Positions 1-61,425 of a stretch of DNA of 61,425 nucleotides are shown one piece after another (position 1 is the stretch's first letter; each line of letters opens with the position of its first letter). The stretch lies in assembly GCA_020859985.1 (NCBI GenBank), contig JAJBVD010000030.1, positions 186,741 through 248,165 on the forward strand. Direction: 5' to 3'. This stretch comes from Clostridiales bacterium (lineage in GTDB: Bacteria > Bacillota > Clostridia > Lachnospirales > Lachnospiraceae). The notes under the pieces are model-generated. The model made no database searches, was not told where the DNA came from, and worked only from the letters and a program-made list of their open reading frames with translations. Both the position numbers and the translations under genes were made by a program.

Positions 1-3000
1 CCGGATCTGTCGGGGTGTCCGGATCTGTTGGAGTATCCGGGTCCGTCGGGGTATCTGGAGTCGTTGGCGTATCCGGCTCTGTTGGAGTATCCGGCTCTGT
101 TGGGGTGTCCGGATCTGTTGGAGTATCCGGGTCCGTCGGGGTATCCGGATCTGTCGGAGTATCCGGCTCTGTTGGGGTGTCCGGCTCCGTTGGAGTATCC
201 GGGTTCGTGGGGTCATCCGACTCAATCGGGTTCACAACGATATTCGTGTTATTCACATCCCCCGTATCACCGACTTCTACTGTCGCCTGATTTTCTACAG
301 CCGCCTCGGTCTTACCTCCTGCGGGCGTCAGTGCGCTGCTGTTTACCTGCACAGTCAGCGTCACGCTTCCTCTGGTAAACGGCGCTACGTTTCCGATCAC
401 CCAGGTTACGAGGTGCTCTCTCGCATTGTAAACGCCATTCTCTGTCGATGACAGATAAGTGACCTCATCGCCCAGCTCGTCGGTAACGATCACCTGTGCT
501 GCTTCGCTGGTATTGTTATAGTAGTCGATCGTGTAAGTGATCTCATCACCCACCTGCGCTTCGTCGTACGTGGTGATTCCGTTTTTTTCATCGGCAACAC
601 CCAAACCATATCCGCTGATGCTCTTTACATTGTCCGGCTCATCCGGTGCAATCGGGTTCACGACCAGATTCGTGGTGACTGCGTTATCCACGCCGATCTT
701 CACGGCCGCGTCGTTTTCGACCTGTGCCGCGGTCTCTCCGGTGCCGGTCACTTTCGCGGTCTCATTCACCTGCACGGTCAGCGTCACACTTCCGCTGCTG
801 AACATGGCCACATTCGCCAGCGTCCAGGTCACGGTATGGCTCGCTTCATTATAAGACACCGTACCGGTCCCCGCTATCGCGGTTTTCTTATCCACTGTTA
901 TTTCTTTTCCAGCTGCGTCGACCGTGGTTGCAGAGAGGAAATCCACCCCGTCATCCAGTTCATCGACAATCTCCACGGTCACAGCCGTATTCTTGTAGTT
1001 GTAATAAGAAATCGTGTAGGTGAGCTTCTGTCCCGCCGCGACGGCCACACCTTCATCCGTTCCCGCGGTGCCGGTCGCTCCGGCATTTGTCGTTCCGGTG
1101 CCGGACGCTGCACCCCCGGATACTCCTTTGTCAACAACTTCTACCGTTTTTTCCGGAGCTTTCGGTTCGTCCGCTGCGCGGGTATTGATAAAGTTGTAGG
1201 TATATTCCGCCGGATAGCTTTCCGTCGCGATTTCGTAGGTATAGCTTGCACCGTCAATCTCCAGCGTGATGGTATCCACACCGTCATCCGGGACCTCCTC
1301 TACCTGATAAGTGTACAGATACCCTTCGTCATCGTACTTCGGCAGCCCGCTGCCGGTTCCGGTGACCACATAGGTACTCTTTTCATCATCCCAGGTCAGA
1401 GTATAATCCTCGGCTTCCTTCAGCGTAGTCAGCTCCGTGCCGGTGCTGCTGCGGGTCACCCTAAGAGTGGTTTCTTTCGAGGTCGTGTGCGGCAGTCCGC
1501 CATCCACCCAGGTCGTGCTGCCTTTCAGAGTCACATACTCCTGTGTGATTGTATTCGTAATAATATAACGATTCGATGCGGAATTGTTCGCCGGAACAGG
1601 TTCCGCGGCCGTCGTCGTATTCGCACTGCCCGGAGAAACTGCCGCTGCGTTCGCATTGCCCGGAGAAACCGCCGCTGCATTCGCGCTGCCAGACGGATCC
1701 GCCGTATAGGTGACCGTGTAGCTCGTAATGCCATTTGCCGCCGGCCCATTGCCTGAAGTCTCTTCCACCTTCCAGGTATACTTATTTCCCTGCGCGTCGT
1801 ACACCGGCAGATTCTCAATGTGCCAGTTATTGGTGTTCAGAGTGCCCCACTCTACCGCATAAGCGCCTGTGCCATCCACAGAATACGTGTCCGTGCCGTC
1901 ATTGTTCTCTTTCCACGCCGTCCACACCGTTTTATCCGTGATGGTATCGTCCGTCGTGTAGTACAAGGTCAGGGTTACTTCCGCTTCGTTGTTGTGGCTC
2001 GCATTGCCGTCCACCCATACCTTTGTGCCGTAGATGGTCTGACTGCCCTGATCAAAGATGTTGACAATCACGGATTTTGTAGTGTCCGTTGTGCCGTCCC
2101 CATCCCAGTCAATGTCATTCGTGCTGGAAGCAGTGACATTCAAAGTCCCGTCCGCATTATCCGCTGCCGTGACCGTGATCAGATGTCCGTAGGTGGCCAT
2201 ATCGTAAGACATTCCGCTGGCTGTGCCGGTTTCCTCCGTCACCCGGTAGACCCAGGAGCCCACCATGCTTTCATCCGCGGTCAGATCAGCCAGCGTCCAG
2301 CTTAAGATCCAGGTGTCGTCATAATTCTGGTTCTCACTCTTTTTGCTTCGAGCAGCATCTGTTTCAGATACCGTAACGGTCACCGTATAAGTCCCGTCGC
2401 TGTTGGCCGTAAATCTCACGCCGCTCTGCCCCGGATCGTCAAGCGCCGGTGCGCCCGAATCCAGCGGGGTGATGGTAAAGGTGAAGGAATCGCCTGCAGC
2501 GAAGCTGCGTCCCTGCAGCACTTTGATCACAGAAAGCTCCGTACTGCCGCTCGCCTTATAGGTGTTGGTAAACGGAAGGTACACGTCCTCTGTCACAGTA
2601 ATGAAGGTACCTGCCGCGATCTCGACCTGCATATCATAAAACAGGCTCTTCCAGTCCTCCTCTTTCGCATCCTTAGCGGCCGAGTAGACTGCGCTTGTCA
2701 CAGTAAGGACGCCTTTTACATCCTCGACCGTTACCTTCACATAGTAAACCGTCTCGTCGTAGGTGACGCCGCCCGCTCTCTTATCTTTTTCGGGCACGGC
2801 CTCTGACACCGTATAATAATAGGTTCCTTCCTTCCCGTAGACGATCTCAAAGCCCATATTGCCATTCGCACCGTTGCTGCGGGTGATGGTGACCAGACTG
2901 TCGCCGTCGCGATCCTCTGTTTTCGTATAGGTACCGTCACTGTATTCGGTGACATCGACAGAGAATTCTCCCTCACTTAAGGTACGCCCATCCAGTTCCT

Positions 3001-6000
3001 TGATAGCCCGGAGAATGATGGATGTCTCACCGGGGTCATATTCATTTGCAAAAGCTGCCGTGAACGTATCGGCCGGTGTGAAGCCCGCTTCTGTGCTGGC
3101 CGCTTCTACCGTATCCTTGCCGCCGTCGCTCTTCATGGCTGTCGTCTCACGTTCGCCGTTCGCCGTCTCCGCGTTTTTCGTCATAGAGGCAGTCGCCGCC
3201 AGCTCGCCCGTCCGGCTGTCCTTCGCCACTGTGATGGTCAGCGTATAGCGGGTGGAATCGTACACGACGCCGCCGGTCGCAGTCACGACCTCGCTGATCA
3301 CATACGTATAAGTTCCGACCTCGGTGTATGTAAACGCATCCGCATCCAGCACCGTCCAGGTGATGCCGGTCGCTGCCGCAGCATTTGCTGCGACATTCTC
3401 TGCCGTTCCAATCGCTGCCAGCGCAGTTCCCTGATATACGGTAAACTGGAAGTCCAGTACCGCACCGGCATTAGAAGAGGTCATGGTCTTTGTGCCATGA
3501 ATAAGCGAGCTTAAGTCCACCGCGATCTCTTCTTCCTCATTCGTGACAGCAATCGTGATCCCGTTTGCCGCATTGGTCTCATCGATTGTCACAGTCACGG
3601 TGTGGCTCTTCAGGTTCGTCGCATCGTCAAATTTCTCCGTCACAGCTGCGTCCGTTCCGTTGATCGTCACAGTCGTATCATAGGAATGGTCATGGCTGCC
3701 TACCAGCGTCTCAGTCAGATAATAGGTGCCATAGGGTACGTTCTCAAAGGTAACCGTTCCGCCGGCAGTGGTGGTTCCTGTGCCGTAAGAAATGGTGCTT
3801 TCCTTCGTATCGTCCGCATACGCCCACAGAGCAAACCGGAAGTCGTCGTCGTTTTCTGTGCTGCTCACCTCCGTGCCAGCTCCATCGACCACCTTTTTGG
3901 TGACCGTGACTGTGCCGGTATTCAGTGTGTTGGTAAGCGTCGCATTCACATTGTCCGCCGGCGTGTAGGTATAGGAGCCCGTTGTCAGCGTAAGCCCCGT
4001 GCCGCCGCTCATCGTGTACGCGCTCTCCCGGCCGTTCAGATCCTCGGTGACCGTGTAGGTCAGCTTATTGCCCTGACCGTCATAAACCGTCACACCGCCC
4101 AGATTGAGCGTCCACACAGTCTTAGACGCCGCCGTCCAGATCAACCCCTGCGTTGTGCTGCTATAGATCGTCTCGTTCCCATCCGCATCCTTTCCGGACG
4201 CCGTCAGAGTTACGGTAAAGTCTGTACCATTGTTTGCCGGACGCAGACCATACTTGTCTTCCAGATCCTCCCAGTTCTTGGTCAGCACCGCTGTCGCCTC
4301 GCCGGTCAGGGTGTTGGTGATCGTCACCGCCGCGGCTGCCGCTGCATTCAAAGCAGACGCTGTGCCGGAGGTAACTGTCGCCTCACTGCCGCTTCCGGTC
4401 ACGGTCCACTGCCAGGTCTTGCCGGCATAGATCGTCGTGGCCGTAGTCACGCCGGTCGTCTGATCCGTTGCCGCGCCGCTCTCCGCCACCGTGTAGGTGC
4501 CCGCCGGAAGGTCTTTCAGCGTCACGCCGCCGCCTGCCGGTACAGTCACAGCTGCAACTCCATTTTCCACATTATAGGTATTCGTTCCGTCTGTCACGGC
4601 CGACAGGCCGCCAAGCTCCCCATTTATTCCGCTTATCAGGAAGGTGAAGGTCATGCCGCTGGTATCAATGGCATCATCCGCATTGACTGTCTTGGTCAGC
4701 GTCAGGTCGCCCGTCTCCAGCTCATTTGTCACCGACGCGGTCGTGACCTCTGAGGCGTCGCCGATCTTTACGCCCGCCGCATTCGCCACCAGGCCTTCCA
4801 CCGCCGCACTTGCGAGAACCTTTACAGTTACCGTCACCGTCCCTTTTTCAAAGGCCGCAGCCGTAAAGCTCCAGGAGACCGTATGCGTGCCTGCGTCATA
4901 GGTAAATGCATTACCGGCGCTGCTTCCCAGAGAAGCCGGGTTCGTCGCGCCCACATATTCCACATCCGCATCCAGTTCGTCCGTGATGGTCACTACTGCC
5001 GCACCCGGATTGTTGTTATAATAAGAAATAGAATAGGTAATCTCATCACCAATCTGCACTGCCGAACCGGCCGTCCCTGCCTTGCTGTCCTCCGTCACTG
5101 CTTTTACCGGAGTCTCAGGACTGTCCGCCTTGATCGGGTTTACGACCGCATTGGTCGTATATTCTGTCCCGCTGATCGTAACAGCCGCCTGGTTTTCTAC
5201 CTGCGCTGTCGTCTCACCGGCATCCGGGACACGAGCGCCGTCGTTGACCACTGCAGTCAGCGTCACACTGCCGCCGGAAAACGGTTCCACATCCGTGACC
5301 GTCCAGATCACCGTATGCGCATCCAGATCATAAGCCACGTCTTCCGTGCCGGCCATTGCTTCCGTCCTCGTCACGGCAGCACCATTCTCATCCGTCGCGG
5401 AAAGGAAGCTTACCCCGTCATCCATCTCATCCGTAATGGTAATCGTCGTCAGCTCATTGGTATGATTATAATAATCAATCGTATAGATGATCTGATCGCC
5501 CACCTGCACTTCCCCATAGGTGATGGTTCCGGTGACCCCATCCGTAACGCCTTCGCCGTATCCGCTCTCACTCTTGCTGTTATCCGGCTCCTCCTCTTTG
5601 ATCGGATTCGCGACCACATTCGTGCTGACCGCATTATCCACGCCAATCTTTACTTCGGCGTCATTCTCCACCTGTGCGGTCGTCTCCTGCGCCGCAGTAC
5701 TCTTCGCGTCCTCGTTCACCTGCACCGTCACGGTCACACTGCCGCCGGTGAACTTCGCCACATCCGGCAATGTCCAGATCACGGTATGACTCCGCTCACT
5801 GTAGACCACCGTAGCAGTTCCTGCCGCAGCCGTATCCGCATCCACTTCTATTTCATTTCCGGCAGCATCAAGCGTGGTCGCGGAGAGGAAGTCCACGCCG
5901 TCGTCCAGCCTGTCGACAATGACTACATCCGCGTCGGTATTCTTGTAGTTGTAATACGTAATGGTGTAGGTCAGCTTCTGCCCCACCGTCACAGCTGTGC

Positions 6001-9000
6001 CGTCATCTGTTCCTCCACCGTTTGCTCCTGCCGCTGCCGGGCTGTCATTTACAATTTCTACCGTCTTTGTCGGATCCTGTTTTTCATCCGCTGCACGGGT
6101 ATTGGTAAAATCATAGGTATAATTTGCCGTGTCGCTGTCGGTGGAAATTTTATAGGTGTAGTTTTCTCCCCCGATCTCCAACGTGATGGTATCGCCGCTT
6201 TGGGAATCCGCATCCGCCGCTTCCACGACCTGATAGATATACAGGCTGCCCTTCTCATCGTATTTGGGCAATCCGCTGCCGCTCCTGCCGGTGATCGTGT
6301 AGGTATTGGCCTTGTCATTCCACGTCAGTGTATAGTCGGTGCCTTCCGCCAACTCCTTCAACTCCGTATTCGCGCTGCTGCGGGTCACCTTCAGAGAGAT
6401 CTCTTTCGAGACCGTATGCTCCAGACCGCCGTCATCCCAGGTCTTGCTGCCGGAAAGCGTTACATAAGTCTGCGTGATCGTATTGGTGATGGTGTAGCGG
6501 TTCGCACTGGAATTCGTACCCGGAACAGCCTCCGCATCCGACGCATCAGCATCCGTCGTGTCATAGGTAGTCGTGTATCCTGAGACTGCGGTTTCCACCA
6601 CTCTCCATGTGTATGGATTTCCATTTAAATCATATACCGGAAGATCCAGAATGCGCCAGTTGTTGGAATTCAGGCTGCCCCAGGTCACGGAATACTGCCC
6701 GGAATAGTCGAGCCAGTCCCTTTGATCCGCATCATAATACTGAAGCGTCAGCGTTACCTCTGTGCTGTTATCGTGCTGCGCGTCGCCGTCCACCCAGACC
6801 TTTGTGCCGTAGATAACCATCTCGCCCTGATCAAAGGTATTGGTGATCACAACATCCGTCTCGCCATCGCCGTCAAAGTCCGTCGTGCCGGAGGTGCTCA
6901 CTTCCGCTTCCAGCCTCCCGTTTCCGGCGTCCTTAATGGAAACGTAGATCAGCTTGCCGTAATCGGTCGTGCTGTAGGTCACGCCGTTCGCGCTGCCGAC
7001 GATCTCCTTCACACGGTAGGTATAGGTCTTGCCGATATCCGCCTGTGTGTAATTCACAGTACCAAAGTCAATCTCACCATTCGCAGCGTTGGTAGATACC
7101 ACATAATTCTCCCCCGCTACAACATAGTCGTCTGTAACATAGCTGTCGCCGTCCGCGGCCGTGCTGTAACCGGCCGGCATCGGCGCCGTATTATCCAGCG
7201 CTACCAGCAGGAATGTAAATTCCTCCGCTTTCAGCTCACGCCCCTCCAGAACCTTGTATGCCGTCAGGTCTGCGCTACCGGCCGCCGTATACATATTCAG
7301 GAACGCAGTGATATCAGAAAGTCCGCCGCTGTATTCTGTCCACGCTGCAGCCGCGCTTGTCGGGTCGTCAGCCGTATAAGTCACACTCGCCACCTTCAGA
7401 GCGCCATTATCTGAATCCACCTCGACCTTCAGCCAGTATGTCGTCTGATCGTAGGTCATACCGGTCTCCGTACCCGGATTTTCCTGCGCGCGATAGTAAT
7501 AAATGCCTTCGCTCTCATACGTAAACGTGTGGCTGAACGTACCGCTCTCGGAATTGTATACCGTGATCCCGCTGCCCTTCGTTGTCGTAAAGTCGCCTGC
7601 GTACTCCTGCAGGCTGACGCTGAACTCATTCGCGCTGATGGTCCGTCCGCTCAGAGTCTTGCGCACGATCATGGTGTAGCTGATCCTGCCCGGATCGTAC
7701 GTATTGTTATACGCCGCTATCCCGTCAGCATCCTCTACATTTTTTGTCGGATCATTCTCATCGTACGCCGTATACAGCTTCGTGGCAACCTGCAGATCGC
7801 CGTCTGCGTCCTTCGATACGGTCACCACAAGCGTGTACACGGTATCATCCGTGCTGATACCGGCTTCTGAGGTATTGCCCTCATAGATGTTATAAACATA
7901 GGTGCCCGCCTCGGTATACGTAAACGCACCGTCCGTATACGTCCAGACAATATCTGTCGGCACAGAAGCATTCACCTCCACATTATCCGCTGTGCCTGTC
8001 GCCACTATGCCGCTTTCGGACATGACATAGAACGTAAAGCTGCTTTCTTTTCCACTGTCAATCTTTGTGCTGGTGAACGTCTTGGTCGTCACCGGGAATG
8101 CCCCGGCCACATCCTGAAGGATGATCTCCTGCTCCTGATTTGTGACCTCCACCGACACGACCGTACCCGCGGTGTCAAGCGTGATCTCATAATAGCCGTC
8201 CGCGTTCGCGGTAATGGCCCTGCCTTCCACTTTCACCGTAGTCGTATACGCGTGTTCATTTTCGCCGTTGGTGCCTCTCACGTCCTCCGCCAGATACCAG
8301 GTTCCCAGCGGAAGGTCGGAGAATGTGTAGCTCATCACGCCAGTCAGGGTCAGCGTACGGGCCGCTGCCTCCGTATAGCTTCCATCATCCTCACGCGCGT
8401 AGATCCGGAAGGTAAAGTCATCATCATTCTCATCCGGATCCGTGATCTCATCGCCGTCGGAATCCTTCAGGACCTTCGTTGTCAAAAGAGACGCCGTCTT
8501 CAGAGTGTTGATAATGGTGATGTTTACATCATCCGCCGGCGTGCAGGTAAACGTACTCGTGCCGTTTTTACCGGATACCAGTGTGACGCCCTCGCCGCCG
8601 GACATGGTATAGGCACTTTCGCTGTCCGTCAGATCCTCCGTGATCGTGTAGGTCAGCTTATTGCCCTGCCCGTCATAGGCCGCCACGCCGCTCATCTCCA
8701 GCGTCCACACTGCCAAAGAGGATCCGGCCGCCCATACGCTGCCGCTCGTGGTATAGCTGTATTCCTTCTCGTTCCCGTCCGCGTCCTTACCCGTCGCTGT
8801 CAGGGTCACGGTAAAATCCGTACCATTGTTTGCCGGGCGAAGGCCGTATTTATTCTCCTGATCCGCCCAGCTCTTGGTCAGCACGATATCCGCCTCGCCG
8901 GTCAGGGTGTTGGTGATCTCTGCCTCCGCAGCTTTGTCTTCACTGACAGTCACCGTGCTGCCGCTTCCGTTCACGGTCCACTGATATGTCTTACCGTCAT

Positions 9001-12000
9001 ACCGGGTCGAGGCCGTCGTCACGCCGTTTGCCGTGGCCGCGCCGCTCTCTGTCACCGTATAGCTTCCCGCCGGAAGATCGGTCAGTGTCACACTGCCGTC
9101 CGCCGGAACACGGATTTCGACCGTGCCATAAGCCACGCCATTCCCATCCGTATCCACACTTACCTGATAGCTGCCGGTCCCGTCGCTCACCGTCCTAAGA
9201 GCCGCCAGCACCTCACTGCTTACCAGATACGTAAAGGTCATACCAGCTGTGTTGACCGAGTCATCCGCTTTGACAGTCTTCGTCAGCTTCAGAGCCCCCG
9301 TCTCCAGCTCGCTGGTCACCGGCACCGCGTCATACACGCCGTCATTGCCGACCTTTACGCTCGCGTTATTTGTAACCTCGCCGTCCGCCGCCGCACTTGC
9401 CAGTACCTTTACGGTAATGGTCACCGTGCCGCTCTCAAAAGCTCCCGCGGTAAACGTCCATGTCACGGCATTCGCGCCCGAAACGGATGTTTCCGTGATC
9501 GTCGCGGTCTTTTCCGTCTTCCCGGACGTAACCGGATTCGTTGCGCTGACGAAGCTGACGTTTTCATCCAGCGTATCCGTGATCGTCATCCCGGCGCTAC
9601 CCGGATTGTTGTTGTAATAGGTGATGGAGTAAGTAATCTCATCTCCCACCTTTACTACGTCGCCATTGCTGCCCGCCTCGCTGATCACCGTCTTTACCGG
9701 ATTCACCGGCTCATCCGGTTTTAATGGATTCTCTACCTCATTGGTGGTCTGACTGGTGTATACGCTGCTGCTTAAAGAGATCTTCACACCTGCCTGATTT
9801 TCCACAGAAGCAGTCTCATCCGCCGCGGTCACAGTCTTCGCAGCCTCTGTTACAGTCACGGCTGCGGTCACTGTGCCGGAGGTGAGCGCCGCAGCGCTCA
9901 GCGTCCAGGTCACCGTGTGAGCGGTCGAATTGTATCTCACGGTCGCCGCCGTCGGGGAAGCCGCCGTGATCTCCGTCCCGTTCCCGTCAGACGCCGAGAA
10001 AAATTCCACACCGTCATCCAGTTCATCGGTGATCGTGATCGTCGCAGTCTTGTTGTAATGGTTGTAGTAAGCGATCTGATAATAAAGGGTATCGCCGACC
10101 TCCGCCTCTTTTCCATCATCCGCGAAATCGCCGTTTGGATCGTTGATCTCTACGGCCTTGACCGGCTCCTTCTCCTCATCGTCCTCCAGCGGGTTGGTCA
10201 CCGTCTCGCTCGTATATTCGTTGCCGGCGACCATCACCGTCGCCTGATTGTCGATGTCCGCAGAAGTCTCACCGCTATCCACCGTCTTTGCGCTCTCGTT
10301 TACGATGACCTCCAGCGTTACCGTGCCGCTTGTAAACGGCGCCGCACCGCTCAGCGTCCAAGTCACGGTATGTGTCGCCGCATCATACTTTCCGTCATTG
10401 TATGCTTTGCTGAAGCTCACGCCGGCATCCAGCACGTCGGTAATCGTGATATCCGCTGTCTCATTGGTATAGTTGTACCAGGAAATCGTGTAGGTGACGG
10501 TATCGCCGACCGCAACATACCGGCTGCCGTCCGCATCTGTCTCTGTCTGCTCCTGATCCTCCGTATCTACTACCGACTCCACTTCTTTTTCCGGTCCGCT
10601 CCACGTATCATCCGGCTGGCTGTTCGTAAAATCATATCTGAAATATCCGCTGCCGGCAAAGCTCTTCGTTTCCGTCTCATAGGTAAACGATTTTCCGTCC
10701 GCTGTTTCGCCGGTCATCGTATCTTCCGCTGCCGTATAGGTATACTCATATCCGTCCGCGTCATACTTTGGCAGGCCGACATACGTCCGGCTGTCCGAAT
10801 CATAATACCAGTAAATCTCATAGCTGTCGCCGCCGGTGTCCCAGACAACAATATAGGTTCCATCTGCTTTGGTACCTGATCCATTGCTCTGCTCCGTCAC
10901 ATCGGTCAGCTGTGTGTCCGCCTGGCCGTTAATGCCGCGTTTCACAATCAGCGTGATCTCGTCCGCATTGTCATGGACCTTACCCGTATCTGCTTCCACC
11001 CAGGTCTTCGTACCGTAGATCCGGATCTCCTCCGGCTCAATGGTGTTCGTGATGGTAAAGCGGCTGGTCTCATCATAAACGGTGCTGTCATATACCGCAC
11101 TGCCATTGGAATAGGTGATGACATAGCCGCTGAGAGCGCTCTCCTCCACCTTATAGGTATACGCATATCCATCCGCATCGTACTCGGGCAGGCTCAAAAT
11201 TCTCCAGCGGTTCGTGTTGGAGGTACCCCATTCTATCGAGTAAGAGCCTTGACCGTCGATGGAATATGTGCCGTCACCATTCGAGGTCCACGCCGTCCAC
11301 TTCGTGCTCCCCGTGCTGGTGGTATCCGTAGTATAGTACAGCGTGAGCGTGACCTCATCCTTGCTGGTATGCGTCCTGCCGCCGTCTACCCACACCTTTA
11401 AGCCATAGAGATTCGTGCTTCCCTGCGTAAAGGTGTTGAGGATCACGGATTTTGACGTGTCTGTATTGCCGTCGCCATCCCAGTCCACATCGTTCTTGCT
11501 GGAGGTTGTGACCTCCAGAGTGCCGTCCTTATTGTCCTCCACGGTGACCGTGATCAGACGGCCATAGCTGAACTCATCATAAGACATCCCGTTGGCACCG
11601 TCATCCTTCTCCGTAACACGGTAGTCCCACGAGCCGATGTCATCCTGATCTACAGTGATCCCTGCCAGAAGCCACTGGAGAATATACGCATTCGGATAAT
11701 CTGCGTTCTCACTTTTCGTACCCGCGCTGCCGGCCGTCACAGTCACCGTATAGGTGCCGTCGCCATTATCGGCGAAGGTGACGCCTTCCACCTGCGGATC
11801 CGTGAGCGCCGGTGCACCGTTCGTGACCGCCGTGATGAGGAAGGTGAACGTATCCGCCTCATTTACATTTGCCGTTGAAAGATCATCCACATTGAAATCC
11901 CGTCCCTGCAGAACCTTGATCACAGAAAGCTTCGCGCTGCCGGCCGCCTCATAGGTGTTGTTAAAGACCATGCTGTCATAGGAGTATGTCGTCCCGGTCT

Positions 12001-15000
12001 CTTCCTGATAAGACCCGGTCTGCGTTCTCTCATCATACACATACACATATTTCGTGACGGAGGTATTTTTCACCGTCAGCACGCCGTCCATATCATCTAC
12101 ATCCACATAGACAAGATAATAGCAGGTATCGTAGGTCACTCCGTCGAGCGTATAAGTCCCGTCCCCATTCTCTGCCGCGGCCGACGGAATCACCTCGGAC
12201 ACCCTGTAATAATAATCTCCGGCCTGTGTGTAGGTGATCTCATACCCAAACGAGCCTGCTCCCCCATTGGTGCGCGTGACCGTCGTTCCGCCTGATACTG
12301 CGTTTCCGTTCCGGTCCGCATCCTGCACCTGAATTGCGAATTCGCCCTCCTCCAGTTTTCTTCCGCTCAGGTTTTTCGTCGCCCGAAGGATGATCGAGGT
12401 CTCTGTCGCGTCATACGTGTTGGTAAATGCCGCAGTAAAGCTATCCGCGCTCACTCCCGCTCCGGTCGCGTGGGTGCTGTCCGCCACAAACGAAGTCACC
12501 CCGTTTCCATCGCTTGTGACATCTGTTATCGTGCGCGTATTGTCGGCGTTCTGCACATTCTTTGTCATCGAAACGGTAGCGATCAGCTCCCCGTTCGACG
12601 CGGATTTGCTGACCACGACCGTCAGCGTGTACCGGGTCGCATCATAAACGATACCGCCGGTACCCGTTCCGGTCTCCTCATTCTCATAGATCACATAGGT
12701 ATAGGTGCCCACCTCTGTATAGGTAAACGCATCCTCATATCCGCTCACGGCAGACCATGTGATATTCTTTGTTTCCCCATTGGAAAGTGTAGCTGTGCCG
12801 GTCGCAACCGTCACCTCAGATGTCGTGTTATTCTGGTCTGTCACAGACATCGCCACGGTAAAGCCAAAGGTCTTCGTCGCCGCATTGTCGCCCTTCAACG
12901 TCTTCGTGCCTTTGACCAGAGAAGACAGCGCTACGGAAACCTCCTCCTCTTCATTCGTGACCAATATCTCGATATCGTCCGACGCATTGCTTTCATCAAT
13001 GGTGACTGTAACCGTATGGCTCTTGAGATTATCTGTCACTGAAAATTCTTCCTCCACGTTCACGTCCCTGTCATTGATGGTAACTGTCGTGTCATAGGAA
13101 TGGCCATTGTTCGCTGCCAGCTTCTCCGTGAGGTAATAAGTGCCATAAGGAATATCCGAAAACGTATACGTTCCTCCGGCAGTAAGAGTATAGGCTCCAT
13201 ACGTAACAATACTTGTCTGAGCCGCATCCGCATAGGCCCACAGAGTAAAATGAAAATCATCATTGTTTTCCGTGCTGCTTACTTCGCTGCCGTCCGCGTC
13301 AACTACCTTTTTGGTCACCTTCACATTGCCGGTCTTCAGGGTGTTGGTGATCGTCGCGTTCACATCCTCCGCCGGAGTCAGTCTGGTGCCATTATTGTAA
13401 TACGTATAGTTCGCCGTATAGCCGTCCACCGCCGTCTCAGTGATGACATAATCCAGCTTATTGCCATCCACATCATAAACCGCCACACTGCCCAGGCTGT
13501 ACGTCCAGGAATCGCCGGTCCCCGTGCTGCTCCAGCTGCGGATCCGATATATATAGGTATTCCCGTCACTGTCTGCGTAGGTATTGCCATATTCGTCAAC
13601 GGCTGTCAGGGTGACCTCAATACTTGCCGGACGGGTACTCCATTTATTGCTCTGGTCCGCCCATACCTTGGTCAGCACGACCGTCGCGCTGCCCGTCAGG
13701 GTGTTGGTAATCCTCACCGTCTGCGCAGCCGCCGCGCTGACGTTCTTCACGGCGCCGCTTCCGGAGACTGTCCACTGGTACGTCGTATTGACAGAAGCAG
13801 GATCTGTCGTCATGATCGTCGTTTCGCCGTTTTCCGTGCCTTCCTCATATACGGTATAGGTGCCGGCCGGAAGACCGGTCAGCGTCAAGCTGCCATTCGC
13901 CGGAACACTGACTTTGATCGTGCCAACTTCCACTCCGCCCGTGTTCGTATCCACACTTACGGTCCAGGTATCCGATCCGACTGTCACAGTCGTCAGTCCC
14001 GCCAGCGCCTCGCTGCTCACCAGATACGTAAAGCTCATAGCCGCGGTGTCGATGTCGCTGTCCGCCTTCACCAGCTTCCTTAGGGTCAGGCTGCCGGTCT
14101 CCATCTTATTTTCTGCCGGTTCCGCGTCAACCGCGGCTTCATTTCCGACCTTCACACTGGCGTTATTCGTCACCTTATCAGCTGCCGCCGCGTTTGCGAG
14201 CACCTTCACTTTAATGGTCACAGTGCCCTGTTCAAACGCTTCCGCGGTAAATGACCAGGTCACAGTCTGCGGATCCGCCGTCGACTGATACGTGATCGTC
14301 GCCGTTCTCGTATCTCCATCCGAAGTAAGCGGCTGCGTCGCGCTCCCGCTTACATAAGAAACATTTGCATCCAGAGTATCCGTGATGGTAATGACCGCAC
14401 CGCTGGCATTGTTATTATAATAAGAGATGGTGTAGGTAATCTCGTCACCCACCTGCACCGCCGCGCCGTTCCGGCCGGCCGCGCTGGCAGCTGCCACTTC
14501 CTTTTCCGGGTCCACCGGCTCGTCATTTTTCAGCGGATTGATTACCGTATTTGTCGTGCGCGTCACAGAGGTATTCGCATCCAGCGCGACCGTTACCTCC
14601 GCCTTATTCTCGACAGAAGCCGTCTCCCCTGCGGATGACACGTTCTTCGCAGCTTTATTTACCGTTACCTCCAGTACGACATAACCGGAGGAAAGCGCCG
14701 CCGCACTGTTCAGCGTCCAGGTCATCGTGCGGGTGGTTTTATCATAAACGCCGCCATTTGTCGCACTGACAAAGTCCAGCCCCTCATCCAGAACATCAGT
14801 GATGGTGATCGTCGCCGACTCGTTGTAGTGGTTATAGTAAGTGATCTTATAAGAAAGCGTATCCCCTGTCTCGATGGTCTCCTGATTGTCATCATAATCC
14901 GCATCGCCGTCGCTCTCCACCGCTTTGACCGGATCCACCGGCTCATCATTCTCGAGCGGGTTGGTGACTATATTTGTATCATACTCAATCCCCGCGATCA

Positions 15001-18000
15001 GTACGGTCGCCTGATTTTCAATGCTGGCGGACGTCCCGCTGGTATTCAGCCTCTTAGCATCATTATTGACTTTTACCGTCAGTGTCACGGTGCCGCGGGC
15101 AAAAGCCGCCACGGTCCCAAGAGACCACGTGATCATACGGGTGCCGCTGTCATATTTCACAGCTCCCGTCCCCGCCTCCACCGTAGCTTTATCCACAATC
15201 GTGCCATCCGGCAGCGTCACGCTGACGAGGTCTGCGCCCGCATCCAGCACGTCCGTGATCGTCATCACCGCGTCCGTGTTGTTATAATTAAAGTAAGAAA
15301 TCGTATACGTCACCGTATCGCCGACCGCGACATACTTATTGCCGCTGGTATCTTCCGCGGTCTGCAAAATTCCCCCTGCACTCGTCACGGAGGTAACCGT
15401 CTTCTCCGGCGTTTCCGAAGCCGCGGAGGGCTGCCGGTTTGTGAAATCATACGTATACGTATTCGTCGCTTCCGTGTAACCGGCGGACGTACTGCTTTCA
15501 TAGGTAAATGATTCTTCTGTACCATCGCCATCAATGTCCGCAGAGCCGGTCACGTCGCTTTCGGATACCACATAGGTGTAAGCATATCCGGAGGCATCGT
15601 ATTTTGGAAGCTTCACATATTCGCCGGACGTACTGTCCTTATACCAGTAAATCTGATACGCACTGCTCTCCGATCCGGTTCCCCAGACGACAATATAGGT
15701 ATCGGCATCCCCTGTGCCTGCTCCACTGTTCCGGCTCGTCACATTCGTCAGCGTCGTCCCCGACGTGCCTCCGCTTGTGCGGGTCACATTCAGCGTGATT
15801 TCAGATGCGTTGTCATGCGTCTTGCCCGTGTCCGCATCCACCCAGCTCTTTGAACCGGTGATGGTCACCTCTTCCTGCGTGATGGTATTTGTAACGGCGG
15901 TATTCACATAGCTCCCGCTGCCCGTGTATGCAGAATAGACCGTTTCATACCCTGCTGCCGCTGCTTCTACCACTGTGTAGATATATGCATTGCCGCTCGT
16001 GTCATATTGGGGCAGATTCAAAATAGTCCAGCGGGAGACCGATGCGGACGAAGAGGTCCACGTCACCTCAATCGCATCTCCGTTGCTATTTTCCGTCACT
16101 TCTTCCCAATCCGCCGAAGTCGGAATCTTCTCCGGATCCGTGGTGGCATTCTGAGCGGTGGTGCGGTAAAGGGTCAGCGTAACCTCTGTAGTATTGTCAT
16201 GGGTCTTCCCGCCGTCCACCCAGGTCTTGGTGCCGGAGACAGAGATTTCCCCCTGAGAAAAGGTGTTGACTGCCACAGCCTTCTCATCGTCTATATACCC
16301 ATCCTGATTCCAGTCCGTCTTATTGGTGCTCTCAATGCTGGCGGACAATACGCCATTGCCCTCATCCGACACAGTCACCGTGATCAGGTGGCCATAGGTC
16401 GCGGTATCCAGCTTCATGCCGTTCGCGTTGCTGGCCGCTGTCTCAGACACCTTGTAGGTATAGGTACCGCCGATATGGGACTCATCCAGCTCGAGCGTTC
16501 CCAGCACCCAGGTCAGATAATAGCCGGAACCGCCGCTGATCACATGGCCGTCCGTATCTGTCAGGCCGGACGGAACCGTGACCGTAACCGTGTAAGTACC
16601 ATTTTGATTTTCCTCAATGCTGACATTGCTGTTTCCGCTCGCGGCGGTCAGCGTGGGGCTGCCGGAATCTTTCGGTGTGACCAGAAAAGTGAAGGTCTCG
16701 CCCGCGACAAAGTCACGCCCCTGCAGCACCTTGATGACCGACATCTCAGCAGTGCCGCCGGCCGTATAGCCATTGCTGAAGGTCAGGTCGTTCAGGATGG
16801 TCGTGGAGGAACCGTTGCCCGTATTAATTGTCGAGATCAGCGATTGTTCCGTCGAATCCTTATTCGTGTGATAGGTTACCGCGGTTACCGTTTTTACGCC
16901 GTTTTCACTGCTTACGGTCACCGTCACGTAGTAAATTGTGTTGTCATAGGACACACCGCTCTCGCTGCCCGTTTTTTCGCTGACGGTATAATAATACTTG
17001 CCGTTGCTGTCCGTCGGACCATAGGTGATGGTATCGCCAAAGTAGCCCGCGGCCCCATTCCCGCTCTCGTAGGTATAACTGTTCTTTTCTGTAAATGTGC
17101 TGTCGGTATACCCCTGAATCACCAGCGTAAACTGGTTTGCCTGCAGCGTACCCGCAAAGCTCTTATATGCCCGCAGCGTGATAGAAGCAGAACCGGTATC
17201 ATAGGTATTGGTAAAGTTGGCGGAGGATGCGCTCTCCGTGCTCGTGGTTCCGTTTACTGTGGTGGTCCTGGTCAGCGTAGTCGAAGTGACTGCCAGCGCC
17301 CCATCCACAACCTCCACTACAACAGTCAGGTCATAGCGGCTGCTGTCATAGACCACACCGCCCGCACTCAGGCTGGACTCCCGGATGACATAATAGTAGG
17401 TGCCGGCATGATCGTACGTTACCGTTTTAGGCGCAAACGTAATATCCACGTTTTGATAATTGCTGTTCGTGACCGTCGCAGAACCGGTAGTGACCGGATT
17501 ATCAGATCGATCCGTCACATAAAAGTCAAAAGTCAGACTCTGACCGGCCGCAAGTGTATTGCCGTTTATCAGTGTCTTTGTGCCGCTAAGCGCTGTAGTA
17601 ATGTCATATGTAAGGGGCGTTTCCTGATTGACGACCTCCACCGCGACCTCTGTATCCGCTGCCGTAAGATTGATCTGATAATAGCCGTCCGCATCCGCCG
17701 TGATCCCGGTGCCATCTGCCTTCACCGTCACGGTGTAGCCGTGACTGTTCCCGCTGATCAGCTCTTCTGTCAGATAATAGGTTCCCAGAGGCAGATCTGA
17801 AACGGTATATGTCAGGCTATTGTTGGACATTGTCAGGGTTTGGGTATTTTTGATGGTCGTTTTGTCGCTGGCATAGAGGACAAAGCGGAAGTTGTCATTG
17901 TTATTCACAGCCGTACTGCCATCCGAAGCCAGCACCGTCTTCGTCACGGTAATGCCGGCCGTATCCAGGCTGTTGGTGAGCGTGACATAGTTCTCCCCTG

Positions 18001-21000
18001 TCGCCGGAGTGATCACCGCGTCTGAGAGAGGATGTGCCGCATCCGTACCGGTATAATCCGTATAGTCATTTCCCGTGCTGCCCACACGGATGCTCTCCAG
18101 TGTATAGTCATTGAGAGCCGTCTCCGTGATGCTGTAGGAGATCCGATTGCCGTCGCTGTCATACGCCGGAAGCGTGAGCGTATTGTTCCAGTAATCGCCG
18201 CTGCCCGTACCATTCCAGGCCGCGTTCGCGCCGGAAGCGCCGGAAATCGTATAGCTCTCGCCGCTGCCGGTCAGGGTTACGGTGAAATCCTCTGCTGCCG
18301 GACGTTTGCCGGAATCAGCGGAATCGTCCCAGTATTTCGTGACGACAATGTTCTCTGTATCCGCGATCGTATTGGTAATGGTGGATGCCGCCGTCTGGCT
18401 TTCTGTCACCGTCACCGCCCCGCCGCCGGACACGGTCCAGGTATGGCCGTTCACCGTCACGCTGCCGCCTGTCACACCGGCCTCCGATACCGTATAGCCG
18501 CCTGCCGGCAGATCTACCAGCGTCACGCTGCCGCCCGCCGGCACGGAAACGGTAACACTGCCGTCAGCGGACACAGGATAGGCCGCCCCCGTACTGTCGC
18601 TGACCGCAGTCAGCGTACCATCCGCGGTGTCCAGACCGCTGACTACAAAATCAAAGGTCATGCCGCTGGTATCCACACCCTCGGCCTTTACCGTCTTAGC
18701 CAGTGTCAGACCGCCGGTCTTTACGCTGTTTTCGACCGTATCTGTACTGACGCCGGTTTCATTTCCGATCTTTACCGTCGCACTGTTATTGACCTTATTT
18801 GCTGCTGCCGCGCTCGCAAGCACTTTTACGGTAACAGTCACCGTACCGCGTTCAAAGGCCGCGGCGGTAAATGACCAGGTCACCGTGTTCGCATTTGCTG
18901 ATGAAGGCTCCGTGATCGTGGCTGTCTTCGCAGTATTTTCCGATGTTACCGGCGCTGTCGCGCTCACATAAGAGACATTTGTGTCCAATATATCGGTGAT
19001 GAGGATCGCCGCACTTTCGGCATTGTTATTATAGTAAGAAATGGTATAGGTGATCTCATCGCCCACCTCGACCGACGCGCCATTCGTGCCGGCATCACTG
19101 TCCGCAGCTACTTCCTTCTCCGGATTTTCCGGCTGATCCGGATTCAGCGGATTGACAACGATCCCGGTCTTCAGCTGATTGCCCCCGATGGTGACCGTGG
19201 CCTGATTATCTACAGTAGCCGTATCAGCCCAGTCCGTGCTCAGCCCGTCGCCCGCGCTCTTCGCCTTCCCGTTCACCTTCACAGTCAGAGTAACCGTGCC
19301 GCTTTCAAAGGCCGCCGCCGTGAACGACCAGGTGACGGTACCTCCATAGGAATACGAATCATTTCCGTTGACAGCAGTTTTTTGCCCGCTGATCGAATAA
19401 GCATTCGCAGCCGTAGTCGTCCAGCTTGCCGGATTCGTGGCGGAGACATAGGTCACGCCGTCATCCAGCACATCGGTGATGGTGACATTGGCCGTCGTAC
19501 TGCTTCCATTATAATAGCTGATCGTATAGGTGATCTCATCATCCACAGAGACCTTATCGTAAGTGACATAGGTCGTGCTGCTGTCTGTAGTCGTGTTTGT
19601 CGTACCGGTGCCGTTTCCGGTCTCGCTTTTGCCGGCCGTAGACTGCTCTGCCTTGCGGGTGTTGGTGATATGATAGCCGTCATAGCTGACCGTATAGGTA
19701 TAGCTGCCAACCGTCACCTCGCTGTCAGAATTGACGTCCAGCTGTTCCGTCACAGTGTAAGTATACGCCGCGCCGTTGCTGTCATACTTTGGCAGGCCGT
19801 TGTTTCCGTCAGATGTCGAGATGGTGTAGGTCCAGACCTCACCGTTCGCGGTGCCGGCCGCGGTGTCCTTTGCCCAGGTCACCGTATACGCATTCGCATC
19901 CAGCACCGTGCTGTTCTGTGTGACTATAAGGGTAATGTCCGAATCACTGTGAGCGATTCCGCCATCCACCCAGGTCTTGGTGCCGCTCAGAGTGAGATAT
20001 TCCTGCTCAATGGTATTTGTGATGGCAGTGTTGATCTCACTTCCACTTCCGCCAGCATAAGAGGAATAAGCAGTGTCATAGCCTGTCACTGCATTTTCCA
20101 AAGCTGTATAGATATATGCATTGCCGTTTTCGTCATACTGAGGCAGGTTCTGGATCGTCCAGACAGCGACAGACGCAGAAGAAGCGTTCCATGTCACCGT
20201 AACGGAATTTCCGTTCAGATCTGTCGTCACCTCTTCCCAGTCGCCCGAAGCTGCAATACTGCCCGGATCCGCGGCCGCGCTCTGATTGACCGTGCGGTAA
20301 AGAGTCAACTGCACATCCGAGGAATTTGACGCTGCCGTGTGGTTTTTACCGCCGTCCACCCAGGTCTTGGTACCGGAGACAGAGATACTGCCCTGCGAAA
20401 AAGTATTGTAAATCACAACGTCATTTACGTTGTCGCTATTTTTATCTTCGCTTCCGGAGCTCGTGACGGTCACCGTCAGCTGCCCGTTCCCCGCGTCTGC
20501 AATACTGACGTAGATCAGCTTGCCGCCGGCCGCGGTATCATATGTCACACCGTTCAGACTGCCGGCGATCTCCTGCACTTTGTAGGTATAGTTCTTGCCG
20601 ATATCCGCCTGCGTGTAAGTGATCGTGCCAAAGCTGATAGAACCGTCTGCCGCATTGACCGCTGTGACATAGTTCTCTCCTGCCGCAAGATAGCCGCCCG
20701 TGACATAAGTCTCCCCGGCCTGCGCTGTCGAGTAGCCTGCCGGCATAGGCGCACTGGAATCCAGCGCCACCAGCAGGAACGTGAACTCACCCGCATTCAG
20801 TGTTCGCCCTGTCAGATCCTTATAAGCAGTCAAAGAGGTGCTGCCGCTGGCCGCATAGCTGTTATGGAAAACGATGTCGTCAGAAAGATCGCCGCTGCAC
20901 ACTGTCCATGCCGTCTGGGCATCCGGCGTCCCGACAGGCGCATAGCTGACACTGGTCACCTTAAGAACAGTTGTGCCGTTCTTCAGCTCAGATCCGACCA

Positions 21001-24000
21001 CGACCTTCACCCAGTATGTCGCTGTATCATAGGTCATACCGGTTTCGCTGCCGGTATTTTCTGTTATCTTATAATAATACGTTCCCTCTGCGGTATAGGT
21101 AAAGGAATGGCTGAACGTGCCGCTGTCTGTATTATAAAGCGTTACGGCGGTGCCTTCTGTTGTAACGAAATTACTCTGATACTGCTGCACGCTGACAGAG
21201 AACTCATTCGCCGTGATCGTCCGTCCGCTCAGCGTTTTACTCAGGATCAGACTATAGCTGATGGACTCCGGATCGTATGTGTTTACAAACGCTGCGCTGC
21301 CAGCCGGTACATTATCAGACGATCCAGCCGCGACATACTTCGAATACAGCTGTGAGGAGGCGGTCAGATCGCCATTCCCGTCTCTTTCCACGGTAACAAC
21401 CAGAGTATAGATCTGACTGTCATTGCTGACACCGGCAGTCTGGTCATCTTTCTCATAGATGCTGTACACATAGGTGCCAACCTCTGTGTAAATAAACGCG
21501 CCGTCCTCATACGTCCAGACCACATCCACTGCAGAAGCTGCGTTGATCGAGGTTGTCGCCGTTCCGGTCGCCACCTGAGTGTTTCCGTTATCCTTGATAT
21601 AGAAGGTAAAGGTCTCCTCATGTCCGCTCGCAACAGCAGTGCTGGTAAAAGTCTTGGTTGCAGCCGGGAACACGCCTGCCTGATCCTGAATGCTGATCTT
21701 CTGCTCCTGATTGGTCACACTGACCTCCACGGTACTATCCGTTTCGGTCAGGTCGATCACATAATAACCGTCACTATTGGCAGTAACCGTTGTACCGCCC
21801 ACAGTAACCGTCACCGTGTAGGCATGCTTATCGCTGTCCGTCAGCTCCTCTTTCAGATAGTAGGTGCCCAGAGGCAGATCCGAAAAGGCAGCGTTCATCT
21901 GTCCCGTCAGTGTCAGGGTTTGCGCACTCACCTGCGAATAGCCCGATCCATTGTACGTATAAAGACGGAAAGTAAAATCGTCATCATTCACGGTAGAGTC
22001 CGTGATCTCCGTACCGCTTGAGTCCCTCAGAGTTTTTGTCACTTCAATGTCGGCGGTGTTCAGAATATTGGTGAGCGTGATATAGCTTTCTCCATCTGCA
22101 GGAGTGATTTCTGCATTGGAAAGCGCAGCTGCCCCCGATGTGCCGGCATATTTCGTGCCATCGTCTGCCGTGCTGCTGCCCAGCTGGATCGAGTCCAGAG
22201 TATAACCGGCAACGCCTGACTCCGTGATGTCATAGGTGATCTTATTGCCGTCACTGTCATACCCCGGAACGGTGATGGTATAGCTCCAGGAGGAACCGCT
22301 TCCGCTCCAGCTGTCGCCGGTGATCGTATAGGTATTGCTGCTGACTTTGTCATCGGTCAGAGTAACCGTAAAACCCGCCTTTTCCGGGCGGAGATTATTC
22401 TTATTACTCTCATCCTGCCACTCCTTTGTGACAGTGATCGTCTTTTCATCCGCTATGGTATTGGTGAGGGTGACATTCGTCGTATCTCCGGTCGCCACAG
22501 CTGCCGTGACACTGCCGGATGTTATGGCTGCCGACGCATTATCCACTTCCGCGCTGACCGTCCAGGTATGGGTACCCGCCTCCACTGTAGTCACACCGGT
22601 ACTGACATCCGTAGCCGCGCCAGACTCCGTCACCGTGTAGGTCCCAGCCAGAAGAAGCAGCGTCACGGTCGAGCCTTCCGTGACATTGACTGTAATCTCA
22701 CCGTTTCCATCCACGGTATATTTATTCCCATCAGTGTCCTGCACACTGGTCACAGAACTTCCAAAGCCGGACACCACAAAGGTAAAGGTCGTCTCATCCG
22801 CAGCATTATCCGGATCGTTTACCTCCTTGGTCAGCTCAAGTTCACCAACATTCAATGTATTCGTGATCGTCCAGGTGATGTTGCCGTCTGAATCGGTCGT
22901 CTTTACCGGATCGGAAGTCGTATACCCGCTTACGGTCGTCGTCTCCTCAACTGTGTAATTATTCTTTGTGCCACTTGTATAAGTCTGCAAATCCTCATAG
23001 GTATAGCTCCAGCTATTGCCGCTGTTCAGAGTCGCCAAACCGCTCGTAACCGCGCTGTTGTTATTATAGAGCTGTACACCCAGAGAGTCCGGCCGCAGAC
23101 CATATCCATTGTCGTTATCATCCCACACCTTTACGACATTGACATCAATTGTCTCCGGAAGGAATTTAATGTATACGACCGTATCCTCCGTGATTGCCTG
23201 CCCAACCGCGCTCCACGGGATCGTACAGGCTTCATCTGCGTAGTACCCTAATACCTCATAGCCGTCCGGGACCGTGATCGTCGGCTCATAATCCATAGTC
23301 ACGCCCTTGATAAATACCTTGGTGCCTGCCGTATTTCCATCCTTAGCTTCACCGGAGGTGATGCCATTGTTTCCGTATTTATAAGTAATCTTCACCGTCT
23401 CGAAGCGAAGGTCCAGATGGTATTCAACCGTCTGATCCTTAAAACCATAGGAAACATCCGTCCCCCATCGAAACAGAGCAGACTTGTTGCTTCCCCAAGT
23501 GTAGCCCTTATCCTTTGCTGCATAGGATAAATACTGGTACACATAATTCCCAATATTCAATGAATAGTCAACATACTTATATGTATTAGTACTTGAGAAA
23601 TAAGTGTTCATGCCAATCAGGTGGCTCGTTTTCATATTTGACAGCGCAGCCAGAAGCTTCGACCAGTCATCATCCGTTTCAATCAGAGCTGCACCCGCCG
23701 TTGTGTAATTTTTTCCGTTCAGAAACGATTCGTCCAGCTCGATTTCACCAGCAGGAAAATATCCGTTTCCATCGATGGTTGAGCTGTCAATCCCCAGCAG
23801 CGCCAGCATTTCATCCGAATAAAGATTCCCATCCTCATCCTTTGCCGCCACATACACATATACCCGGACATTTCCCGCCGTGGCCGTCCCAGCGGTTCCC
23901 TCCTCGACCGTCACTGTCACAGACTCTGTTGTCGAGGTCGGCCATCTGCCGCCCTGCCCGCCGCTGCTTGTCTCATAAGTGTGATATACCGTAACCGTAC

Positions 24001-24652
24001 CTGCCGCGATGCCGGTTACCGTCGCAACGTTATCAGTATAAGCTACGGTAGCTATATAATTATTAGATACACTCCAGCTGTGATTGCTTCCGGTACTGCC
24101 GGTCAGGGTAATCGTATCGCCTACTTCTATTTCATACGAAGTGACTCCGCCTATTGCCGTCAGCGAAGGCTCGCCCTCTTCCAGAGATGCAGCCGCGATG
24201 CCGTTTTCCTCCGCAATCGAGGTTCGCCCATTATCAGAAGAGTCCTCTGATTCGCTCTCCGTCTCCGATGTGGACTGCGTCTCAGACTCAGACTCCGTTG
24301 CTGTCTCTTCAGTGGTCTCGGATTCCACAGCCTGCGTCTCAGTCGCGCTCGTCTCCGGCTCTGCGGTCTGCGTTTCAGAGGACACTGTCTCGCTTTGCTC
24401 AGCCTGCGTTTCTGCCGAGGAAGTCTCTGTTTCCGCGGCCTGCGCTTCCGTCTCCGCTCCTTCTGTCTCAGACTCCGTCTCTTCCTGTGAAACTATCGCC
24501 CCCACAGCGCCATTCTCCGTTTCCGAAGTAACGCTGACCTTCGTCCCACCCGAACTGTCTTCTGCGAGTGAGCTGATGCCAGCCTGCTGGAAGACCAGCG
24601 ACAGTGCCAGCACCAATGCAAGAATCCGGCTAAACCCACTCTTTCTCTTCAT
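1..24652 (-). CDS. Giant multidomain surface adhesin, 3' end outside window
   Basis: Continuous minus-strand frame from an ATG at 24652 (GGGAGAGAG ribosome site) to the left edge, at least 8,217 codons. Frame register was checked near 14452, 5050 and 4, and I met no stop in the stretches I translated. Residues 1-30 are a Sec signal (MKRKSGF, then a leucine-rich core). About 50-140 is a Glu/Thr/Ser spacer, 158-223 a Big_2-like Ig domain, 230-435 an unrecognised head and 438-496 a Listeria-Bacteroides-like repeat. From about 500 on, CnaB, FctA/Spy0128-like and DUF11 (GDEITYTISYYN) modules recur in five blocks; the paired CnaB motif TKTWVDGG lies near 20.35/19.97, 16.21/15.83, 11.39/10.99, 6.79/6.44 and 2.01/1.51 kb. 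CnaB and FctA folds normally form Lys-Asn/Asp isopeptide bonds, giving a rigid stalk. The sortase motif, expected at the C-terminus, is not in view. Ligand unknown. Confidence 0.93.
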   Translation of the reverse strand, partial: MKRKSGFSRILALVLALSLVFQQAGISSLAEDSSGGTKVSVTSETENGAVGAIVSQEETESETEGAETEAQAAETETSSAETQAEQSETVSSETQTAEPETSATETQAVESETTEETATESESETQSTSETESESEDSSDNGRTSIAEENGIAAASLEEGEPSLTAIGGVTSYEIEVGDTITLTGSTGSNHSWSVSNNYIATVAYTDNVATVTGIAAGTVTVYHTYETSSGGQGGRWPTSTTESVTVTVEEGTAGTATAGNVRVYVYVAAKDEDGNLYSDEMLALLGIDSSTIDGNGYFPAGEIELDESFLNGKNYTTAGAALIETDDDWSKLLAALSNMKTSHLIGMNTYFSSTNTYKYVDYSLNIGNYVYQYLSYAAKDKGYTWGSNKSALFRWGTDVSYGFKDQTVEYHLDLRFETVKITYKYGNNGITSGEAKDGNTAGTKVFIKGVTMDYEPTITVPDGYEVLGYYADEACTIPWSAVGQAITEDTVVYIKFLPETIDVNVVKVWDDNDNGYGLRPDSLGVQLYNNNSAVTSGLATLNSGNSWSYTYEDLQTYTSGTKNNYTVEETTTVSGYTTSDPVKTTDSDGNITWTITNTLNVGELELTKEVNDPDNAADETTFTFVVSGFGSSVTSVQDTDGNKYTVDGNGEITVNVTEGSTVTLLLLAGTYTVTESGAATDVSTGVTTVEAGTHTWTVSAEVDNASAAITSGSVTAAVATGDTTNVTLTNTIADEKTITVTKEWQDESNKNNLRPEKAGFTVTLTDDKVSSNTYTITGDSWSGSGSSWSYTITVPGYDSDGNKITYDITESGVAGYTLDSIQLGSSTADDGTKYAGTSGAAALSNAEITPADGESYITLTNILNTADIEVTKTLRDSSGTEITDSTVNDDDFTFRLYTYNGSGYSQVSAQTLTLTGQMNAAFSDLPLGTYYLKEELTDSDKHAYTVTVTVGGTTVTANSDGYYVIDLTETDSTVEVSVTNQEQKISIQDQAGVFPAATKTFTSTAVASGHEETFTFYIKDNGNTQVATGTATTSINAASAVDVVWTYEDGAFIYTEVGTYVYSIYEKDDQTAGVSNDSQIYTLVVTVERDGNGDLTASSQLYSKYVAAGSSDNVPAGSAAFVNTYDPESISYSLILSKTLSGRTITANEFSVSVQQYQSNFVTTEGTAVTLYNTDSGTFSHSFTYTAEGTYYYKITENTGSETGMTYDTATYWVKVVVGSELKNGTTVLKVTSVSYAPVGTPDAQTAWTVCSGDLSDDIVFHNSYAASGSTSLTAYKDLTGRTLNAGEFTFLLVALDSSAPMPAGYSTAQAGETYVTGGYLAAGENYVTAVNAADGSISFGTITYTQADIGKNYTYKVQEIAGSLNGVTYDTAAGGKLIYVSIADAGNGQLTVTVTSSGSEDKNSDNVNDVVIYNTFSQGSISVSGTKTWVDGGKNHTAASNSSDVQLTLYRTVNQSAAADPGSIAASGDWEEVTTDLNGNSVTVTWNASSASVAVWTIQNLPQYDENGNAYIYTALENAVTGYDTAYSSYAGGSGSEINTAITNTIEQEYLTLSGTKTWVDGGIAHSDSDITLIVTQNSTVLDANAYTVTWAKDTAAGTANGEVWTYTISTSDGNNGLPKYDSNGAAYTYTVTEQLDVNSDSEVTVGSYTYTVSYDGYHITNTRKAEQSTAGKSETGNGTGTTNTTTDSSTTYVTYDKVSVDDEITYTISYYNGSSTTANVTITDVLDDGVTYVSATNPASWTTTAANAYSISGQKTAVNGNDSYSYGGTVTWSFTAAAFESGTVTLTVKVNGKAKSAGDGLSTDWADTATVDNQATVTIGGNQLKTGIVVNPLNPDQPENPEKEVAADSDAGTNGASVEVGDEITYTISYYNNNAESAAILITDILDTNVSYVSATAPVTSENTAKTATITEPSSANANTVTWSFTAAAFERGTVTVTVKVLASAAAANKVNNSATVKIGNETGVSTDTVENSVKTGGLTLAKTVKAEGVDTSGMTFDFVVSGLDTADGTLTAVSDSTGAAYPVSADGSVTVSVPAGGSVTLVDLPAGGYTVSEAGVTGGSVTVNGHTWTVSGGGAVTVTESQTAASTITNTIADTENIVVTKYWDDSADSGKRPAAEDFTVTLTGSGESYTISGASGANAAWNGTGSGDYWNNTLTLPAYDSDGNRISYSITETALNDYTLESIRVGSTGNDYTDYTGTDAAHPLSDAVITPATGENYVTLTNSLDTAGITVTKTVLASDGSTAVNNNDNFRFVLYASDKTTIKNTQTLTMSNNSLTYTVSDLPLGTYYLTEELISGNSHGYTVTVKADGTGITADADGYYQINLTAADTEVAVEVVNQETPLTYDITTALSGTKTLINGNTLAAGQSLTFDFYVTDRSDNPVTTGSATVTNSNYQNVDITFAPKTVTYDHAGTYYYVIRESSLSAGGVVYDSSRYDLTVVVEVVDGALAVTSTTLTRTTTVNGTTSTESASSANFTNTYDTGSASITLRAYKSFAGTLQANQFTLVIQGYTDSTFTEKNSYTYESGNGAAGYFGDTITYGPTDSNGKYYYTVSEKTGSESGVSYDNTIYYVTVTVSSENGVKTVTAVTYHTNKDSTEQSLISTINTGNGSSTTILNDLTFSNGYTAGGTAEMSVIKVLQGRDFVAGETFTFLVTPKDSGSPTLTAASGNSNVSIEENQNGTYTVTVTVPSGLTDTDGHVISGGSGYYLTWVLGTLELDESHIGGTYTYKVSETAASNANGMKLDTATYGHLITVTVSDEGNGVLSASIESTNKTDWNQDGYIDDEKAVAVNTFSQGEISVSGTKTWVDGGKTHDNTTEVTLTLYRTTAQNATTDPEKIPTSADWEEVTENSNGDAIEVTWTSSSASVSRWTILNLPQYDTSGNAYIYTVVEAAAAGYETVYSAYTGSGSYVNTAVTNTITQEEVTITGSKSWVDADTGKTHDNASEITLNVTRTSGGTSGTTLTNVTSRNSGAGTGDADTYIVVWGTGSESSAYQIYWYKDSTSGEYVKLPKYDASGYAYTYVVSESDVTGSADIDGDGTEESFTYESSTSAGYTEATNTYTYDFTNRQPSAASETPEKTVTSVTSAGGILQTAEDTSGNKYVAVGDTVTYTISYFNYNNTDAVMTITDVLDAGADLVSVTLPDGTIVDKATVEAGTGAVKYDSGTRMITWSLGTVAAFARGTVTLTVKVNNDAKRLNTSGTSASIENQATVLIAGIEYDTNIVTNPLENDEPVDPVKAVESDGDADYDDNQETIETGDTLSYKITYYNHYNESATITITDVLDEGLDFVSATNGGVYDKTTRTMTWTLNSAAALSSGYVVLEVTVNKAAKNVSSAGETASVENKAEVTVALDANTSVTRTTNTVINPLKNDEPVDPEKEVAAASAAGRNGAAVQVGDEITYTISYYNNNASGAVITITDTLDANVSYVSGSATQPLTSDGDTRTATITYQSTADPQTVTWSFTAEAFEQGTVTIKVKVLANAAAADKVTNNASVKVGNEAAVDAEPAENKMETGSLTLRKLVKADSDIDTAAMSFTYLVSSEALAGLTTVTVGSDTWTVSVDTNTGGVEVGTIKVSVPANGSLTLTGLPAGTYTVYEEGTENGETTIMTTDPASVNTTYQWTVSGSGAVKNVSAAAAQTVRITNTLTGSATVVLTKVWADQSNKWSTRPASIEVTLTAVDEYGNTYADSDGNTYIYRIRSWSSTGTGDSWTYSLGSVAVYDVDGNKLDYVITETAVDGYTANYTYYNNGTRLTPAEDVNATITNTLKTGNVKVTKKVVDADGSEVSSTENNDDFHFTLWAYADAAQTSIVTYGAYTLTAGGTYTFSDIPYGTYYLTEKLAANNGHSYDTTVTINDRDVNVEEEFSVTDNLKSHTVTVTIDESNASDDIEILVTNEEEEVSVALSSLVKGTKTLKGDNAATKTFGFTVAMSVTDQNNTTSEVTVATGTATLSNGETKNITWSAVSGYEDAFTYTEVGTYTYVIYENEETGTGTGGIVYDATRYTLTVVVSKSASNGELIATVSMTKNVQNADNTRTITDVTSDGNGVTSFVADSTHATGAGVSADSFTAAFTNTYDATETSIILRATKNLSGRKLEEGEFAIQVQDADRNGNAVSGGTTVTRTNGGAGSFGYEITYTQAGDYYYRVSEVIPSAAAENGDGTYTLDGVTYDTCYYLVYVDVDDMDGVLTVKNTSVTKYVYVYDERTQTGSYQEETGTTYSYDSMVFNNTYEAAGSAKLSVIKVLQGRDFNVDDLSTANVNEADTFTFLITAVTNGAPALTDPQVEGVTFADNGDGTYTVTVTAGSAGTKSENADYPNAYILQWLLAGITVDQDDIGSWDYRVTEKDDGANGMSYDEFSYGRLITVTVEDNKDGTLEVTTSSKNDVDWDGDGNTDTSKSVILNTFTQGSTNLYGLKVWVDGGRTHTSKDEVTLTLYYTTDTTSTGSTKWTAWTSNGDGTYSIDGQGSYSIEWGTSNTNRWRILSLPEYDADGYAYTYKVEESALSGYVITYSNGSAVYDSTVYDETSRFTITNTIEPEEIRIYGTKTWVEADTGKVHDNADEITLIVKRGINGQADTQLTDVTEQSNGSGTKADGTYIVVWDTGGDSYEIYWYYDSDSRTYVGLPKYDADGYEYTYTAAEDTMTGETADGKSFTYETETKSFAGSGYFRYDFTNSQPDDTWSGPEKEVESVVDTEDQEQTETDADGSRYVAVGDTVTYTISWYNYTNETADITITDVLDAGVSFSKAYNDGKYDAATHTVTWTLSGAAPFTSGTVTLEVIVNESAKTVDSGETSADIDNQATVMVAGNEYTSETVTNPLEDDEEKEPVKAVEINDPNGDFADDGKEAEVGDTLYYQIAYYNHYNKTATITITDELDDGVEFFSASDGNGTEITAASPTAATVRYNSTAHTVTWTLSAAALTSGTVTAAVTVTEAAKTVTAADETASVENQAGVKISLSSSVYTSQTTNEVENPLKPDEPVNPVKTVISEAGSNGDVVKVGDEITYSITYYNNNPGSAGMTITDTLDENVSFVSATNPVTSGKTEKTATITETSVSGANAVTWTFTAGAFESGTVTITVKVLASAAADGEVTNNASVKVGNDGVYDAVPVTSELETGALKLTKTVKADDSVNTAGMTFTYLVSSEVLAALRTVSDGTGSYQVSVDTDGNGVAYGTVEIRVPADGSVTLTDLPAGSYTVTESGAATANGVTTASTRYDGKTYQWTVNGSGSTVTVSEDKAAEAEITNTLTGEADIVLTKSWADQENKYGLRPANNGTDFTVTLTATGKDADGNEKEYSYTTSGSVWAAGSSLAVWTLEMSGVAAYDGQGNKLTYTITEDLTDSESAYTMSGGEGVTLVSGKNGTSTFTCTPADDVNITIINTLKTASLLTTKVLKDSDGDEITDPDENDDDFTFRIYAREDDGSYTEAAARTLTLTGVMSYTFSDLPLGTWYLAEDVRGTNGENEHAYTTTVKVEGRAITANADGYYEITLDTAGTVVSVEVTNQEQEIILQDVAGAFPVTTKTFTSTKIDSGKESSFTFYVMSESGIVATGTADNVEVNASVPTDIVWTYTDGAFTYTEAGTYVYNIYEGNTSEAGISTDDTVYTLVVTVSKDADGDLQVATKLYTAYDENDPTKNVEDADGIAAYNNTYDPGRISYTMIVRKTLSGRTISANEFSVSLQEYAGDFTTTKGSGITVYNSESGTFSHTFTYESEGIYYYRAQENPGTETGMTYDQTTYWLKVEVDSDNGALKVASVTYTADDPTSAAAAWTEYSGGLSDITAFLNMYTAAGSADLTAYKVLEGRELKAEEFTFLLVALDNTAPMPAGYSTAADGDSYVTDDYVVAGENYVVSTNAANGEIDFGTVNYTQADIGKTYTYRVKEIVGSANGVTYSTTDYGKLIYVSIKDAGNGRLEAEVSTSGTTDFDGDGETDVVITNTFDQGEMVIYGTKVWVDGDAQHDNSTEVTLTLQYYDADQRDWLDYSGQYSVTWGSLNSNNWRILDLPVYDLNGNPYTWRVVETAVSGYTTTYDTTDADASDAEAVPGTNSSANRYTITNTITQTYVTLSGSKTWDDGGLEHTVSKEISLKVTRSSANTELKELAEGTDYTLTWNDKANTYTITGRSGSGLPKYDEKGSLYIYQVVEAADADSQSGDTITLEIGGENYTYKISTDSDTANYTYDFTNTRAADEKQDPTKTVEIVNDSPAAAGANGGGTDDGTAVTVGQKLTYTITYYNYKNTDADVVIVDRLDDGVDFLSATTLDAAGNEIEVDADTAAAGTATVVYSERSHTVIWTLPDVAKFTGGSVTVTVQVNEDAKSTAAQETTAQVENDAEVKIGVDNAVSTNVVANPIKEEEPDNSKSESGYGEGVTDGVTGTITYGEVQVGDQIIYTIDYYNHTNELTTITITDEMDDGVSFLSATDENGAAVTRTEAMAGTEDVAYDLDAHTVIWTVTDVEPFSGGSVTLTAVVNDGARVPDAGETTAQVENQAAVTISGTEYTTNAVVNPIKADSPETPVKAVTEDSKAGTAGSAVQIGDEITYSISYYNNNPGAAVVTITDELDADVEYVGATNPASLGSSAGNAFTYDAGTHTVSWSFTAAAFEKGTVTVTVKVLASAAVEGLVANAAGVKIGDASEVTTASVTNELETGDLTLTKTVNADDAIDTSGMTFTFLISGINGELGGLSAVTDGTNTYNVENGVAAVTVPAGGGVTLKDLPAGTYTVAESGAATDQTTGVTTATTIYAGKTWQWTVTGSGSEATVTSGTASALNAAAAAAVTITNTLTGEATAVLTKNWEDLEDKYGLRPANNGTDFTVTLTASGKDADGNETIYSSTTQGLIWTAASKTVWTLNLGGVTVYDGQGNKLTYTVTEDLNGRESAYTMSGGTGLTLTTGSYTYTPADNVNATLTNTLNTGTVTVTKKVVDGAGTEVSSTENDDDFRFALWAYADDTKESTISYGTGTTTAGGTVTFENVPYGTYYLTETLVGSHDHSYDTTVTINGTDAAVTEKFDDATNLKSHTVTVTIDETNAANGITIAVTNEEEEIAVDLSSLIHGTKTMTSSNAGAVLDFQFTVYQGTALAAIGTAENVAANAAAATGITWTVLDADAFTYTEVGTYTYVISEVVTATGGVVYDSTRYTLTITVAKDSRTGELAATASMTKNAETANGERETTAMKSDGGKDTVEAASTEAGFTPADTFTAAFANEYDPGETSIILRAIKELDGRTLSEGEFSVDVTEYSDGTYTKTEDRDGDSLVTITRSNGANGNMGFEIVYGKEGTYYYTVSEAVPEKDKRAGGVTYDETVYYVKVTVEDVKGVLTVTSAVYSAAKDAKEEDWKSLFYDMQVEIAAGTFITVTEDVYLPFTNTYKASGSTELSVIKVLQGRSFAAGDSFTFTITPLDSGAPALDDPGQSGVRFTANSDGTYTVTVTVSETDAARSKKSENQNYDDTWILSWTLADLTADESMVGSWVYRVTEETGTASGMSYDMATYGHLITVTAADNADGTLNVTASSTNDIDWDGDGTTDTTKSVIVNIFDQGSQTIYGTKVWVDGNASHNNEAEVTLTLYYTTDDTITDKTVWTAWKENNDGTDTYSVDGTGAYAVEWGTLNTNNWHIENLPVYDAQGNKYTWKVEETSGNGPAANGITSYTVTYTADPSGSANAAAVSPGNANAAAVSPGSANTTTAAEPVPANNSASNRYIITNTITQEYVTLKGSTTWVDGGLPHTTSKETTLRVTRSSTGTELTTLKEAEDYTLTWDDEKSTYVVTGTGSGLPKYDDEGYLYTYQVEEVPDDGVDTITLEIDGASYTYEIATESYPAEYTYNFINTRAADEPKAPEKTVEVVDKGVSGGAASGTGTTNAGATGTAGTDEGVAVAAGQKLTYTISYYNYKNTAVTVEIVDELDDGVDFLSATTVDAAGKEITVDKKTAIAGTGTVSYNEASHTVTWTLANVAMFSSGSVTLTVQVNETAKVTGTGETAAQVENDAAVKIGVDNAVTTNLVVNPIAPDEPDNVKSISGYGLGVADEKNGITTYDEAQVGDEITYTIDYYNNTSEAAQVIVTDELGDEVTYLSSTENGVYNAREHLVTWVIGNVAPFTRGSVTLTVQVNSSALTPAGGKTEAAVENQATVEVGDTGDVNNTNIVVNPIESDDPTNPDTPTEPDTPTEPDTPTDPDTPTDPDTPTDPDTPTEPDTPTEPDTPTTPDTPTDPDTPTDPDTPTDP
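2..202 (-). repeat. 18-bp tandem repeat coding the Pro/Asp/Thr stalk
   Basis: Eleven in-frame 18-bp units encode the hexapeptide PDTPT followed by E, D or T. They form the start of a proline-rich wall-spanning stalk of the adhesin, the usual position just before a sortase signal. Copies differ only at a few positions, so length variation by slippage is likely. The array may continue past the window edge. Confidence 0.93.
1615..1690 (-). repeat. 33-bp tandem repeat in the last adhesin block
   Basis: Two near-identical units of about 33 bp encode the linker AAAVSPGNAN/AAAVSPGSAN between two CnaB modules. The equivalent linker in the preceding block (near 6540) is short and lacks the duplication, so this is a local expansion in the fifth block only. 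Confidence 0.7.
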
Positions 24653-24653
24653 A

Positions 24654-24980
24654 CTAATCTCTCTCCCTTTCTCCCTTCCCTTTTAATCCCTGCCGTTCCA
24701 GCATCCTCTCCCGTATTTCCAGAGAGTTGCAGCACGCCCCGGAAATCCGGCGGACATTCTCCAGATACTGATCCGCCGCAGCCTGCGCGCTCTCGAATAC
24801 CTGATTCAGTCGAAGCGCCGACTCCGCGATCGAGCCTGTGTCCATAACCACGATCTCCCGGTTCGCCAGTTCCTCCTGTGCGGCCTGCAGTCTGGTCTTT
24901 AACTCCTGTATTTCCTTATCCCGCTCCGCAAGGATTTCCATAAGCTCCGCGCGGCTGAGTTTTCTCATTTCTTTTCTCAT
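24654..24980 (-). CDS. Small coiled-coil protein, operon partner of the adhesin
   Basis: 108 residues from the ATG at 24980, which has GGAGG 8 nt upstream; the in-frame GTG at 24989 lies inside that ribosome site and is unlikely to be used. The sequence is a charged helix (residues about 5-45, heptad-like, SRAELMEILAERDKEIQEL) followed by a second helical part containing TGSIAESALRLNQVF and AAADQYLENV. No signal peptide or membrane segment, so cytoplasmic. Proteins of this type are often auto-labelled 'DNA repair protein', without support I can see. The stop is 1 bp before the adhesin ATG, so the two are translationally coupled. A role in adhesin production or placement is inferred only from this linkage. 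Confidence 0.85.
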   Translation of the reverse strand: MRKEMRKLSRAELMEILAERDKEIQELKTRLQAAQEELANREIVVMDTGSIAESALRLNQVFESAQAAADQYLENVRRISGACCNSLEIRERMLERQGLKGKGERERD

Positions 24981-25006
24981 CAGATCCACCTCCGAGTTTG
25001 CCTTTT

Positions 25007-25069
25007 ATTATATAAGATTTCCCCTCCCTCGGATGTAACCATTCGTGCGTTCCCAACCTACCATTCGTG
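25007..25069 (-). promoter_or_regulatory. Twin LytTR box and promoter of the adhesin operon
   Basis: Two direct copies of ACCATTCGTG (plus strand 25038-25047 and 25060-25069, 22 bp apart, two helical turns) precede a TATAAT -10 box at 25012-25007. No good -35 is present; the proximal repeat starts 25 bp before the -10, where an activator of the LytTR class would replace it. Predicted start near 25000, leaving a leader of about 20 nt before the coiled-coil gene. The boxes resemble LytTR half-sites of the ComE/BlpR type. Binding by the adjacent regulator is inferred. Confidence 0.78.
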
Positions 25070-25115
25070 AAATAGAAATAAAAGAACCGCCGTCACTATC
25101 CTAGTCACAAAATGC

Positions 25116-26498
25116 TTATGCCGGATAAAGATCCAGCCGGATATGTGTCGTAAAGCTTCTGGCCTGTTCATCATAGCAAAAGCTGGCGTTCCCGCCGTAT
25201 TTTTTTGCCGTTCGTTCCATGCTGTACAGCCCGTAGCCGCCGCCGCTCCGATCGCTCACATACGCTGCCGCAGGAAGAAAGCTCCCGTCCAGATGGTATC
25301 TGCCGGAGGGATGTATCTTCTCGCACGGATTTGCAGCCTGTATCAGCAGGGAGCCGTTGATAATGCCTATCTCCACTGTGATCCAGCGATTTTCCTCGAT
25401 CTGCGCACAGGCGCGGATGGCATTTTCCATTAAATTTCCCAACAGGATGGTCAGATCGACCGGGGATACTTTGACATCACCGCAGTCCGCCCGCACCCTG
25501 CACTGAATATCCCGGTCTGCCGCCATCCCCACATAGTACTGCAGCAGGCCGTTGACCGTAGCGTTTTTACAGTAGCGGACCGTATCTCTATGACCGATCT
25601 GCACAGTAAGCTCGGAGAGATAGGCTTTCATAGATTCCTCATCTCCCCCGGCAAGCAGATCCGACAGGTAGTTCAGGGAATGACGCATATCATGGCGCAG
25701 TATCCTGGTCTGTTCCATTTCCCGGACAATATTTTCATACTGTATCTTCTGGATCTCCAGCGCTTTGCGCTCTTCACTTTCCCGTTTTCGAAGCACCGAC
25801 TCCCGGAAAAATTTCCAGTAAAAGATGCCAAGCACTACTCCGGCCATCACCATGGGCGGGATGATCCACCACCAGAACGTCTCAACCATTTTGGGCGGTC
25901 CCGAGGTATAGACCGCCATCATGGCGAAATACAGAAATGTGATCAGAAGCACCAACCAGAATTCTCTGCGGATACTTTCTGTCTCCATCTCTATCAGATA
26001 TTCCCAGACCGCCCGCCGCATGAGAAGTGCGAAAAGTGGAAGAAATATCGCAGCAGTAATCGCGTAAAGCGCCAGATCCAACGGCGTGTAGACCTCTGTA
26101 AACACACCATCAGTAAGTGCCAGCTCAATAAAGCCGATCAGCAGATACTGCATAGCCGCGTAAAACAGTGCCAGCACAAGCACGACCATTTTTTTGATCG
26201 TCTCCACTCGCAGTGTTTTAACATACACAATGATAAAGATCACAATAACCGCCGACATATATATATTGGCAAAAAGAGCCCAATAAGGCGTAAAGCTGAT
26301 ACGCAGCATTCCTATATAAATCGGAAACAGAGCAGAAGAAAAAAACGCCAGCGCGGTACAGCCGATTAAGACCCGCCTGCGGGGATAACAAAACGCCCCT
26401 TCTGCAAATGGAAGCAGACAAAGGAATATTCCTCCCCCGAACTGGATTAAGAAGCCGGCAAAATGCCGCAGATAAAATCCCAAATTCATATGTTCCAT
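25116..26498 (-). CDS. GHKL-family sensor histidine kinase
   Basis: 460 residues. The N-terminal ~230 residues hold six or seven hydrophobic membrane segments, followed by a coiled linker. The phosphoacceptor motif is RILRHDMRH, with His269 the likely site; the ATPase part has the N-box LGNLMENAIRAC (about 353-364) and the glycine loop GGGYGL (about 430). This is the AgrC/ComD-like layout, in which the membrane domain senses a peptide or other extracellular signal. Begins 1 bp after the regulator stop, so the pair is co-translated and should phosphorylate the upstream-encoded LytTR protein. No peptide pheromone gene is visible beside it. Signal unknown. Confidence 0.92.
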   Translation of the reverse strand: MEHMNLGFYLRHFAGFLIQFGGGIFLCLLPFAEGAFCYPRRRVLIGCTALAFFSSALFPIYIGMLRISFTPYWALFANIYMSAVIVIFIIVYVKTLRVETIKKMVVLVLALFYAAMQYLLIGFIELALTDGVFTEVYTPLDLALYAITAAIFLPLFALLMRRAVWEYLIEMETESIRREFWLVLLITFLYFAMMAVYTSGPPKMVETFWWWIIPPMVMAGVVLGIFYWKFFRESVLRKRESEERKALEIQKIQYENIVREMEQTRILRHDMRHSLNYLSDLLAGGDEESMKAYLSELTVQIGHRDTVRYCKNATVNGLLQYYVGMAADRDIQCRVRADCGDVKVSPVDLTILLGNLMENAIRACAQIEENRWITVEIGIINGSLLIQAANPCEKIHPSGRYHLDGSFLPAAAYVSDRSGGGYGLYSMERTAKKYGGNASFCYDEQARSFTTHIRLDLYPA

Positions 26499-26499
26499 C

Positions 26500-27210
26500 T
26501 CATACCCCCCCGCTTAAACGGTCAAACAGATATCTGTCGTAGGCGGCGCGGATAGCGGCACGTTCTCTGCGGGCAAAATCCAGCCGAATTCCATTCCGCA
26601 GCATGCACGCATCCATCTCCATCTGTTCAATCTGTTCCATATTTACAATAAAGCTTCTGTTTAATTTCAGGAAGTTCTTTCCCAGCTTTGACTCCAGCTC
26701 TTCCATAGGCATCCATACCTTTATCAGCCTGCCGTCTGTCAGATGAACCTCTTTGGCATGGCCTATGCTCTGAATATAGCTGATCTCATCGAGAAATACG
26801 GTATGACAGCCGCTGCCGAAAGGAAGCTGGATGAGCGGGCGCTTTTTCTTCCGCAGCTCGCACAGGCGGCAAAAAGCTTCCGTAACGCCCTCACTTGTAA
26901 CGGGCTTCACCAGATAATGAAGCGCATGCAGGGAAAACGCCTCCACCGCATGATCCGTACTGGTCGTGACAAATACAATCCCCGTAGACGGAGAACTCGT
27001 CCGCAGGCTTTCAGCGATCTCCACACCATTTTCGCCCGGCATATAAATATCCAGAAATACGATATCAAAGGGCGGCTCTTTTGCAGCCGCTGCCAGCAGG
27101 TCTTTCCCGCTCAAAAAGCACTCCGGGCGGCGTGTCGGGTCATAATCGCGCAAAGCACGAAGCAGCTGTTCCTGCTCTCTTACGCTGTCATCGCAAACTG
27201 CAATCCTCAT
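26500..27210 (-). CDS. LytTR-family response regulator
   Basis: 236 residues. Receiver domain 1-120 with acidic pocket Asp7/Asp8, phospho-acceptor Asp54 in FLDIYMPGENG, and Lys102 in LVKP. LytTR DNA-binding domain about 130-230 (ISYIQSIGHAKEVHL, then KLNRSFIVNMEQI). LytTR proteins bind pairs of ~9-bp direct repeats spaced by 12-13 bp; exactly such pairs occur before the adhesin operon and upstream of this gene. GGAGGG ribosome site. First gene of the regulator-kinase operon. It most likely activates adhesin expression. Confidence 0.93.
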   Translation of the reverse strand: MRIAVCDDSVREQEQLLRALRDYDPTRRPECFLSGKDLLAAAAKEPPFDIVFLDIYMPGENGVEIAESLRTSSPSTGIVFVTTSTDHAVEAFSLHALHYLVKPVTSEGVTEAFCRLCELRKKKRPLIQLPFGSGCHTVFLDEISYIQSIGHAKEVHLTDGRLIKVWMPMEELESKLGKNFLKLNRSFIVNMEQIEQMEMDACMLRNGIRLDFARRERAAIRAAYDRYLFDRLSGGV

Positions 27211-27324
27211 ACAAATCTCTCCCTCCAGTGATCGTTAACAGAACGCACCATGGCACATTCCTGTACATATTTCTTTCCGGGCAAGTGCGCAATCTCGCGT
27301 AAAGCCTGCACAGCTTCCTGTAGA

Positions 27325-27413
27325 GAAAAAACAGCAGGCCTCTGTGGCCTGCTGTTCCGTATCATACGTATTATTACTTATTACTGAACGAGCCGTAAAA
27401 ATGCGCAGAAACC
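27325..27413 (-). ncRNA. Candidate LytTR-controlled small RNA or attenuated leader (~89 nt)
   Basis: Defined by a predicted start about 7 nt past the TATAAT at 27425-27420 and by the terminator at 27356-27326. The interval has no ribosome site with a plausible start. If read-through occurs, the same RNA is a 5' leader for the regulator-kinase operon. No similarity to a known RNA family was recognised. Existence of the transcript is inferred from the promoter and terminator alone. Confidence 0.5.
27326..27356 (-). terminator. Strong intrinsic terminator between kdgK and the regulator gene
   Basis: An 11-bp perfect stem (27330-27340 with 27346-27356) and a 5-nt loop, followed on the minus strand by six T residues. 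It lies downstream of the second LytTR-type promoter and 115 bp before the regulator start. It may end the kdgK transcript, end a small RNA, or attenuate the regulator operon. Confidence 0.88.
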
Positions 27414-27419
27414 AAGGTT

Positions 27420-27480
27420 ATTATATCATGGTTTCCTCCTGTCCGCGCGTCCATTCGTGCGTTCAGACTGACCGTTCGTG
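27420..27480 (-). promoter_or_regulatory. Second twin LytTR box with extended -10 promoter
   Basis: The 10-mers TCCATTCGTG (27450-27459) and ACCGTTCGTG (27471-27480) lie 21 bp apart, upstream of an extended -10, TG then A then TATAAT (27425-27420). The proximal box sits 24-25 bp before the -10, as at the adhesin promoter, and the surrounding bases CGTTC after box 1 and AAATA after box 2 are also shared. No -35 match. This matched geometry argues that one regulator drives both promoters. Confidence 0.75.
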
Positions 27481-27497
27481 AAATAATGATACCCGAG

Positions 27498-28595
27498 TTA
27501 CCTCTGCACTCTCGCGCCTGCACCGGACATGATGCCCTCCACCTCTTTCAGGCTTGCCATGGTCGTATCGCCCGGAGTCGTCATCGCGAGTGCGCCGTGT
27601 GCCGCGCCGTAGTTGACAGCTGCCTCCGCGCCCTTGCCCATCATCAGGCCATACACCAGGCCGGATGCAAACGAGTCGCCGCCGCCGACACGGTCCATGA
27701 TCTCCAGACCGTTGTAATCCGCCGCCTTGTAGATCTCGCCGTCCGCCCAGCAGAGAGCACTCCAGTCATTGACAGTCGCAGTCTTTACCTTGCGCAGAGT
27801 GGTAGCCACTACCTTAAAGTTTGGATAAGTCTTAGCCGCCTCGTTGATCATCTTACGATAGCCGTCAATGTTCAGCTCCTTTAAATTCGCGTCATTGCCC
27901 TCGATCTCAAAGCCTAAGCAGGCAGTGAAATCCTCCTCGTTTCCGATCATGACATCCACGTATTTCGCGATCTCTTTGTTCACTTCCTGCGCCTTCGCCT
28001 GTCCGCCGATCGCGCTCCACATGGAGGGACGATAGTTCAGGTCATAGGAAATGACCGTACCGTATTTCTTCGCGGTCTTGATCGCAGCAATGACCGTCTC
28101 GCAGGACTGCTCGGAAAGCGCCGCATAGATGCCGCCGGTGTGAAGCCAGCGTGCGCCGAGTTCCCCGAAAATGTAGTCAAAGTCGAAATCCTCCGGCGTC
28201 GCCTTGGAGATCGCCGTATTTGCACGGTCGGAGCAGCCCACCGCACCGCGGATACCAAAGCCGCGCTCGGTGAAATTGATGCCGTTGCGGCAGACGCGCC
28301 CGATGCCGTCTGTCTTCATCCATTTGATGAGAGATGTGTCCACGCCGCCCTGCAAAATAAAGTCTTCCATCAGCTTGCCGACCTCATTGTCAGCGAATGC
28401 CGTGATCACGCCAGTCCGCAGGCCAAAGCAGCGGCGCAGACCGCGAACGACATTGTACTCGCCGCCGCCTTCCCATGCGCGGAAGGAGCGCGCTGTGCGG
28501 ATCCTGCCCTCTCCCGGATCCAGACGAAGCATCACTTCGCCCAGAGATAACGCGTCATATTTACATTCACTTGCCGGTCTTAAATTTAATTCCAT
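27498..28595 (-). CDS. kdgK: 2-dehydro-3-deoxygluconokinase (PfkB family)
   Basis: 365 residues. Phosphorylates 2-keto-3-deoxygluconate with ATP to KDPG, the last step before aldolase cleavage in hexuronate breakdown. PfkB features: N-terminal GEVMLRLDPGEGRI and GGGEYNVV for sugar binding, and C-terminal DRVGGGDSFASG with catalytic Asp near 307. Slightly longer than the usual 310-350 residues. Start ATG has AAAGGA upstream. Follows uxaC and the uxuB remnant in the same direction, so substrate assignment is supported by context; another PfkB sugar acid kinase is a weaker alternative. Confidence 0.88.
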   Translation of the reverse strand: MELNLRPASECKYDALSLGEVMLRLDPGEGRIRTARSFRAWEGGGEYNVVRGLRRCFGLRTGVITAFADNEVGKLMEDFILQGGVDTSLIKWMKTDGIGRVCRNGINFTERGFGIRGAVGCSDRANTAISKATPEDFDFDYIFGELGARWLHTGGIYAALSEQSCETVIAAIKTAKKYGTVISYDLNYRPSMWSAIGGQAKAQEVNKEIAKYVDVMIGNEEDFTACLGFEIEGNDANLKELNIDGYRKMINEAAKTYPNFKVVATTLRKVKTATVNDWSALCWADGEIYKAADYNGLEIMDRVGGGDSFASGLVYGLMMGKGAEAAVNYGAAHGALAMTTPGDTTMASLKEVEGIMSGAGARVQR

Positions 28596-28653
28596 GATAT
28601 TGTCCTTTCCATAATATAATTATATGATGCCTACGTATTTTCCAATGTTGCCT

Positions 28654-28740
28654 TCACCGCTCCCAGTCAAACTCCGGAAGCCGATAGCCTTTGTCCAGCC
28701 ATTCCTGACGGTTCTTCAGGCCGTTCTCACTTAGCTGCAT
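28654..28740 (-). pseudogene. Remnant of fructuronate reductase (uxuB) 5' end
   Basis: A 28-codon frame with a GGAG ribosome site and ATG at 28740 reads MQLSENGLKNRQEWLDKGYR followed by LPEFDWER and a stop. This matches the typical N-terminus of the mannitol dehydrogenase family (UxuB: M.L...GLK.R..W...G..LP..D). The NAD-binding region expected next is absent. Its place between uxaC and kdgK is where uxuB commonly lies, so this looks like a deletion scar rather than a small gene. The 28741-28879 stretch upstream holds only the ribosome site and no recognised feature. Confidence 0.6.
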
Positions 28741-28879
28741 AGTAAAACTTCTCCAAAATATGTCATAGCTTCGCCCCACAAATCTGTGATACAGGCAATG
28801 TCCCAATTTTCTCAGAAAACCGTGGATGGTATCGCCACATCCCCCGCAGGGCGATTCTGTATACGGCAGCTATTTTTTA

Positions 28880-30307
28880 TTATGCTCTGCGCGCGTCCGG
28901 ATCCAGGTTAAATCCGAAATACCGCACCGCGTTCCCATAGGAAATCCCGCGGATCAGCTGTTCCAATGCTACCTCATCATTCGGGTACTCACCGTTCTCC
29001 ACCCATCCGCCGATCAGGTTGCAGAGGATGCGGCGGAAATACTCATGTCTCGTGTAAGACAAAAAGCTGCGGGAATCCGTCAGCATGCCGAGGAAGTTCC
29101 CCAACAGCCCTAAACTCGCCAGTGAGGTCATCTGATCGATCATGCCCTGCTTGTGATCGTTGAACCACCAGGCGCTGCCCTGCTGAATCTTGCCGATGGC
29201 GTCTGAATTCTGGAAGCAGCCGAGGATCGTGCCAATCGCAGCATTGTCAGTCGGGTTCAGACTGTAGAGGATTGTCTTCGGAAGCTTGTCCCCGATCGCC
29301 AGCGCATTCAGGAAGTCCGCCAGCTCAGACGACGGCGCGTAATTGTTGATGCAGTCCACACCGGCATCCGGTCCGATAGACTGATACAGCAGCTGGTTGT
29401 TGTCGCGTTTCACGCCATAATGAAGCTGCATCGCCCAGTTGAAGTCATGGTACAGTGCCCCCATCTTCAGCATAAACGCGGTCTTGAACTGCAGCTCCTC
29501 TGTGCGGGTGATCCTCTCACCATTCAGTCTCTTTGCAAAAATTGCGTTGACTGTCTCCTCAGAAGCAGGCACGTACATCACATACTCCAGACCGTGATCG
29601 GATACGCAGCAGCCCCTCGCTGCAAAATATTCCATGCGGACTTTCAGCGCCGCGATCAGAGCCTCAAACGACGCAATCTTTGTCCCGCTCACCTCTGCCA
29701 GCGCCGCGATGTATTCCGCGTAATCCGGTTTTTCCAGATTCATCGCCTTGTCCGGACGCCATGCCGGAAGCACCTGCACCTCAAAGGTCTCATCCTTCGC
29801 AATCACCTCATGCCATTCCAGAGAATCAATCGGGTCATCGGTCGTGCAGATCAGTGTCACGCCCGAACGGCGGATGATATTGCGTGCGCTCATATCATCC
29901 TGATGCAGAGCTTCGTTGCAGAGGTTCCACACCTCCTCGGCAGTCCTGCCATTCAGCGCTCCGTAATAGCCGAAATACCGCTGCAGCTCCAGATGGCTCC
30001 AGTGATAGAGCGGATTCCCGATCGCTTTTTCCAGCGTCTCCGCCCACTTCTGGAACTTTTCACGGTCTGTAGCATCGCCAGTGATGTACTTTTCCTCAAT
30101 GCCGTTTGAGCGCATCTGCCTCCACTTATAGTGGTCGCCGCCCAGCCAGACCTGCGTGATGTTGTCAAACCTGCGGTCTTCGGCAATCTCACGCGGGTTG
30201 ATGTGGCAGTGATAGTCGAGAACCGGCGTCGTCTCGGCATACTCGTGAAACAGCTTTTTCGCTGTCTCGGTCGACAGGAGAAAATCCTTGTCCATAAATG
30301 CTTTCAT
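28880..30307 (-). CDS. uxaC: Glucuronate isomerase
   Basis: 475 residues from the ATG at 30307, which has GGAGGG 7-8 nt upstream; the longer in-frame start at 30322 lies before the ribosome site. Isomerises D-glucuronate to D-fructuronate, and galacturonate to tagaturonate. Family marks: PVLDYHCHINPREIAED (metal-binding His-x-His), GGDHYKWRQMRSNG, and C-terminal SFLSYTRHEYFRRILCNLIG. Length is standard. With kdgK it forms the ends of the hexuronate route; uxuA and an intact uxuB must lie elsewhere. Confidence 0.96.
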   Translation of the reverse strand: MKAFMDKDFLLSTETAKKLFHEYAETTPVLDYHCHINPREIAEDRRFDNITQVWLGGDHYKWRQMRSNGIEEKYITGDATDREKFQKWAETLEKAIGNPLYHWSHLELQRYFGYYGALNGRTAEEVWNLCNEALHQDDMSARNIIRRSGVTLICTTDDPIDSLEWHEVIAKDETFEVQVLPAWRPDKAMNLEKPDYAEYIAALAEVSGTKIASFEALIAALKVRMEYFAARGCCVSDHGLEYVMYVPASEETVNAIFAKRLNGERITRTEELQFKTAFMLKMGALYHDFNWAMQLHYGVKRDNNQLLYQSIGPDAGVDCINNYAPSSELADFLNALAIGDKLPKTILYSLNPTDNAAIGTILGCFQNSDAIGKIQQGSAWWFNDHKQGMIDQMTSLASLGLLGNFLGMLTDSRSFLSYTRHEYFRRILCNLIGGWVENGEYPNDEVALEQLIRGISYGNAVRYFGFNLDPDARRA

Positions 30308-30360
30308 GTTACTGCCCTCCATTCTTTGTTAACAGGTAATTCTCATTACTTTCACAGTTG

Positions 30361-30540
30361 TTACATTGGGTTCAAAACTTTTTGGAAAAAAAGAACGCAG
30401 CTGTTCTTTTCCAGATCACTGTAGCTGTTGCATCGAAATTCCACCGCACTGCCGAACACGATCACAGCTTTCACATTCCGATCCTTTTCAAAATCTGCCT
30501 GCAGCAGCTGCACCAGATCCTGCTTGAGGGGATGGATGTA
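30361..30540 (-). pseudogene. Nucleotidyltransferase (MNT-type) fragment
   Basis: An open minus frame without a start codon and with a stop immediately upstream. It contains VKAVIVFGSAVEFRCNSYSD, the Gly-Ser...Ser-Asp signature of minimal nucleotidyltransferases, but the following Asp-x-Asp is lost and the protein ends after 59 residues. Preceded by HPLKQDLVQLLQADFEKD, a normal family N-terminus. Likely a relic of a gene broken when the uxaC/ABC intergenic region formed. The rest of this 490-bp gap (30308-30798) holds only the ABC promoter. Confidence 0.55.
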
Positions 30541-30658
30541 CTAATATATCTGATTATAACCTGTCACGAAAAGAATGAAAAGAGTAAATCTCACCTTTTT
30601 TTGTATCGTTTTACGATTGGAAATATTTATCACACCCGAAAATAATTGTCACGGTACC

Positions 30659-30687
30659 TTGACATTTTTTGTCTTCTCTGCTAGGAT
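30659..30687 (+). promoter_or_regulatory. Sigma-A promoter of the ABC exporter operon
   Basis: TTGACA (30659-30664), a 17-bp spacer and TAGGAT (30682-30687). Start predicted near 30694, giving a leader of about 105 nt that contains a weak hairpin closed by GTTG/CAAC near 30690-30718. Confidence 0.65.
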
Positions 30688-30798
30688 GGCTGTTGTGCAA
30701 TTCCTGTACAAATGCAACGGTTCTGAATAGTACCATTTTAGCATTTGATGCTGCCCGGAATGACACTAAAATCTGCAAAAAACAAACCGAGGCGAACT

Positions 30799-32526
30799 AT
30801 GAATCTGATTATCCGCTATATGAAGCCCTACGCTGCAAGAATGGCAGCCAGCATGACCTTTAAGTTCTGTGGAACAATCTCTGAACTTCTGATTCCCTAT
30901 ATTCTGGAATACATGATCGACCAGGTGGTGCCGCTCGGCGACGTTTCCCGCGTGTTGCTGTGGGGGGCACTAATGATCGCAGTCGCGTTTATCACACGTT
31001 TCCTGAATGTCAAGGCAAACCGCAATGCAGTCGCCGTCGCTTCTGAGTCTATTAGCGTGCTCCGGCATGATATGTTCCAGAAAACGCTCACCCTTTCCGG
31101 CTCCCAGTTTGACGCGTTCGGACTTCCCACGCTGACGTCCCGCATGACCTCAGACTCCTACAACGTGCAGGATTTCATGGTAGACGTGCAGGCGATCGGT
31201 ATCCGCGCCCCGATCATGCTGATCGGCGGCATTGTGGTCACGATGATCATGGATCCGGTACTCTCCGGCATTCTCTGCGTACTGGTGCCGATTCTCGGCG
31301 TGGTGATCTTCCTGGTCACCCGGCATGGGATACCACTCTATGACCGGGTACAGACCAGTCTGGATAAGGTCATCCGCGTGATGCGGGAAAACATCACCGG
31401 CATCCGCGTCGTAAAGGCTCTCTCTAAAGAGCAATACGAAATTAACCGCTTTCAGGAAGCCAACAAAAAGCTGACGGAAGACGACATCCGCGCAAGCGTC
31501 ACAATGGCGACGCCCGGACCTCTCATGCAGTTAACGCTGAACGTAGGACTGACGCTGGTCGTTCTGGTCGGCGCGGTACGGGTAAACAGCGGTGCGATCC
31601 GCCCCGGTGTCATCCTTGCGTTTCTTACCTATTTTAACCTGATCCTGCAGAGCGTTATGAGTCTGAACCGCGTTTTTATGATGGCTTCAAAAGCCATCGC
31701 CTCAGCGAACCGCATTGACCTCATTATGCAGACAAAAGACGACCAGCCGGTTTTTCCGGTCGATGGACATGAATGTTCCAGAGATGCACAGGATGCGCAC
31801 ATTGTCTTTGACCACGTCAGCTTCAGCTATCACAAGACCGGCGAGCAATGCCTGTCCGATATTGATTTTTCTCTGAAAGCGGGGGAATCACTCGGCATTA
31901 TCGGCGCGACCGGCAGCGGCAAGACGTCGATCGTCAATCTGCTGATGCGTTTTTATGATTGCGACAGGGGCGGAATTTACATCCACGGACGCGATGTGCG
32001 GACTTATGAGAAAGACGAGCTTCGCGCCATGTTCGGCGTCGTCTTTCAGAATGATACCATTTTCAACGACACGCTTTTTGAAAATATCTCATTCGGCCGC
32101 CATCTGAATGAGTTTCAGGTACGCCGCGCGGCACAGGCCGCGAATATCTCCGACTTTATCGACGGACTGGAGGAGGCTTACCAGTACAAGGCAGATATCA
32201 AAGGCGCAAATTTAAGCGGCGGCCAGAAACAGCGGACGCTGATTGCCCGCGCGCTTGCCGACCATCCGCAGATCCTGATCCTGGACGATTCCTCCAGCGC
32301 GCTGGACTACAAGACCGACGCCGCTCTGCGCCAGGCAATCCGCGCCGATTACAGCAGCTCCACCACCATCATGATCGCGCAGCGTGTCAGCTCGATCCGG
32401 AATCTCGACCATATTCTGGTGCTCGAAAATGGCAAAATGATCGGTTACGGCACTCACGAGGAGCTTGTGAAAAGCTGTCCTGTCTATCTGGATATCTATC
32501 AATCGCAGATGGGCGAGATTGCATAA
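30799..32526 (+). CDS. Heterodimeric ABC exporter half, degenerate-site subunit
   Basis: 575 residues from the ATG at 30799 (GAGG, 6-nt spacing), favoured over the upstream in-frame ATG at 30745 that lacks a ribosome site. Six-helix membrane domain 1-320, then a nucleotide-binding domain: Walker A GATGSGKT, canonical signature NLSGGQKQR, Walker B ILILDD with Asp where the catalytic Glu normally stands, and H-loop replaced by IAQRVSS. This non-catalytic Walker B is typical of one subunit of TM287/288- or BmrC-like exporters. Pairs with the next gene. Drug, lipid or peptide export; substrate not predictable. Confidence 0.9.
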   Translation: MNLIIRYMKPYAARMAASMTFKFCGTISELLIPYILEYMIDQVVPLGDVSRVLLWGALMIAVAFITRFLNVKANRNAVAVASESISVLRHDMFQKTLTLSGSQFDAFGLPTLTSRMTSDSYNVQDFMVDVQAIGIRAPIMLIGGIVVTMIMDPVLSGILCVLVPILGVVIFLVTRHGIPLYDRVQTSLDKVIRVMRENITGIRVVKALSKEQYEINRFQEANKKLTEDDIRASVTMATPGPLMQLTLNVGLTLVVLVGAVRVNSGAIRPGVILAFLTYFNLILQSVMSLNRVFMMASKAIASANRIDLIMQTKDDQPVFPVDGHECSRDAQDAHIVFDHVSFSYHKTGEQCLSDIDFSLKAGESLGIIGATGSGKTSIVNLLMRFYDCDRGGIYIHGRDVRTYEKDELRAMFGVVFQNDTIFNDTLFENISFGRHLNEFQVRRAAQAANISDFIDGLEEAYQYKADIKGANLSGGQKQRTLIARALADHPQILILDDSSSALDYKTDAALRQAIRADYSSSTTIMIAQRVSSIRNLDHILVLENGKMIGYGTHEELVKSCPVYLDIYQSQMGEIA

Positions 32527-32570
32527 TTTTTCGCCGGGTTATGCCCTCAATCTCCGATTGTGGGGCGCGG

Positions 32571-32637
32571 GCATCCCACACTTCGTGCGGGATATTCCCT
32601 CGCCGGGTGGCATCCCACACTTCGTGCGGGATATTCC
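32571..32637. repeat. Two 28-bp direct repeats between the exporter genes
   Basis: Identical units GCATCCCACACTTCG followed by TGCGGGATATTCC start at 32571 and 32610. Each contains an imperfect hairpin (ATCCC with GGGAT around a TTCG loop). A degenerate third start, TCGCCGGG, occurs at 32531. The repeats sit in the 200-bp gap inside the exporter operon; they could be a REP-like element or affect mRNA stability. Confidence 0.75.
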
Positions 32638-32670
32638 TCGCATATATTGCAGAATAAAGATGAAATATTG

Positions 32671-32695
32671 TAACTGTTCAAGTACCTTCACAGTT
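32671..32695. repeat. Dispersed palindrome, copy 1
   Basis: TAACTGTTCA, five bases, CTTCACAGTT: an AACTGT/ACAGTT inverted repeat 30 bp before the second exporter gene. A second copy is at 42121-42144, and degenerate forms occur near 43038 and 30349, all intergenic. Confidence 0.6.
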
Positions 32696-32726
32696 TCGAA
32701 ATATTACTAAGAAAGAGGCCGGTATT

Positions 32727-34595
32727 ATGGAAAAAAATACGTCCAAAAAATATGACAGTCCAAAAAGAAACGGCAGTTCCGGAACTAAGCATACGGGCGA
32801 AACTGAAAATACAGACAGTAAAGCCTGCAGCGCAGAACAGGGGCAAAACGGAAAATCAAAAAACCGCAGGGGCACCCTCCTTCGCCTCATCCGCTACGCA
32901 TCGCAATACAAATACATCATGGCAGTCGCACTGCTGCTCTGTCTTGTGAGCAATCTGATGGCGCTGACCGGCCCGATCCTCGCCGGCAAGGCAATCGCTG
33001 CCGCTGAGGCCGGAAAAGGGCAGGTAGATTTTTCCCGCGTCTTCTACTACGCGAAACTGATGCTGATCTTCTACGTGGCGTCCTCCCTGATTACGCTCAT
33101 CATCAATTTCATCATGATGAACGTCGGCCGAAAGATCGGGCAAAAGATGCGTGAGGATGTCTTCCAGAAGCTGATGAAGCTTCCTGTCCGCTATTTCGAC
33201 CAAAATGCAGCCGGCGATATCATCAGCCATGTCTCCTACGATATTGACGTCACCTGTGTCTGCATTTCTACTGATCTCACGCAGATTATGACCAGCATCG
33301 TCACCGTCGTAGGCTCGCTCGCAATGATGATCTACATCAGCCCGCCGCTGACCCTGACGATGCTCGTCACCATTCCTCTGGCAACCGTCTATACGAAGCA
33401 CATGAGCGGCATCACCCGTCCGTTGTTTTCGCGGCGCTCTGCCGCGTACGGTGAAATGAATGGCTATGTAGAGGAGATTTTTTCCGGACAGAAAACCGTA
33501 CTCGCCTACGCGCAGGAGGATACATTCCTGAATCATTTCGACGAGTATAATAAAGAAGCTTCCGACGCATTTCACAGGGCAAACTATTACGGCATGACCA
33601 TGGGGCCGACTGTCGGTTCGATCAACAATCTCGGACTGGCTCTGATTGGAATTCTCGGTTCCATCCTCTATATGGGAGGAACCGTAACTTTGGAACACAT
33701 CTCCTCCTTCGTGCTGTACTCGAGAAAATTTTCCGGACCGATCAACGAGATTGCGAACGTGGTCACACAGATTTTTTCCGCGCTGTCCGCGGCAGAGCGC
33801 GTATTCCATATTCTGGATGAGGCAGAGGAACTACCGGACCGGGCGGATGCCGCAGTTCTCGAAGATGTACGCGGCGATGTAAAAATTGAGAATGTCTCTT
33901 TCGGCTATACCCCCGGAAAGACGATCATCCGCAATTTCAATCTGGATGCGGATGCCGGGAAGCTCATCGCCATTGTCGGACCGACCGGGGCCGGGAAAAC
34001 CACCATCATCAACCTGCTGATGCGCTTTTATGATGTGGACGAGGGGCAGATATTTGTGGACGGCAATGAGATTCGCGATGTGACACGCACAAGCCTCCGC
34101 CGCGCCTACGCAATGGTGCTGCAGGACACCTGGCTCTTCAACGGAACCATCTATGAGAATATCGCCTACGGAAAGGAAGGCGCGACAAAAGAGGATGTCA
34201 TCGCTGTCGCCAAAGCAGCAAAAATTCATCATTACATCATGCTGCTCCCCGATGGCTACGATACCGTCATCGGCGAGGATGGCGGCAACATTTCCAAGGG
34301 GCAGAAACAGCTTCTGACTATCGCCCGCGCCATGCTCTATGACGCACGGATGCTGATCCTTGACGAAGCCACCTCTAACGTGGATACCGGCACTGAGCGG
34401 CAGATACAGGCTGCCATGCGCGAACTGATGGCTGACAAGACCTGCTTCGTCATCGCCCACCGTCTCTCCACCATCCAGAATGCCGACCGGATCCTGGTCG
34501 TCGATCAGGGCAATATTGTGGAACAGGGCACCCATCAGGAGCTGATTGCGCAGAAAGGGTTTTATTACAGGCTGTATGCGGCACAATATGAATAA
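32727..34595 (+). CDS. Heterodimeric ABC exporter half, catalytic subunit
   Basis: 622 residues; GAGG 8 nt before the ATG. A polar, Lys/Ser/Asn-rich N-terminal extension of about 50 residues precedes six membrane helices (55-340). Nucleotide-binding domain: Walker A GPTGAGKTT, Walker B LILDEATSNVD with the catalytic Glu, H-loop AHRLST, but a non-canonical signature NISKGQKQ. Paired with the upstream subunit, whose signature is canonical and Walker B degenerate, this leaves one competent ATP site per heterodimer, as in LmrCD or BmrCD. Ends in GFYYRLYAAQYE, a C-terminus of which a vestige recurs at 36021-36053. Confidence 0.92.
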   Translation: MEKNTSKKYDSPKRNGSSGTKHTGETENTDSKACSAEQGQNGKSKNRRGTLLRLIRYASQYKYIMAVALLLCLVSNLMALTGPILAGKAIAAAEAGKGQVDFSRVFYYAKLMLIFYVASSLITLIINFIMMNVGRKIGQKMREDVFQKLMKLPVRYFDQNAAGDIISHVSYDIDVTCVCISTDLTQIMTSIVTVVGSLAMMIYISPPLTLTMLVTIPLATVYTKHMSGITRPLFSRRSAAYGEMNGYVEEIFSGQKTVLAYAQEDTFLNHFDEYNKEASDAFHRANYYGMTMGPTVGSINNLGLALIGILGSILYMGGTVTLEHISSFVLYSRKFSGPINEIANVVTQIFSALSAAERVFHILDEAEELPDRADAAVLEDVRGDVKIENVSFGYTPGKTIIRNFNLDADAGKLIAIVGPTGAGKTTIINLLMRFYDVDEGQIFVDGNEIRDVTRTSLRRAYAMVLQDTWLFNGTIYENIAYGKEGATKEDVIAVAKAAKIHHYIMLLPDGYDTVIGEDGGNISKGQKQLLTIARAMLYDARMLILDEATSNVDTGTERQIQAAMRELMADKTCFVIAHRLSTIQNADRILVVDQGNIVEQGTHQELIAQKGFYYRLYAAQYE

Positions 34596-34616
34596 ACAAT
34601 TCCAAACAGCCCCACA

Positions 34617-34670
34617 GGTGCTGAGCGCCAGTGGCGCTCGTTTAGTACCGACCGAAGCGGCAGCGGAGAA
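34617..34670 (+). repeat. Structured dispersed element, copy 1
   Basis: Nested stems: GGTGCT (34617-34622) with AGTACC (34644-34649), enclosing GAGCGCC, loop AGT, GGCGCTC, then a free GTTT. The 3' flank ACCGAAGCGGCAGCGGAGA is shared with the copy at 49547-49600. Between the copies both stems differ by compensating changes while the loop, GTTT and flank are kept. The surrounding 34600-34742 stretch is bounded by inverted TTCCAAAC/GTTTGGAA. Confidence 0.65.
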
Positions 34671-34743
34671 TATGACGCGTAAGCGGCATATAAAACCTGC
34701 AGTTCAGGCGGTCTTTGGCCTGCAGTTTGGAACGCTATATATC

Positions 34744-34793
34744 CAAAAAGCCCCTCGCGGAATGTCGGTTCTGTTCCGCAAAGGGCTTCCTTT
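34744..34793. terminator. Bidirectional terminator, copy 1
   Basis: A 50-bp unit with outer stem AAGCCC/GGGCTT and inner GCGGAA/TTCCGC, T-rich on both exits. It closes the plus-strand exporter operon and the minus-strand cassette at 34905-35882. Identical over 50 bp to 36201-36250. Confidence 0.82.
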
Positions 34794-34904
34794 ATTTATC
34801 AAAGATTCGCCTCGTGCTTTTCAATTCTGTGTGCGACGAACTCTCTTTATCTTTTGGAATGTTCGGGTGCCGGCAAGAGCGACCCGTTCTCATGTAAGTT
34901 AGGA

Positions 34905-35045
34905 TTATTTCTCCAGTAAGTCTTTGACTTTCTTTTTGGCTTCTTCGAGGTCCTGACTTTCGTTCAGCAGTTCAAGAATCTTTCTGGTCTGGTTCTCTTC
35001 CGCAATATTTACCAAAAGTTCACTGGCATTCATATCCTCGTCCAT
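34905..35045 (-). CDS. 46-residue acidic helical protein
   Basis: Small gene with an AGGAGG-type ribosome site and ATG at 35045; the product is MDEDMNASELLVNIAEENQT and a charged helix ending EEAKKKVKDLLEK. Third gene of a minus-strand cassette, 29 bp after the 207-residue gene. No family recognised. The start, spacing and composition look like a real gene; a small partner or regulator role is a guess. Confidence 0.65.
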   Translation of the reverse strand: MDEDMNASELLVNIAEENQTRKILELLNESQDLEEAKKKVKDLLEK

Positions 35046-35074
35046 TGCTCCTCCTTTCCGACTGCTTGCCCGCC

Positions 35075-35698
35075 TTAAGCTGTTGCTTTTTCAAACATAG
35101 CTGTGTTAATCCAATACTCTGAAAAATTTATCTTTTTATATAAAGTATACATTCCTTCATCACTGACTTCATCATACAGTTTTTTGAAATTTTGTCTTTC
35201 GTAAAACTTTTTATACATATGTTCTCGACATTCCAGTATTAACAAATTTCCACCAATTGCCCTTGCTGCAATACTAATAGCATGATAACATTCAAACAAT
35301 ATTGTTTCTCCAGGAATATCTTCTTTCGTATATACATCAGATCGTCCTAATTGTCCAATAAGATACGCCGGCACTGATTGCAGAGTGTCACGTCCCGGAT
35401 ATTCACCAAGCATCTTCCTTTTCCTTTTTCCCGACAGACAACTAATGTCAACAGATTTTTGAGCTATAGTAAAATATGCTGCTATATCAAAATTGCCATT
35501 TCTTAATCTTTCAAGATCGACAAGCAAATATGTCTTACCATAATTCGACGTTTCATACGAAATTGCTTTTTGTTGTAAAAAAATCTCCAGATCATTCTCA
35601 CGTTCGCAGGAAAACCTTCTAAATGAATCTTTAATTTGGGACAATTCGTATTCTTCGTTCAGTATTTCTCCCAGCGATAATACTTTATATGCTTTCAT
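35075..35698 (-). CDS. Uncharacterised protein, possibly GNAT-like
   Basis: 207 residues with low-GC codon use compared with its neighbours. The middle (about 65-160) has the alternation of a GNAT-like fold: KTYLLVDLERLRNGNFDIAA, then ILFECYHAISIAARAIGG (possible cofactor helix) and NLLILECREHMYKKFYERQNF, whose LLILEC...KFYE.. pattern is common near the end of acetyltransferases. I do not see a clean acetyl-CoA R/Q-x-x-G-x-G/A loop, so the family is uncertain. It follows a 59-residue gene by 4 bp, a layout typical of toxin-antitoxin pairs; function unproven. Confidence 0.75.
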   Translation of the reverse strand: MKAYKVLSLGEILNEEYELSQIKDSFRRFSCERENDLEIFLQQKAISYETSNYGKTYLLVDLERLRNGNFDIAAYFTIAQKSVDISCLSGKRKRKMLGEYPGRDTLQSVPAYLIGQLGRSDVYTKEDIPGETILFECYHAISIAARAIGGNLLILECREHMYKKFYERQNFKKLYDEVSDEGMYTLYKKINFSEYWINTAMFEKATA

Positions 35699-35702
35699 AT
35701 TA

Positions 35703-35882
35703 TCACTTGGACAGAGCTTTTCTTAAATCGTATTTAAGCTCTTGTTCTTCTGTTAAATGTACAAGCTGTGAGTGGAAATTGCTGCCCAGTGTGGGAGTCA
35801 CCGAACTGTTCATTTCCCTGATAAAATCATCAGCCTTTTCAGATTTTACAATAAATTGTTTACCAAAAGTCGATGTTGCCAT
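35703..35882 (-). CDS. 59-residue putative antitoxin-like protein
   Basis: Starts at ATG 35882 with AGGAGG 8-9 nt upstream; the GTG nine bases earlier overlaps that site. Sequence MATSTFGKQFIVKSEKADDF continues to a Lys/Leu-rich helix ending KYDLRKALSK. Short, charged, first in the cassette and 4 bp before the 207-residue gene. The pattern (small protein then larger enzyme-like protein) suggests an antitoxin or chaperone. No DNA-binding motif is clear. Confidence 0.7.
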   Translation of the reverse strand: MATSTFGKQFIVKSEKADDFIREMNSSVTPTLGSNFHSQLVHLTEEQELKYDLRKALSK

Positions 35883-36020
35883 ATACCTCACCTCCTATCG
35901 TTCGGAGCGTCGCATAATAAAAATATGCAAATTCACAAGCAATTTTTACTAATATATCCTTTCTTCGCGCATTGTTATTATAATATCCATCACGAAAATA
36001 TGCAAGCGTTTTCTATTCCC

Positions 36021-36053
36021 TATTACCGACTATACGTCGCGCAGTTTGAATAA
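36021..36053 (+). pseudogene. Vestige of an ABC exporter 3' end
   Basis: Ten codons and a stop reading YYRLYVAQFE, compared with YYRLYAAQYE at the true exporter end (34563-34595). In both places the stop is followed by the similar AATAAACA..TTC.AAACAG and, further on, the same terminator. The rest of that second gene is missing. Confidence 0.6.
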
Positions 36054-36061
36054 ACAGCTTC

Positions 36062-36194
36062 AAACAGCGGGCGGTCTGCGACCTGCTGTTTGTAACAATA
36101 TCTTCAAATCGAGTAGGAGACGGCTTGACGGCTCCTACTCGCCCGCGCGGGGTGCGGACAGCACAGCTGTCATATTCCTTACGCACCCCTGCGC
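36062..36194. other. Run of three strong hairpins
   Basis: Three consecutive inverted repeats: AAACAGC/GCTGTTT (36062-36091), GAGTAGGAG/CTCCTACTC (36111-36140) and a 12-bp GC-rich stem with one bulge (36145-36156 with 36182-36194). They fill the gap between the exporter vestige and the terminator at 36201. No coding signal; they may be nested terminators or a structured RNA. Confidence 0.6.
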
Positions 36195-36200
36195 ATAAAG

Positions 36201-36250
36201 CAAAAAGCCCCTCGCGGAATGTCGGTTCTGTTCCGCAAAGGGCTTCCTTT
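36201..36250. terminator. Bidirectional terminator, copy 2
   Basis: The same 50-bp sequence as 34744-34793. On the minus strand it ends GGGC followed by five T, so it should terminate the CdaR-type regulator gene at 36298. Confidence 0.85.
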
Positions 36251-36297
36251 TTCTTCCAAAATATATTTGATTATTCGAAGTAGAAATTATATAATCC

Positions 36298-37386
36298 TCA
36301 ATATTCCTGTGTCTCCATATAGTTCATATACTTGACCACCATCAGCGCAATCTTAAACGTGATTGCGTCCTCAAATACGCGCAGGTCAAGTCCCGTCTGT
36401 TTCTGCAGCTTATCGAGACGGTAAACAAGCGTATTCCTGTGGATGTAAAGCTGCCGTGATGTCTCCGAGACATTCAAGCTGTTCTCGAAAAACTTATTGA
36501 TCGTGGCCAATGTCTCATCATCAAAATCATCCGGCGATTTGCCGTCAAAGATTTCCTTGATAAACATCTTGCAAAGCGGGATTGGAAGCTGATAGATCAG
36601 ACGGCCAATGCCCAGCGAGCTGTAGGCGATCACCTTGCGCTCCTCGAAAAAGATCTTGCCGACGTTCAGCGCCATGCGCGCTTCCTTGTAGGAGCGGGAG
36701 ACTTCCTTGATCTCACCGACGATCGTACCGTACGCGATCAGCGCATCCTTCTTCTTCTCTTCTCCGAGCGCATCCAGGATCATCTCAGCCGTACGGTCCA
36801 TGTCTTCGTAAGTGTCCTGCTCTCCAAGCTCCTTTACCACGATGATGCTCTTCTCATCCACTTCAGTGATAAAATCGCTGGAACGTGCGCCAAACAGGGC
36901 ACGAACGCTCTCCAGCGCTCCGGTCTCCTTCTCATGATCCGTCTCCACGATAAACACCACGCGGCGTGCTTCTGTATCGATATGAAGCTTCTTCGCACGA
37001 TTGTAAATATCTACCAGAAGCAGATTATCCAACAGCAGATTCTTAATAAAGTTGTCCTTGTCAAAGCGCTCCTTGTAGGCAACCAGAAGATTCTGAATCT
37101 GGAACGCCGCCATCCGTCCTACCATGTGCACATCGTCGCTGTTGCCGTTTGACAGAAGAATGTATTCCAACTGGTGATCGTCAAACACCTTAAAGAACTG
37201 GCAGCCGGACACCGTCTGGCTGTCTGCCGGAGAGTCCGCAAAACTGATCACCGAATCACGGAAATTCTCCGCTTCCGGAAATGTAGTCGCCAACATGACT
37301 CCTTCTGTATCAAGCACGCAGAGATCCACTCTGCTGATGGCCTTTAATCCGTCCAGTGTTGTCTGTAAAACCTGATTCGATATCAC
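36298..37386 (-). CDS. CdaR/PucR-type transcriptional regulator
   Basis: About 362 residues. The GTG at 37386 has GGAGG with 8-nt spacing; the TTG two codons earlier is too close to it. N-terminal sensory region (about 1-130, the sugar-diacid-recognition type of CdaR), a GGDEF-like middle, and a C-terminal PucR helix-turn-helix: FFENSLNVSETSRQLYIHRN followed by TLVYRLDKLQKQTGLDLR. Such proteins activate genes for small-acid or polyol use, but the target here is not evident; hexuronate genes lie 6-8 kb away. Single gene with its own terminator. Confidence 0.87.
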   Translation of the reverse strand: MISNQVLQTTLDGLKAISRVDLCVLDTEGVMLATTFPEAENFRDSVISFADSPADSQTVSGCQFFKVFDDHQLEYILLSNGNSDDVHMVGRMAAFQIQNLLVAYKERFDKDNFIKNLLLDNLLLVDIYNRAKKLHIDTEARRVVFIVETDHEKETGALESVRALFGARSSDFITEVDEKSIIVVKELGEQDTYEDMDRTAEMILDALGEEKKKDALIAYGTIVGEIKEVSRSYKEARMALNVGKIFFEERKVIAYSSLGIGRLIYQLPIPLCKMFIKEIFDGKSPDDFDDETLATINKFFENSLNVSETSRQLYIHRNTLVYRLDKLQKQTGLDLRVFEDAITFKIALMVVKYMNYMETQEY

Positions 37387-37800
37387 TTGCAAACCCTCCT
37401 TGTACCGCTTCCTGCTCTATGAGCGACCCCATTCTTTCGTACCGGATCTGTACTGCTGCACCGGGCAGTGTCTCAATCTCCTGTATACGGCAAACGCCTA
37501 CCATCAGCGTCTGACATAATCATTGTTCGAAAAAAGAATTCCGACACCATCAACTCCAGACCCGTTTCTGTTGTTTACTATAATATAACTGCGAAAAAAA
37601 ATCAATAAAATTGTGAAATTTGCACGAAAAAAATTCGCCATGATGAATATAACCCGTTTTCTTTAATTCAAAATCACAAAAATTCCGGACATCCTGTCGG
37701 ACGCCCGGAATTTTTGCAATGAATAGATTTTTCTGTTTTGCTGCTGTTCTGACCACAGTCCTAAGGAATCCACCAGCAAGCCGGTCCCCCTTAGGACATT
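37387..37800. other. Intergenic region between the PucR-type gene and glnN
   Basis: Holds the regulator's ribosome site, AT-rich sequence (37560-37670) expected to carry its promoter, the 37678-37715 terminator, and a 9-bp inverted repeat GTCCTAAGG/CCTTAGGAC directly after the glnN stop, which lacks a T-run. No gene seen. Confidence 0.6.
37678..37715. terminator. Bidirectional terminator downstream of glnN
   Basis: An 11-bp stem AAAAATTCCGG/CCGGAATTTTT around a 16-nt loop, with A/T-rich ends serving both strands. It is the first good terminator after glnN on the minus strand. Confidence 0.85.
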
Positions 37801-39912
37801 TTAGACTTCAAAGAGCAGGTCGCCGTAGGACGGCATCGGCCACATCTCTTTATCTACAATCATCTCCAACTTGTCGACCGGAGCACGCAGAGCACTCATG
37901 GCTTCCATCACGGTATCATGATAATATCTCGCCTGAGCCTCGCCTTCTCCCATCGCACCTGCAGTAGCCGTGACTTCCGCCAGCTTCGCAAGAGCAGCTT
38001 TGGTCTCCACCAGAAGCGCACTGGTCTCGGAGAGCAGCTCTGTCTGTACAGAGGTATCAGCGCCCGCAGCCTTTACGGTGTTGATCGTATCCGCAAGGCT
38101 CTTTGTATACTTAATGACTGCCGGAATGATCTGCTTGCTTGCGATATCGATCATCGACTTCGCCTCAATATTGATTGCTTTCGAGTAGTTCTCGTACTTG
38201 ATCTCCACGCGGGATTCCAGCTCTGCCTTTGTGAATACACCAAATTTTTCAAACATGGAAACGGACTTATCAGTCACGAGAGACGGAATCGCGTCCACCA
38301 TGGACTTGATGTTTGGCAGTCCTCTTCTCTCGGCTTCCTCAACCCACTCCGGAGCATAACCGTTGCCGTTGAAGACAATTCTCTGATGCTCGGTCAGCTG
38401 ACGCTTGATCAGGCTGTGAACTTCCGCGTCAAAATCTTCCGCTTTCTCCAGGATGTCGCACGCGTCGCAGAATGCTTCCGCTACGATCGTATTCAGCACG
38501 ATGTTCGGGGAGGCGATGGAATCACGGGAGCCCACCATACGGAACTCAAACTTGTTGCCCGTAAACGCAAATGGTGAAGTACGGTTACGGTCAGTCGCAT
38601 CCTTCTCCAGATCCGGAAGCGTCTTCACGCCGGTCTTCAGGATACCGCCCTTATTGGAATGCGTTGCCTCGCCTGTGCTGACAAGCTGGGTAACCACATC
38701 CTGCAGCTGCTCGCCAAGGAATACGGAAATAATCGCAGGCGGTGCCTCGTTCGCGCCCAGTCTGTGATCGTTGCCCGGGTCTGCCGCAGATTCGCGAAGC
38801 AGATCTGCATGATCATCGACTGCTCTTAAGATGCAGGAAAGTACCAGCAGGAACTGAATGTTCTCGTGCGGGGTCTTGCCCGGATCCAGAAGGTTGATAC
38901 CGTCGTCTGTCGTGATTGACCAGTTGTTGTGCTTACCGGAACCATTCACACCCGCGAACGGCTTTTCATGCAGCAGGCACTTCAGACCGTGCTGGCAGGC
39001 CACGCGCTTGAGCGTCTGCATCACGATCTGGTTCTGGTCAACGGCTACATTAGCCTCGGAATAAATCGGAGCCAGCTCGTGCTGTGCCGGAGCCACCTCG
39101 TTGTGCTGGGTCTTTGCCGGCACGCCGAGCTTCCAGAGTTCTTTATTGACATCCTTCATAAAGGATGCGATGCGCTGACGGATCGTACCAAAATAGTGAT
39201 CGTCCAGCTCCTGACCCTTCGGCGGCATCGCACCGAACAGTGTACGGCCTGTGAAGATCAAATCTTTCCTCTGCATGAATTTCTTCTCATCTACGAGGAA
39301 ATACTCCTGCTCCGGACCTACGGACGGAGTCACCTTTTTTGAAGTCGTATTGCCAAACAGTCTTAAAAGTCTCAAAGACTGTGTATTGATCGCTTCCATC
39401 GAACGGAGAAGCGGAGTCTTCTGATCCAGCGCTTCGCCTGTGTAGGAGCAGAATGCCGTTGGGATACAGAGAATCGCGCCCGCCGCATCATGACGCACAA
39501 ACGCCGGAGACGTGCAGTCCCACGCTGTATAACCTCTCGCCTCAAATGTCGCTCTCAAACCGCCTGACGGGAAAGAGGACGCGTCCGGCTCGCCCTTGAT
39601 CAGCTCTTTGCCGGAAAACTCCATCAGAACTGTGCCGTCCGGATTCGGAGCCGTGATAAAGGAATCATGCTTCTCTGCCGTCACACCGGTCAACGGCTGG
39701 AACCAGTGCGTATAATGCGTCGCACCCTTTTCGATCGCCCAGTCCTTCATCGCCGCCGCAATGACATCAGCTGTTGCCAGATCCAGCTCTTTGCCTTCCT
39801 CAATCGTCTTCTGCAGCGCTTTGTAGACCTTTTTCGGGAGACGCTCTTGCATCACCTTTTCGTTGAAGACGTCTTCGCCGAAAATGTCAGCCACGTTAAA
39901 ATATTCGCTCAT
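37801..39912 (-). CDS. glnN: Glutamine synthetase type III
   Basis: 703 residues, the normal length of GSIII (the 450-residue type I form is excluded). Makes glutamine from glutamate, ammonia and ATP; cytoplasmic. Characteristic stretches: [51 protein letters not shown] and [16 protein letters not shown] before the ATG. Monocistronic, with a structured leader, which suggests nitrogen-responsive control of transcript elongation. Confidence 0.97.
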
Positions 39913-39955
39913 AATATCCTCCTCTTTGCCTGAAATGGTTACTGTGCCAATTCAC

Positions 39956-40040
39956 TTCGTATAAAAGGTATGCCCCGCAGACACCAAAGCATTCTGATTA
40001 TACGAAAAGGGCATTCCATCATCTTCATTCTGGAACGCCC
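39956..40040 (-). promoter_or_regulatory. Structured leader and attenuator-like hairpin before glnN
   Basis: In minus-strand order: a 10-bp stem (40040-40031 with 40018-40009, one G-U) followed by TTTT, an intrinsic-terminator look-alike; then a 9-bp perfect stem TTCGTATAA/TTATACGAA (40006-39998 with 39964-39956) enclosing a smaller hairpin. A TATAAT lies at 40002-39997 inside the second stem and could instead be a -10 box, but no -35 matches. Either an attenuator (for example an ANTAR-protein target, known for clostridial nitrogen genes) or a promoter with palindromic operator. Confidence 0.5.
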
Positions 40041-40269
40041 TCGTCACCTTGTTTTAAAATACTCTATTCTTCTGTAAAATGCAAGCAGAAATTTCGGTTA
40101 AAACAAAAATTTCCATATTTTTTACGAATCCCGGCTACAGACCACACCGATCATTGTACAAAATGGTTACGGATAACCGTACCCTACATCTTCTCGCGCC
40201 CAAAAACTCATTCCTGTCCACGAAAAGTACTTGATCCAACTGTCGTTTGTAACTTTACCGTAAATATGA

Positions 40270-41238
40270 TCAGGCCTTGCCCTCACTGCCGAGAACGGTC
40301 TTGATCTTGTGAGCTACAACTGCCTTCACATTCGCACGGCCAACGGTCAGATACTGTCTCGGATCAAAGTACTCCGGATGCTCATTGAACACCTGACGGC
40401 AGCCAGCGGTCAGACCAAGACGAAGGTCCGAGTCGATGTTGATCTTGCAGACAGCGGATCTAGCCGCCTGACGCAGCTGATCTTCCGGAACGCCGATCGC
40501 GTCCTTAAGAGCTCCGCCATTCGCGTTGATGATCTTCACATACTCCTGCGGTACGGAAGAAGCACCATGCAGAACGATCGGGAAGCCCGGCAGTCTCTTC
40601 GTTACTTCCTCAAGGATGTCAAAACGAAGAGGCGGCGGAAGAAGAATGCCTTCCTCGTTGCGTGTGCACTGTTCCGGAGTGAACTTGAATGCGCCGTGGC
40701 TGGTGCCGATCGCGATGGCCAGAGAATCTACACCTGTCCGATCTACAAACTCCTCAACCTCTTCCGGCTGTGTATAGGAGGAATCCTCAGCAGAAACATT
40801 GACGTCATCCTCAATGCCGGCCAGCTTACCAAGCTCTGCCTCTACTACTACGCCATGATCATGCGCATACTCTACAACCTTCTTCGTAATCTCGATATTC
40901 TCATCAAAGGAATACTTGGATGCATCGATCATAACGGATGTGAAACCACCGTCCACGCAGGACTTACAGGTCTCAAAATCCGGGCCGTGATCCAGATGCA
41001 TAACGATCGGAATATCCGGGCACTCGATAACAGCAGCCTCAACCAGCTTCTTCAGATAAGTCGGATTCGCGTACTTTCTCGCACCTGCGGAAGCCTGCAG
41101 AATCACCGGAGAGTGCAGCTCAGCAGCCGCTTCCGTGATTGCCTGTACGATCTCCATGTTGTTCACGTTGAAAGCGCCGATTGCATAGCCGCCTTCATAA
41201 GCCTTCTGGAACATCTCTTTACTTGTAACTAATGCCAT
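40270..41238 (-). CDS. fba: Fructose-bisphosphate aldolase, class II
   Basis: 322 residues. Cleaves fructose-1,6-bisphosphate to glyceraldehyde-3-phosphate and dihydroxyacetone phosphate in glycolysis; zinc-dependent. Motifs: GAFNVNNMEIVQAI, IPIVMHLDHGPDFE (metal and catalytic region), VEAELGKLAGIEDD, and LHGASSVPQEY. GAGAGG ribosome site. Monocistronic. The 357-bp region to glnN carries the glnN leader and no clear fba terminator. Confidence 0.97.
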   Translation of the reverse strand: MALVTSKEMFQKAYEGGYAIGAFNVNNMEIVQAITEAAAELHSPVILQASAGARKYANPTYLKKLVEAAVIECPDIPIVMHLDHGPDFETCKSCVDGGFTSVMIDASKYSFDENIEITKKVVEYAHDHGVVVEAELGKLAGIEDDVNVSAEDSSYTQPEEVEEFVDRTGVDSLAIAIGTSHGAFKFTPEQCTRNEEGILLPPPLRFDILEEVTKRLPGFPIVLHGASSVPQEYVKIINANGGALKDAIGVPEDQLRQAARSAVCKINIDSDLRLGLTAGCRQVFNEHPEYFDPRQYLTVGRANVKAVVAHKIKTVLGSEGKA

Positions 41239-41377
41239 GTCATTCTACCTCTCTTTGTAAAATGTTTGTCCCGCTCCGCCCCATCGGAAACGAAACGTTC
41301 CTGATAACTCGTGGATAGTATACTACAGAATTTCGGTTCTATCAATCCATAATTTTGTATTTTTAGTCCAGAACAGC

Positions 41378-42106
41378 CTACATTTTCACACCATCCCGCA
41401 CAATTTCCGCCGGATGCTCGATCAGAACCTTTCGCGTCACCTCTGTTCCGAACTTTTTTTCCAGCCATGCGGCGCATTTCCCAAGATTCGGTGTCCGATC
41501 CTTCAGATTATGTGCATCTGAGCCAACACACCAAATGAGGTCTTCCTCCAAAAGTCCCTGACAATAGCGGCGCACTGAGTGACCCATATCCCCCAGCAGG
41601 CTTCCGGCATTGACCTGGATGCGCGCTCCCAAATCAGACAATTCCCCCGCGCGCTCCGGCTCCTTCCGCATGCACTCATACCGCTCTGCATGAGCGATCA
41701 AAGGACGGTAGCCTCCGGAACGCAGGGCTGCTACACGTTCCTTGATATAAGAATACGGCGTACTCTCCCGAAATTCAGTCAGAACATACCGGCTCCCTGC
41801 CATCGTCGGCCGGCCGCCGGCTTTCAGTGTCTCGACCATCTCCATATTAGCATGGAACTCACATCCCATATACAGCTTCAGGTCCGGCGCAATGTCAGCA
41901 GCCGCGTCACAGGTCGCCCAAAACGCCCTGTAAATACGCGCCATTCCCGGTTCAAACATTTCCAATCGATAATGAGGCGTCACAATAATGGTCCTTACGC
42001 CATCTTCATATTCCCGCCGCAGCAGCTCGCATGTCTCTTCTATAGAATGAGATCCATCGTCCACGCCGGGCAGAATATGGCAATGGATATCATAAATACC
42101 CTCCAT
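41378..42106 (-). CDS. CpsB/YwqE-type PHP tyrosine phosphatase
   Basis: 242 residues of the PHP metallophosphoesterase fold: N-terminal YDIHCHILPGVDDGS (metal-binding His-x-His and Asp), TIIVTPHY, PLIAHAERYE, and C-terminal VGSDAHNLKDRTPN. These manganese-dependent phosphatases remove phosphotyrosine from BY-kinases controlling capsule or exopolysaccharide chain length. No kinase or polysaccharide genes are beside it here, so it may act at a distance. GAGAGG ribosome site. Confidence 0.9.
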   Translation of the reverse strand: MEGIYDIHCHILPGVDDGSHSIEETCELLRREYEDGVRTIIVTPHYRLEMFEPGMARIYRAFWATCDAAADIAPDLKLYMGCEFHANMEMVETLKAGGRPTMAGSRYVLTEFRESTPYSYIKERVAALRSGGYRPLIAHAERYECMRKEPERAGELSDLGARIQVNAGSLLGDMGHSVRRYCQGLLEEDLIWCVGSDAHNLKDRTPNLGKCAAWLEKKFGTEVTRKVLIEHPAEIVRDGVKM

Positions 42107-42120
42107 ATAATCCTCTCTGG

Positions 42121-42144
42121 TAACTGTTCAATCCCTTCACAGTT
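42121..42144. repeat. Dispersed palindrome, copy 2
   Basis: TAACTGTTCA, four bases, CTTCACAGTT, the same inverted repeat as 32671-32695, located just upstream of the PHP phosphatase gene. Confidence 0.6.
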
Positions 42145-42243
42145 GCGAGGGAAATTACCACATTTGTTCTTTTATATCTATATCATATATCACGCATGTT
42201 CTTCACACGGCATTCAGGTATTTTCATGTAAAGCTATGACACC

Positions 42244-42882
42244 TTACAGATCACTGAAAAATAATGGCAATTCCCTCTGAAAAATCTCCAGCAGCTGTCC
42301 CGCGATCTCTCGAATCTGCGGATGCGCGCCTCCTGCGGAACGCAGCTTTATAAAATGTCTCCACTCCCGCAGATTCATTGTCATCACAAGCTCTGTTTTC
42401 AGAGAATTCGGCAAAATCGATCTTGCTTCCTGCGGCGTGGCGCCGGCATTCAGCATCTCAAAATAGTACTTTTCCGCACTCGCCATTGCTGCCGTCCAGA
42501 TCTCGTATTTCTTACGATCCTCCGGATTATCCAGATCATAAGCAAATCCGGTCGCCAGATCAATAACAGAAATCTGGTTCTGGAACTTGTCCTTTGAATA
42601 ATTACAATACCGCGTGCTCTCCTGCGAGTAACTCGCGATCCGATGCCGCACAATCTCATGCGTTACGCCACGGTCACAGGTCACCTTCACCGTCACACAC
42701 TCATGCTCAATGACTGACTCGTGGCCGCTTCTGATAATTCCGGCGACAAATTTTTCCGCGGTACCCTCGCCGATCCGTTCCTCGCTCTTATAGCAGACTC
42801 TCCCAATGCGCTCGATCTTTTTCAGGATCGTCTGATAATCTTCCATGTCAATGATTTCTACCTGTGGCTTTACTACTATCAT
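42244..42882 (-). CDS. thyX: Flavin-dependent thymidylate synthase
   Basis: 212 residues from the ATG at 42882 (GGAG, 5-nt spacing); the 38 codons that could precede it in frame lack family similarity. Methylates dUMP using methylenetetrahydrofolate, with FAD and NADPH. ThyX signature RHRIASYSQESTRY is present, with SGHESVIEH before it and LRSAGGAHPQIR near the end (substrate-binding Arg). Likely transcribed with the upstream 90-residue gene. Confidence 0.96.
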   Translation of the reverse strand: MIVVKPQVEIIDMEDYQTILKKIERIGRVCYKSEERIGEGTAEKFVAGIIRSGHESVIEHECVTVKVTCDRGVTHEIVRHRIASYSQESTRYCNYSKDKFQNQISVIDLATGFAYDLDNPEDRKKYEIWTAAMASAEKYYFEMLNAGATPQEARSILPNSLKTELVMTMNLREWRHFIKLRSAGGAHPQIREIAGQLLEIFQRELPLFFSDL

Positions 42883-43053
42883 ATATTCTCCGTTTCCGGG
42901 AAAACAATCCGTACTGACAGTCCCAGTCAGCAGATATTCCCCTTTTGCCGTCGCCAGCTTTTCCCTGTCTAAAGCGTTGCTTCCGTTCCCCGACACATGC
43001 GCGGATACGTCGCCGTAAAGAATATGTTCTCATACGGTAACTGTTCTGAGCAG

Positions 43054-43326
43054 TCACGCACCGGCAACAATTCCCAGCTTGCGAAAAATCGCCCAGATAT
43101 AGGGTGCACCAAACGCGTTCAGCTTCTTCGGTCCGGTGATCTCTTCCGGCGATTCCTGTATCCGGTCATAAGCCTTCGAAACCGTCGCCTTCGTAATGGA
43201 TTTCCCGCGCCGGTCAACAAAAAGCTCACCGCCCCGTATCGTATACTGAAACGGCAGTCCCTTAACCGTAAAAAAAGGTTCGCCCTGATGCCTGACTAAA
43301 AGTTCCCATAATTCTTCGTGACTCAT
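43054..43326 (-). CDS. Conserved hypothetical protein, 90 residues
   Basis: Starts at ATG 43326 (GAGG upstream), directly after the rny terminator; a longer in-frame reading would run backwards through that hairpin and is rejected. Sequence SHEELWELLVRHQGEPFFTV then GLPFQYTIRGGELFVDRRGK and a helical end GAPYIWAIFRKLGIV. No signal peptide. The strand-rich middle with KSITKATVSKAYDRI could be a nucleic-acid-binding fold, but I do not recognise the family. Ahead of thyX by 171 bp. Confidence 0.75.
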   Translation of the reverse strand: MSHEELWELLVRHQGEPFFTVKGLPFQYTIRGGELFVDRRGKSITKATVSKAYDRIQESPEEITGPKKLNAFGAPYIWAIFRKLGIVAGA

Positions 43327-43348
43327 CTTTTGTTCCTCACATCGAACA

Positions 43349-43380
43349 AACGCCGCAGGGAAAACCTTCCCTGCGGCGTT
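43349..43380 (-). terminator. rny terminator
   Basis: A 14-bp perfect stem (AACGCCGCAGGGAA and its complement) with a 4-nt loop, followed on the minus strand by TTTGTTC. Lies 28 bp after the rny stop. Confidence 0.9.
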
Positions 43381-43408
43381 CTGAAGCCTTGTGCATAAAG
43401 CCCTGCCG

Positions 43409-44962
43409 TTACTTCGCGTAGTCAACCGCCCTGCTTTCCCGTATGACGCTGACTTTGATCTGTCCCGGATACTCCAGCTCCGCCTCAATCTGCTTGGAGA
43501 TATTTCTCGCCAGAAGCGGCATCTCTGCATCGCTGACCTGATCCGGTACTACCATAACTCTGATTTCCCTACCTGCCTGAATAGCAAATGATTTCTCCAC
43601 ACCCTTGAAAGTGTTCGTAATATCTTCTAACTGTTTTAATCTGTTTGTATATGTTTCCAGAGTCTCACGCCGTGCTCCCGGACGGGCTGCCGAAATCGTG
43701 TCTGCAGCCTGAACGATGCATGCGATAAGCGACTCAGGTTCTACATCCCCATGATGGGACTCAACTGCATTGATAACAACCTGTGATTCCTTATACTTCC
43801 TGCACAGGTCCGCACCAATCTGTACATGTGAGCCTTCCATTTCATGGTCAATGGATTTGCCGATGTCATGCAACAATCCCGCGCGCTTAGCCATCCTCAC
43901 ATCGACTCCGACCTCACCGGCAAGCAGCCCGGAAAGCTGCGCCACCTCGATCGAATGCTTCAGTGCGTTCTGACCATAGCTGGTTCTGTATTTCATTCTG
44001 CCCAGAAGACGTATCAGCTCCGGATGGATGCCGTGCACGCCAACCTCAAGTGCCGCGGCTTCACCTTCCTCGCGGATGATCGTCTCAACCTCTCGCTGCG
44101 CTTTCTCCACCATCTCTTCAATTCTGGCCGGGTGGATACGGCCATCCACAATCAGCTTTTCAAGGGCGATCCTCGCCACTTCTCTTCTGATCGGGTCAAA
44201 TCCCGACAAAATGACTGCTTCCGGTGTATCGTCGATGATGAGATCCACACCCGTCAATGTCTCCAGTGTACGGATGTTCCTCCCCTCACGACCGATGATC
44301 CTTCCCTTCATTTCGTCGCCAGGCAGCTGAACCACAGAGATGGTCGTCTCTGCGACATGATCCGCGGCACATTTCTGAATCGCCGTGACCACATATTCTT
44401 TTGCCTTTTTGCCTGCTTCTTCTTTTGCCTGACTCTCCAGTTCCCTGTAGAGCTTGGCTGTGTCAATCTTTACTTCATCTTCAACAGTTTTTAAAAGATA
44501 TTCTTTTGCTTGTTCAGAGGTAAGTCCTGAGATTCTTTCGAGTTCGGCAAGACGCTGTTCCTGAAGCTTGTTGACTTCAACGGTCTTTTTCTTTAACTCT
44601 TCTTCCCTGGCTGTAATGCCGGTCTCCCTGCGCTCCAGAGACTCCGCTTTCCTGTCTACGGACTCTTCCTTTGACAGGACACGTTTCTCATAACGCTGCA
44701 ATTCTGATCTGCGCTCTCTCGTCTCTTTTTCCAACTCATTCTTCGTCTTCAAAGATTCTTCCTTCGCTTCCAGAAGTGCCTCGCGTTTCTTCGTCTCTGC
44801 AACCTTCAGCGCGTCGTCGATAATCTGCCTTGCTTTTTCCTCAGCACTGCCGAGTTTTTCTTCCGTCGCTTTCTGATAACGGCTGACGGAGACAAGGGAG
44901 GATATCACGGCTGCTGCCACGACCAGCACAATTACAACAGCAATTGTAATCACTGTAGGCAC
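43409..44962 (-). CDS. rny: Ribonuclease Y
   Basis: 517 residues; GTG start with AAGGAGG. Membrane-anchored endoribonuclease that initiates mRNA decay in Firmicutes. N-terminal helix [20 protein letters not shown], coiled coil 30-190, KH domain with [17 protein letters not shown] domain with HSIEVAQL and [12 protein letters not shown], and a C-terminal part ending DYAK. Length is standard. Monocistronic. Confidence 0.97.
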
Positions 44963-45309
44963 AGGAGCACCTCCTTATTCATTTTTCATTGTTCGAGTTA
45001 TCTCATCATCTCCGCCAGTTCTCATCATTTTTCGGCAGTATGACTATGGCAGGGATAGATTTGTCCAAACAACGTTTTAATTTTATACTGTTTTTATAAT
45101 TGTGTCAAGCGGTATCTTTTCCGGATTCAACCGACTGGATTCATCTGGCCGATTCATCCGACCGATTCATCCGAACCCGCATATGGACCCCTTATATTTT
45201 ACTACTTATATTTTACTCATTTCATCGATCAATCTCATACGCAAGCTATGACCGGCGCATTTGTTGAATGGATTCTGACAATCCTTTTACAGATTGAATC
45301 CCATATTTC
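44963..45309. other. Intergenic region upstream of rny, no gene seen
   Basis: 347 bp. Contains three short direct CCGATTCATC-like repeats (45130-45176) and two copies of CTTATATTTTACT (about 45190-45215). No coding signal, hairpin with T-run, or clear promoter pair was found beyond A/T-rich sequence near 45070-45110. Confidence 0.5.
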
Positions 45310-46320
45310 TCATTTATTTCCTTTTAATTTCGTTTCCTTCGTCAGCTTCGCAGCAACTTTCTCATACTCCGGCACAGGTACCCCGTATTCCTTTCCCATC
45401 CGGACAACCTGATAAATCAGTCCGTCAATCTCCGACTGCTTTCCTGCCATGATATCGCGCTGCATGGAAGTCGTCGCTTCCGGAGCCAGATCCGCCAGAA
45501 TCTTTAAATTAGTATCTACCATATCCTGTCCAAAATCAATCTCCATGGCCTCCGCGAGCGCGACAATCTCCAGAATCATCGCCTTGAACATCTCCCGCGG
45601 CTCCCCTTCCGCCTGCACAGCTCCCGCCGCACAATTGTAATAAAGGCCAACCGCGCCGATGGGCGACACATAGGAAAACTTCTGCAGCGCATCCCTCCGA
45701 ATATTATCCGAAAGAATGCCGCGGATACCGCTTTCTTCAAAGTCCCGAGCGATCTCCTTCAGAACCGGTCTGTACTCTTCCTGAGCACTGCTCAAATGCG
45801 AAGCATTTTTACCATTGGCAGCGCAACTTGCCGCCGGGCTCTCGCGAGGGGGCATTTCCACACCGCGCACTCCGAATACAACACGGCAGATCGCTCCATG
45901 CTGCCTCAGAACACCGGGAGCCTCCACATTCGCAGAGACATAAATACATCCGTCTGTCACCAGAATGCCGGGAAGCTCTTCCTGCATTTTCCCGCCGGTT
46001 CCATAGATATTCAAAATCGGGATCACGACCGTCTCCGGTCCGGCCACTCTTCGAATCAGCGGATAAACACCATCCAGTGAATATCCCTTCACGCAGACCA
46101 GAATCACATCCGGCCGTTCCTCATATTCTTCCTCTGAGACCGCTTTCACAGGCAGAACCACCGTCTGTCCATTCCACACCTGATGAACGGTAAGCCCCTG
46201 TGCTTTCATGGCTTTCAGATGCTCTCCCCGGGCAATAAGCGTCACATCCTTTCCACCTTCCGTAAGCTTATATCCCAGGATGCCGCCTGTCCCGCCGGCG
46301 CCGATAATCATGTATTTCAT
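45310..46320 (-). CDS. 2-dehydropantoate 2-reductase family protein
   Basis: 336 residues of the ketopantoate reductase (ApbA/PanE) type: N-terminal Rossmann MIIGAGGTGGILGYKL for NADPH, catalytic-region Lys in DALQKFSYVSPIGA, and C-terminal helix bundle with TTSMQRDIMAGKQSEID, which fits the PanE substrate site. Reduces ketopantoate to pantoate in pantothenate synthesis, but this family includes paralogues of other specificity, so panE is not asserted. An unusual Ser/Ala-rich insert is at about 155-175. Follows the NUDIX gene by 18 bp. Confidence 0.85.
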   Translation of the reverse strand: MKYMIIGAGGTGGILGYKLTEGGKDVTLIARGEHLKAMKAQGLTVHQVWNGQTVVLPVKAVSEEEYEERPDVILVCVKGYSLDGVYPLIRRVAGPETVVIPILNIYGTGGKMQEELPGILVTDGCIYVSANVEAPGVLRQHGAICRVVFGVRGVEMPPRESPAASCAANGKNASHLSSAQEEYRPVLKEIARDFEESGIRGILSDNIRRDALQKFSYVSPIGAVGLYYNCAAGAVQAEGEPREMFKAMILEIVALAEAMEIDFGQDMVDTNLKILADLAPEATTSMQRDIMAGKQSEIDGLIYQVVRMGKEYGVPVPEYEKVAAKLTKETKLKGNK

Positions 46321-46338
46321 CGTTTTGTGTCTCCTTTT

Positions 46339-46725
46339 CTACAGTTTTTTCTCTATCATTCCAATCAGTTCGAGGTCTGCCGGCAGCCATTCCACACTGT
46401 ATAGATCTTCCTTTGAAAGCCATCTGGCAGCCTCATGTTCCTTCAGCACCAGATCGCCCGAGACAACCTCGGCCCAGAAGCAGTTCATCGACAGATGAAA
46501 CGACGGATAGTCATACTCAACCCGTGTGATCTGCTCTCCCACTTCTATCACTGTATCCAGTTCCTCGCGGATTTCACGCACAAGCGCTTCCTGCTCCGTC
46601 TCACCCGGTTCCACCTTTCCGCCCGGAAATTCCCAGCCATCCTTGAATTCGCCATAGCCGCGCTGGGTGGCAAAGATTTTGTTCTCGTGCCGGATCACGG
46701 CGGCCACTACTTTTACGATTTTCAT
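46339..46725 (-). CDS. NUDIX hydrolase, MutT-like
   Basis: 128 residues from ATG 46725 (GAGGAG upstream). Complete NUDIX box: [22 protein letters not shown]. Starts [20 protein letters not shown] and ends [16 protein letters not shown], close to MutT/8-oxo-dGTP diphosphatases of about 130 residues. Probably sanitises oxidised nucleotides; other NDP-X substrates possible. Operon with the downstream reductase. Confidence 0.9.
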
Positions 46726-47020
46726 TTCTTTCTCACTCCTCTGTCTGCAGACTGCTCTCCAAATATCTAAGCAGATCATCTCTTACCGCACATCTGTTTC
46801 ATTTGCCATGCCTTTATCTGCTATATCTATATGCGGTTCATCCGTCGCCAGACATTCAAATGATTCGCCCATTGGCGAATCCCTCTGATATTGAGTTTAT
46901 CAATCCGGATGCGCTGAACATTCATTCGCGAATCCCTCTCTGCATCGAATCGTAGTAATCAAACAAGTTCTGTCTTCGTCTGACTCATATTCCGGTCCCG
47001 GTGAGCCATTCTTTTGCCGT

Positions 47021-47650
47021 TCACCCGGCATCCGCTTCCATCAGTTCTTTCAGCCTCTCCAGCACATGCCCCAGCACATAATAGGTCGTCTCATAGCGCA
47101 GGAAATCCAGCGTATTTTCATCCCACATGAATTTCAGGCTCGCCGGAAATTCATCGTCTGACTCCCAGAACTGCAGCATCAGCGGAAGAAACGGAAACGG
47201 ATGCAGCATATATGACACATCTCCAATCTTCTGCTTTTCCCCGCCCAGAGTCTCGCAGGCCTTTCTAAGTTCCGGGAGCCTTCCATCGAAATAATCCGCA
47301 TATTTTCCATAGAGGTCATTGCCCAAACCGGAAGACCGAACCGTGCCTTTCAGATCATTAACTTTCACAAACTGCCCGGACAGACGACAGTCTTCCTTCG
47401 AGTCGCAGAGCACATCACAGATGGCCAGCACTTCGTTAAAGCCCGCATGCTCCACATGCGTGAATCCATCCATTGTCCATTCGGTTCGGCCGGAGCTGCG
47501 TTCGATGCGGTAATCCCGCCCTACAAATTCTATGTACAGGTACTGCCCGTCATGTTCCAGATGAAATTTATCAATCATATTCTTCTGGTCATAGTTCAGG
47601 AACCGCCGCTCCGCATTGTCTCTTGTAATATCATAGTTGGATGATGCCAT
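47021..47650 (-). CDS. DUF3786 protein
   Basis: 209 residues. The C-terminal part, HPFPFLPLMLQFWESDDEFP, SLKFMWDENTLDFLRYET and YYVLGHVLERL, is the diagnostic stretch of DUF3786, a clostridial family of unknown function. No signal peptide or membrane segments. Weak ribosome site (AAGAGA). Cys pair CDVLCDSKEDC at 78-88. Next to a YkgJ-type cysteine-cluster gene but separated by 145 bp with a short tandem repeat. Confidence 0.85.
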   Translation of the reverse strand: MASSNYDITRDNAERRFLNYDQKNMIDKFHLEHDGQYLYIEFVGRDYRIERSSGRTEWTMDGFTHVEHAGFNEVLAICDVLCDSKEDCRLSGQFVKVNDLKGTVRSSGLGNDLYGKYADYFDGRLPELRKACETLGGEKQKIGDVSYMLHPFPFLPLMLQFWESDDEFPASLKFMWDENTLDFLRYETTYYVLGHVLERLKELMEADAG

Positions 47651-47680
47651 ATTGATCAGTCTCTTTTCTGGCGTGACCGC

Positions 47681-47728
47681 CTTTTATTTCTGCTTTTATT
47701 TCTGCTTTTATTTCTGCCTTTATTTCCG
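47681..47728. repeat. 12-bp tandem repeat (4 units)
   Basis: CTTTTATTTCTG repeated three times exactly and once with two changes, just upstream of the DUF3786 gene. Possible length-variable promoter spacer. Confidence 0.85.
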
Positions 47729-47795
47729 TCTTTTTATAACGGATTTATATTCTGGACTTTTATATCTGCCTTTTTCATCCGCGTTTCATAGAACC

Positions 47796-48308
47796 TTACC
47801 TCCGATAACGGAAGCCGTATTCTTCTTTTAGCCTTTCCCAAATTTCAAATGCGGCAGGACAGACGCCTACGACATCCAGAACGCTGAACAGGCTTTGTAA
47901 TCTTTCCGGTTGATTTGTATAGGGGTATTTTTTGCAGCTGTCGGGCTTACAGTCCCCCAAAATGCATTCTCCCGACTCGTCCATAAAATCACATGGCATG
48001 TGGAGCGTAGCATAGTTTCCCTCTACGTCAAGCTCAGCTTTTAAATACTGCTCTTTAAAATCGTCCACGCTCATTCCCAACTTATCCGCATCCTGCTCCA
48101 GATCCTCTTTCGGTATGCTTCCAGCATATAGTTTGCAGCAATTACGGCATCTGCTGCAATCATAATTTTGAAACAATTCATTATGTAATCTCAGAAACTG
48201 CTCATCCAGTTTTTCCTCATCCGCATGAATTTTTAAGAATGTACGAAATGCCATATTTTCATTTTCTTTTTTCTTTGACTGAAATTTCACTTCTCTTGGT
48301 TTTATCAT
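47796..48308 (-). CDS. YkgJ-family cysteine-cluster protein
   Basis: 170 residues. Two cysteine sets: CSRCRNCCKLY (about 52-62) and PCDFMDESGECILGDCKPDS followed by CKKYPY, the metal or Fe-S binding pattern of YkgJ (UPF0153). Function unknown; proteins of the family are thought to bind zinc or an iron-sulphur cluster. The first 18 residues are Lys-rich and could be a mis-called start, since a second Met begins MAFRTFLKIHAD; neither has a strong ribosome site. Confidence 0.88.
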   Translation of the reverse strand: MIKPREVKFQSKKKENENMAFRTFLKIHADEEKLDEQFLRLHNELFQNYDCSRCRNCCKLYAGSIPKEDLEQDADKLGMSVDDFKEQYLKAELDVEGNYATLHMPCDFMDESGECILGDCKPDSCKKYPYTNQPERLQSLFSVLDVVGVCPAAFEIWERLKEEYGFRYRR

Positions 48309-48482
48309 GTCCTAACCCCACAAACGTTTTCAATTAATACTTCTTTCCACTGTTCGTCTCTCATTTCCTCTGATTATAGCTGCAATTCCTTCCAGATGCA
48401 AGCAAAGCCCACATTTAGCGGTCAGAATAGTCTCCTTTCTTTTCCAGTCGCCTGCAATACATTTATCGCCTTCTCTTATCTT

Positions 48483-49151
48483 TCACGCTGCCTTCGCCTG
48501 CTTCAGAAATCGATAAATCTTCGTCCCATCTGTTCTCCCAAATCGCTTCAGCGAGCCAAGATACAGATCCTTCGGTTTTTTCTCCGCTTCTGTCAGTTCA
48601 AAAATCTTCGCAACCTCATTTTCGTATTCCGTATCCGCAAAAAGAGTCTCGATCTTCTTTTTCAGGCGTTCTTTCTCCTGATACTTCGCATATTCTTTCC
48701 CGATGTCAAGCTGCGACGCCCCCGTGGAAATCAGTTTTCGCCGGATGCTGTTTTCATTTGACGAAAGAATGCCGTCTTTTACACTCGCTTTCAGCAAAAT
48801 ACGTTCGCTCGGAATCCCGCAGCTCATCCAGTAATCTTTCATCGCAGCATAGCCTTTATCTTTGCTAACTACAACCACTTTTCCGGCAAAGCCTGCTCCA
48901 AACAACGCGCCGATCATGGAGACAATATAAAAATCCAGCGCGTTCTTTCCCGTCCGCTTTAACCGGACTACCTGAAAGCTGCAGCCAGACTGCAGAATGA
49001 AACCCATGAATCTTTTGGATATCTTCTCGCAGACAGCACTGTAAAAAATTGTAATCGCATCCGTATCGTAAAGATGCTCTACACCATCCAGACCCGCCTC
49101 TCGCACATTTTCGTAATCAACCAGAAACTGCAGCTCATCCTTTTTTCCCAT
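48483..49151 (-). CDS. PIN-like domain protein
   Basis: 222 residues. Acidic residues in the order of a PIN/NYN nuclease: FLVDYENV near the start, NALDFYIVS near 90 and VVVSKDKGY near 115, then a helical C-terminal half. PIN domains cleave RNA with Mg2+/Mn2+. The upstream 49-residue gene ends 3 bp before it, so they form a pair; whether that is a toxin-antitoxin pair or a housekeeping unit cannot be told. Confidence 0.82.
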   Translation of the reverse strand: MGKKDELQFLVDYENVREAGLDGVEHLYDTDAITIFYSAVCEKISKRFMGFILQSGCSFQVVRLKRTGKNALDFYIVSMIGALFGAGFAGKVVVVSKDKGYAAMKDYWMSCGIPSERILLKASVKDGILSSNENSIRRKLISTGASQLDIGKEYAKYQEKERLKKKIETLFADTEYENEVAKIFELTEAEKKPKDLYLGSLKRFGRTDGTKIYRFLKQAKAA

Positions 49152-49154
49152 ACG

Positions 49155-49304
49155 TCAACGCCCATCCTTTCCTGTGCAATTTTCCTGCTGCTCCCGATTT
49201 AAATCGTTCATAATCGCCAGTATCTTCTGTGCAGCATCGCATGCAATTTCTTCAGCTGGTCTGTCTTCCATATTCAGTCCTATTACAAAGAGATTATCGT
49301 TCAT
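49155..49304 (-). CDS. 49-residue protein coupled to the PIN-like gene
   Basis: ATG at 49304 with AAGGAGG 10 nt upstream; product MNDNLFVIGLNMEDRPAEEI then a helix and polar tail ending NCTGKDGR. Stops 3 bp before the PIN-like start. No DNA-binding motif. A small partner of the nuclease is plausible from position only. The 49305-49500 stretch upstream is A/T-rich promoter sequence. Confidence 0.68.
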   Translation of the reverse strand: MNDNLFVIGLNMEDRPAEEIACDAAQKILAIMNDLNREQQENCTGKDGR

Positions 49305-49512
49305 CTGTCGGCTCCTCCTTTTTTACATGGCATTTAGTATATATTATATATTATTGATATACTCGTTTCAAGATATACCATCTATTTATTTTTGTATACA
49401 ATATCTTCCGTCGTTCCTTATTTGCAAGGTCTATCATTGTTTTCCGGATGACTCTTGTTCCATTATCATCTGCTCAGTTACACTTATCAGAACATAAATC
49501 CGTCTGCTTTAT

Positions 49513-49685
49513 TATAGTAAACGACGTAAGGCGTTTTACTTTGCGCCGTTGCTGTGTGCCAGTGGCACACGTTTAGCAACGACCGACGCGGAAGCGGAGA
49601 CCGCAAGGCTGCGAAGCAGCCATTCCTCATGCGTCCGTGTGCATCCATTATAGTGAATGACAAAAGAATTTTGTCGTTCACTATA
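49513..49685. mobile_element. MITE-like element with structured core, copy 2
   Basis: 173 bp bounded by inverted TATAGTAAACGAC (49513-49525) and GTCGTTCACTATA (49673-49685), one mismatch. The right end is itself a 17-bp hairpin (49650-49686), the left a smaller one. The core has CGTTGCT/AGCAACG around GTGTGCC, loop AGT, GGCACAC, then GTTT and the ACCGA.GCGG.AGCGGAGA flank, matching 34617-34670. No transposase. Could be a non-autonomous element or a mobile structured RNA. Confidence 0.55.
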
Positions 49686-49779
49686 GCGTCAGGATATGCG
49701 ACTGCTTTACGCAATGTACTTTCATTTAGTCCCCATAAAATTCCCGAATTTTTTTTAAATACAGCTACGAGCCGAAAAA

Positions 49780-49859
49780 TTAATGATAAACATTAAAAAA
49801 GTATTGACAAACATTGTTATCGAGTATATACTACAGCAAAAATTAACGATAAACATTAA
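49780..49859 (+). promoter_or_regulatory. Promoter with flanking operators for the DUF2975-XRE-CPBP operon
   Basis: TTGACA (49804-49809), exact 17-bp spacer, TATACT (49827-49832). Two inverted repeats frame it: TTAATG ATAAA CATTAA (49780-49796) and TTAACG ATAAA CATTAA (49843-49859), centres 63 bp apart (six turns). A weaker inverted half-site, ACATTGTTATCG, lies in the spacer. This geometry suits repression by looping or cooperative binding, presumably by the operon's XRE protein. Confidence 0.78.
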
Positions 49860-49886
49860 TTTTTTAATGAAAAGGAGCTATATCTC

Positions 49887-50387
49887 ATGAACGCAGATAA
49901 TGAACTGGAAAAAATGAAGAAATGGGGGCATGCGCTGGACAAAGCAATTCTAATCATATGTAAGATTGTGTACGTGTTTTGCCTCCTCGCAGGAGTACTG
50001 ATTTTAGTAAATATGTTCGGCATTTTTAATACTATGGGGCTAACTGTAGACCTGACCTGCTTTGGCTATACTATTAATTTTCAAGAACTCTCACATCCTT
50101 TGCAAATCGCAGTGAGTTTATTACTGATTGCAATGCTGGTCATAACATGTATCATGGTTAACGCATTGGTCCATGCGTTGAGAAGTGTATTTCAATCAAT
50201 AGCAAACGGCAGACCATTTGAGAACAGCACTGTTAAAGGTTTTCGCAAAGCGGCTCTTTGGATTGCAATTCTTGGAGTTGGCAATGGAAAAATCTCTGGA
50301 CTTATTATTGCCGCGCTGTGCCTGTTTCTCTCATATGTATTTCATTATGGAATGCTGTTACAGCAAGAGTCAGATGAGACATTATAA
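49887..50387 (+). CDS. DUF2975 membrane protein
   Basis: 166 residues; AAGGAG, 9-nt spacing. Four hydrophobic segments (about 20-45, 62-85, 88-105 and 125-150) with the family motif NGRPFENSTVKGFRKAALW between segments 3 and 4. DUF2975 proteins are usually encoded with a short XRE regulator, as here, and their role is unknown. First gene of a three-gene operon. Confidence 0.88.
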   Translation: MNADNELEKMKKWGHALDKAILIICKIVYVFCLLAGVLILVNMFGIFNTMGLTVDLTCFGYTINFQELSHPLQIAVSLLLIAMLVITCIMVNALVHALRSVFQSIANGRPFENSTVKGFRKAALWIAILGVGNGKISGLIIAALCLFLSYVFHYGMLLQQESDETL

Positions 50388-50402
50388 GGAGATGATTTAC
50401 AC

Positions 50403-50624
50403 ATGGGAAAAATAATATTACGGCTGGATCGCGTTATGGCAGACAGAAAAATGTCACTAAAAGAATTATCATCTATCGTTGGCGTATCGAATGTGAATTT
50501 ATCCAAGATAAAAACAGGTAAAATAAGCGCAATACGATTCTCAACATTAGAAGCTATTTGTGAAGCGTTAGACTGCCAGCCAGGAGATATTTTGGAATAT
50601 AAGAAAGACGAGGAACAGGCATGA
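50403..50624 (+). CDS. Short XRE-family regulator (YozG-like)
   Basis: 73 residues, essentially one helix-turn-helix: LDRVMADRKMSLKELSSIVG, VSNVNLSKIKTGKISAIRFS, TLEAICEALDCQPGDILEY. This subgroup regularly follows DUF2975 genes. Probably the autoregulator binding the paired operators upstream. Its last four bases overlap the next start (ATGA), so translation is coupled. Confidence 0.92.
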   Translation: MGKIILRLDRVMADRKMSLKELSSIVGVSNVNLSKIKTGKISAIRFSTLEAICEALDCQPGDILEYKKDEEQA

Positions 50625-51454
50625 AACGAATTCTAAAAATAGCGCTGCAGATTTTGGCAATTCTATTATTTGTGATACTATGTCAATTACCAGGCGGCAT
50701 TTGGATGGACTCATGGGAGATAACTAAGATTGCTCTTCCGCTGCACTACCTTGTTGCCTCAATCGTATATTTTCTACTGTTTTTCCTGGGATTTAAATAT
50801 ATCAGGAATCGTTTTTTCAAGGATATTGAAATTTATGGGTTGAATGAAGTGAAAATACACAGGAGCTATCTGCTATACGGTATAAGTGAATTAATTTTAT
50901 TCTATGCAGGCGCTATGATTATTGGAGGACACTTTATTTTCCCCGAAATGGACAATTACCTGTTCGCGCAAAATGCGGCAAGTTTTCTCGGGACATTTTT
51001 AGTTGCTCCAATCATTGAGGAACTGGTTTTCAGAGGACTTATTCAGGGTATTATTTCAAAAAATTATAACAGATACGCAGGAGTTATCGTATCTTCTCTT
51101 ATTTTTGGAGCAGTGCATCTCATGAATGGAGCCTTAAGCCTTATCAGCGCCTTACAGCTTATTATCAGCGGAGCTCTTGTAGGTATCATGTTCAGCTGTA
51201 TTTATTTGTCGACCGGTTCCATTTGGGCAAGTATTACTGTTCACGCGTTATATAATGGCATCGGGACACTAGTTCCAGTGGATATCACAAGCACAAACGA
51301 CTGGCCGGTCGTATTCGTCTTAAATAGCAAAAATCAGTTGCTGACCGGCGGAGATTATGGCTTTGACTGTGCGCTTACGACCGTTATCGGATTTATTATA
51401 ATAACAGTTTTCATCCTGCATCGGGAATATAAAAAAAATCACAATAGCTTCTAA
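50621..51454 (+). CDS. CPBP-family intramembrane protease
   Basis: 277 residues, about seven membrane helices. Conserved glutamate motif IIEELVFRG (near 137-145), FGAVHLMNG and the third motif ITVHALYNG, all needed for the CAAX/Abi protease active site. Family members process prenylated or bacteriocin-linked substrates and give bacteriocin self-immunity. Substrate unknown; the regulator coupling suggests stress- or peptide-responsive expression. A weak 7-bp stem GCCTGGC/GCCAGGC (51482-51530) follows, possibly a terminator. Confidence 0.9.
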   Translation: MKRILKIALQILAILLFVILCQLPGGIWMDSWEITKIALPLHYLVASIVYFLLFFLGFKYIRNRFFKDIEIYGLNEVKIHRSYLLYGISELILFYAGAMIIGGHFIFPEMDNYLFAQNAASFLGTFLVAPIIEELVFRGLIQGIISKNYNRYAGVIVSSLIFGAVHLMNGALSLISALQLIISGALVGIMFSCIYLSTGSIWASITVHALYNGIGTLVPVDITSTNDWPVVFVLNSKNQLLTGGDYGFDCALTTVIGFIIITVFILHREYKKNHNSF

Positions 51455-51547
51455 TGAGTCTAGATAAACACCTAGATAAATGCCTGGCTGTTATAAATCG
51501 AGCAGTCTGGAGCTGTAAAACTTGCCAGGCTGCTTTGATCTGTTTTC

Positions 51548-51631
51548 CATATTACCGTCTCTTTCTCGGACCAGGTCACTTTATTCTGCATTGATGAATT
51601 CATACATCGCTGCTTTTCCCTGCTCTAATTC
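51548..51631 (-). pseudogene. Duplicated fragment of the DUF3990-cassette tail
   Basis: Reads ELEQGKAAMYEFINAE and a stop, almost identical to the end of the gene at 53738-53959, then CGAGAAAGAGACGGTAATATG, the same intergenic and start sequence as before the 136-residue gene at 53707. Both bordering genes are cut off, so this is a scar of a partly deleted duplicate. Between it and the next gene (51632-51667) nothing is seen. Confidence 0.72.
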
Positions 51632-51667
51632 TTTTTATCGTCGCTTTTTAACGACGATTCATTTTAT

Positions 51668-52963
51668 CTATAATTCTAATGCATTATCATTAAGCAGAAA
51701 CTCATACAATCCCATATGCAGAATCCCCAATTCATCTGTCCACGGCTTCATATAAGTCTTCGTAACTACAATTTTCTTAAAAAAATCATTCGTGCTGATC
51801 AATGGCCGCAGCTCTGTCCTTGACTTCTGTGGATCATCCATATTAAGCGCTGACTGAATATAATATTTCTTTGATCCCTTATTGACAACAAAATCAATTT
51901 CACAGCTTACTTTCCGTCGCTTATCGTTTTCATCCTTTTCGTGTGATTCTACTACTCCAACATCAACAAGATAACCTCTCACAATCAGCTCATTGTAGAT
52001 AATATTTTCCATGATATGCGTTTCTTCCTGCTGCCGCAGATTCAGTCGAACATTCCGAAGTCCAATGTCGCTGCAATAATACTTATAAGGATAAGAGAAA
52101 TATTTTTTCCCCTTCACATCATATCTCCTGGCACAGCGGAAGAGGAACGATTCTGACAAATAGTCCAGGTAATTTGCAATTGTCTGATTGTCCACCTTGA
52201 TTCCCTTTACGCTCTGTAAAGTGTTGGCGATCTTCGTCACATTCGTAAGGGAACCAATCGCTGAACACAGAGCATCTGTCAGTTCACTTAAAATATCCGG
52301 CAGTTCAATATGATAACGTTCTACAATATCTCTAAAATACACCTCTTCAAACAGGTTCGTCAGATAACTGTATTTCTCATCATCCGTCTTCTTAAACGCG
52401 ACCAGCGGCATTCCGCCAAATAATGCATATTCTTCGTAAACTTCGGCTTTATCACCACCCACAAAGTCATAGTATTCCCTGAAAGATAATGGATGCACTT
52501 CTACAGAATCTCCACGTCCCCGGAAAGCAGTCATTACATCTTTAGAAAGCATTTTTGAATTGCTTCCTGTCACATAAATATCCACATTACGCAAACGCAG
52601 AAGGCCATTCAGGACATCATATAGCCGAATGTTTTCCGGGTTTTTGATCTCTTCTCTAGAAATAGCATATTGCACCTCGTCAATAAAAACATAGTACATT
52701 TCTTTGCTGTTTAAGATTCTTGAACGAACATACTTTGAAAGTTCTGTTGGATTTCGATAATCTACGTTCATATCGTCATCCAATGCGATGGTGATAATAT
52801 GATCCTCCGGAACGCCCTCGCTCATCAGGTAGTCATAATACAAATTGAACAACAGAAAGCTCTTGCCGCATCGCCTTATGCCGGTAATCACCTTTACAAG
52901 CCCGTTTTCTTTTCTATTAATTAACTGGGTAAGGTAGCGGTCACGTTTGATATATTTTTCCAT
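51668..52963 (-). CDS. AAA_14/DUF4143 ATPase
   Basis: 431 residues; AGGAGG before ATG. Walker A TGIRRCGKS (about 26-34), Walker B YYVFIDEVQ, sensor VTGSNSKMLS, an arginine-rich middle FRGRGDSVEVHPLSFREYYD, and a C-terminal nuclease-like DUF4143 domain with IMENIIYNELIVRGY and EIDFVV (PD-(D/E)XK-like residues). Widespread in gut anaerobes, function unresolved; possible roles in defence or mobile-element biology. Upstream are two palindromes that may regulate it. Confidence 0.92.
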   Translation of the reverse strand: MEKYIKRDRYLTQLINRKENGLVKVITGIRRCGKSFLLFNLYYDYLMSEGVPEDHIITIALDDDMNVDYRNPTELSKYVRSRILNSKEMYYVFIDEVQYAISREEIKNPENIRLYDVLNGLLRLRNVDIYVTGSNSKMLSKDVMTAFRGRGDSVEVHPLSFREYYDFVGGDKAEVYEEYALFGGMPLVAFKKTDDEKYSYLTNLFEEVYFRDIVERYHIELPDILSELTDALCSAIGSLTNVTKIANTLQSVKGIKVDNQTIANYLDYLSESFLFRCARRYDVKGKKYFSYPYKYYCSDIGLRNVRLNLRQQEETHIMENIIYNELIVRGYLVDVGVVESHEKDENDKRRKVSCEIDFVVNKGSKKYYIQSALNMDDPQKSRTELRPLISTNDFFKKIVVTKTYMKPWTDELGILHMGLYEFLLNDNALEL

Positions 52964-53028
52964 TGGAACCTCCTACTCGTATCGTTACTTTCATACACAA
53001 ACTTGCATCTGATTCCTTAGGTGCCATC

Positions 53029-53140
53029 AATCGAAACTTCGGTGCACTGCACCTTACTTTCGATTGGTAGCATAGCATAAAACTACCTTAAGTGCAACCG
53101 CAAAATCGAAACTTCAGTGCATTGCACCTTACTTTCGATT
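53029..53140. repeat. Pair of 37-bp palindromes
   Basis: Copies at 53029-53065 and 53104-53140 (35 of 37 bases alike, 75 bp apart): AATCGAAA at one end, TTTCGATT at the other, GTGCA/TGCAC inside. Each is preceded by CCTTARGTGCMA. They lie between the DUF4143 ATPase start and the 136-residue gene, suitable as paired operators or RNA hairpins in the ATPase leader. Confidence 0.85.
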
Positions 53141-53177
53141 ATGCTCAAAAAATTGACTTTCATTCTCCCACACGCAA

Positions 53178-53225
53178 AAAATCCCATCAGATGCTATGGC
53201 AATCCATAACAACGGATGAGATTTT
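53178..53225 (-). terminator. Terminator after the 136-residue gene
   Basis: An 11-bp stem, AAAATCTCATC with GATGGGATTTT (one G-U), with a 26-nt loop, followed on the minus strand by T residues. It ends the DUF3790s-type cassette. Confidence 0.7.
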
Positions 53226-53296
53226 ACATTTTTCTCTGAGGAAAGAAGTCTTTGCTTGCAACTATCAGAGAATCCGTCCTGAGAGAACTGTTCCTC

Positions 53297-53707
53297 TCAC
53301 ATATCAAAAATGCTTCTTGCCCTGTTAGCCAGCATTTCATTTCGTTCTGATTTATCATCGAAAATGTGCAGGCATTCTTGTTTTAGCTTCTTTACATTTT
53401 CTTCTGTAACTTCTGCCCCTGCATTTTCCAATGCAGCCCTAAGATCCTCGTCATTCCATGCTTCTTTATACCAGTATGAGTTTCCCACATCGTCCTGTTT
53501 TTCAGAGAGTTGGAAGCTTTCCAGGCTTCCTTCCCATGCATCCTGCAAGCCATCCATTAGATTCAGAATTCCTTCCGGAAAAACAGCTGCCCTGGTACCA
53601 TACCATCTTTCCAGATAGCATTGTTGAGAATACAACCATTCCTTTTGCTTCAAAAACAGCCCCCAGTCTATTTGTTCCATTACTTTTTTCAGTTGATCTA
53701 TTTTCAT
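53297..53707 (-). CDS. Hypothetical acidic protein, 136 residues
   Basis: Last gene of the DUF3791/DUF3990 cassette. Helical and acidic: DWGLFLKQKEWLYSQQCYLE, FPEGILNLMDGLQDAWEG, and C-terminal ECLHIFDDKSERNEMLANRA. No family recognised. A frameshifted paralogue with the same three blocks is at 55333-55709, so the gene is a regular member of this type of cassette. An immunity or antitoxin role is possible but unproven. Weak ribosome site (AGAGACGG). Confidence 0.7.
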   Translation of the reverse strand: MKIDQLKKVMEQIDWGLFLKQKEWLYSQQCYLERWYGTRAAVFPEGILNLMDGLQDAWEGSLESFQLSEKQDDVGNSYWYKEAWNDEDLRAALENAGAEVTEENVKKLKQECLHIFDDKSERNEMLANRARSIFDM

Positions 53708-53737
53708 ATTACCGTCTCTTTCTCGGAATAGGTCAAC

Positions 53738-53959
53738 TTACTCCGCATTGATAAATTCATACATTGCTGTTTTGCCTTGTTCTAATTCAAGAATACAAGC
53801 TTTGCATAAATACTGATCCGGTTCCAAACACAAACCTGTCTCATAGTCATTCAGCCGTTCAAAAAAATCTGTATTCACAAGTTTTTTATAGGCATCTTCA
53901 TGTGAGATAGAAAAATATTCCATCAAATATTTTGTTATCGCCACAACCGAGAGTCCCAC
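53738..53959 (-). pseudogene. Truncated helical gene fused out of frame to DUF3990
   Basis: Open frame GLSVVAITKYLMEYFSISHE, then DFFERLNDYETGLCLEPDQY and ELEQGKTAMYEFINAE. A GTG could start it but has no ribosome site; its 5' end overlaps the DUF3990 fragment in another frame, as if a deletion had removed both the DUF3990 tail and this gene's start. Helical pattern resembles DUF3791-type partners. A second tail copy is at 51581-51631. Confidence 0.62.
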
Positions 53960-54128
53960 CGCGACCTTCCCGATATTTTTTATGCATCATACCGATTGCC
54001 TGTTTTTTCGTGACAGCCATATAAAAGCCTTTCCCAAAATCCTTCCTGCTTCTTCCGGCATTTACGTCTACTGTCACTATTTCGGAAATCGTGCCATGAT
54101 AAAGCGTTGTCTTTATATTACGAAACAT
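53898..54128 (-). pseudogene. DUF3990 (ADP-ribosyltransferase-like) N-terminal fragment
   Basis: ATG at 54128 with GAGGAGG upstream. Reads TLYHGTISEIVTVDVNAGRS then RKDFGKGFYMAVTKKQAIGM, the first two motifs (LYHGT and DFGKGFY) of DUF3990, an ART-like fold. The family usually has about 150 residues or more and a later catalytic Glu, absent here: after KKYREG the frame runs into the next gene out of register. So the probable toxin is dead. Confidence 0.72.
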
Positions 54129-54325
54129 ATTGATCAACCTCCTCTACCATCTCACTCTCCGTCATACTATCAAATATATCAGGGCATTCCGAAACATAGT
54201 TCAATATGGCATATTTTTTATCAAGTTTCAAAAAACTCTCTCGCAGAAATATTGTGTGCTTTACAATAATTACGGGTTACAAGAAACATCAAAAATATCG
54301 TATTGTTTAATCTTTTTTCAGACAC
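54118..54325 (-). pseudogene. DUF3791-like gene with one-base frameshift
   Basis: GTG at 54325 with AAGGGGTG upstream. Frame 1 reads SEKRLNNTIFLMFLVTRNYC and KAHNISAREFFET then TGA; shifting by one base continues LDKKYAILNYVSECPDIFDS to DQYVS and a stop that overlaps the DUF3990 start. Together this is a normal DUF3791 protein of about 68 residues. Missing one base near 54230. Its coupling to DUF3990 is the usual arrangement of this pair. Confidence 0.65.
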
Positions 54326-54363
54326 ATATTCACCCCTTTTCGCAATAAATGCCTAATAAATAT

Positions 54364-54531
54364 TTATTCGAACTCAGCGTGTCCATCGCCATTCTTAACT
54401 TTAATCTCTTTTCCAGTAACATATTCCGGTGCTTTATATAGTCTCCGCTGCCCGGTTCGAGCGACAATTACCAATATCCATCTGCCATCCGCCTCCATAG
54501 GAACGAATCTCGCAAAATATGTCGATGAGTA
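54364..54531 (-). pseudogene. Fragment of an AlbA_2 ATP-binding gene
   Basis: Open frame without start reading ADGRWILVIVARTGQRRLYK and APEYVTGKE, matching VDGRWILVIVVRTGQQRPYK and VPDYVTGKK of the full gene at 55835-57361 (about 57010-57075). Only some 40 codons are kept, then it diverges to a stop. A remnant of a second, related gene. Confidence 0.75.
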
Positions 54532-54537
54532 TCCACG

Positions 54538-55311
54538 TTACCCGGATGACCGCGAAAAAAATTCTTTCTTAATAAAGTCAATTACCTTCTTATGATTTTC
54601 CTCTAAAACCTTATGTACGTATCTTTGTTCTATATCCTCCACTTTATCCTCATATTCTTTTTTCAAAATCATATGAGTTCTCTCATCTTCATCCGTACAC
54701 GCCTCCAGCATTTCCTGCCAGAGATGACCAAAAACCTCTTCATGAGAAAAAGTTCTCCCCTCTTCAATATCCTTTTTCCCTTCCTCCAGGCGTTCATACA
54801 AGTCCTGTATATTCTTTTCTCTGGATTCGTCTGAATATCCAAACTCGAAAAATTCATACAAAATTCTTGCACAGCAGGCTGTAACGCCCAGATTCTCAAC
54901 ACTTTCCTCTGCTATATGGCATCCCACAATATCTTCCATCCTGCTCATGCTGATCCCATAATGATTAATACGATGTTCCTCGTCACCAGACCAAACAGAA
55001 AAATCTCCCTGTACTTTTCGTCTGGCTTCACTATCATCTACTAAAAACAGAGTCAGCTCTGTATTTTCCTTATCTTCATAGCTCTCACAGGGAAGTTCGA
55101 TTATAAAAATTGTCTGTGGTTCTTTAATATTAATATCACAGACAGAAAAGCGGCTAATATACTCCCGAATGTATTCCTTTATCCGAATCGTCGCATCAAT
55201 TTTTTTATCCAAAGAAAACTTCTCATAAGGATAGAAAATCGTATGCATTAAAAAATACGCTTCTTCTACCCGGTCAGAATCCGCCTGCTGAAATAATTCC
55301 TGTACAATCAT
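54538..55311 (-). CDS. Hypothetical acidic protein, 257 residues
   Basis: AAGGAG ribosome site and ATG at 55311. Glu/Asp-rich, helical: EELFQQADSDRVEEAYFLMH-like start (first residues MIVQELFQQADSD), a strand-rich middle with IFIIELPCESYEDKENTELT and LFLVDD, and a long charged C-terminal helix, EEVFGHLWQEMLEACTDEDE. No signal or membrane segments; no family named with confidence. It sits between two copies of the 136-residue family, so it probably belongs to the same cassette type. Confidence 0.72.
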   Translation of the reverse strand: MIVQELFQQADSDRVEEAYFLMHTIFYPYEKFSLDKKIDATIRIKEYIREYISRFSVCDINIKEPQTIFIIELPCESYEDKENTELTLFLVDDSEARRKVQGDFSVWSGDEEHRINHYGISMSRMEDIVGCHIAEESVENLGVTACCARILYEFFEFGYSDESREKNIQDLYERLEEGKKDIEEGRTFSHEEVFGHLWQEMLEACTDEDERTHMILKKEYEDKVEDIEQRYVHKVLEENHKKVIDFIKKEFFSRSSG

Positions 55312-55332
55312 GTTAAACTTCTCCTTGCATAA

Positions 55333-55709
55333 TCATGCAACAAAAATACTTCTGGCTTTGTCTGCCAGCATTTCATTTCTCTCAGATTTATCGTCAAAAA
55401 TGTGCAGACATTCGCACTTCAAGATTTGCACATTTTCACCCGTAACAGCCACTCCGGCATTTTCCAATGTAATCTCAAGATCCTCGTCAGTCCAGGCTTC
55501 TTCATACCAGCACTCATCTTTTGTTGCCCTGTTATTATCCATTCTTTCCGGCTTTTTCGTTTCCCACGCACTCTGAATTCCGTCCATCATATTCGGGATT
55601 CCCTCCGGCATAGCAGAAGCTTCGGCTCCATACCATTTTCCAGATAACACAGTTGGGAATACAGCCATTCCTTCTGTTTTAAAAACAACTCCCAGTCCAA
55701 TTCATCCGC
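55333..55709 (-). pseudogene. Frameshifted paralogue of the 136-residue gene
   Basis: The C-terminal part (WYGAEASAMPEGIPNMMDGI ... CLHIFDDKSERNEMLADKAR) is in one frame, and the N-terminal part (DELDWELFLKQKEWLYSQLC then YLE) in another. Compared with 53297-53707 one base is missing at the junction near 55645. The 5' end merges into the direct repeat at 55703. Confidence 0.8.
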
Positions 55710-55799
55710 ATAGATTTTGCAGACAAAATACAGCCACTCATTTTTAGTTCATCTCGAATGTCTGTCTGGCAAGTCACCGTTTTGGGAACTCATTTAGAG
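55703..55799. repeat. ~98-bp imperfect direct repeat, left copy
   Basis: About three quarters identical to 59891-59988, same orientation; shared blocks include TCCGCATA, CAAAAT, AGCCAC, TTCATCTCG and GGAACTCATTTAGA. The two copies bound the AlbA_2 and DUF262 genes, consistent with an integrated or duplicated unit. Confidence 0.7.
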
Positions 55800-55834
55800 T
55801 CACCGCCACTGGTTTGCCAATTAAGCTCCACCAT

Positions 55835-57361
55835 CTACTTCTTCTTATAGACTAAGTTATTTGTATTTCCTGTTTTAACAATAAATCCTGTAGACACTAA
55901 TAACTGCAAATATCTCCACGTTGTAGTTTCTGATTTTCCGCAGACTTCTTTTGCTTTCATCGGCGTAATTTCACCATCTCTATCAATTATTTCAATAATA
56001 GAAACCACTTTATTAAAATCCGTTTTTTTCAAAACTTCTTTCAAAACTTCTTTCAAACTATTTTCATTTTGAACACAGTTATCATTTTCTTCTTCTAAAA
56101 ACGCCGGATGAATCGGTATACGAATCCGCATTGCCCGCCTGTCATCATCTGTAAAGAATTCCGCTCTTGGAGAACCATTTTTCTCAAGTTCATCCTGTAT
56201 GGTAGGAATCCCCGATGAATGGCCTTCTGACAAATCCAGTTCTTTTAAAAACTCTCCCAGACGCCGATTTCGATAATACCGTGATACAAATCTACGTCCC
56301 TCCGCAATCGTAGCACTTGAAATCGACCGGTCTATTCCCGGAAAACTCATAATATTGATACAATCTGGCTCAATTTCAATCGTCACTGGTTCATTGGACA
56401 TATAATCTCGGTGATAAAATGCATTTACAACAGCCTCCTCGATAGCCTGATACGGATAATTCATAATCCGAAGCGACTCCATCTGATTCGGCACCTTGAT
56501 GACCTTTTCTCGGATAAAAAGATTGCGAAAGCGTTCCATCGTCGCCTGTATCATCTGCGGAACAGAACCGGTGATGTTCGGATAATCCTCACTCAGGCTC
56601 GGATTTTTAATGCTTCCTTCCGGAAATACAGTCATCTGCACATAGGTATAGCGGAAAAATTTCTCAGGATGTTCACAAAACATCATCAGCGCTACATTCT
56701 GGATATAGCGGAGCTCTGGCGGCCCCTCAAGCAGTTGCATTTCTTCTAAGATCGCCTCTACTCCTCGTTCTCTTACCTGCTTTGCCAATTTGCTTCCGGT
56801 CTTCCGCAAATGGTCCTCCAAAAGAACCGGCGAAATATCAGCAAATGTCGCCTTATGATTTGCTTTACAGTCAAACGGCGTCTGATCTGTCATGGCAATC
56901 AGTTCCCGTTCCTGCTCCGAATTTGCTCTAACGGAACTCGTGCCATAACGAATGTAATAATAATACTTTTTGTCCTTTTTACCAGTGACATAATCCGGTA
57001 CCTTATATGGTCTCTGCTGCCCGGTTCGGACAACAATTACCAGTATCCATCTGCCATCCACTTCCAAAGGAACGAGTCGCGGAAAATATGCCGGTGAGAT
57101 GACATTATTATATCCAACCATTTCTTTTTGGATGTCATCCAGCATATATTCTGGAAGTCCCTTTACCGGTCGCACTGCTACTCCATTTTTCTCCTCAACA
57201 CCCACCAGAATATATCCGCCGCCTTCGTTATTGTAATCATTGGCGTAGGCACAAATACTGTGATAAATATCATCCGGATTCCAACCAGCCTTAAATTCAA
57301 TGCGTGAGGACTCTACTCTGGATTTTCGCAGCAAATCCTCAATTCCAATTTCCAACTCCAT
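55835..57361 (-). CDS. AlbA_2 (Schlafen-like) ATP-binding regulator protein
   Basis: 508 residues. N-terminal AlbA_2/Schlafen-type domain: SSRIEFKAGWNPDDIYHSIC then EGGGYILVGVEEKNG, GRWILVIVVRTGQQRPY and YYYYIRYGTSSV. Middle GHKL-like ATPase region with EEAVVNAFYHRDY and the PVTIEIEPDCINI block; C-terminal winged helix (ITPMKAKEVCGKSETTTWRY). Common in mobile regions; role uncertain (transcription control or defence). AAAGGA ribosome site. Confidence 0.9.
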   Translation of the reverse strand: MELEIGIEDLLRKSRVESSRIEFKAGWNPDDIYHSICAYANDYNNEGGGYILVGVEEKNGVAVRPVKGLPEYMLDDIQKEMVGYNNVISPAYFPRLVPLEVDGRWILVIVVRTGQQRPYKVPDYVTGKKDKKYYYYIRYGTSSVRANSEQERELIAMTDQTPFDCKANHKATFADISPVLLEDHLRKTGSKLAKQVRERGVEAILEEMQLLEGPPELRYIQNVALMMFCEHPEKFFRYTYVQMTVFPEGSIKNPSLSEDYPNITGSVPQMIQATMERFRNLFIREKVIKVPNQMESLRIMNYPYQAIEEAVVNAFYHRDYMSNEPVTIEIEPDCINIMSFPGIDRSISSATIAEGRRFVSRYYRNRRLGEFLKELDLSEGHSSGIPTIQDELEKNGSPRAEFFTDDDRRAMRIRIPIHPAFLEEENDNCVQNENSLKEVLKEVLKKTDFNKVVSIIEIIDRDGEITPMKAKEVCGKSETTTWRYLQLLVSTGFIVKTGNTNNLVYKKK

Positions 57362-57438
57362 AAGTGCAAATCCTTTCTAAATATATTAACTCACTGGAGA
57401 GCCATCACCGATGGTTTATAAATATTACTATAACAAAA

Positions 57439-59421
57439 TTACATAATATCTGACAACCTCATTCCATCATAATCCCAATATTGTGCTCCGTTATAGGCTC
57501 CTGAGGCAGAAAGTTCACCTCTGCGTTTTTGAAGTTCTTTAGTAATTTTAGATAGTCGCCATTTTTCCCCTTCAAACTCAACCTCCTTATCTGAAACCAC
57601 TTTTGCGGATATAGATGGATCTTTGTGGAATTGAATATATTCCCCAACAATTTGTAATTCAATAAATGACAAGCCTCTTTTCTCCTTTAAGGAAAAATTA
57701 TTAGTTTTCCTCATTGATTCTGGAATAGGTAAAACCTCCTTCACAATATAATTCACAATCCAAAAACACCTGGCAATTATCGTATTCTTATCCCAATGGT
57801 CCTGATCAACGATGTTTGTCTTTGCTATTTGAAGTCCCGCTTTATTCTGATAGGTGTCTTTCTTTTCTACGAAAGACTTCTGTCCAAGCTCTTGATTATG
57901 ACGAATCAAAGTTAAATTTCCTATATTATGTACATATTCCTGATGTACGGATTCACAATCATCTCCCAGCTCCTGTCGCCAAATATCATTCAATGTCTGT
58001 GGCATAATATGTTCTATTTGCAGCCTCTTATCTGATAAATCCGGACGACTTCTAGTTATTTTTTCTTCAACTAAAGCCAAGAAGAATTTACAGTACTTAT
58101 AATTAAAAAAATTTGCCCCATTTAATGTATTAATTATTTCAACATCATTCGGAAGCCGAAGGTTACTTTCTTGCTTCGATAAGATATTAAAAGTTTCTTG
58201 ACGTTTATCATCTGCGCACTCAAGTTTACTTATTTGCTTTACCAACACTGGAAAGGCTTTGTTTTCTGCAGCCGTCAGTCCAATTAAGCGTCGCCTCATA
58301 CAATATATACGAAACGCATCGAGTATTTCTTCTGTACCACTGCCATTGATTTTTCCTTCTTTCCATTCGGAAAGTAACGCTAATAAGAATGAATACGCGG
58401 TTGTAACACGAAGATACCTAATATCAGCTAGTATATTATCTACCTTCGTATTTCCTGTTGATCTATCCGAAATAATGCAACTATACAATTCCGCATGAGT
58501 ATACAAATCCTTGAGTATATCTTCTGCATTATTACCATAATAATTTTGATTTTTAAAGAGAGCATACAACTCTTTATAATTTGTTTCCGTAGCCTGTTTG
58601 AAAGATCCCTCAGTGCGCCATTGCATAAAATCTCTTATATAATTTGATACCTGTCCAGGCAAAATTCTTTCAATATGTAGCCAATATTTACGATAATATT
58701 TCTCTTGCGTATCAGCATTAAGCCCCAAAAGAAGGTAATTTCGCACAAGATCCGCCAGCGAAAGTGGCTTTCCAAGTGAATTCATTGATTCAAATATTTC
58801 TTGTGGATTTTCCCACGGATTTCTGTCTGGCTCTAATTCAATCGTAATAACACTAAACTTATCAATTCCATTATTAATCAAAGGTTCAATCTGATTTCCG
58901 TCATTGCTGTATTCAGTCAATAGCACTTTGAATAAGTTATAATTGCTACTAACCCTGGATGTTTTCTCTGTTCCACTCAATTCTTCACCAAGAATAATTT
59001 TCTTATATGCACTCCAATCCGTTTCTACCTGTTTCAACTTGATTTTATATTCAGAATCGCCATCTACATTATCATTTTTCAAATACTTAGTATTAATAAA
59101 TTTCTTCAGGCTTTGGTCCGGCAACAAATCACGTAATGCAGTGAGAAACAACATCGTAGTAGTAATACGTTGCTGCCCATCAATTAAAATCAATTTGTTA
59201 GGTTGCCCAAATACAGTTTCGGTCTGAAAATATGTAATTGTCCCAAAAAAGTGTTCAGCTAAATTACCAGACACGTTCTTGTCATGAGTCTTTACTACAT
59301 CTTCAAAAAATATATTACACTGTTCTTCTGTCCACTCATAATTTCTCTGATACGGTGGAATGAAAAAAGTTACATCATTATTCGATAGTAGTTTTAGCAA
59401 TTTTTGTTCCAACGGTTTCAT
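57439..59421 (-). CDS. DUF262/DUF1524 protein (GmrSD-like)
   Basis: 660 residues. DUF262: FFIPPYQRNYEWTEEQ and KLILIDGQQRITTTMLFLTA, a DGQQR nucleotide-binding or hydrolase motif. DUF1524: RLQIEHIMPQTLNDIW, a His-containing HNH-like nuclease motif, with NIGNLTLIRHNQELG further on. This is the architecture of GmrSD-type type IV restriction enzymes, which cut modified phage DNA, in a single-chain form. Short C-terminal extension after LSFIELQ. AAAGGA-type ribosome site; 77 bp before the AlbA_2 gene, same direction. Confidence 0.92.
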   Translation of the reverse strand: MKPLEQKLLKLLSNNDVTFFIPPYQRNYEWTEEQCNIFFEDVVKTHDKNVSGNLAEHFFGTITYFQTETVFGQPNKLILIDGQQRITTTMLFLTALRDLLPDQSLKKFINTKYLKNDNVDGDSEYKIKLKQVETDWSAYKKIILGEELSGTEKTSRVSSNYNLFKVLLTEYSNDGNQIEPLINNGIDKFSVITIELEPDRNPWENPQEIFESMNSLGKPLSLADLVRNYLLLGLNADTQEKYYRKYWLHIERILPGQVSNYIRDFMQWRTEGSFKQATETNYKELYALFKNQNYYGNNAEDILKDLYTHAELYSCIISDRSTGNTKVDNILADIRYLRVTTAYSFLLALLSEWKEGKINGSGTEEILDAFRIYCMRRRLIGLTAAENKAFPVLVKQISKLECADDKRQETFNILSKQESNLRLPNDVEIINTLNGANFFNYKYCKFFLALVEEKITRSRPDLSDKRLQIEHIMPQTLNDIWRQELGDDCESVHQEYVHNIGNLTLIRHNQELGQKSFVEKKDTYQNKAGLQIAKTNIVDQDHWDKNTIIARCFWIVNYIVKEVLPIPESMRKTNNFSLKEKRGLSFIELQIVGEYIQFHKDPSISAKVVSDKEVEFEGEKWRLSKITKELQKRRGELSASGAYNGAQYWDYDGMRLSDIM

Positions 59422-59580
59422 TCCTTTTATCCTTTCTCTTTTGCATCTATCAATCGCATCAATTACATAATATTTCGGCTGCTGAGTATTCTGCGTGATT
59501 TTCAGGCTGTGTTGTTTAATAACTCTCTTTTATTTTAAACGCAAGATTTTTACAGCTTTGTTTAATAATATACTCATGTG

Positions 59581-59790
59581 TCACTTTTCAAAATCTATGA
59601 TTTGTGAAATTTCAGAAATCTCTAACGCCTCCGCAATTTTAGACAGATGCTCAAAATTAATAACCGTGCGCGTGCTCCTGACAACATCACTTATTGTAGA
59701 TTCTCTAATTCCAGTCATTTGAGCTAATTTTTTTGTATTATATTTCTTTCTTCGAGCAACTCCTTAATTTTTAATTTAACAACGTATTTT
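59581..59790 (-). pseudogene. XRE regulator frameshifted in an A7 run
   Basis: Upstream frame KLKIKELLEERNIIQK and downstream frame KLAQMTGIRESTISDVVRST then INFEHLSKIAEALEISEISQ join into a normal short XRE protein if one A is added to the seven-A run (59728-59734). No convincing start codon is seen upstream. Possibly the former regulator of the DUF262 unit. A sequencing error in the homopolymer, or slippage, cannot be excluded. Confidence 0.7.
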
Positions 59791-59890
59791 TCACTCGAAC
59801 TCGTCTTTTACGATCGTACGAAAGGTTATAAAGCGCATTATCAGTGCGCATTTTGTCCGGATTATGATGATTTATTCGGGCATTCCGGTT

Positions 59891-59988
59891 CGTCCGCATA
59901 ATTTTTGTAGCCAAAATGTAGCCACATATTTTAATTCATCTCGTATATCTGTCAGGCAGGCCACTGGTTTTCGGAACTCATTTAGAAC
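59891..59988. repeat. ~98-bp imperfect direct repeat, right copy
   Basis: Partner of 55703-55799. On the minus strand it also contains the short direct repeat TGGCTACA, three bases, TGGCTACA. The copies lie about 4.2 kb apart. Confidence 0.7.
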
Positions 59989-60035
59989 TAAGACCGGTGG
60001 CTTTTAGATTAGTAATGTTCTTACATCATAAATAT

Positions 60036-61390
60036 TTAAACTTTCCACCGATCATCAAAGTCAGCCACATTCAATTGCACCGCATTATCTGCACGATTAT
60101 TTTTACTCTCTTCAATACCGATAGCATAAACAAGTTCCATAAGCCACTCACGTGCGATCTCTAATAATCGAATAGTTTGTATTTTCAAATCATTTTCGCT
60201 AATATGATAAAAATAATCTTCTTCGATTTGAAGTTTCCCTCCATACGAATATTCATGTATTTTAATGAATTTATGTTCCAATGCATTACGTAATATCTTT
60301 AACTCTCTCTCTGAAGCCCTATCTGCATTACCATATTTTTCCTCAAATTCAAAATAGCTCCATCTTAACGCTGTTAAAGCTACGTTGTTTGAAGGATAGT
60401 CAGAAGATTTAAAAATGTGTGCTGCATCTGCTTTTCTCTCGGGAAAACCCAAATTCCAAAATAAATTTATAACAAAACTTGTTTTATCAAATATGGAAAA
60501 AAGCCTTTAAATGCTGCCTTAAGCTGTTCTAATCTGATCGAATAATTTGCATAATCATAACTTGCGAGAGACAGTTTTACTTCTCGATCCGCGTAATGTA
60601 CTTGTCTTTCTTTAGTAATTCCCTCATAACACATCCATCTGGAAAAAATATATTCTTCCTTTAACTGGTTAAGCATTGCAAACCATTTAGGTGGTGCTCC
60701 ACTACTTCTATTTTCTATATTTTTTTCTAAAACATTTTCTGTCAACACAGTAATTGTCAACGGATCATGAGCAAAGGCAGATTCTTCTACCAATAAATCA
60801 TTTAAAGGATTTAGAAAAAGGTGGTTCTTCAAACACCATATTCTGTATTGTCTTTCATCCAACTCACCAAGATCATATTCCTTATATACTATTGCTTCTT
60901 CCAAAACAGCCTTGGGCAATAACTCCTCATACTCACCTATGTTTTTCTGAAAATTCTGTATTGCATCTTCATGTAAATTTGGATCTTTTAATTTTACTGC
61001 ATCCTTTAATGCATGATATGCAAAACAATGCAAATCTCTATAATGACCTAGATCATTGACCATATCTGCATAAAATTTCAAGGCTCTTCCATAATTACCT
61101 AAGGCCATACCAAATTGTGGATTTAGGGTAAGTGCTTTTCGATAAATTCTAAGAGCCTCAATCACTCGTCCACAGGAATCTAAGCCATTAGCGTAATTTG
61201 TATATGCGCACATCAAAAGTATAGAATTACTGTCTTCTTGTTCGAAATGCTCTATTACTTCTCTCAAATAAAAGAATGACCATTTTCTAAATTCAAGCGC
61301 AACATCCTTATCTTCACTTATGTCTCTGTAATGATCAGACAGTGCACCATATCCCGTCCCCATATAATAATAAAGTCCAGCTAAGAAATG
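60036..61390 (-). pseudogene. HEPN LA2681-like gene, frameshifted and 5'-truncated
   Basis: TPR-like helical part (YTNYANGLDSCGRVIEALRI, YRKALTLNPQFGMALGNYGR) then a C-terminal HEPN part, IRLEQLKAAFKGFF joined by shift to IFDKTSFVINLFWNLGFPER and ILRNALEHKFIKIHE (R-x4-6-H ribonuclease signature). The frame breaks in a six-T run (60497-60502 on the plus strand as A6); seven T would restore it. At the 5' end an in-frame TGA (61393-61391) cuts off AGLYYYMGTGYGALS, which reads as coding, so the start is lost. HEPN proteins of this type are RNases of defence systems. Confidence 0.75.
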
Positions 61391-61425
61391 TCAAGGGGGA
61401 ATTAAAAAAATAAAATCAGGTTGGA

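Follow-up and report, generated by a model that had tools for sequence, protein, structure and literature searches.

Several systems in which a regulator acts at repeated DNA boxes have been described that resemble the locus analysed here, and they differ in the position of these boxes. The AgrA repeats are described as centred near -60 (PMC4227749) and VirR boxes as located directly upstream of the -35 (PMC2838878), and a 30-bp motif is common to BlpR and BlpS of S. gallolyticus (PMC8545106). The repeats of LytTR Regulatory Systems are described as mostly 12 bp apart, with a minority spaced by 11 or 13 bp, and are found approximately 10 bp upstream of the -35 (PMC6193735). Here, we analysed a stretch of 61,425 nucleotides from a Clostridiales bacterium of the family Lachnospiraceae (the window), in which paired boxes precede both a giant adhesin operon and a gene coding for a LytTR-type response regulator. 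We propose, with a probability of roughly 0.8, that the locus encodes an autoregulated LytTR two-component system of the AgrA/ComE type, which drives the production of surface fibres.

Twin boxes in the window and its genome

The regulator, kinase and adhesin genes are all encoded on the minus strand (Table 1), and the boxes are therefore read in minus orientation. Our motif search of the window confirmed four boxes, namely two exact copies of ACCATTCGTG at 25038-25047 and 25060-25069 and two copies with one mismatch at 27450-27459 and 27471-27480 (forward-strand coordinates), which are the positions named in a preceding sequence-only reading of this DNA. On the minus strand, the promoter A pair reads CACGAATGG-N13-CACGAATGG (25069-25039), and the promoter B pair CACGAACGG-N12-CACGAATGG (27480-27451). 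The stated period of 21-22 bp was confirmed with 22 bp at promoter A and 21 bp at promoter B, and the stated TATAAT about 25 bp past the proximal box, without a -35, was found as well: the gaps are 26 and 25 nt, and the best -35 match at a spacing of 16-18 bp amounts to 2/6 for promoter A and 1/6 for promoter B. Only promoter B has an extended -10. With up to two mismatches, the window contains no more single boxes than expected by chance (50 found, 56.6 expected); it is the pair that constitutes the signal. Neither of the two promoters nor the leader terminator discussed below was listed by a consensus promoter and terminator scan, and a search against Rfam at the gathering threshold gave no match in the region.

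Table 1. Positions of boxes, promoters and genes in the window
Feature	Position	Strand	Remarks
Promoter A distal box CACGAATGG	25061..25069	-	motif search
Promoter A proximal box CACGAATGG	25039..25047	-	motif search
Promoter A TATAAT	25007..25012	-	26 nt past proximal box; no preceding TG
Promoter B distal box CACGAACGG	27472..27480	-	motif search
Promoter B proximal box CACGAATGG	27451..27459	-	motif search
Promoter B TATAAT	27420..27425	-	25 nt past proximal box; preceded by TGA (extended -10)
Coiled-coil-like ORF, 111 aa	24654..24989	-	first gene after promoter A; without Pfam match
Giant adhesin ORF, at least 8217 aa	2..24652	-	FctA, Cna_B, DUF11, DUF5979; extends past window edge
Response regulator REC + LytTR, 236 aa	26500..27210	-	Pfam
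Membrane histidine kinase, GHKL ATPase, 460 aa	25116..26498	-	Pfam
PfkB-family kinase gene	27498..28595	-	upstream, on the same strand; 17 nt between its end and box B
Intrinsic terminator	27322..27356	-	perfect 11-bp stem 27356-27330, tail TTTTCTCT; between promoter B and regulator

Both domains of the regulator score above the Pfam cut-off (Response_reg 57.7 bits, LytTR 45.3 bits), and the kinase, encoded by the next gene in the operon, matches HATPase_c_5 with 52.9 bits. In the adhesin ORF, which was scanned in two pieces, 15 FctA, 10 Cna_B and 11 DUF11 stretches were found. In L146, an anchor-like C-terminus is encoded outside the window, separated from it by a run of N, and was not joined to the adhesin ORF. 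First genes comparable to the coiled-coil-like ORF are present behind twin boxes in two relatives, G015 (L057 9840-10193) and G021 (L062 8749-9390).

A strict pair, defined as two copies of CACGAAYGG with a spacer of 11-14 bp, occurs twice in the 3.8-Mb genome, both times in the window, whereas the reversed control gave no match; the genome does not hold a multitude of equally good pairs. When up to three mismatches were allowed, seven matches were obtained at N12 and four at N13, compared to four and one, respectively, for the reversed controls, and judged by these controls most of the loose matches are at chance level. Nine loose matches remain besides promoters A and B, four of which were inspected. 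One of these (C62:127459-127489) has a single mismatch and a TAAAAT 25 nt downstream, and is followed after about 70 nt by a gene for a 122-aa receiver-only paralogue, which is 56% identical to the receiver of the regulator. The other three were rejected, two due to their location inside coding regions (C31:19060 and C53:11631) and one as it has no fitting -10 (C36:125888). The statement of the sequence-only reading that such pairs occur only ahead of the adhesin operon and the regulator is thus correct for the strict pair, but has one exception at one mismatch, and given this third site, in front of the truncated paralogue, its wording of a dedicated circuit is too strong. No twin box is present in the 420 nt upstream of three further giant surface-protein ORFs in this genome. 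As far as we looked, the circuit of this bacterium would therefore serve one adhesin operon, its own genes and the truncated paralogue.

Promoter layout and targets in relatives

The strict pair was found at 25 sites in 11 of 47 genomes of the genus and at 11 sites in 5 of 299 genomes of the family, own genome included, with no match for the reversed control in either search; the largest number in a single relative is seven (G013). To describe layout and targets, we used all strict sites of both searches and part of the one-mismatch sites, counting identical sites once. Five one-mismatch sites and most two-mismatch sites lie outside these counts; four of those five and four two-mismatch sites, fetched later, belong mostly to the paralogue class described below. 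A -10, scored as TAnnnT with at least 5/6 matches, is present 24-26 nt past the proximal box at 24 of the 30 sites without a mismatch and at 14 of the 22 sites with one, compared to means of 0.71 and 0.60 in 500 simple base shuffles, in which the maximum was four. Among the 52 sites, the spacer is 12 bp in 25 cases, 13 bp in another 25 and 11 bp in two. For the 44 sites with a TAnnnT at 23-27 nt, the gap between box and -10 is exactly 25 nt in 35 and the TG of an extended -10 is found in 38, while the hexamer at the -35 position resembles shuffled sequence. The geometry of promoters A and B is a general rule of the clade.

The genes behind these promoters were assessed for 50 sites, 40 with and 10 without a -10; seven of the 40 run into a contig end, leaving 33 readable promoters. 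Of these, 28 precede either a regulator gene (11) or genes for pilins or large surface proteins (17). One of the 11 regulator-type targets follows a 177-aa ORF and another is a receiver-only paralogue. Nine of the surface targets have a surface or pilin domain above the Pfam cut-off in the scanned part, which for L057 is found in a downstream gene of the operon. The remaining eight were assigned by our own reading of size, signal-peptide-like start or neighbouring genes; three of them are without a Pfam match (L054, L061 and L062), one has a match below the cut-off (L053) and four were outside the Pfam scan. The other five readable targets are a CAAX protease, a signal peptidase, a secreted protein without a Pfam match, an AAA-type protein, recognised by its letters, and one unclear case.

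In G013 and G021, regulator and kinase are encoded together and a second twin box is located ahead of a surface operon. In G015, the regulator is followed by a second twin box, a coiled-coil gene, a large ORF, a gene for a SpaA pilin and a sortase gene, and a pilin follows the regulator in L162 (according to Pfam) and in L169 (by its letters). Taken together, the LytTR-type geometry of the sites and the tie between regulator and adhesin are supported. The notion of a switch for one surface fibre describes this genome, in which one adhesin operon and none of three further giant ORFs has a twin box, but not its relatives, where several pilin or surface-protein operons per genome are found behind twin boxes and thus form multi-target regulons. 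The pattern of the window would be one local case of a genus-wide regulon.

The reader of the boxes, promoter B and alternatives

We infer from these features a mechanism in which the GHKL membrane kinase would sense a signal and phosphorylate the REC-LytTR regulator, a dimer of which would bind both 9-bp direct repeats immediately ahead of a promoter with a good -10 and no -35 and recruit RNA polymerase. The predicted outputs are the operon of the coiled-coil-like ORF and the giant FctA-Cna_B adhesin from promoter A, the regulator-kinase operon itself from promoter B, possibly damped by the leader terminator, and probably the receiver-only paralogue elsewhere in the genome. The layout fits LytTR activation, as the sequence-only reading had stated, but its wording of an on/off circuit was too strong, as activation and on/off behaviour are both inferred. 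Sequence does not reveal the direction of control, and the regulator might instead act as a repressor at the twin boxes; we regard this as very improbable, as the boxes lie upstream of the -10 and not over it, and as the promoters have no -35, as expected of activator-dependent promoters. That the resemblance of the boxes arose by chance, for which one could point to the lack of single-box enrichment in the window, has a negligible probability in view of the pair counts, for which the reversed controls gave 0, and of the test on the distance to the -10.

To link boxes and regulators, the upstream regions of 66 regulator genes, 65 plus that of the window, were compared. Six carry a CACGAATGG pair, 37 a TTTCGTAAAAGTCA pair and three a third type, none was found in 19 and one region was too short; a single shuffle of the upstream regions gave no box-pair match. 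With 13 genes added by hand, which come from site-bearing contigs and hence make the sample biased, the numbers for the 79 genes are 15, 37, 3, 23 and 1, respectively. In a motif-free test, a 14-mer repeated at a period of 20-22 with at least 11 matches was found in 35 of 65 upstream regions, with 2.0 expected. The window's own pair reaches 9/14 in this test and is under the threshold; a few of the 35 repeats are simple repeats. On a tree of the 74 of 79 regulator proteins with a length of 200-280 aa, the CACGAATGG label requires 3 changes compared to 11.2 when shuffled, and the TTTCGTAAAAGTCA label 11 compared to 24.9. Ten alignment columns fully separate the two box groups (11 versus 36 proteins, with L064 left out and ancestry uncorrected), all of them between residues 135 and 214 in the DNA-binding part. 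The computation shows that box type tracks regulator phylogeny and that box and regulator co-diverge. Four of the regulator genes added by hand lack an own box, and a remote regulator, L064 of G045, bears the exact box; both observations count against our main reading, as do the score of the window's own pair in the motif-free test, the 10 of 50 sites without a -10 and the terminator behind promoter B. In a sequence search of the PDB, the best 60 of 107 matches all fit the receiver part.

Could another LytTR protein than the neighbouring regulator read the boxes? Sixteen matches to the regulator are present in the genome at an E value of 0.001 or better, and in eight other species of the genus, at all eight loci fetched, CACGAATCG-N12-CACGAATRG is located upstream of a gene for a LytTR-type regulator with 29-32% identity. 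Since near-identical boxes are present at such a distant paralogue (about 30% identical), a box cannot be assigned to its reader by sequence alone. These paralogue loci, however, differ in promoter layout, with the box followed by a -35-like TTGCAT hexamer and not by a -10 with 5/6 or more matches at 24-26 nt, and the genome of the window has no site of their type with up to two mismatches. Moreover, the boxes are found at the regulator's own gene and track the phylogeny of the regulator. We therefore think that a different reader is quite unlikely, and our confidence in the main reading stays at the level given above because promoter layout, own-gene position and phylogeny all point to the neighbouring regulator.

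Site B does lie upstream of the regulator gene, as the sequence-only reading had it, but it is not a plain regulator promoter, as a perfect 11-bp hairpin with a T-rich tail is located between its -10 and the start codon (Table 1). The 95-nt leader folds with a z-score of -4.64. A terminator occupies the corresponding position in G013, the hairpin of G021 is imperfect and lacks a good T tract, and no terminator was found in the other seven upstream regions scanned. Promoter B could mainly yield a short terminated RNA of approximately 95 nt as a separate output, similar to FasX or VR-RNA, with the regulator being produced by read-through. Such an RNA would agree with the perfect terminator past the promoter, the stable fold and the position of the terminator in G013, but seems unlikely to us. 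Elsewhere in the 47 genomes, nothing matches the leader body, and outside matches touch the 3' part, mainly the stem, which matches in many places, like a stock terminator. Pairing of the leader with the mRNA starts of the coiled-coil-like ORF, the adhesin and the kinase is no better than for shuffled sequence (shares of 0.615, 0.905 and 1.000 of 200 base shuffles were as good), and that with the regulator start is borderline (0.070 of 200). In several relatives, the regulator starts 37-49 nt past the -10 region, which leaves no room for an RNA. The balance tips, by a small margin over even odds, towards the terminator either closing the upstream PfkB operon at its 3' end or acting as an attenuator to lower the regulator level, with promoter B being an ordinary autoregulatory promoter; this would refine our main reading rather than replace it. 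In both leaders with a clear terminator, those of the window and of G013, a PfkB gene is encoded upstream on the same strand. On the other hand, a terminator past the regulator's own promoter would also cut the regulator's transcripts, and no anti-terminator was found, as the folds of four leaders share no common switch. Attenuation or the end of the PfkB operon is nevertheless likelier than a small-RNA output.

Significance and comparison with known systems

The promoter rule could be used to scan any genome of the clade and to predict targets gene by gene, and it provides a testable DNA motif for the timing of pilus and giant-adhesin production in some gut Lachnospiraceae. As regulator branches seem to be paired with their own box types, recognition by LytTR domains becomes directly comparable. 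More speculatively, and rather doubtful at present, a single LytTR regulator family might command a large share of the surface fibres that a gut Lachnospiraceae genus can make, by way of promoters with a twin box, an extended -10 and no -35. Such leaders in several species also contain a second promoter that runs directly into a (GACA)n repeat, so that a switch driven by a signal and one driven by slippage could be stacked on a single adhesin, and in the species of the window a short terminated RNA from promoter B would be a further possibility. Among the top literature matches listed, from which subscription journals were mostly missing, there is no LytTR regulon of Lachnospiraceae pili or adhesins, and we regard the one presented here as a real and probably new regulon of a known kind, well backed by comparative evidence.

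Among the described systems, the locus has the characteristics of LytTR two-component systems of the AgrA/ComE type: a REC-LytTR regulator, a GHKL kinase in the same operon and repeats that are 12 and 13 bp apart. AgrC-AgrA of Staphylococcus aureus likewise has a LytTR regulator with repeats at the promoters of its own operon and of its output, which are poor in -35/-10 spacing (PMC4227749). The AgrA repeats are, however, centred near -60, whereas here the expected start follows the end of the proximal box at a distance of approximately 38 bp. No AgrB was found in the genome, in a search in which the control itself matched in only 1 of 14 genomes and in none above the cut-off. LytTR Regulatory Systems such as HdrRM have positive autoregulation via direct repeats, as predicted here, and a diverging repeat sequence, but consist of a membrane inhibitor and a LytTR regulator (PMC6193735), whereas a kinase and a REC-LytTR regulator are encoded here. 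Instead of an inhibitor replacing the kinase and repeats about 10 bp upstream of a -35, we found a REC domain with a GHKL kinase and a distance of 25-26 nt from box to -10 without a -35. The proximal box is thus closer to the promoter than in those systems, so that the layout called the expected one by the sequence-only reading is LytTR-type in geometry but differs in this position (PMC6193735). The VirR box position is nearer to the present layout than that of the LytTR Regulatory System (PMC2838878, PMC6193735). The VirR repeats, though, are defined with 7-8 nt between them instead of the 12-13 found here (PMC2838878), and the targets of VirS-VirR in Clostridium perfringens are mainly toxins, enzymes and regulatory RNAs, in contrast to the regulator, pili and adhesins of the present system. 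The FasBCA-FasX system of group A Streptococcus also ties a ComE-like regulator to pili and adhesins, but works through the FasX RNA on mRNAs (PMC12675982), while the boxes described here are located directly at surface-protein promoters. Of a Fas-like small RNA, the locus has the terminated leader, with an unconserved body and with pairing to the adhesin and coiled-coil starts at the level of shuffled sequence. The twin-box system is, in our view, very probably genuine, a switch of known type whose set of targets is newly described.

Arrays and triple boxes in relatives

Tetranucleotide arrays, (GACA)6-18, occur in loci of relatives (L049, L052 at 9999, L053, L058, L069, L167 and L168), none of which is the window. 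A promoter-like element, TTGAC-N16-18-(C/T)AnnnT, lies directly 5' of such arrays and was present at 18 of the 21 distinct (GACA)n arrays examined; seven of the 21 have a twin box (paired 9-bp direct repeats) within 340 nt upstream. A pattern search gave matches in 12 of 47 genus genomes, part of them being the array itself. Slippage-based phase variation, stacked under the LytTR promoter, is a candidate mechanism at these arrays. Some relatives carry three consecutive boxes with a period of 21-22 bp, of which the last two match the -10 spacing.

Paralogue, neighbouring genes and further giant ORFs

The window's regulator has a receiver-only paralogue in the same genome, which could act as a phosphate sink. 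Genes with a MGYYLNSTQVYSLY-like start are found shortly 5' of twin-box adhesin promoters in L046, L051, L052, L055, L058, L061 and contig C36 of the window's genome (17 bp upstream in L052); the L052 copy was assigned by Pfam, the remaining copies by their letters. Three further giant surface-protein ORFs are encoded in this genome, two on C31 (L150) and one on C52 from 150001 onward (L147), and no twin box was found upstream of any of them. Both C31 ORFs have a signal-peptide-like start in common with the adhesin of the window.

Coordinates of the features
Feature	Location	Strand	Remark
Triple box	L062 3974-4024
Triple box	L057 9731-9781
Triple box	L047 6759-6810
Receiver-only paralogue, 122 aa	C62, L148 9021-9389	-	own twin box and TAAAAT upstream
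MGYYLNSTQVYSLY-like gene	L052 8103-9845		AAA-ATPase_like, PDDEXK_9
MGYYLNSTQVYSLY-like gene	C36, L149 13942-15594
GA-cis RNA (RF02987)	window 45781-45863	+	36.6 bits; gathering score 34.7

A second LytTR regulator

In eight other species (L205-L212), a LytTR regulator approximately 30% identical to that of the window is preceded by CACGAATCG-N12-CACGAATRG, with a promoter layout that differs from that of the twin-box promoters.
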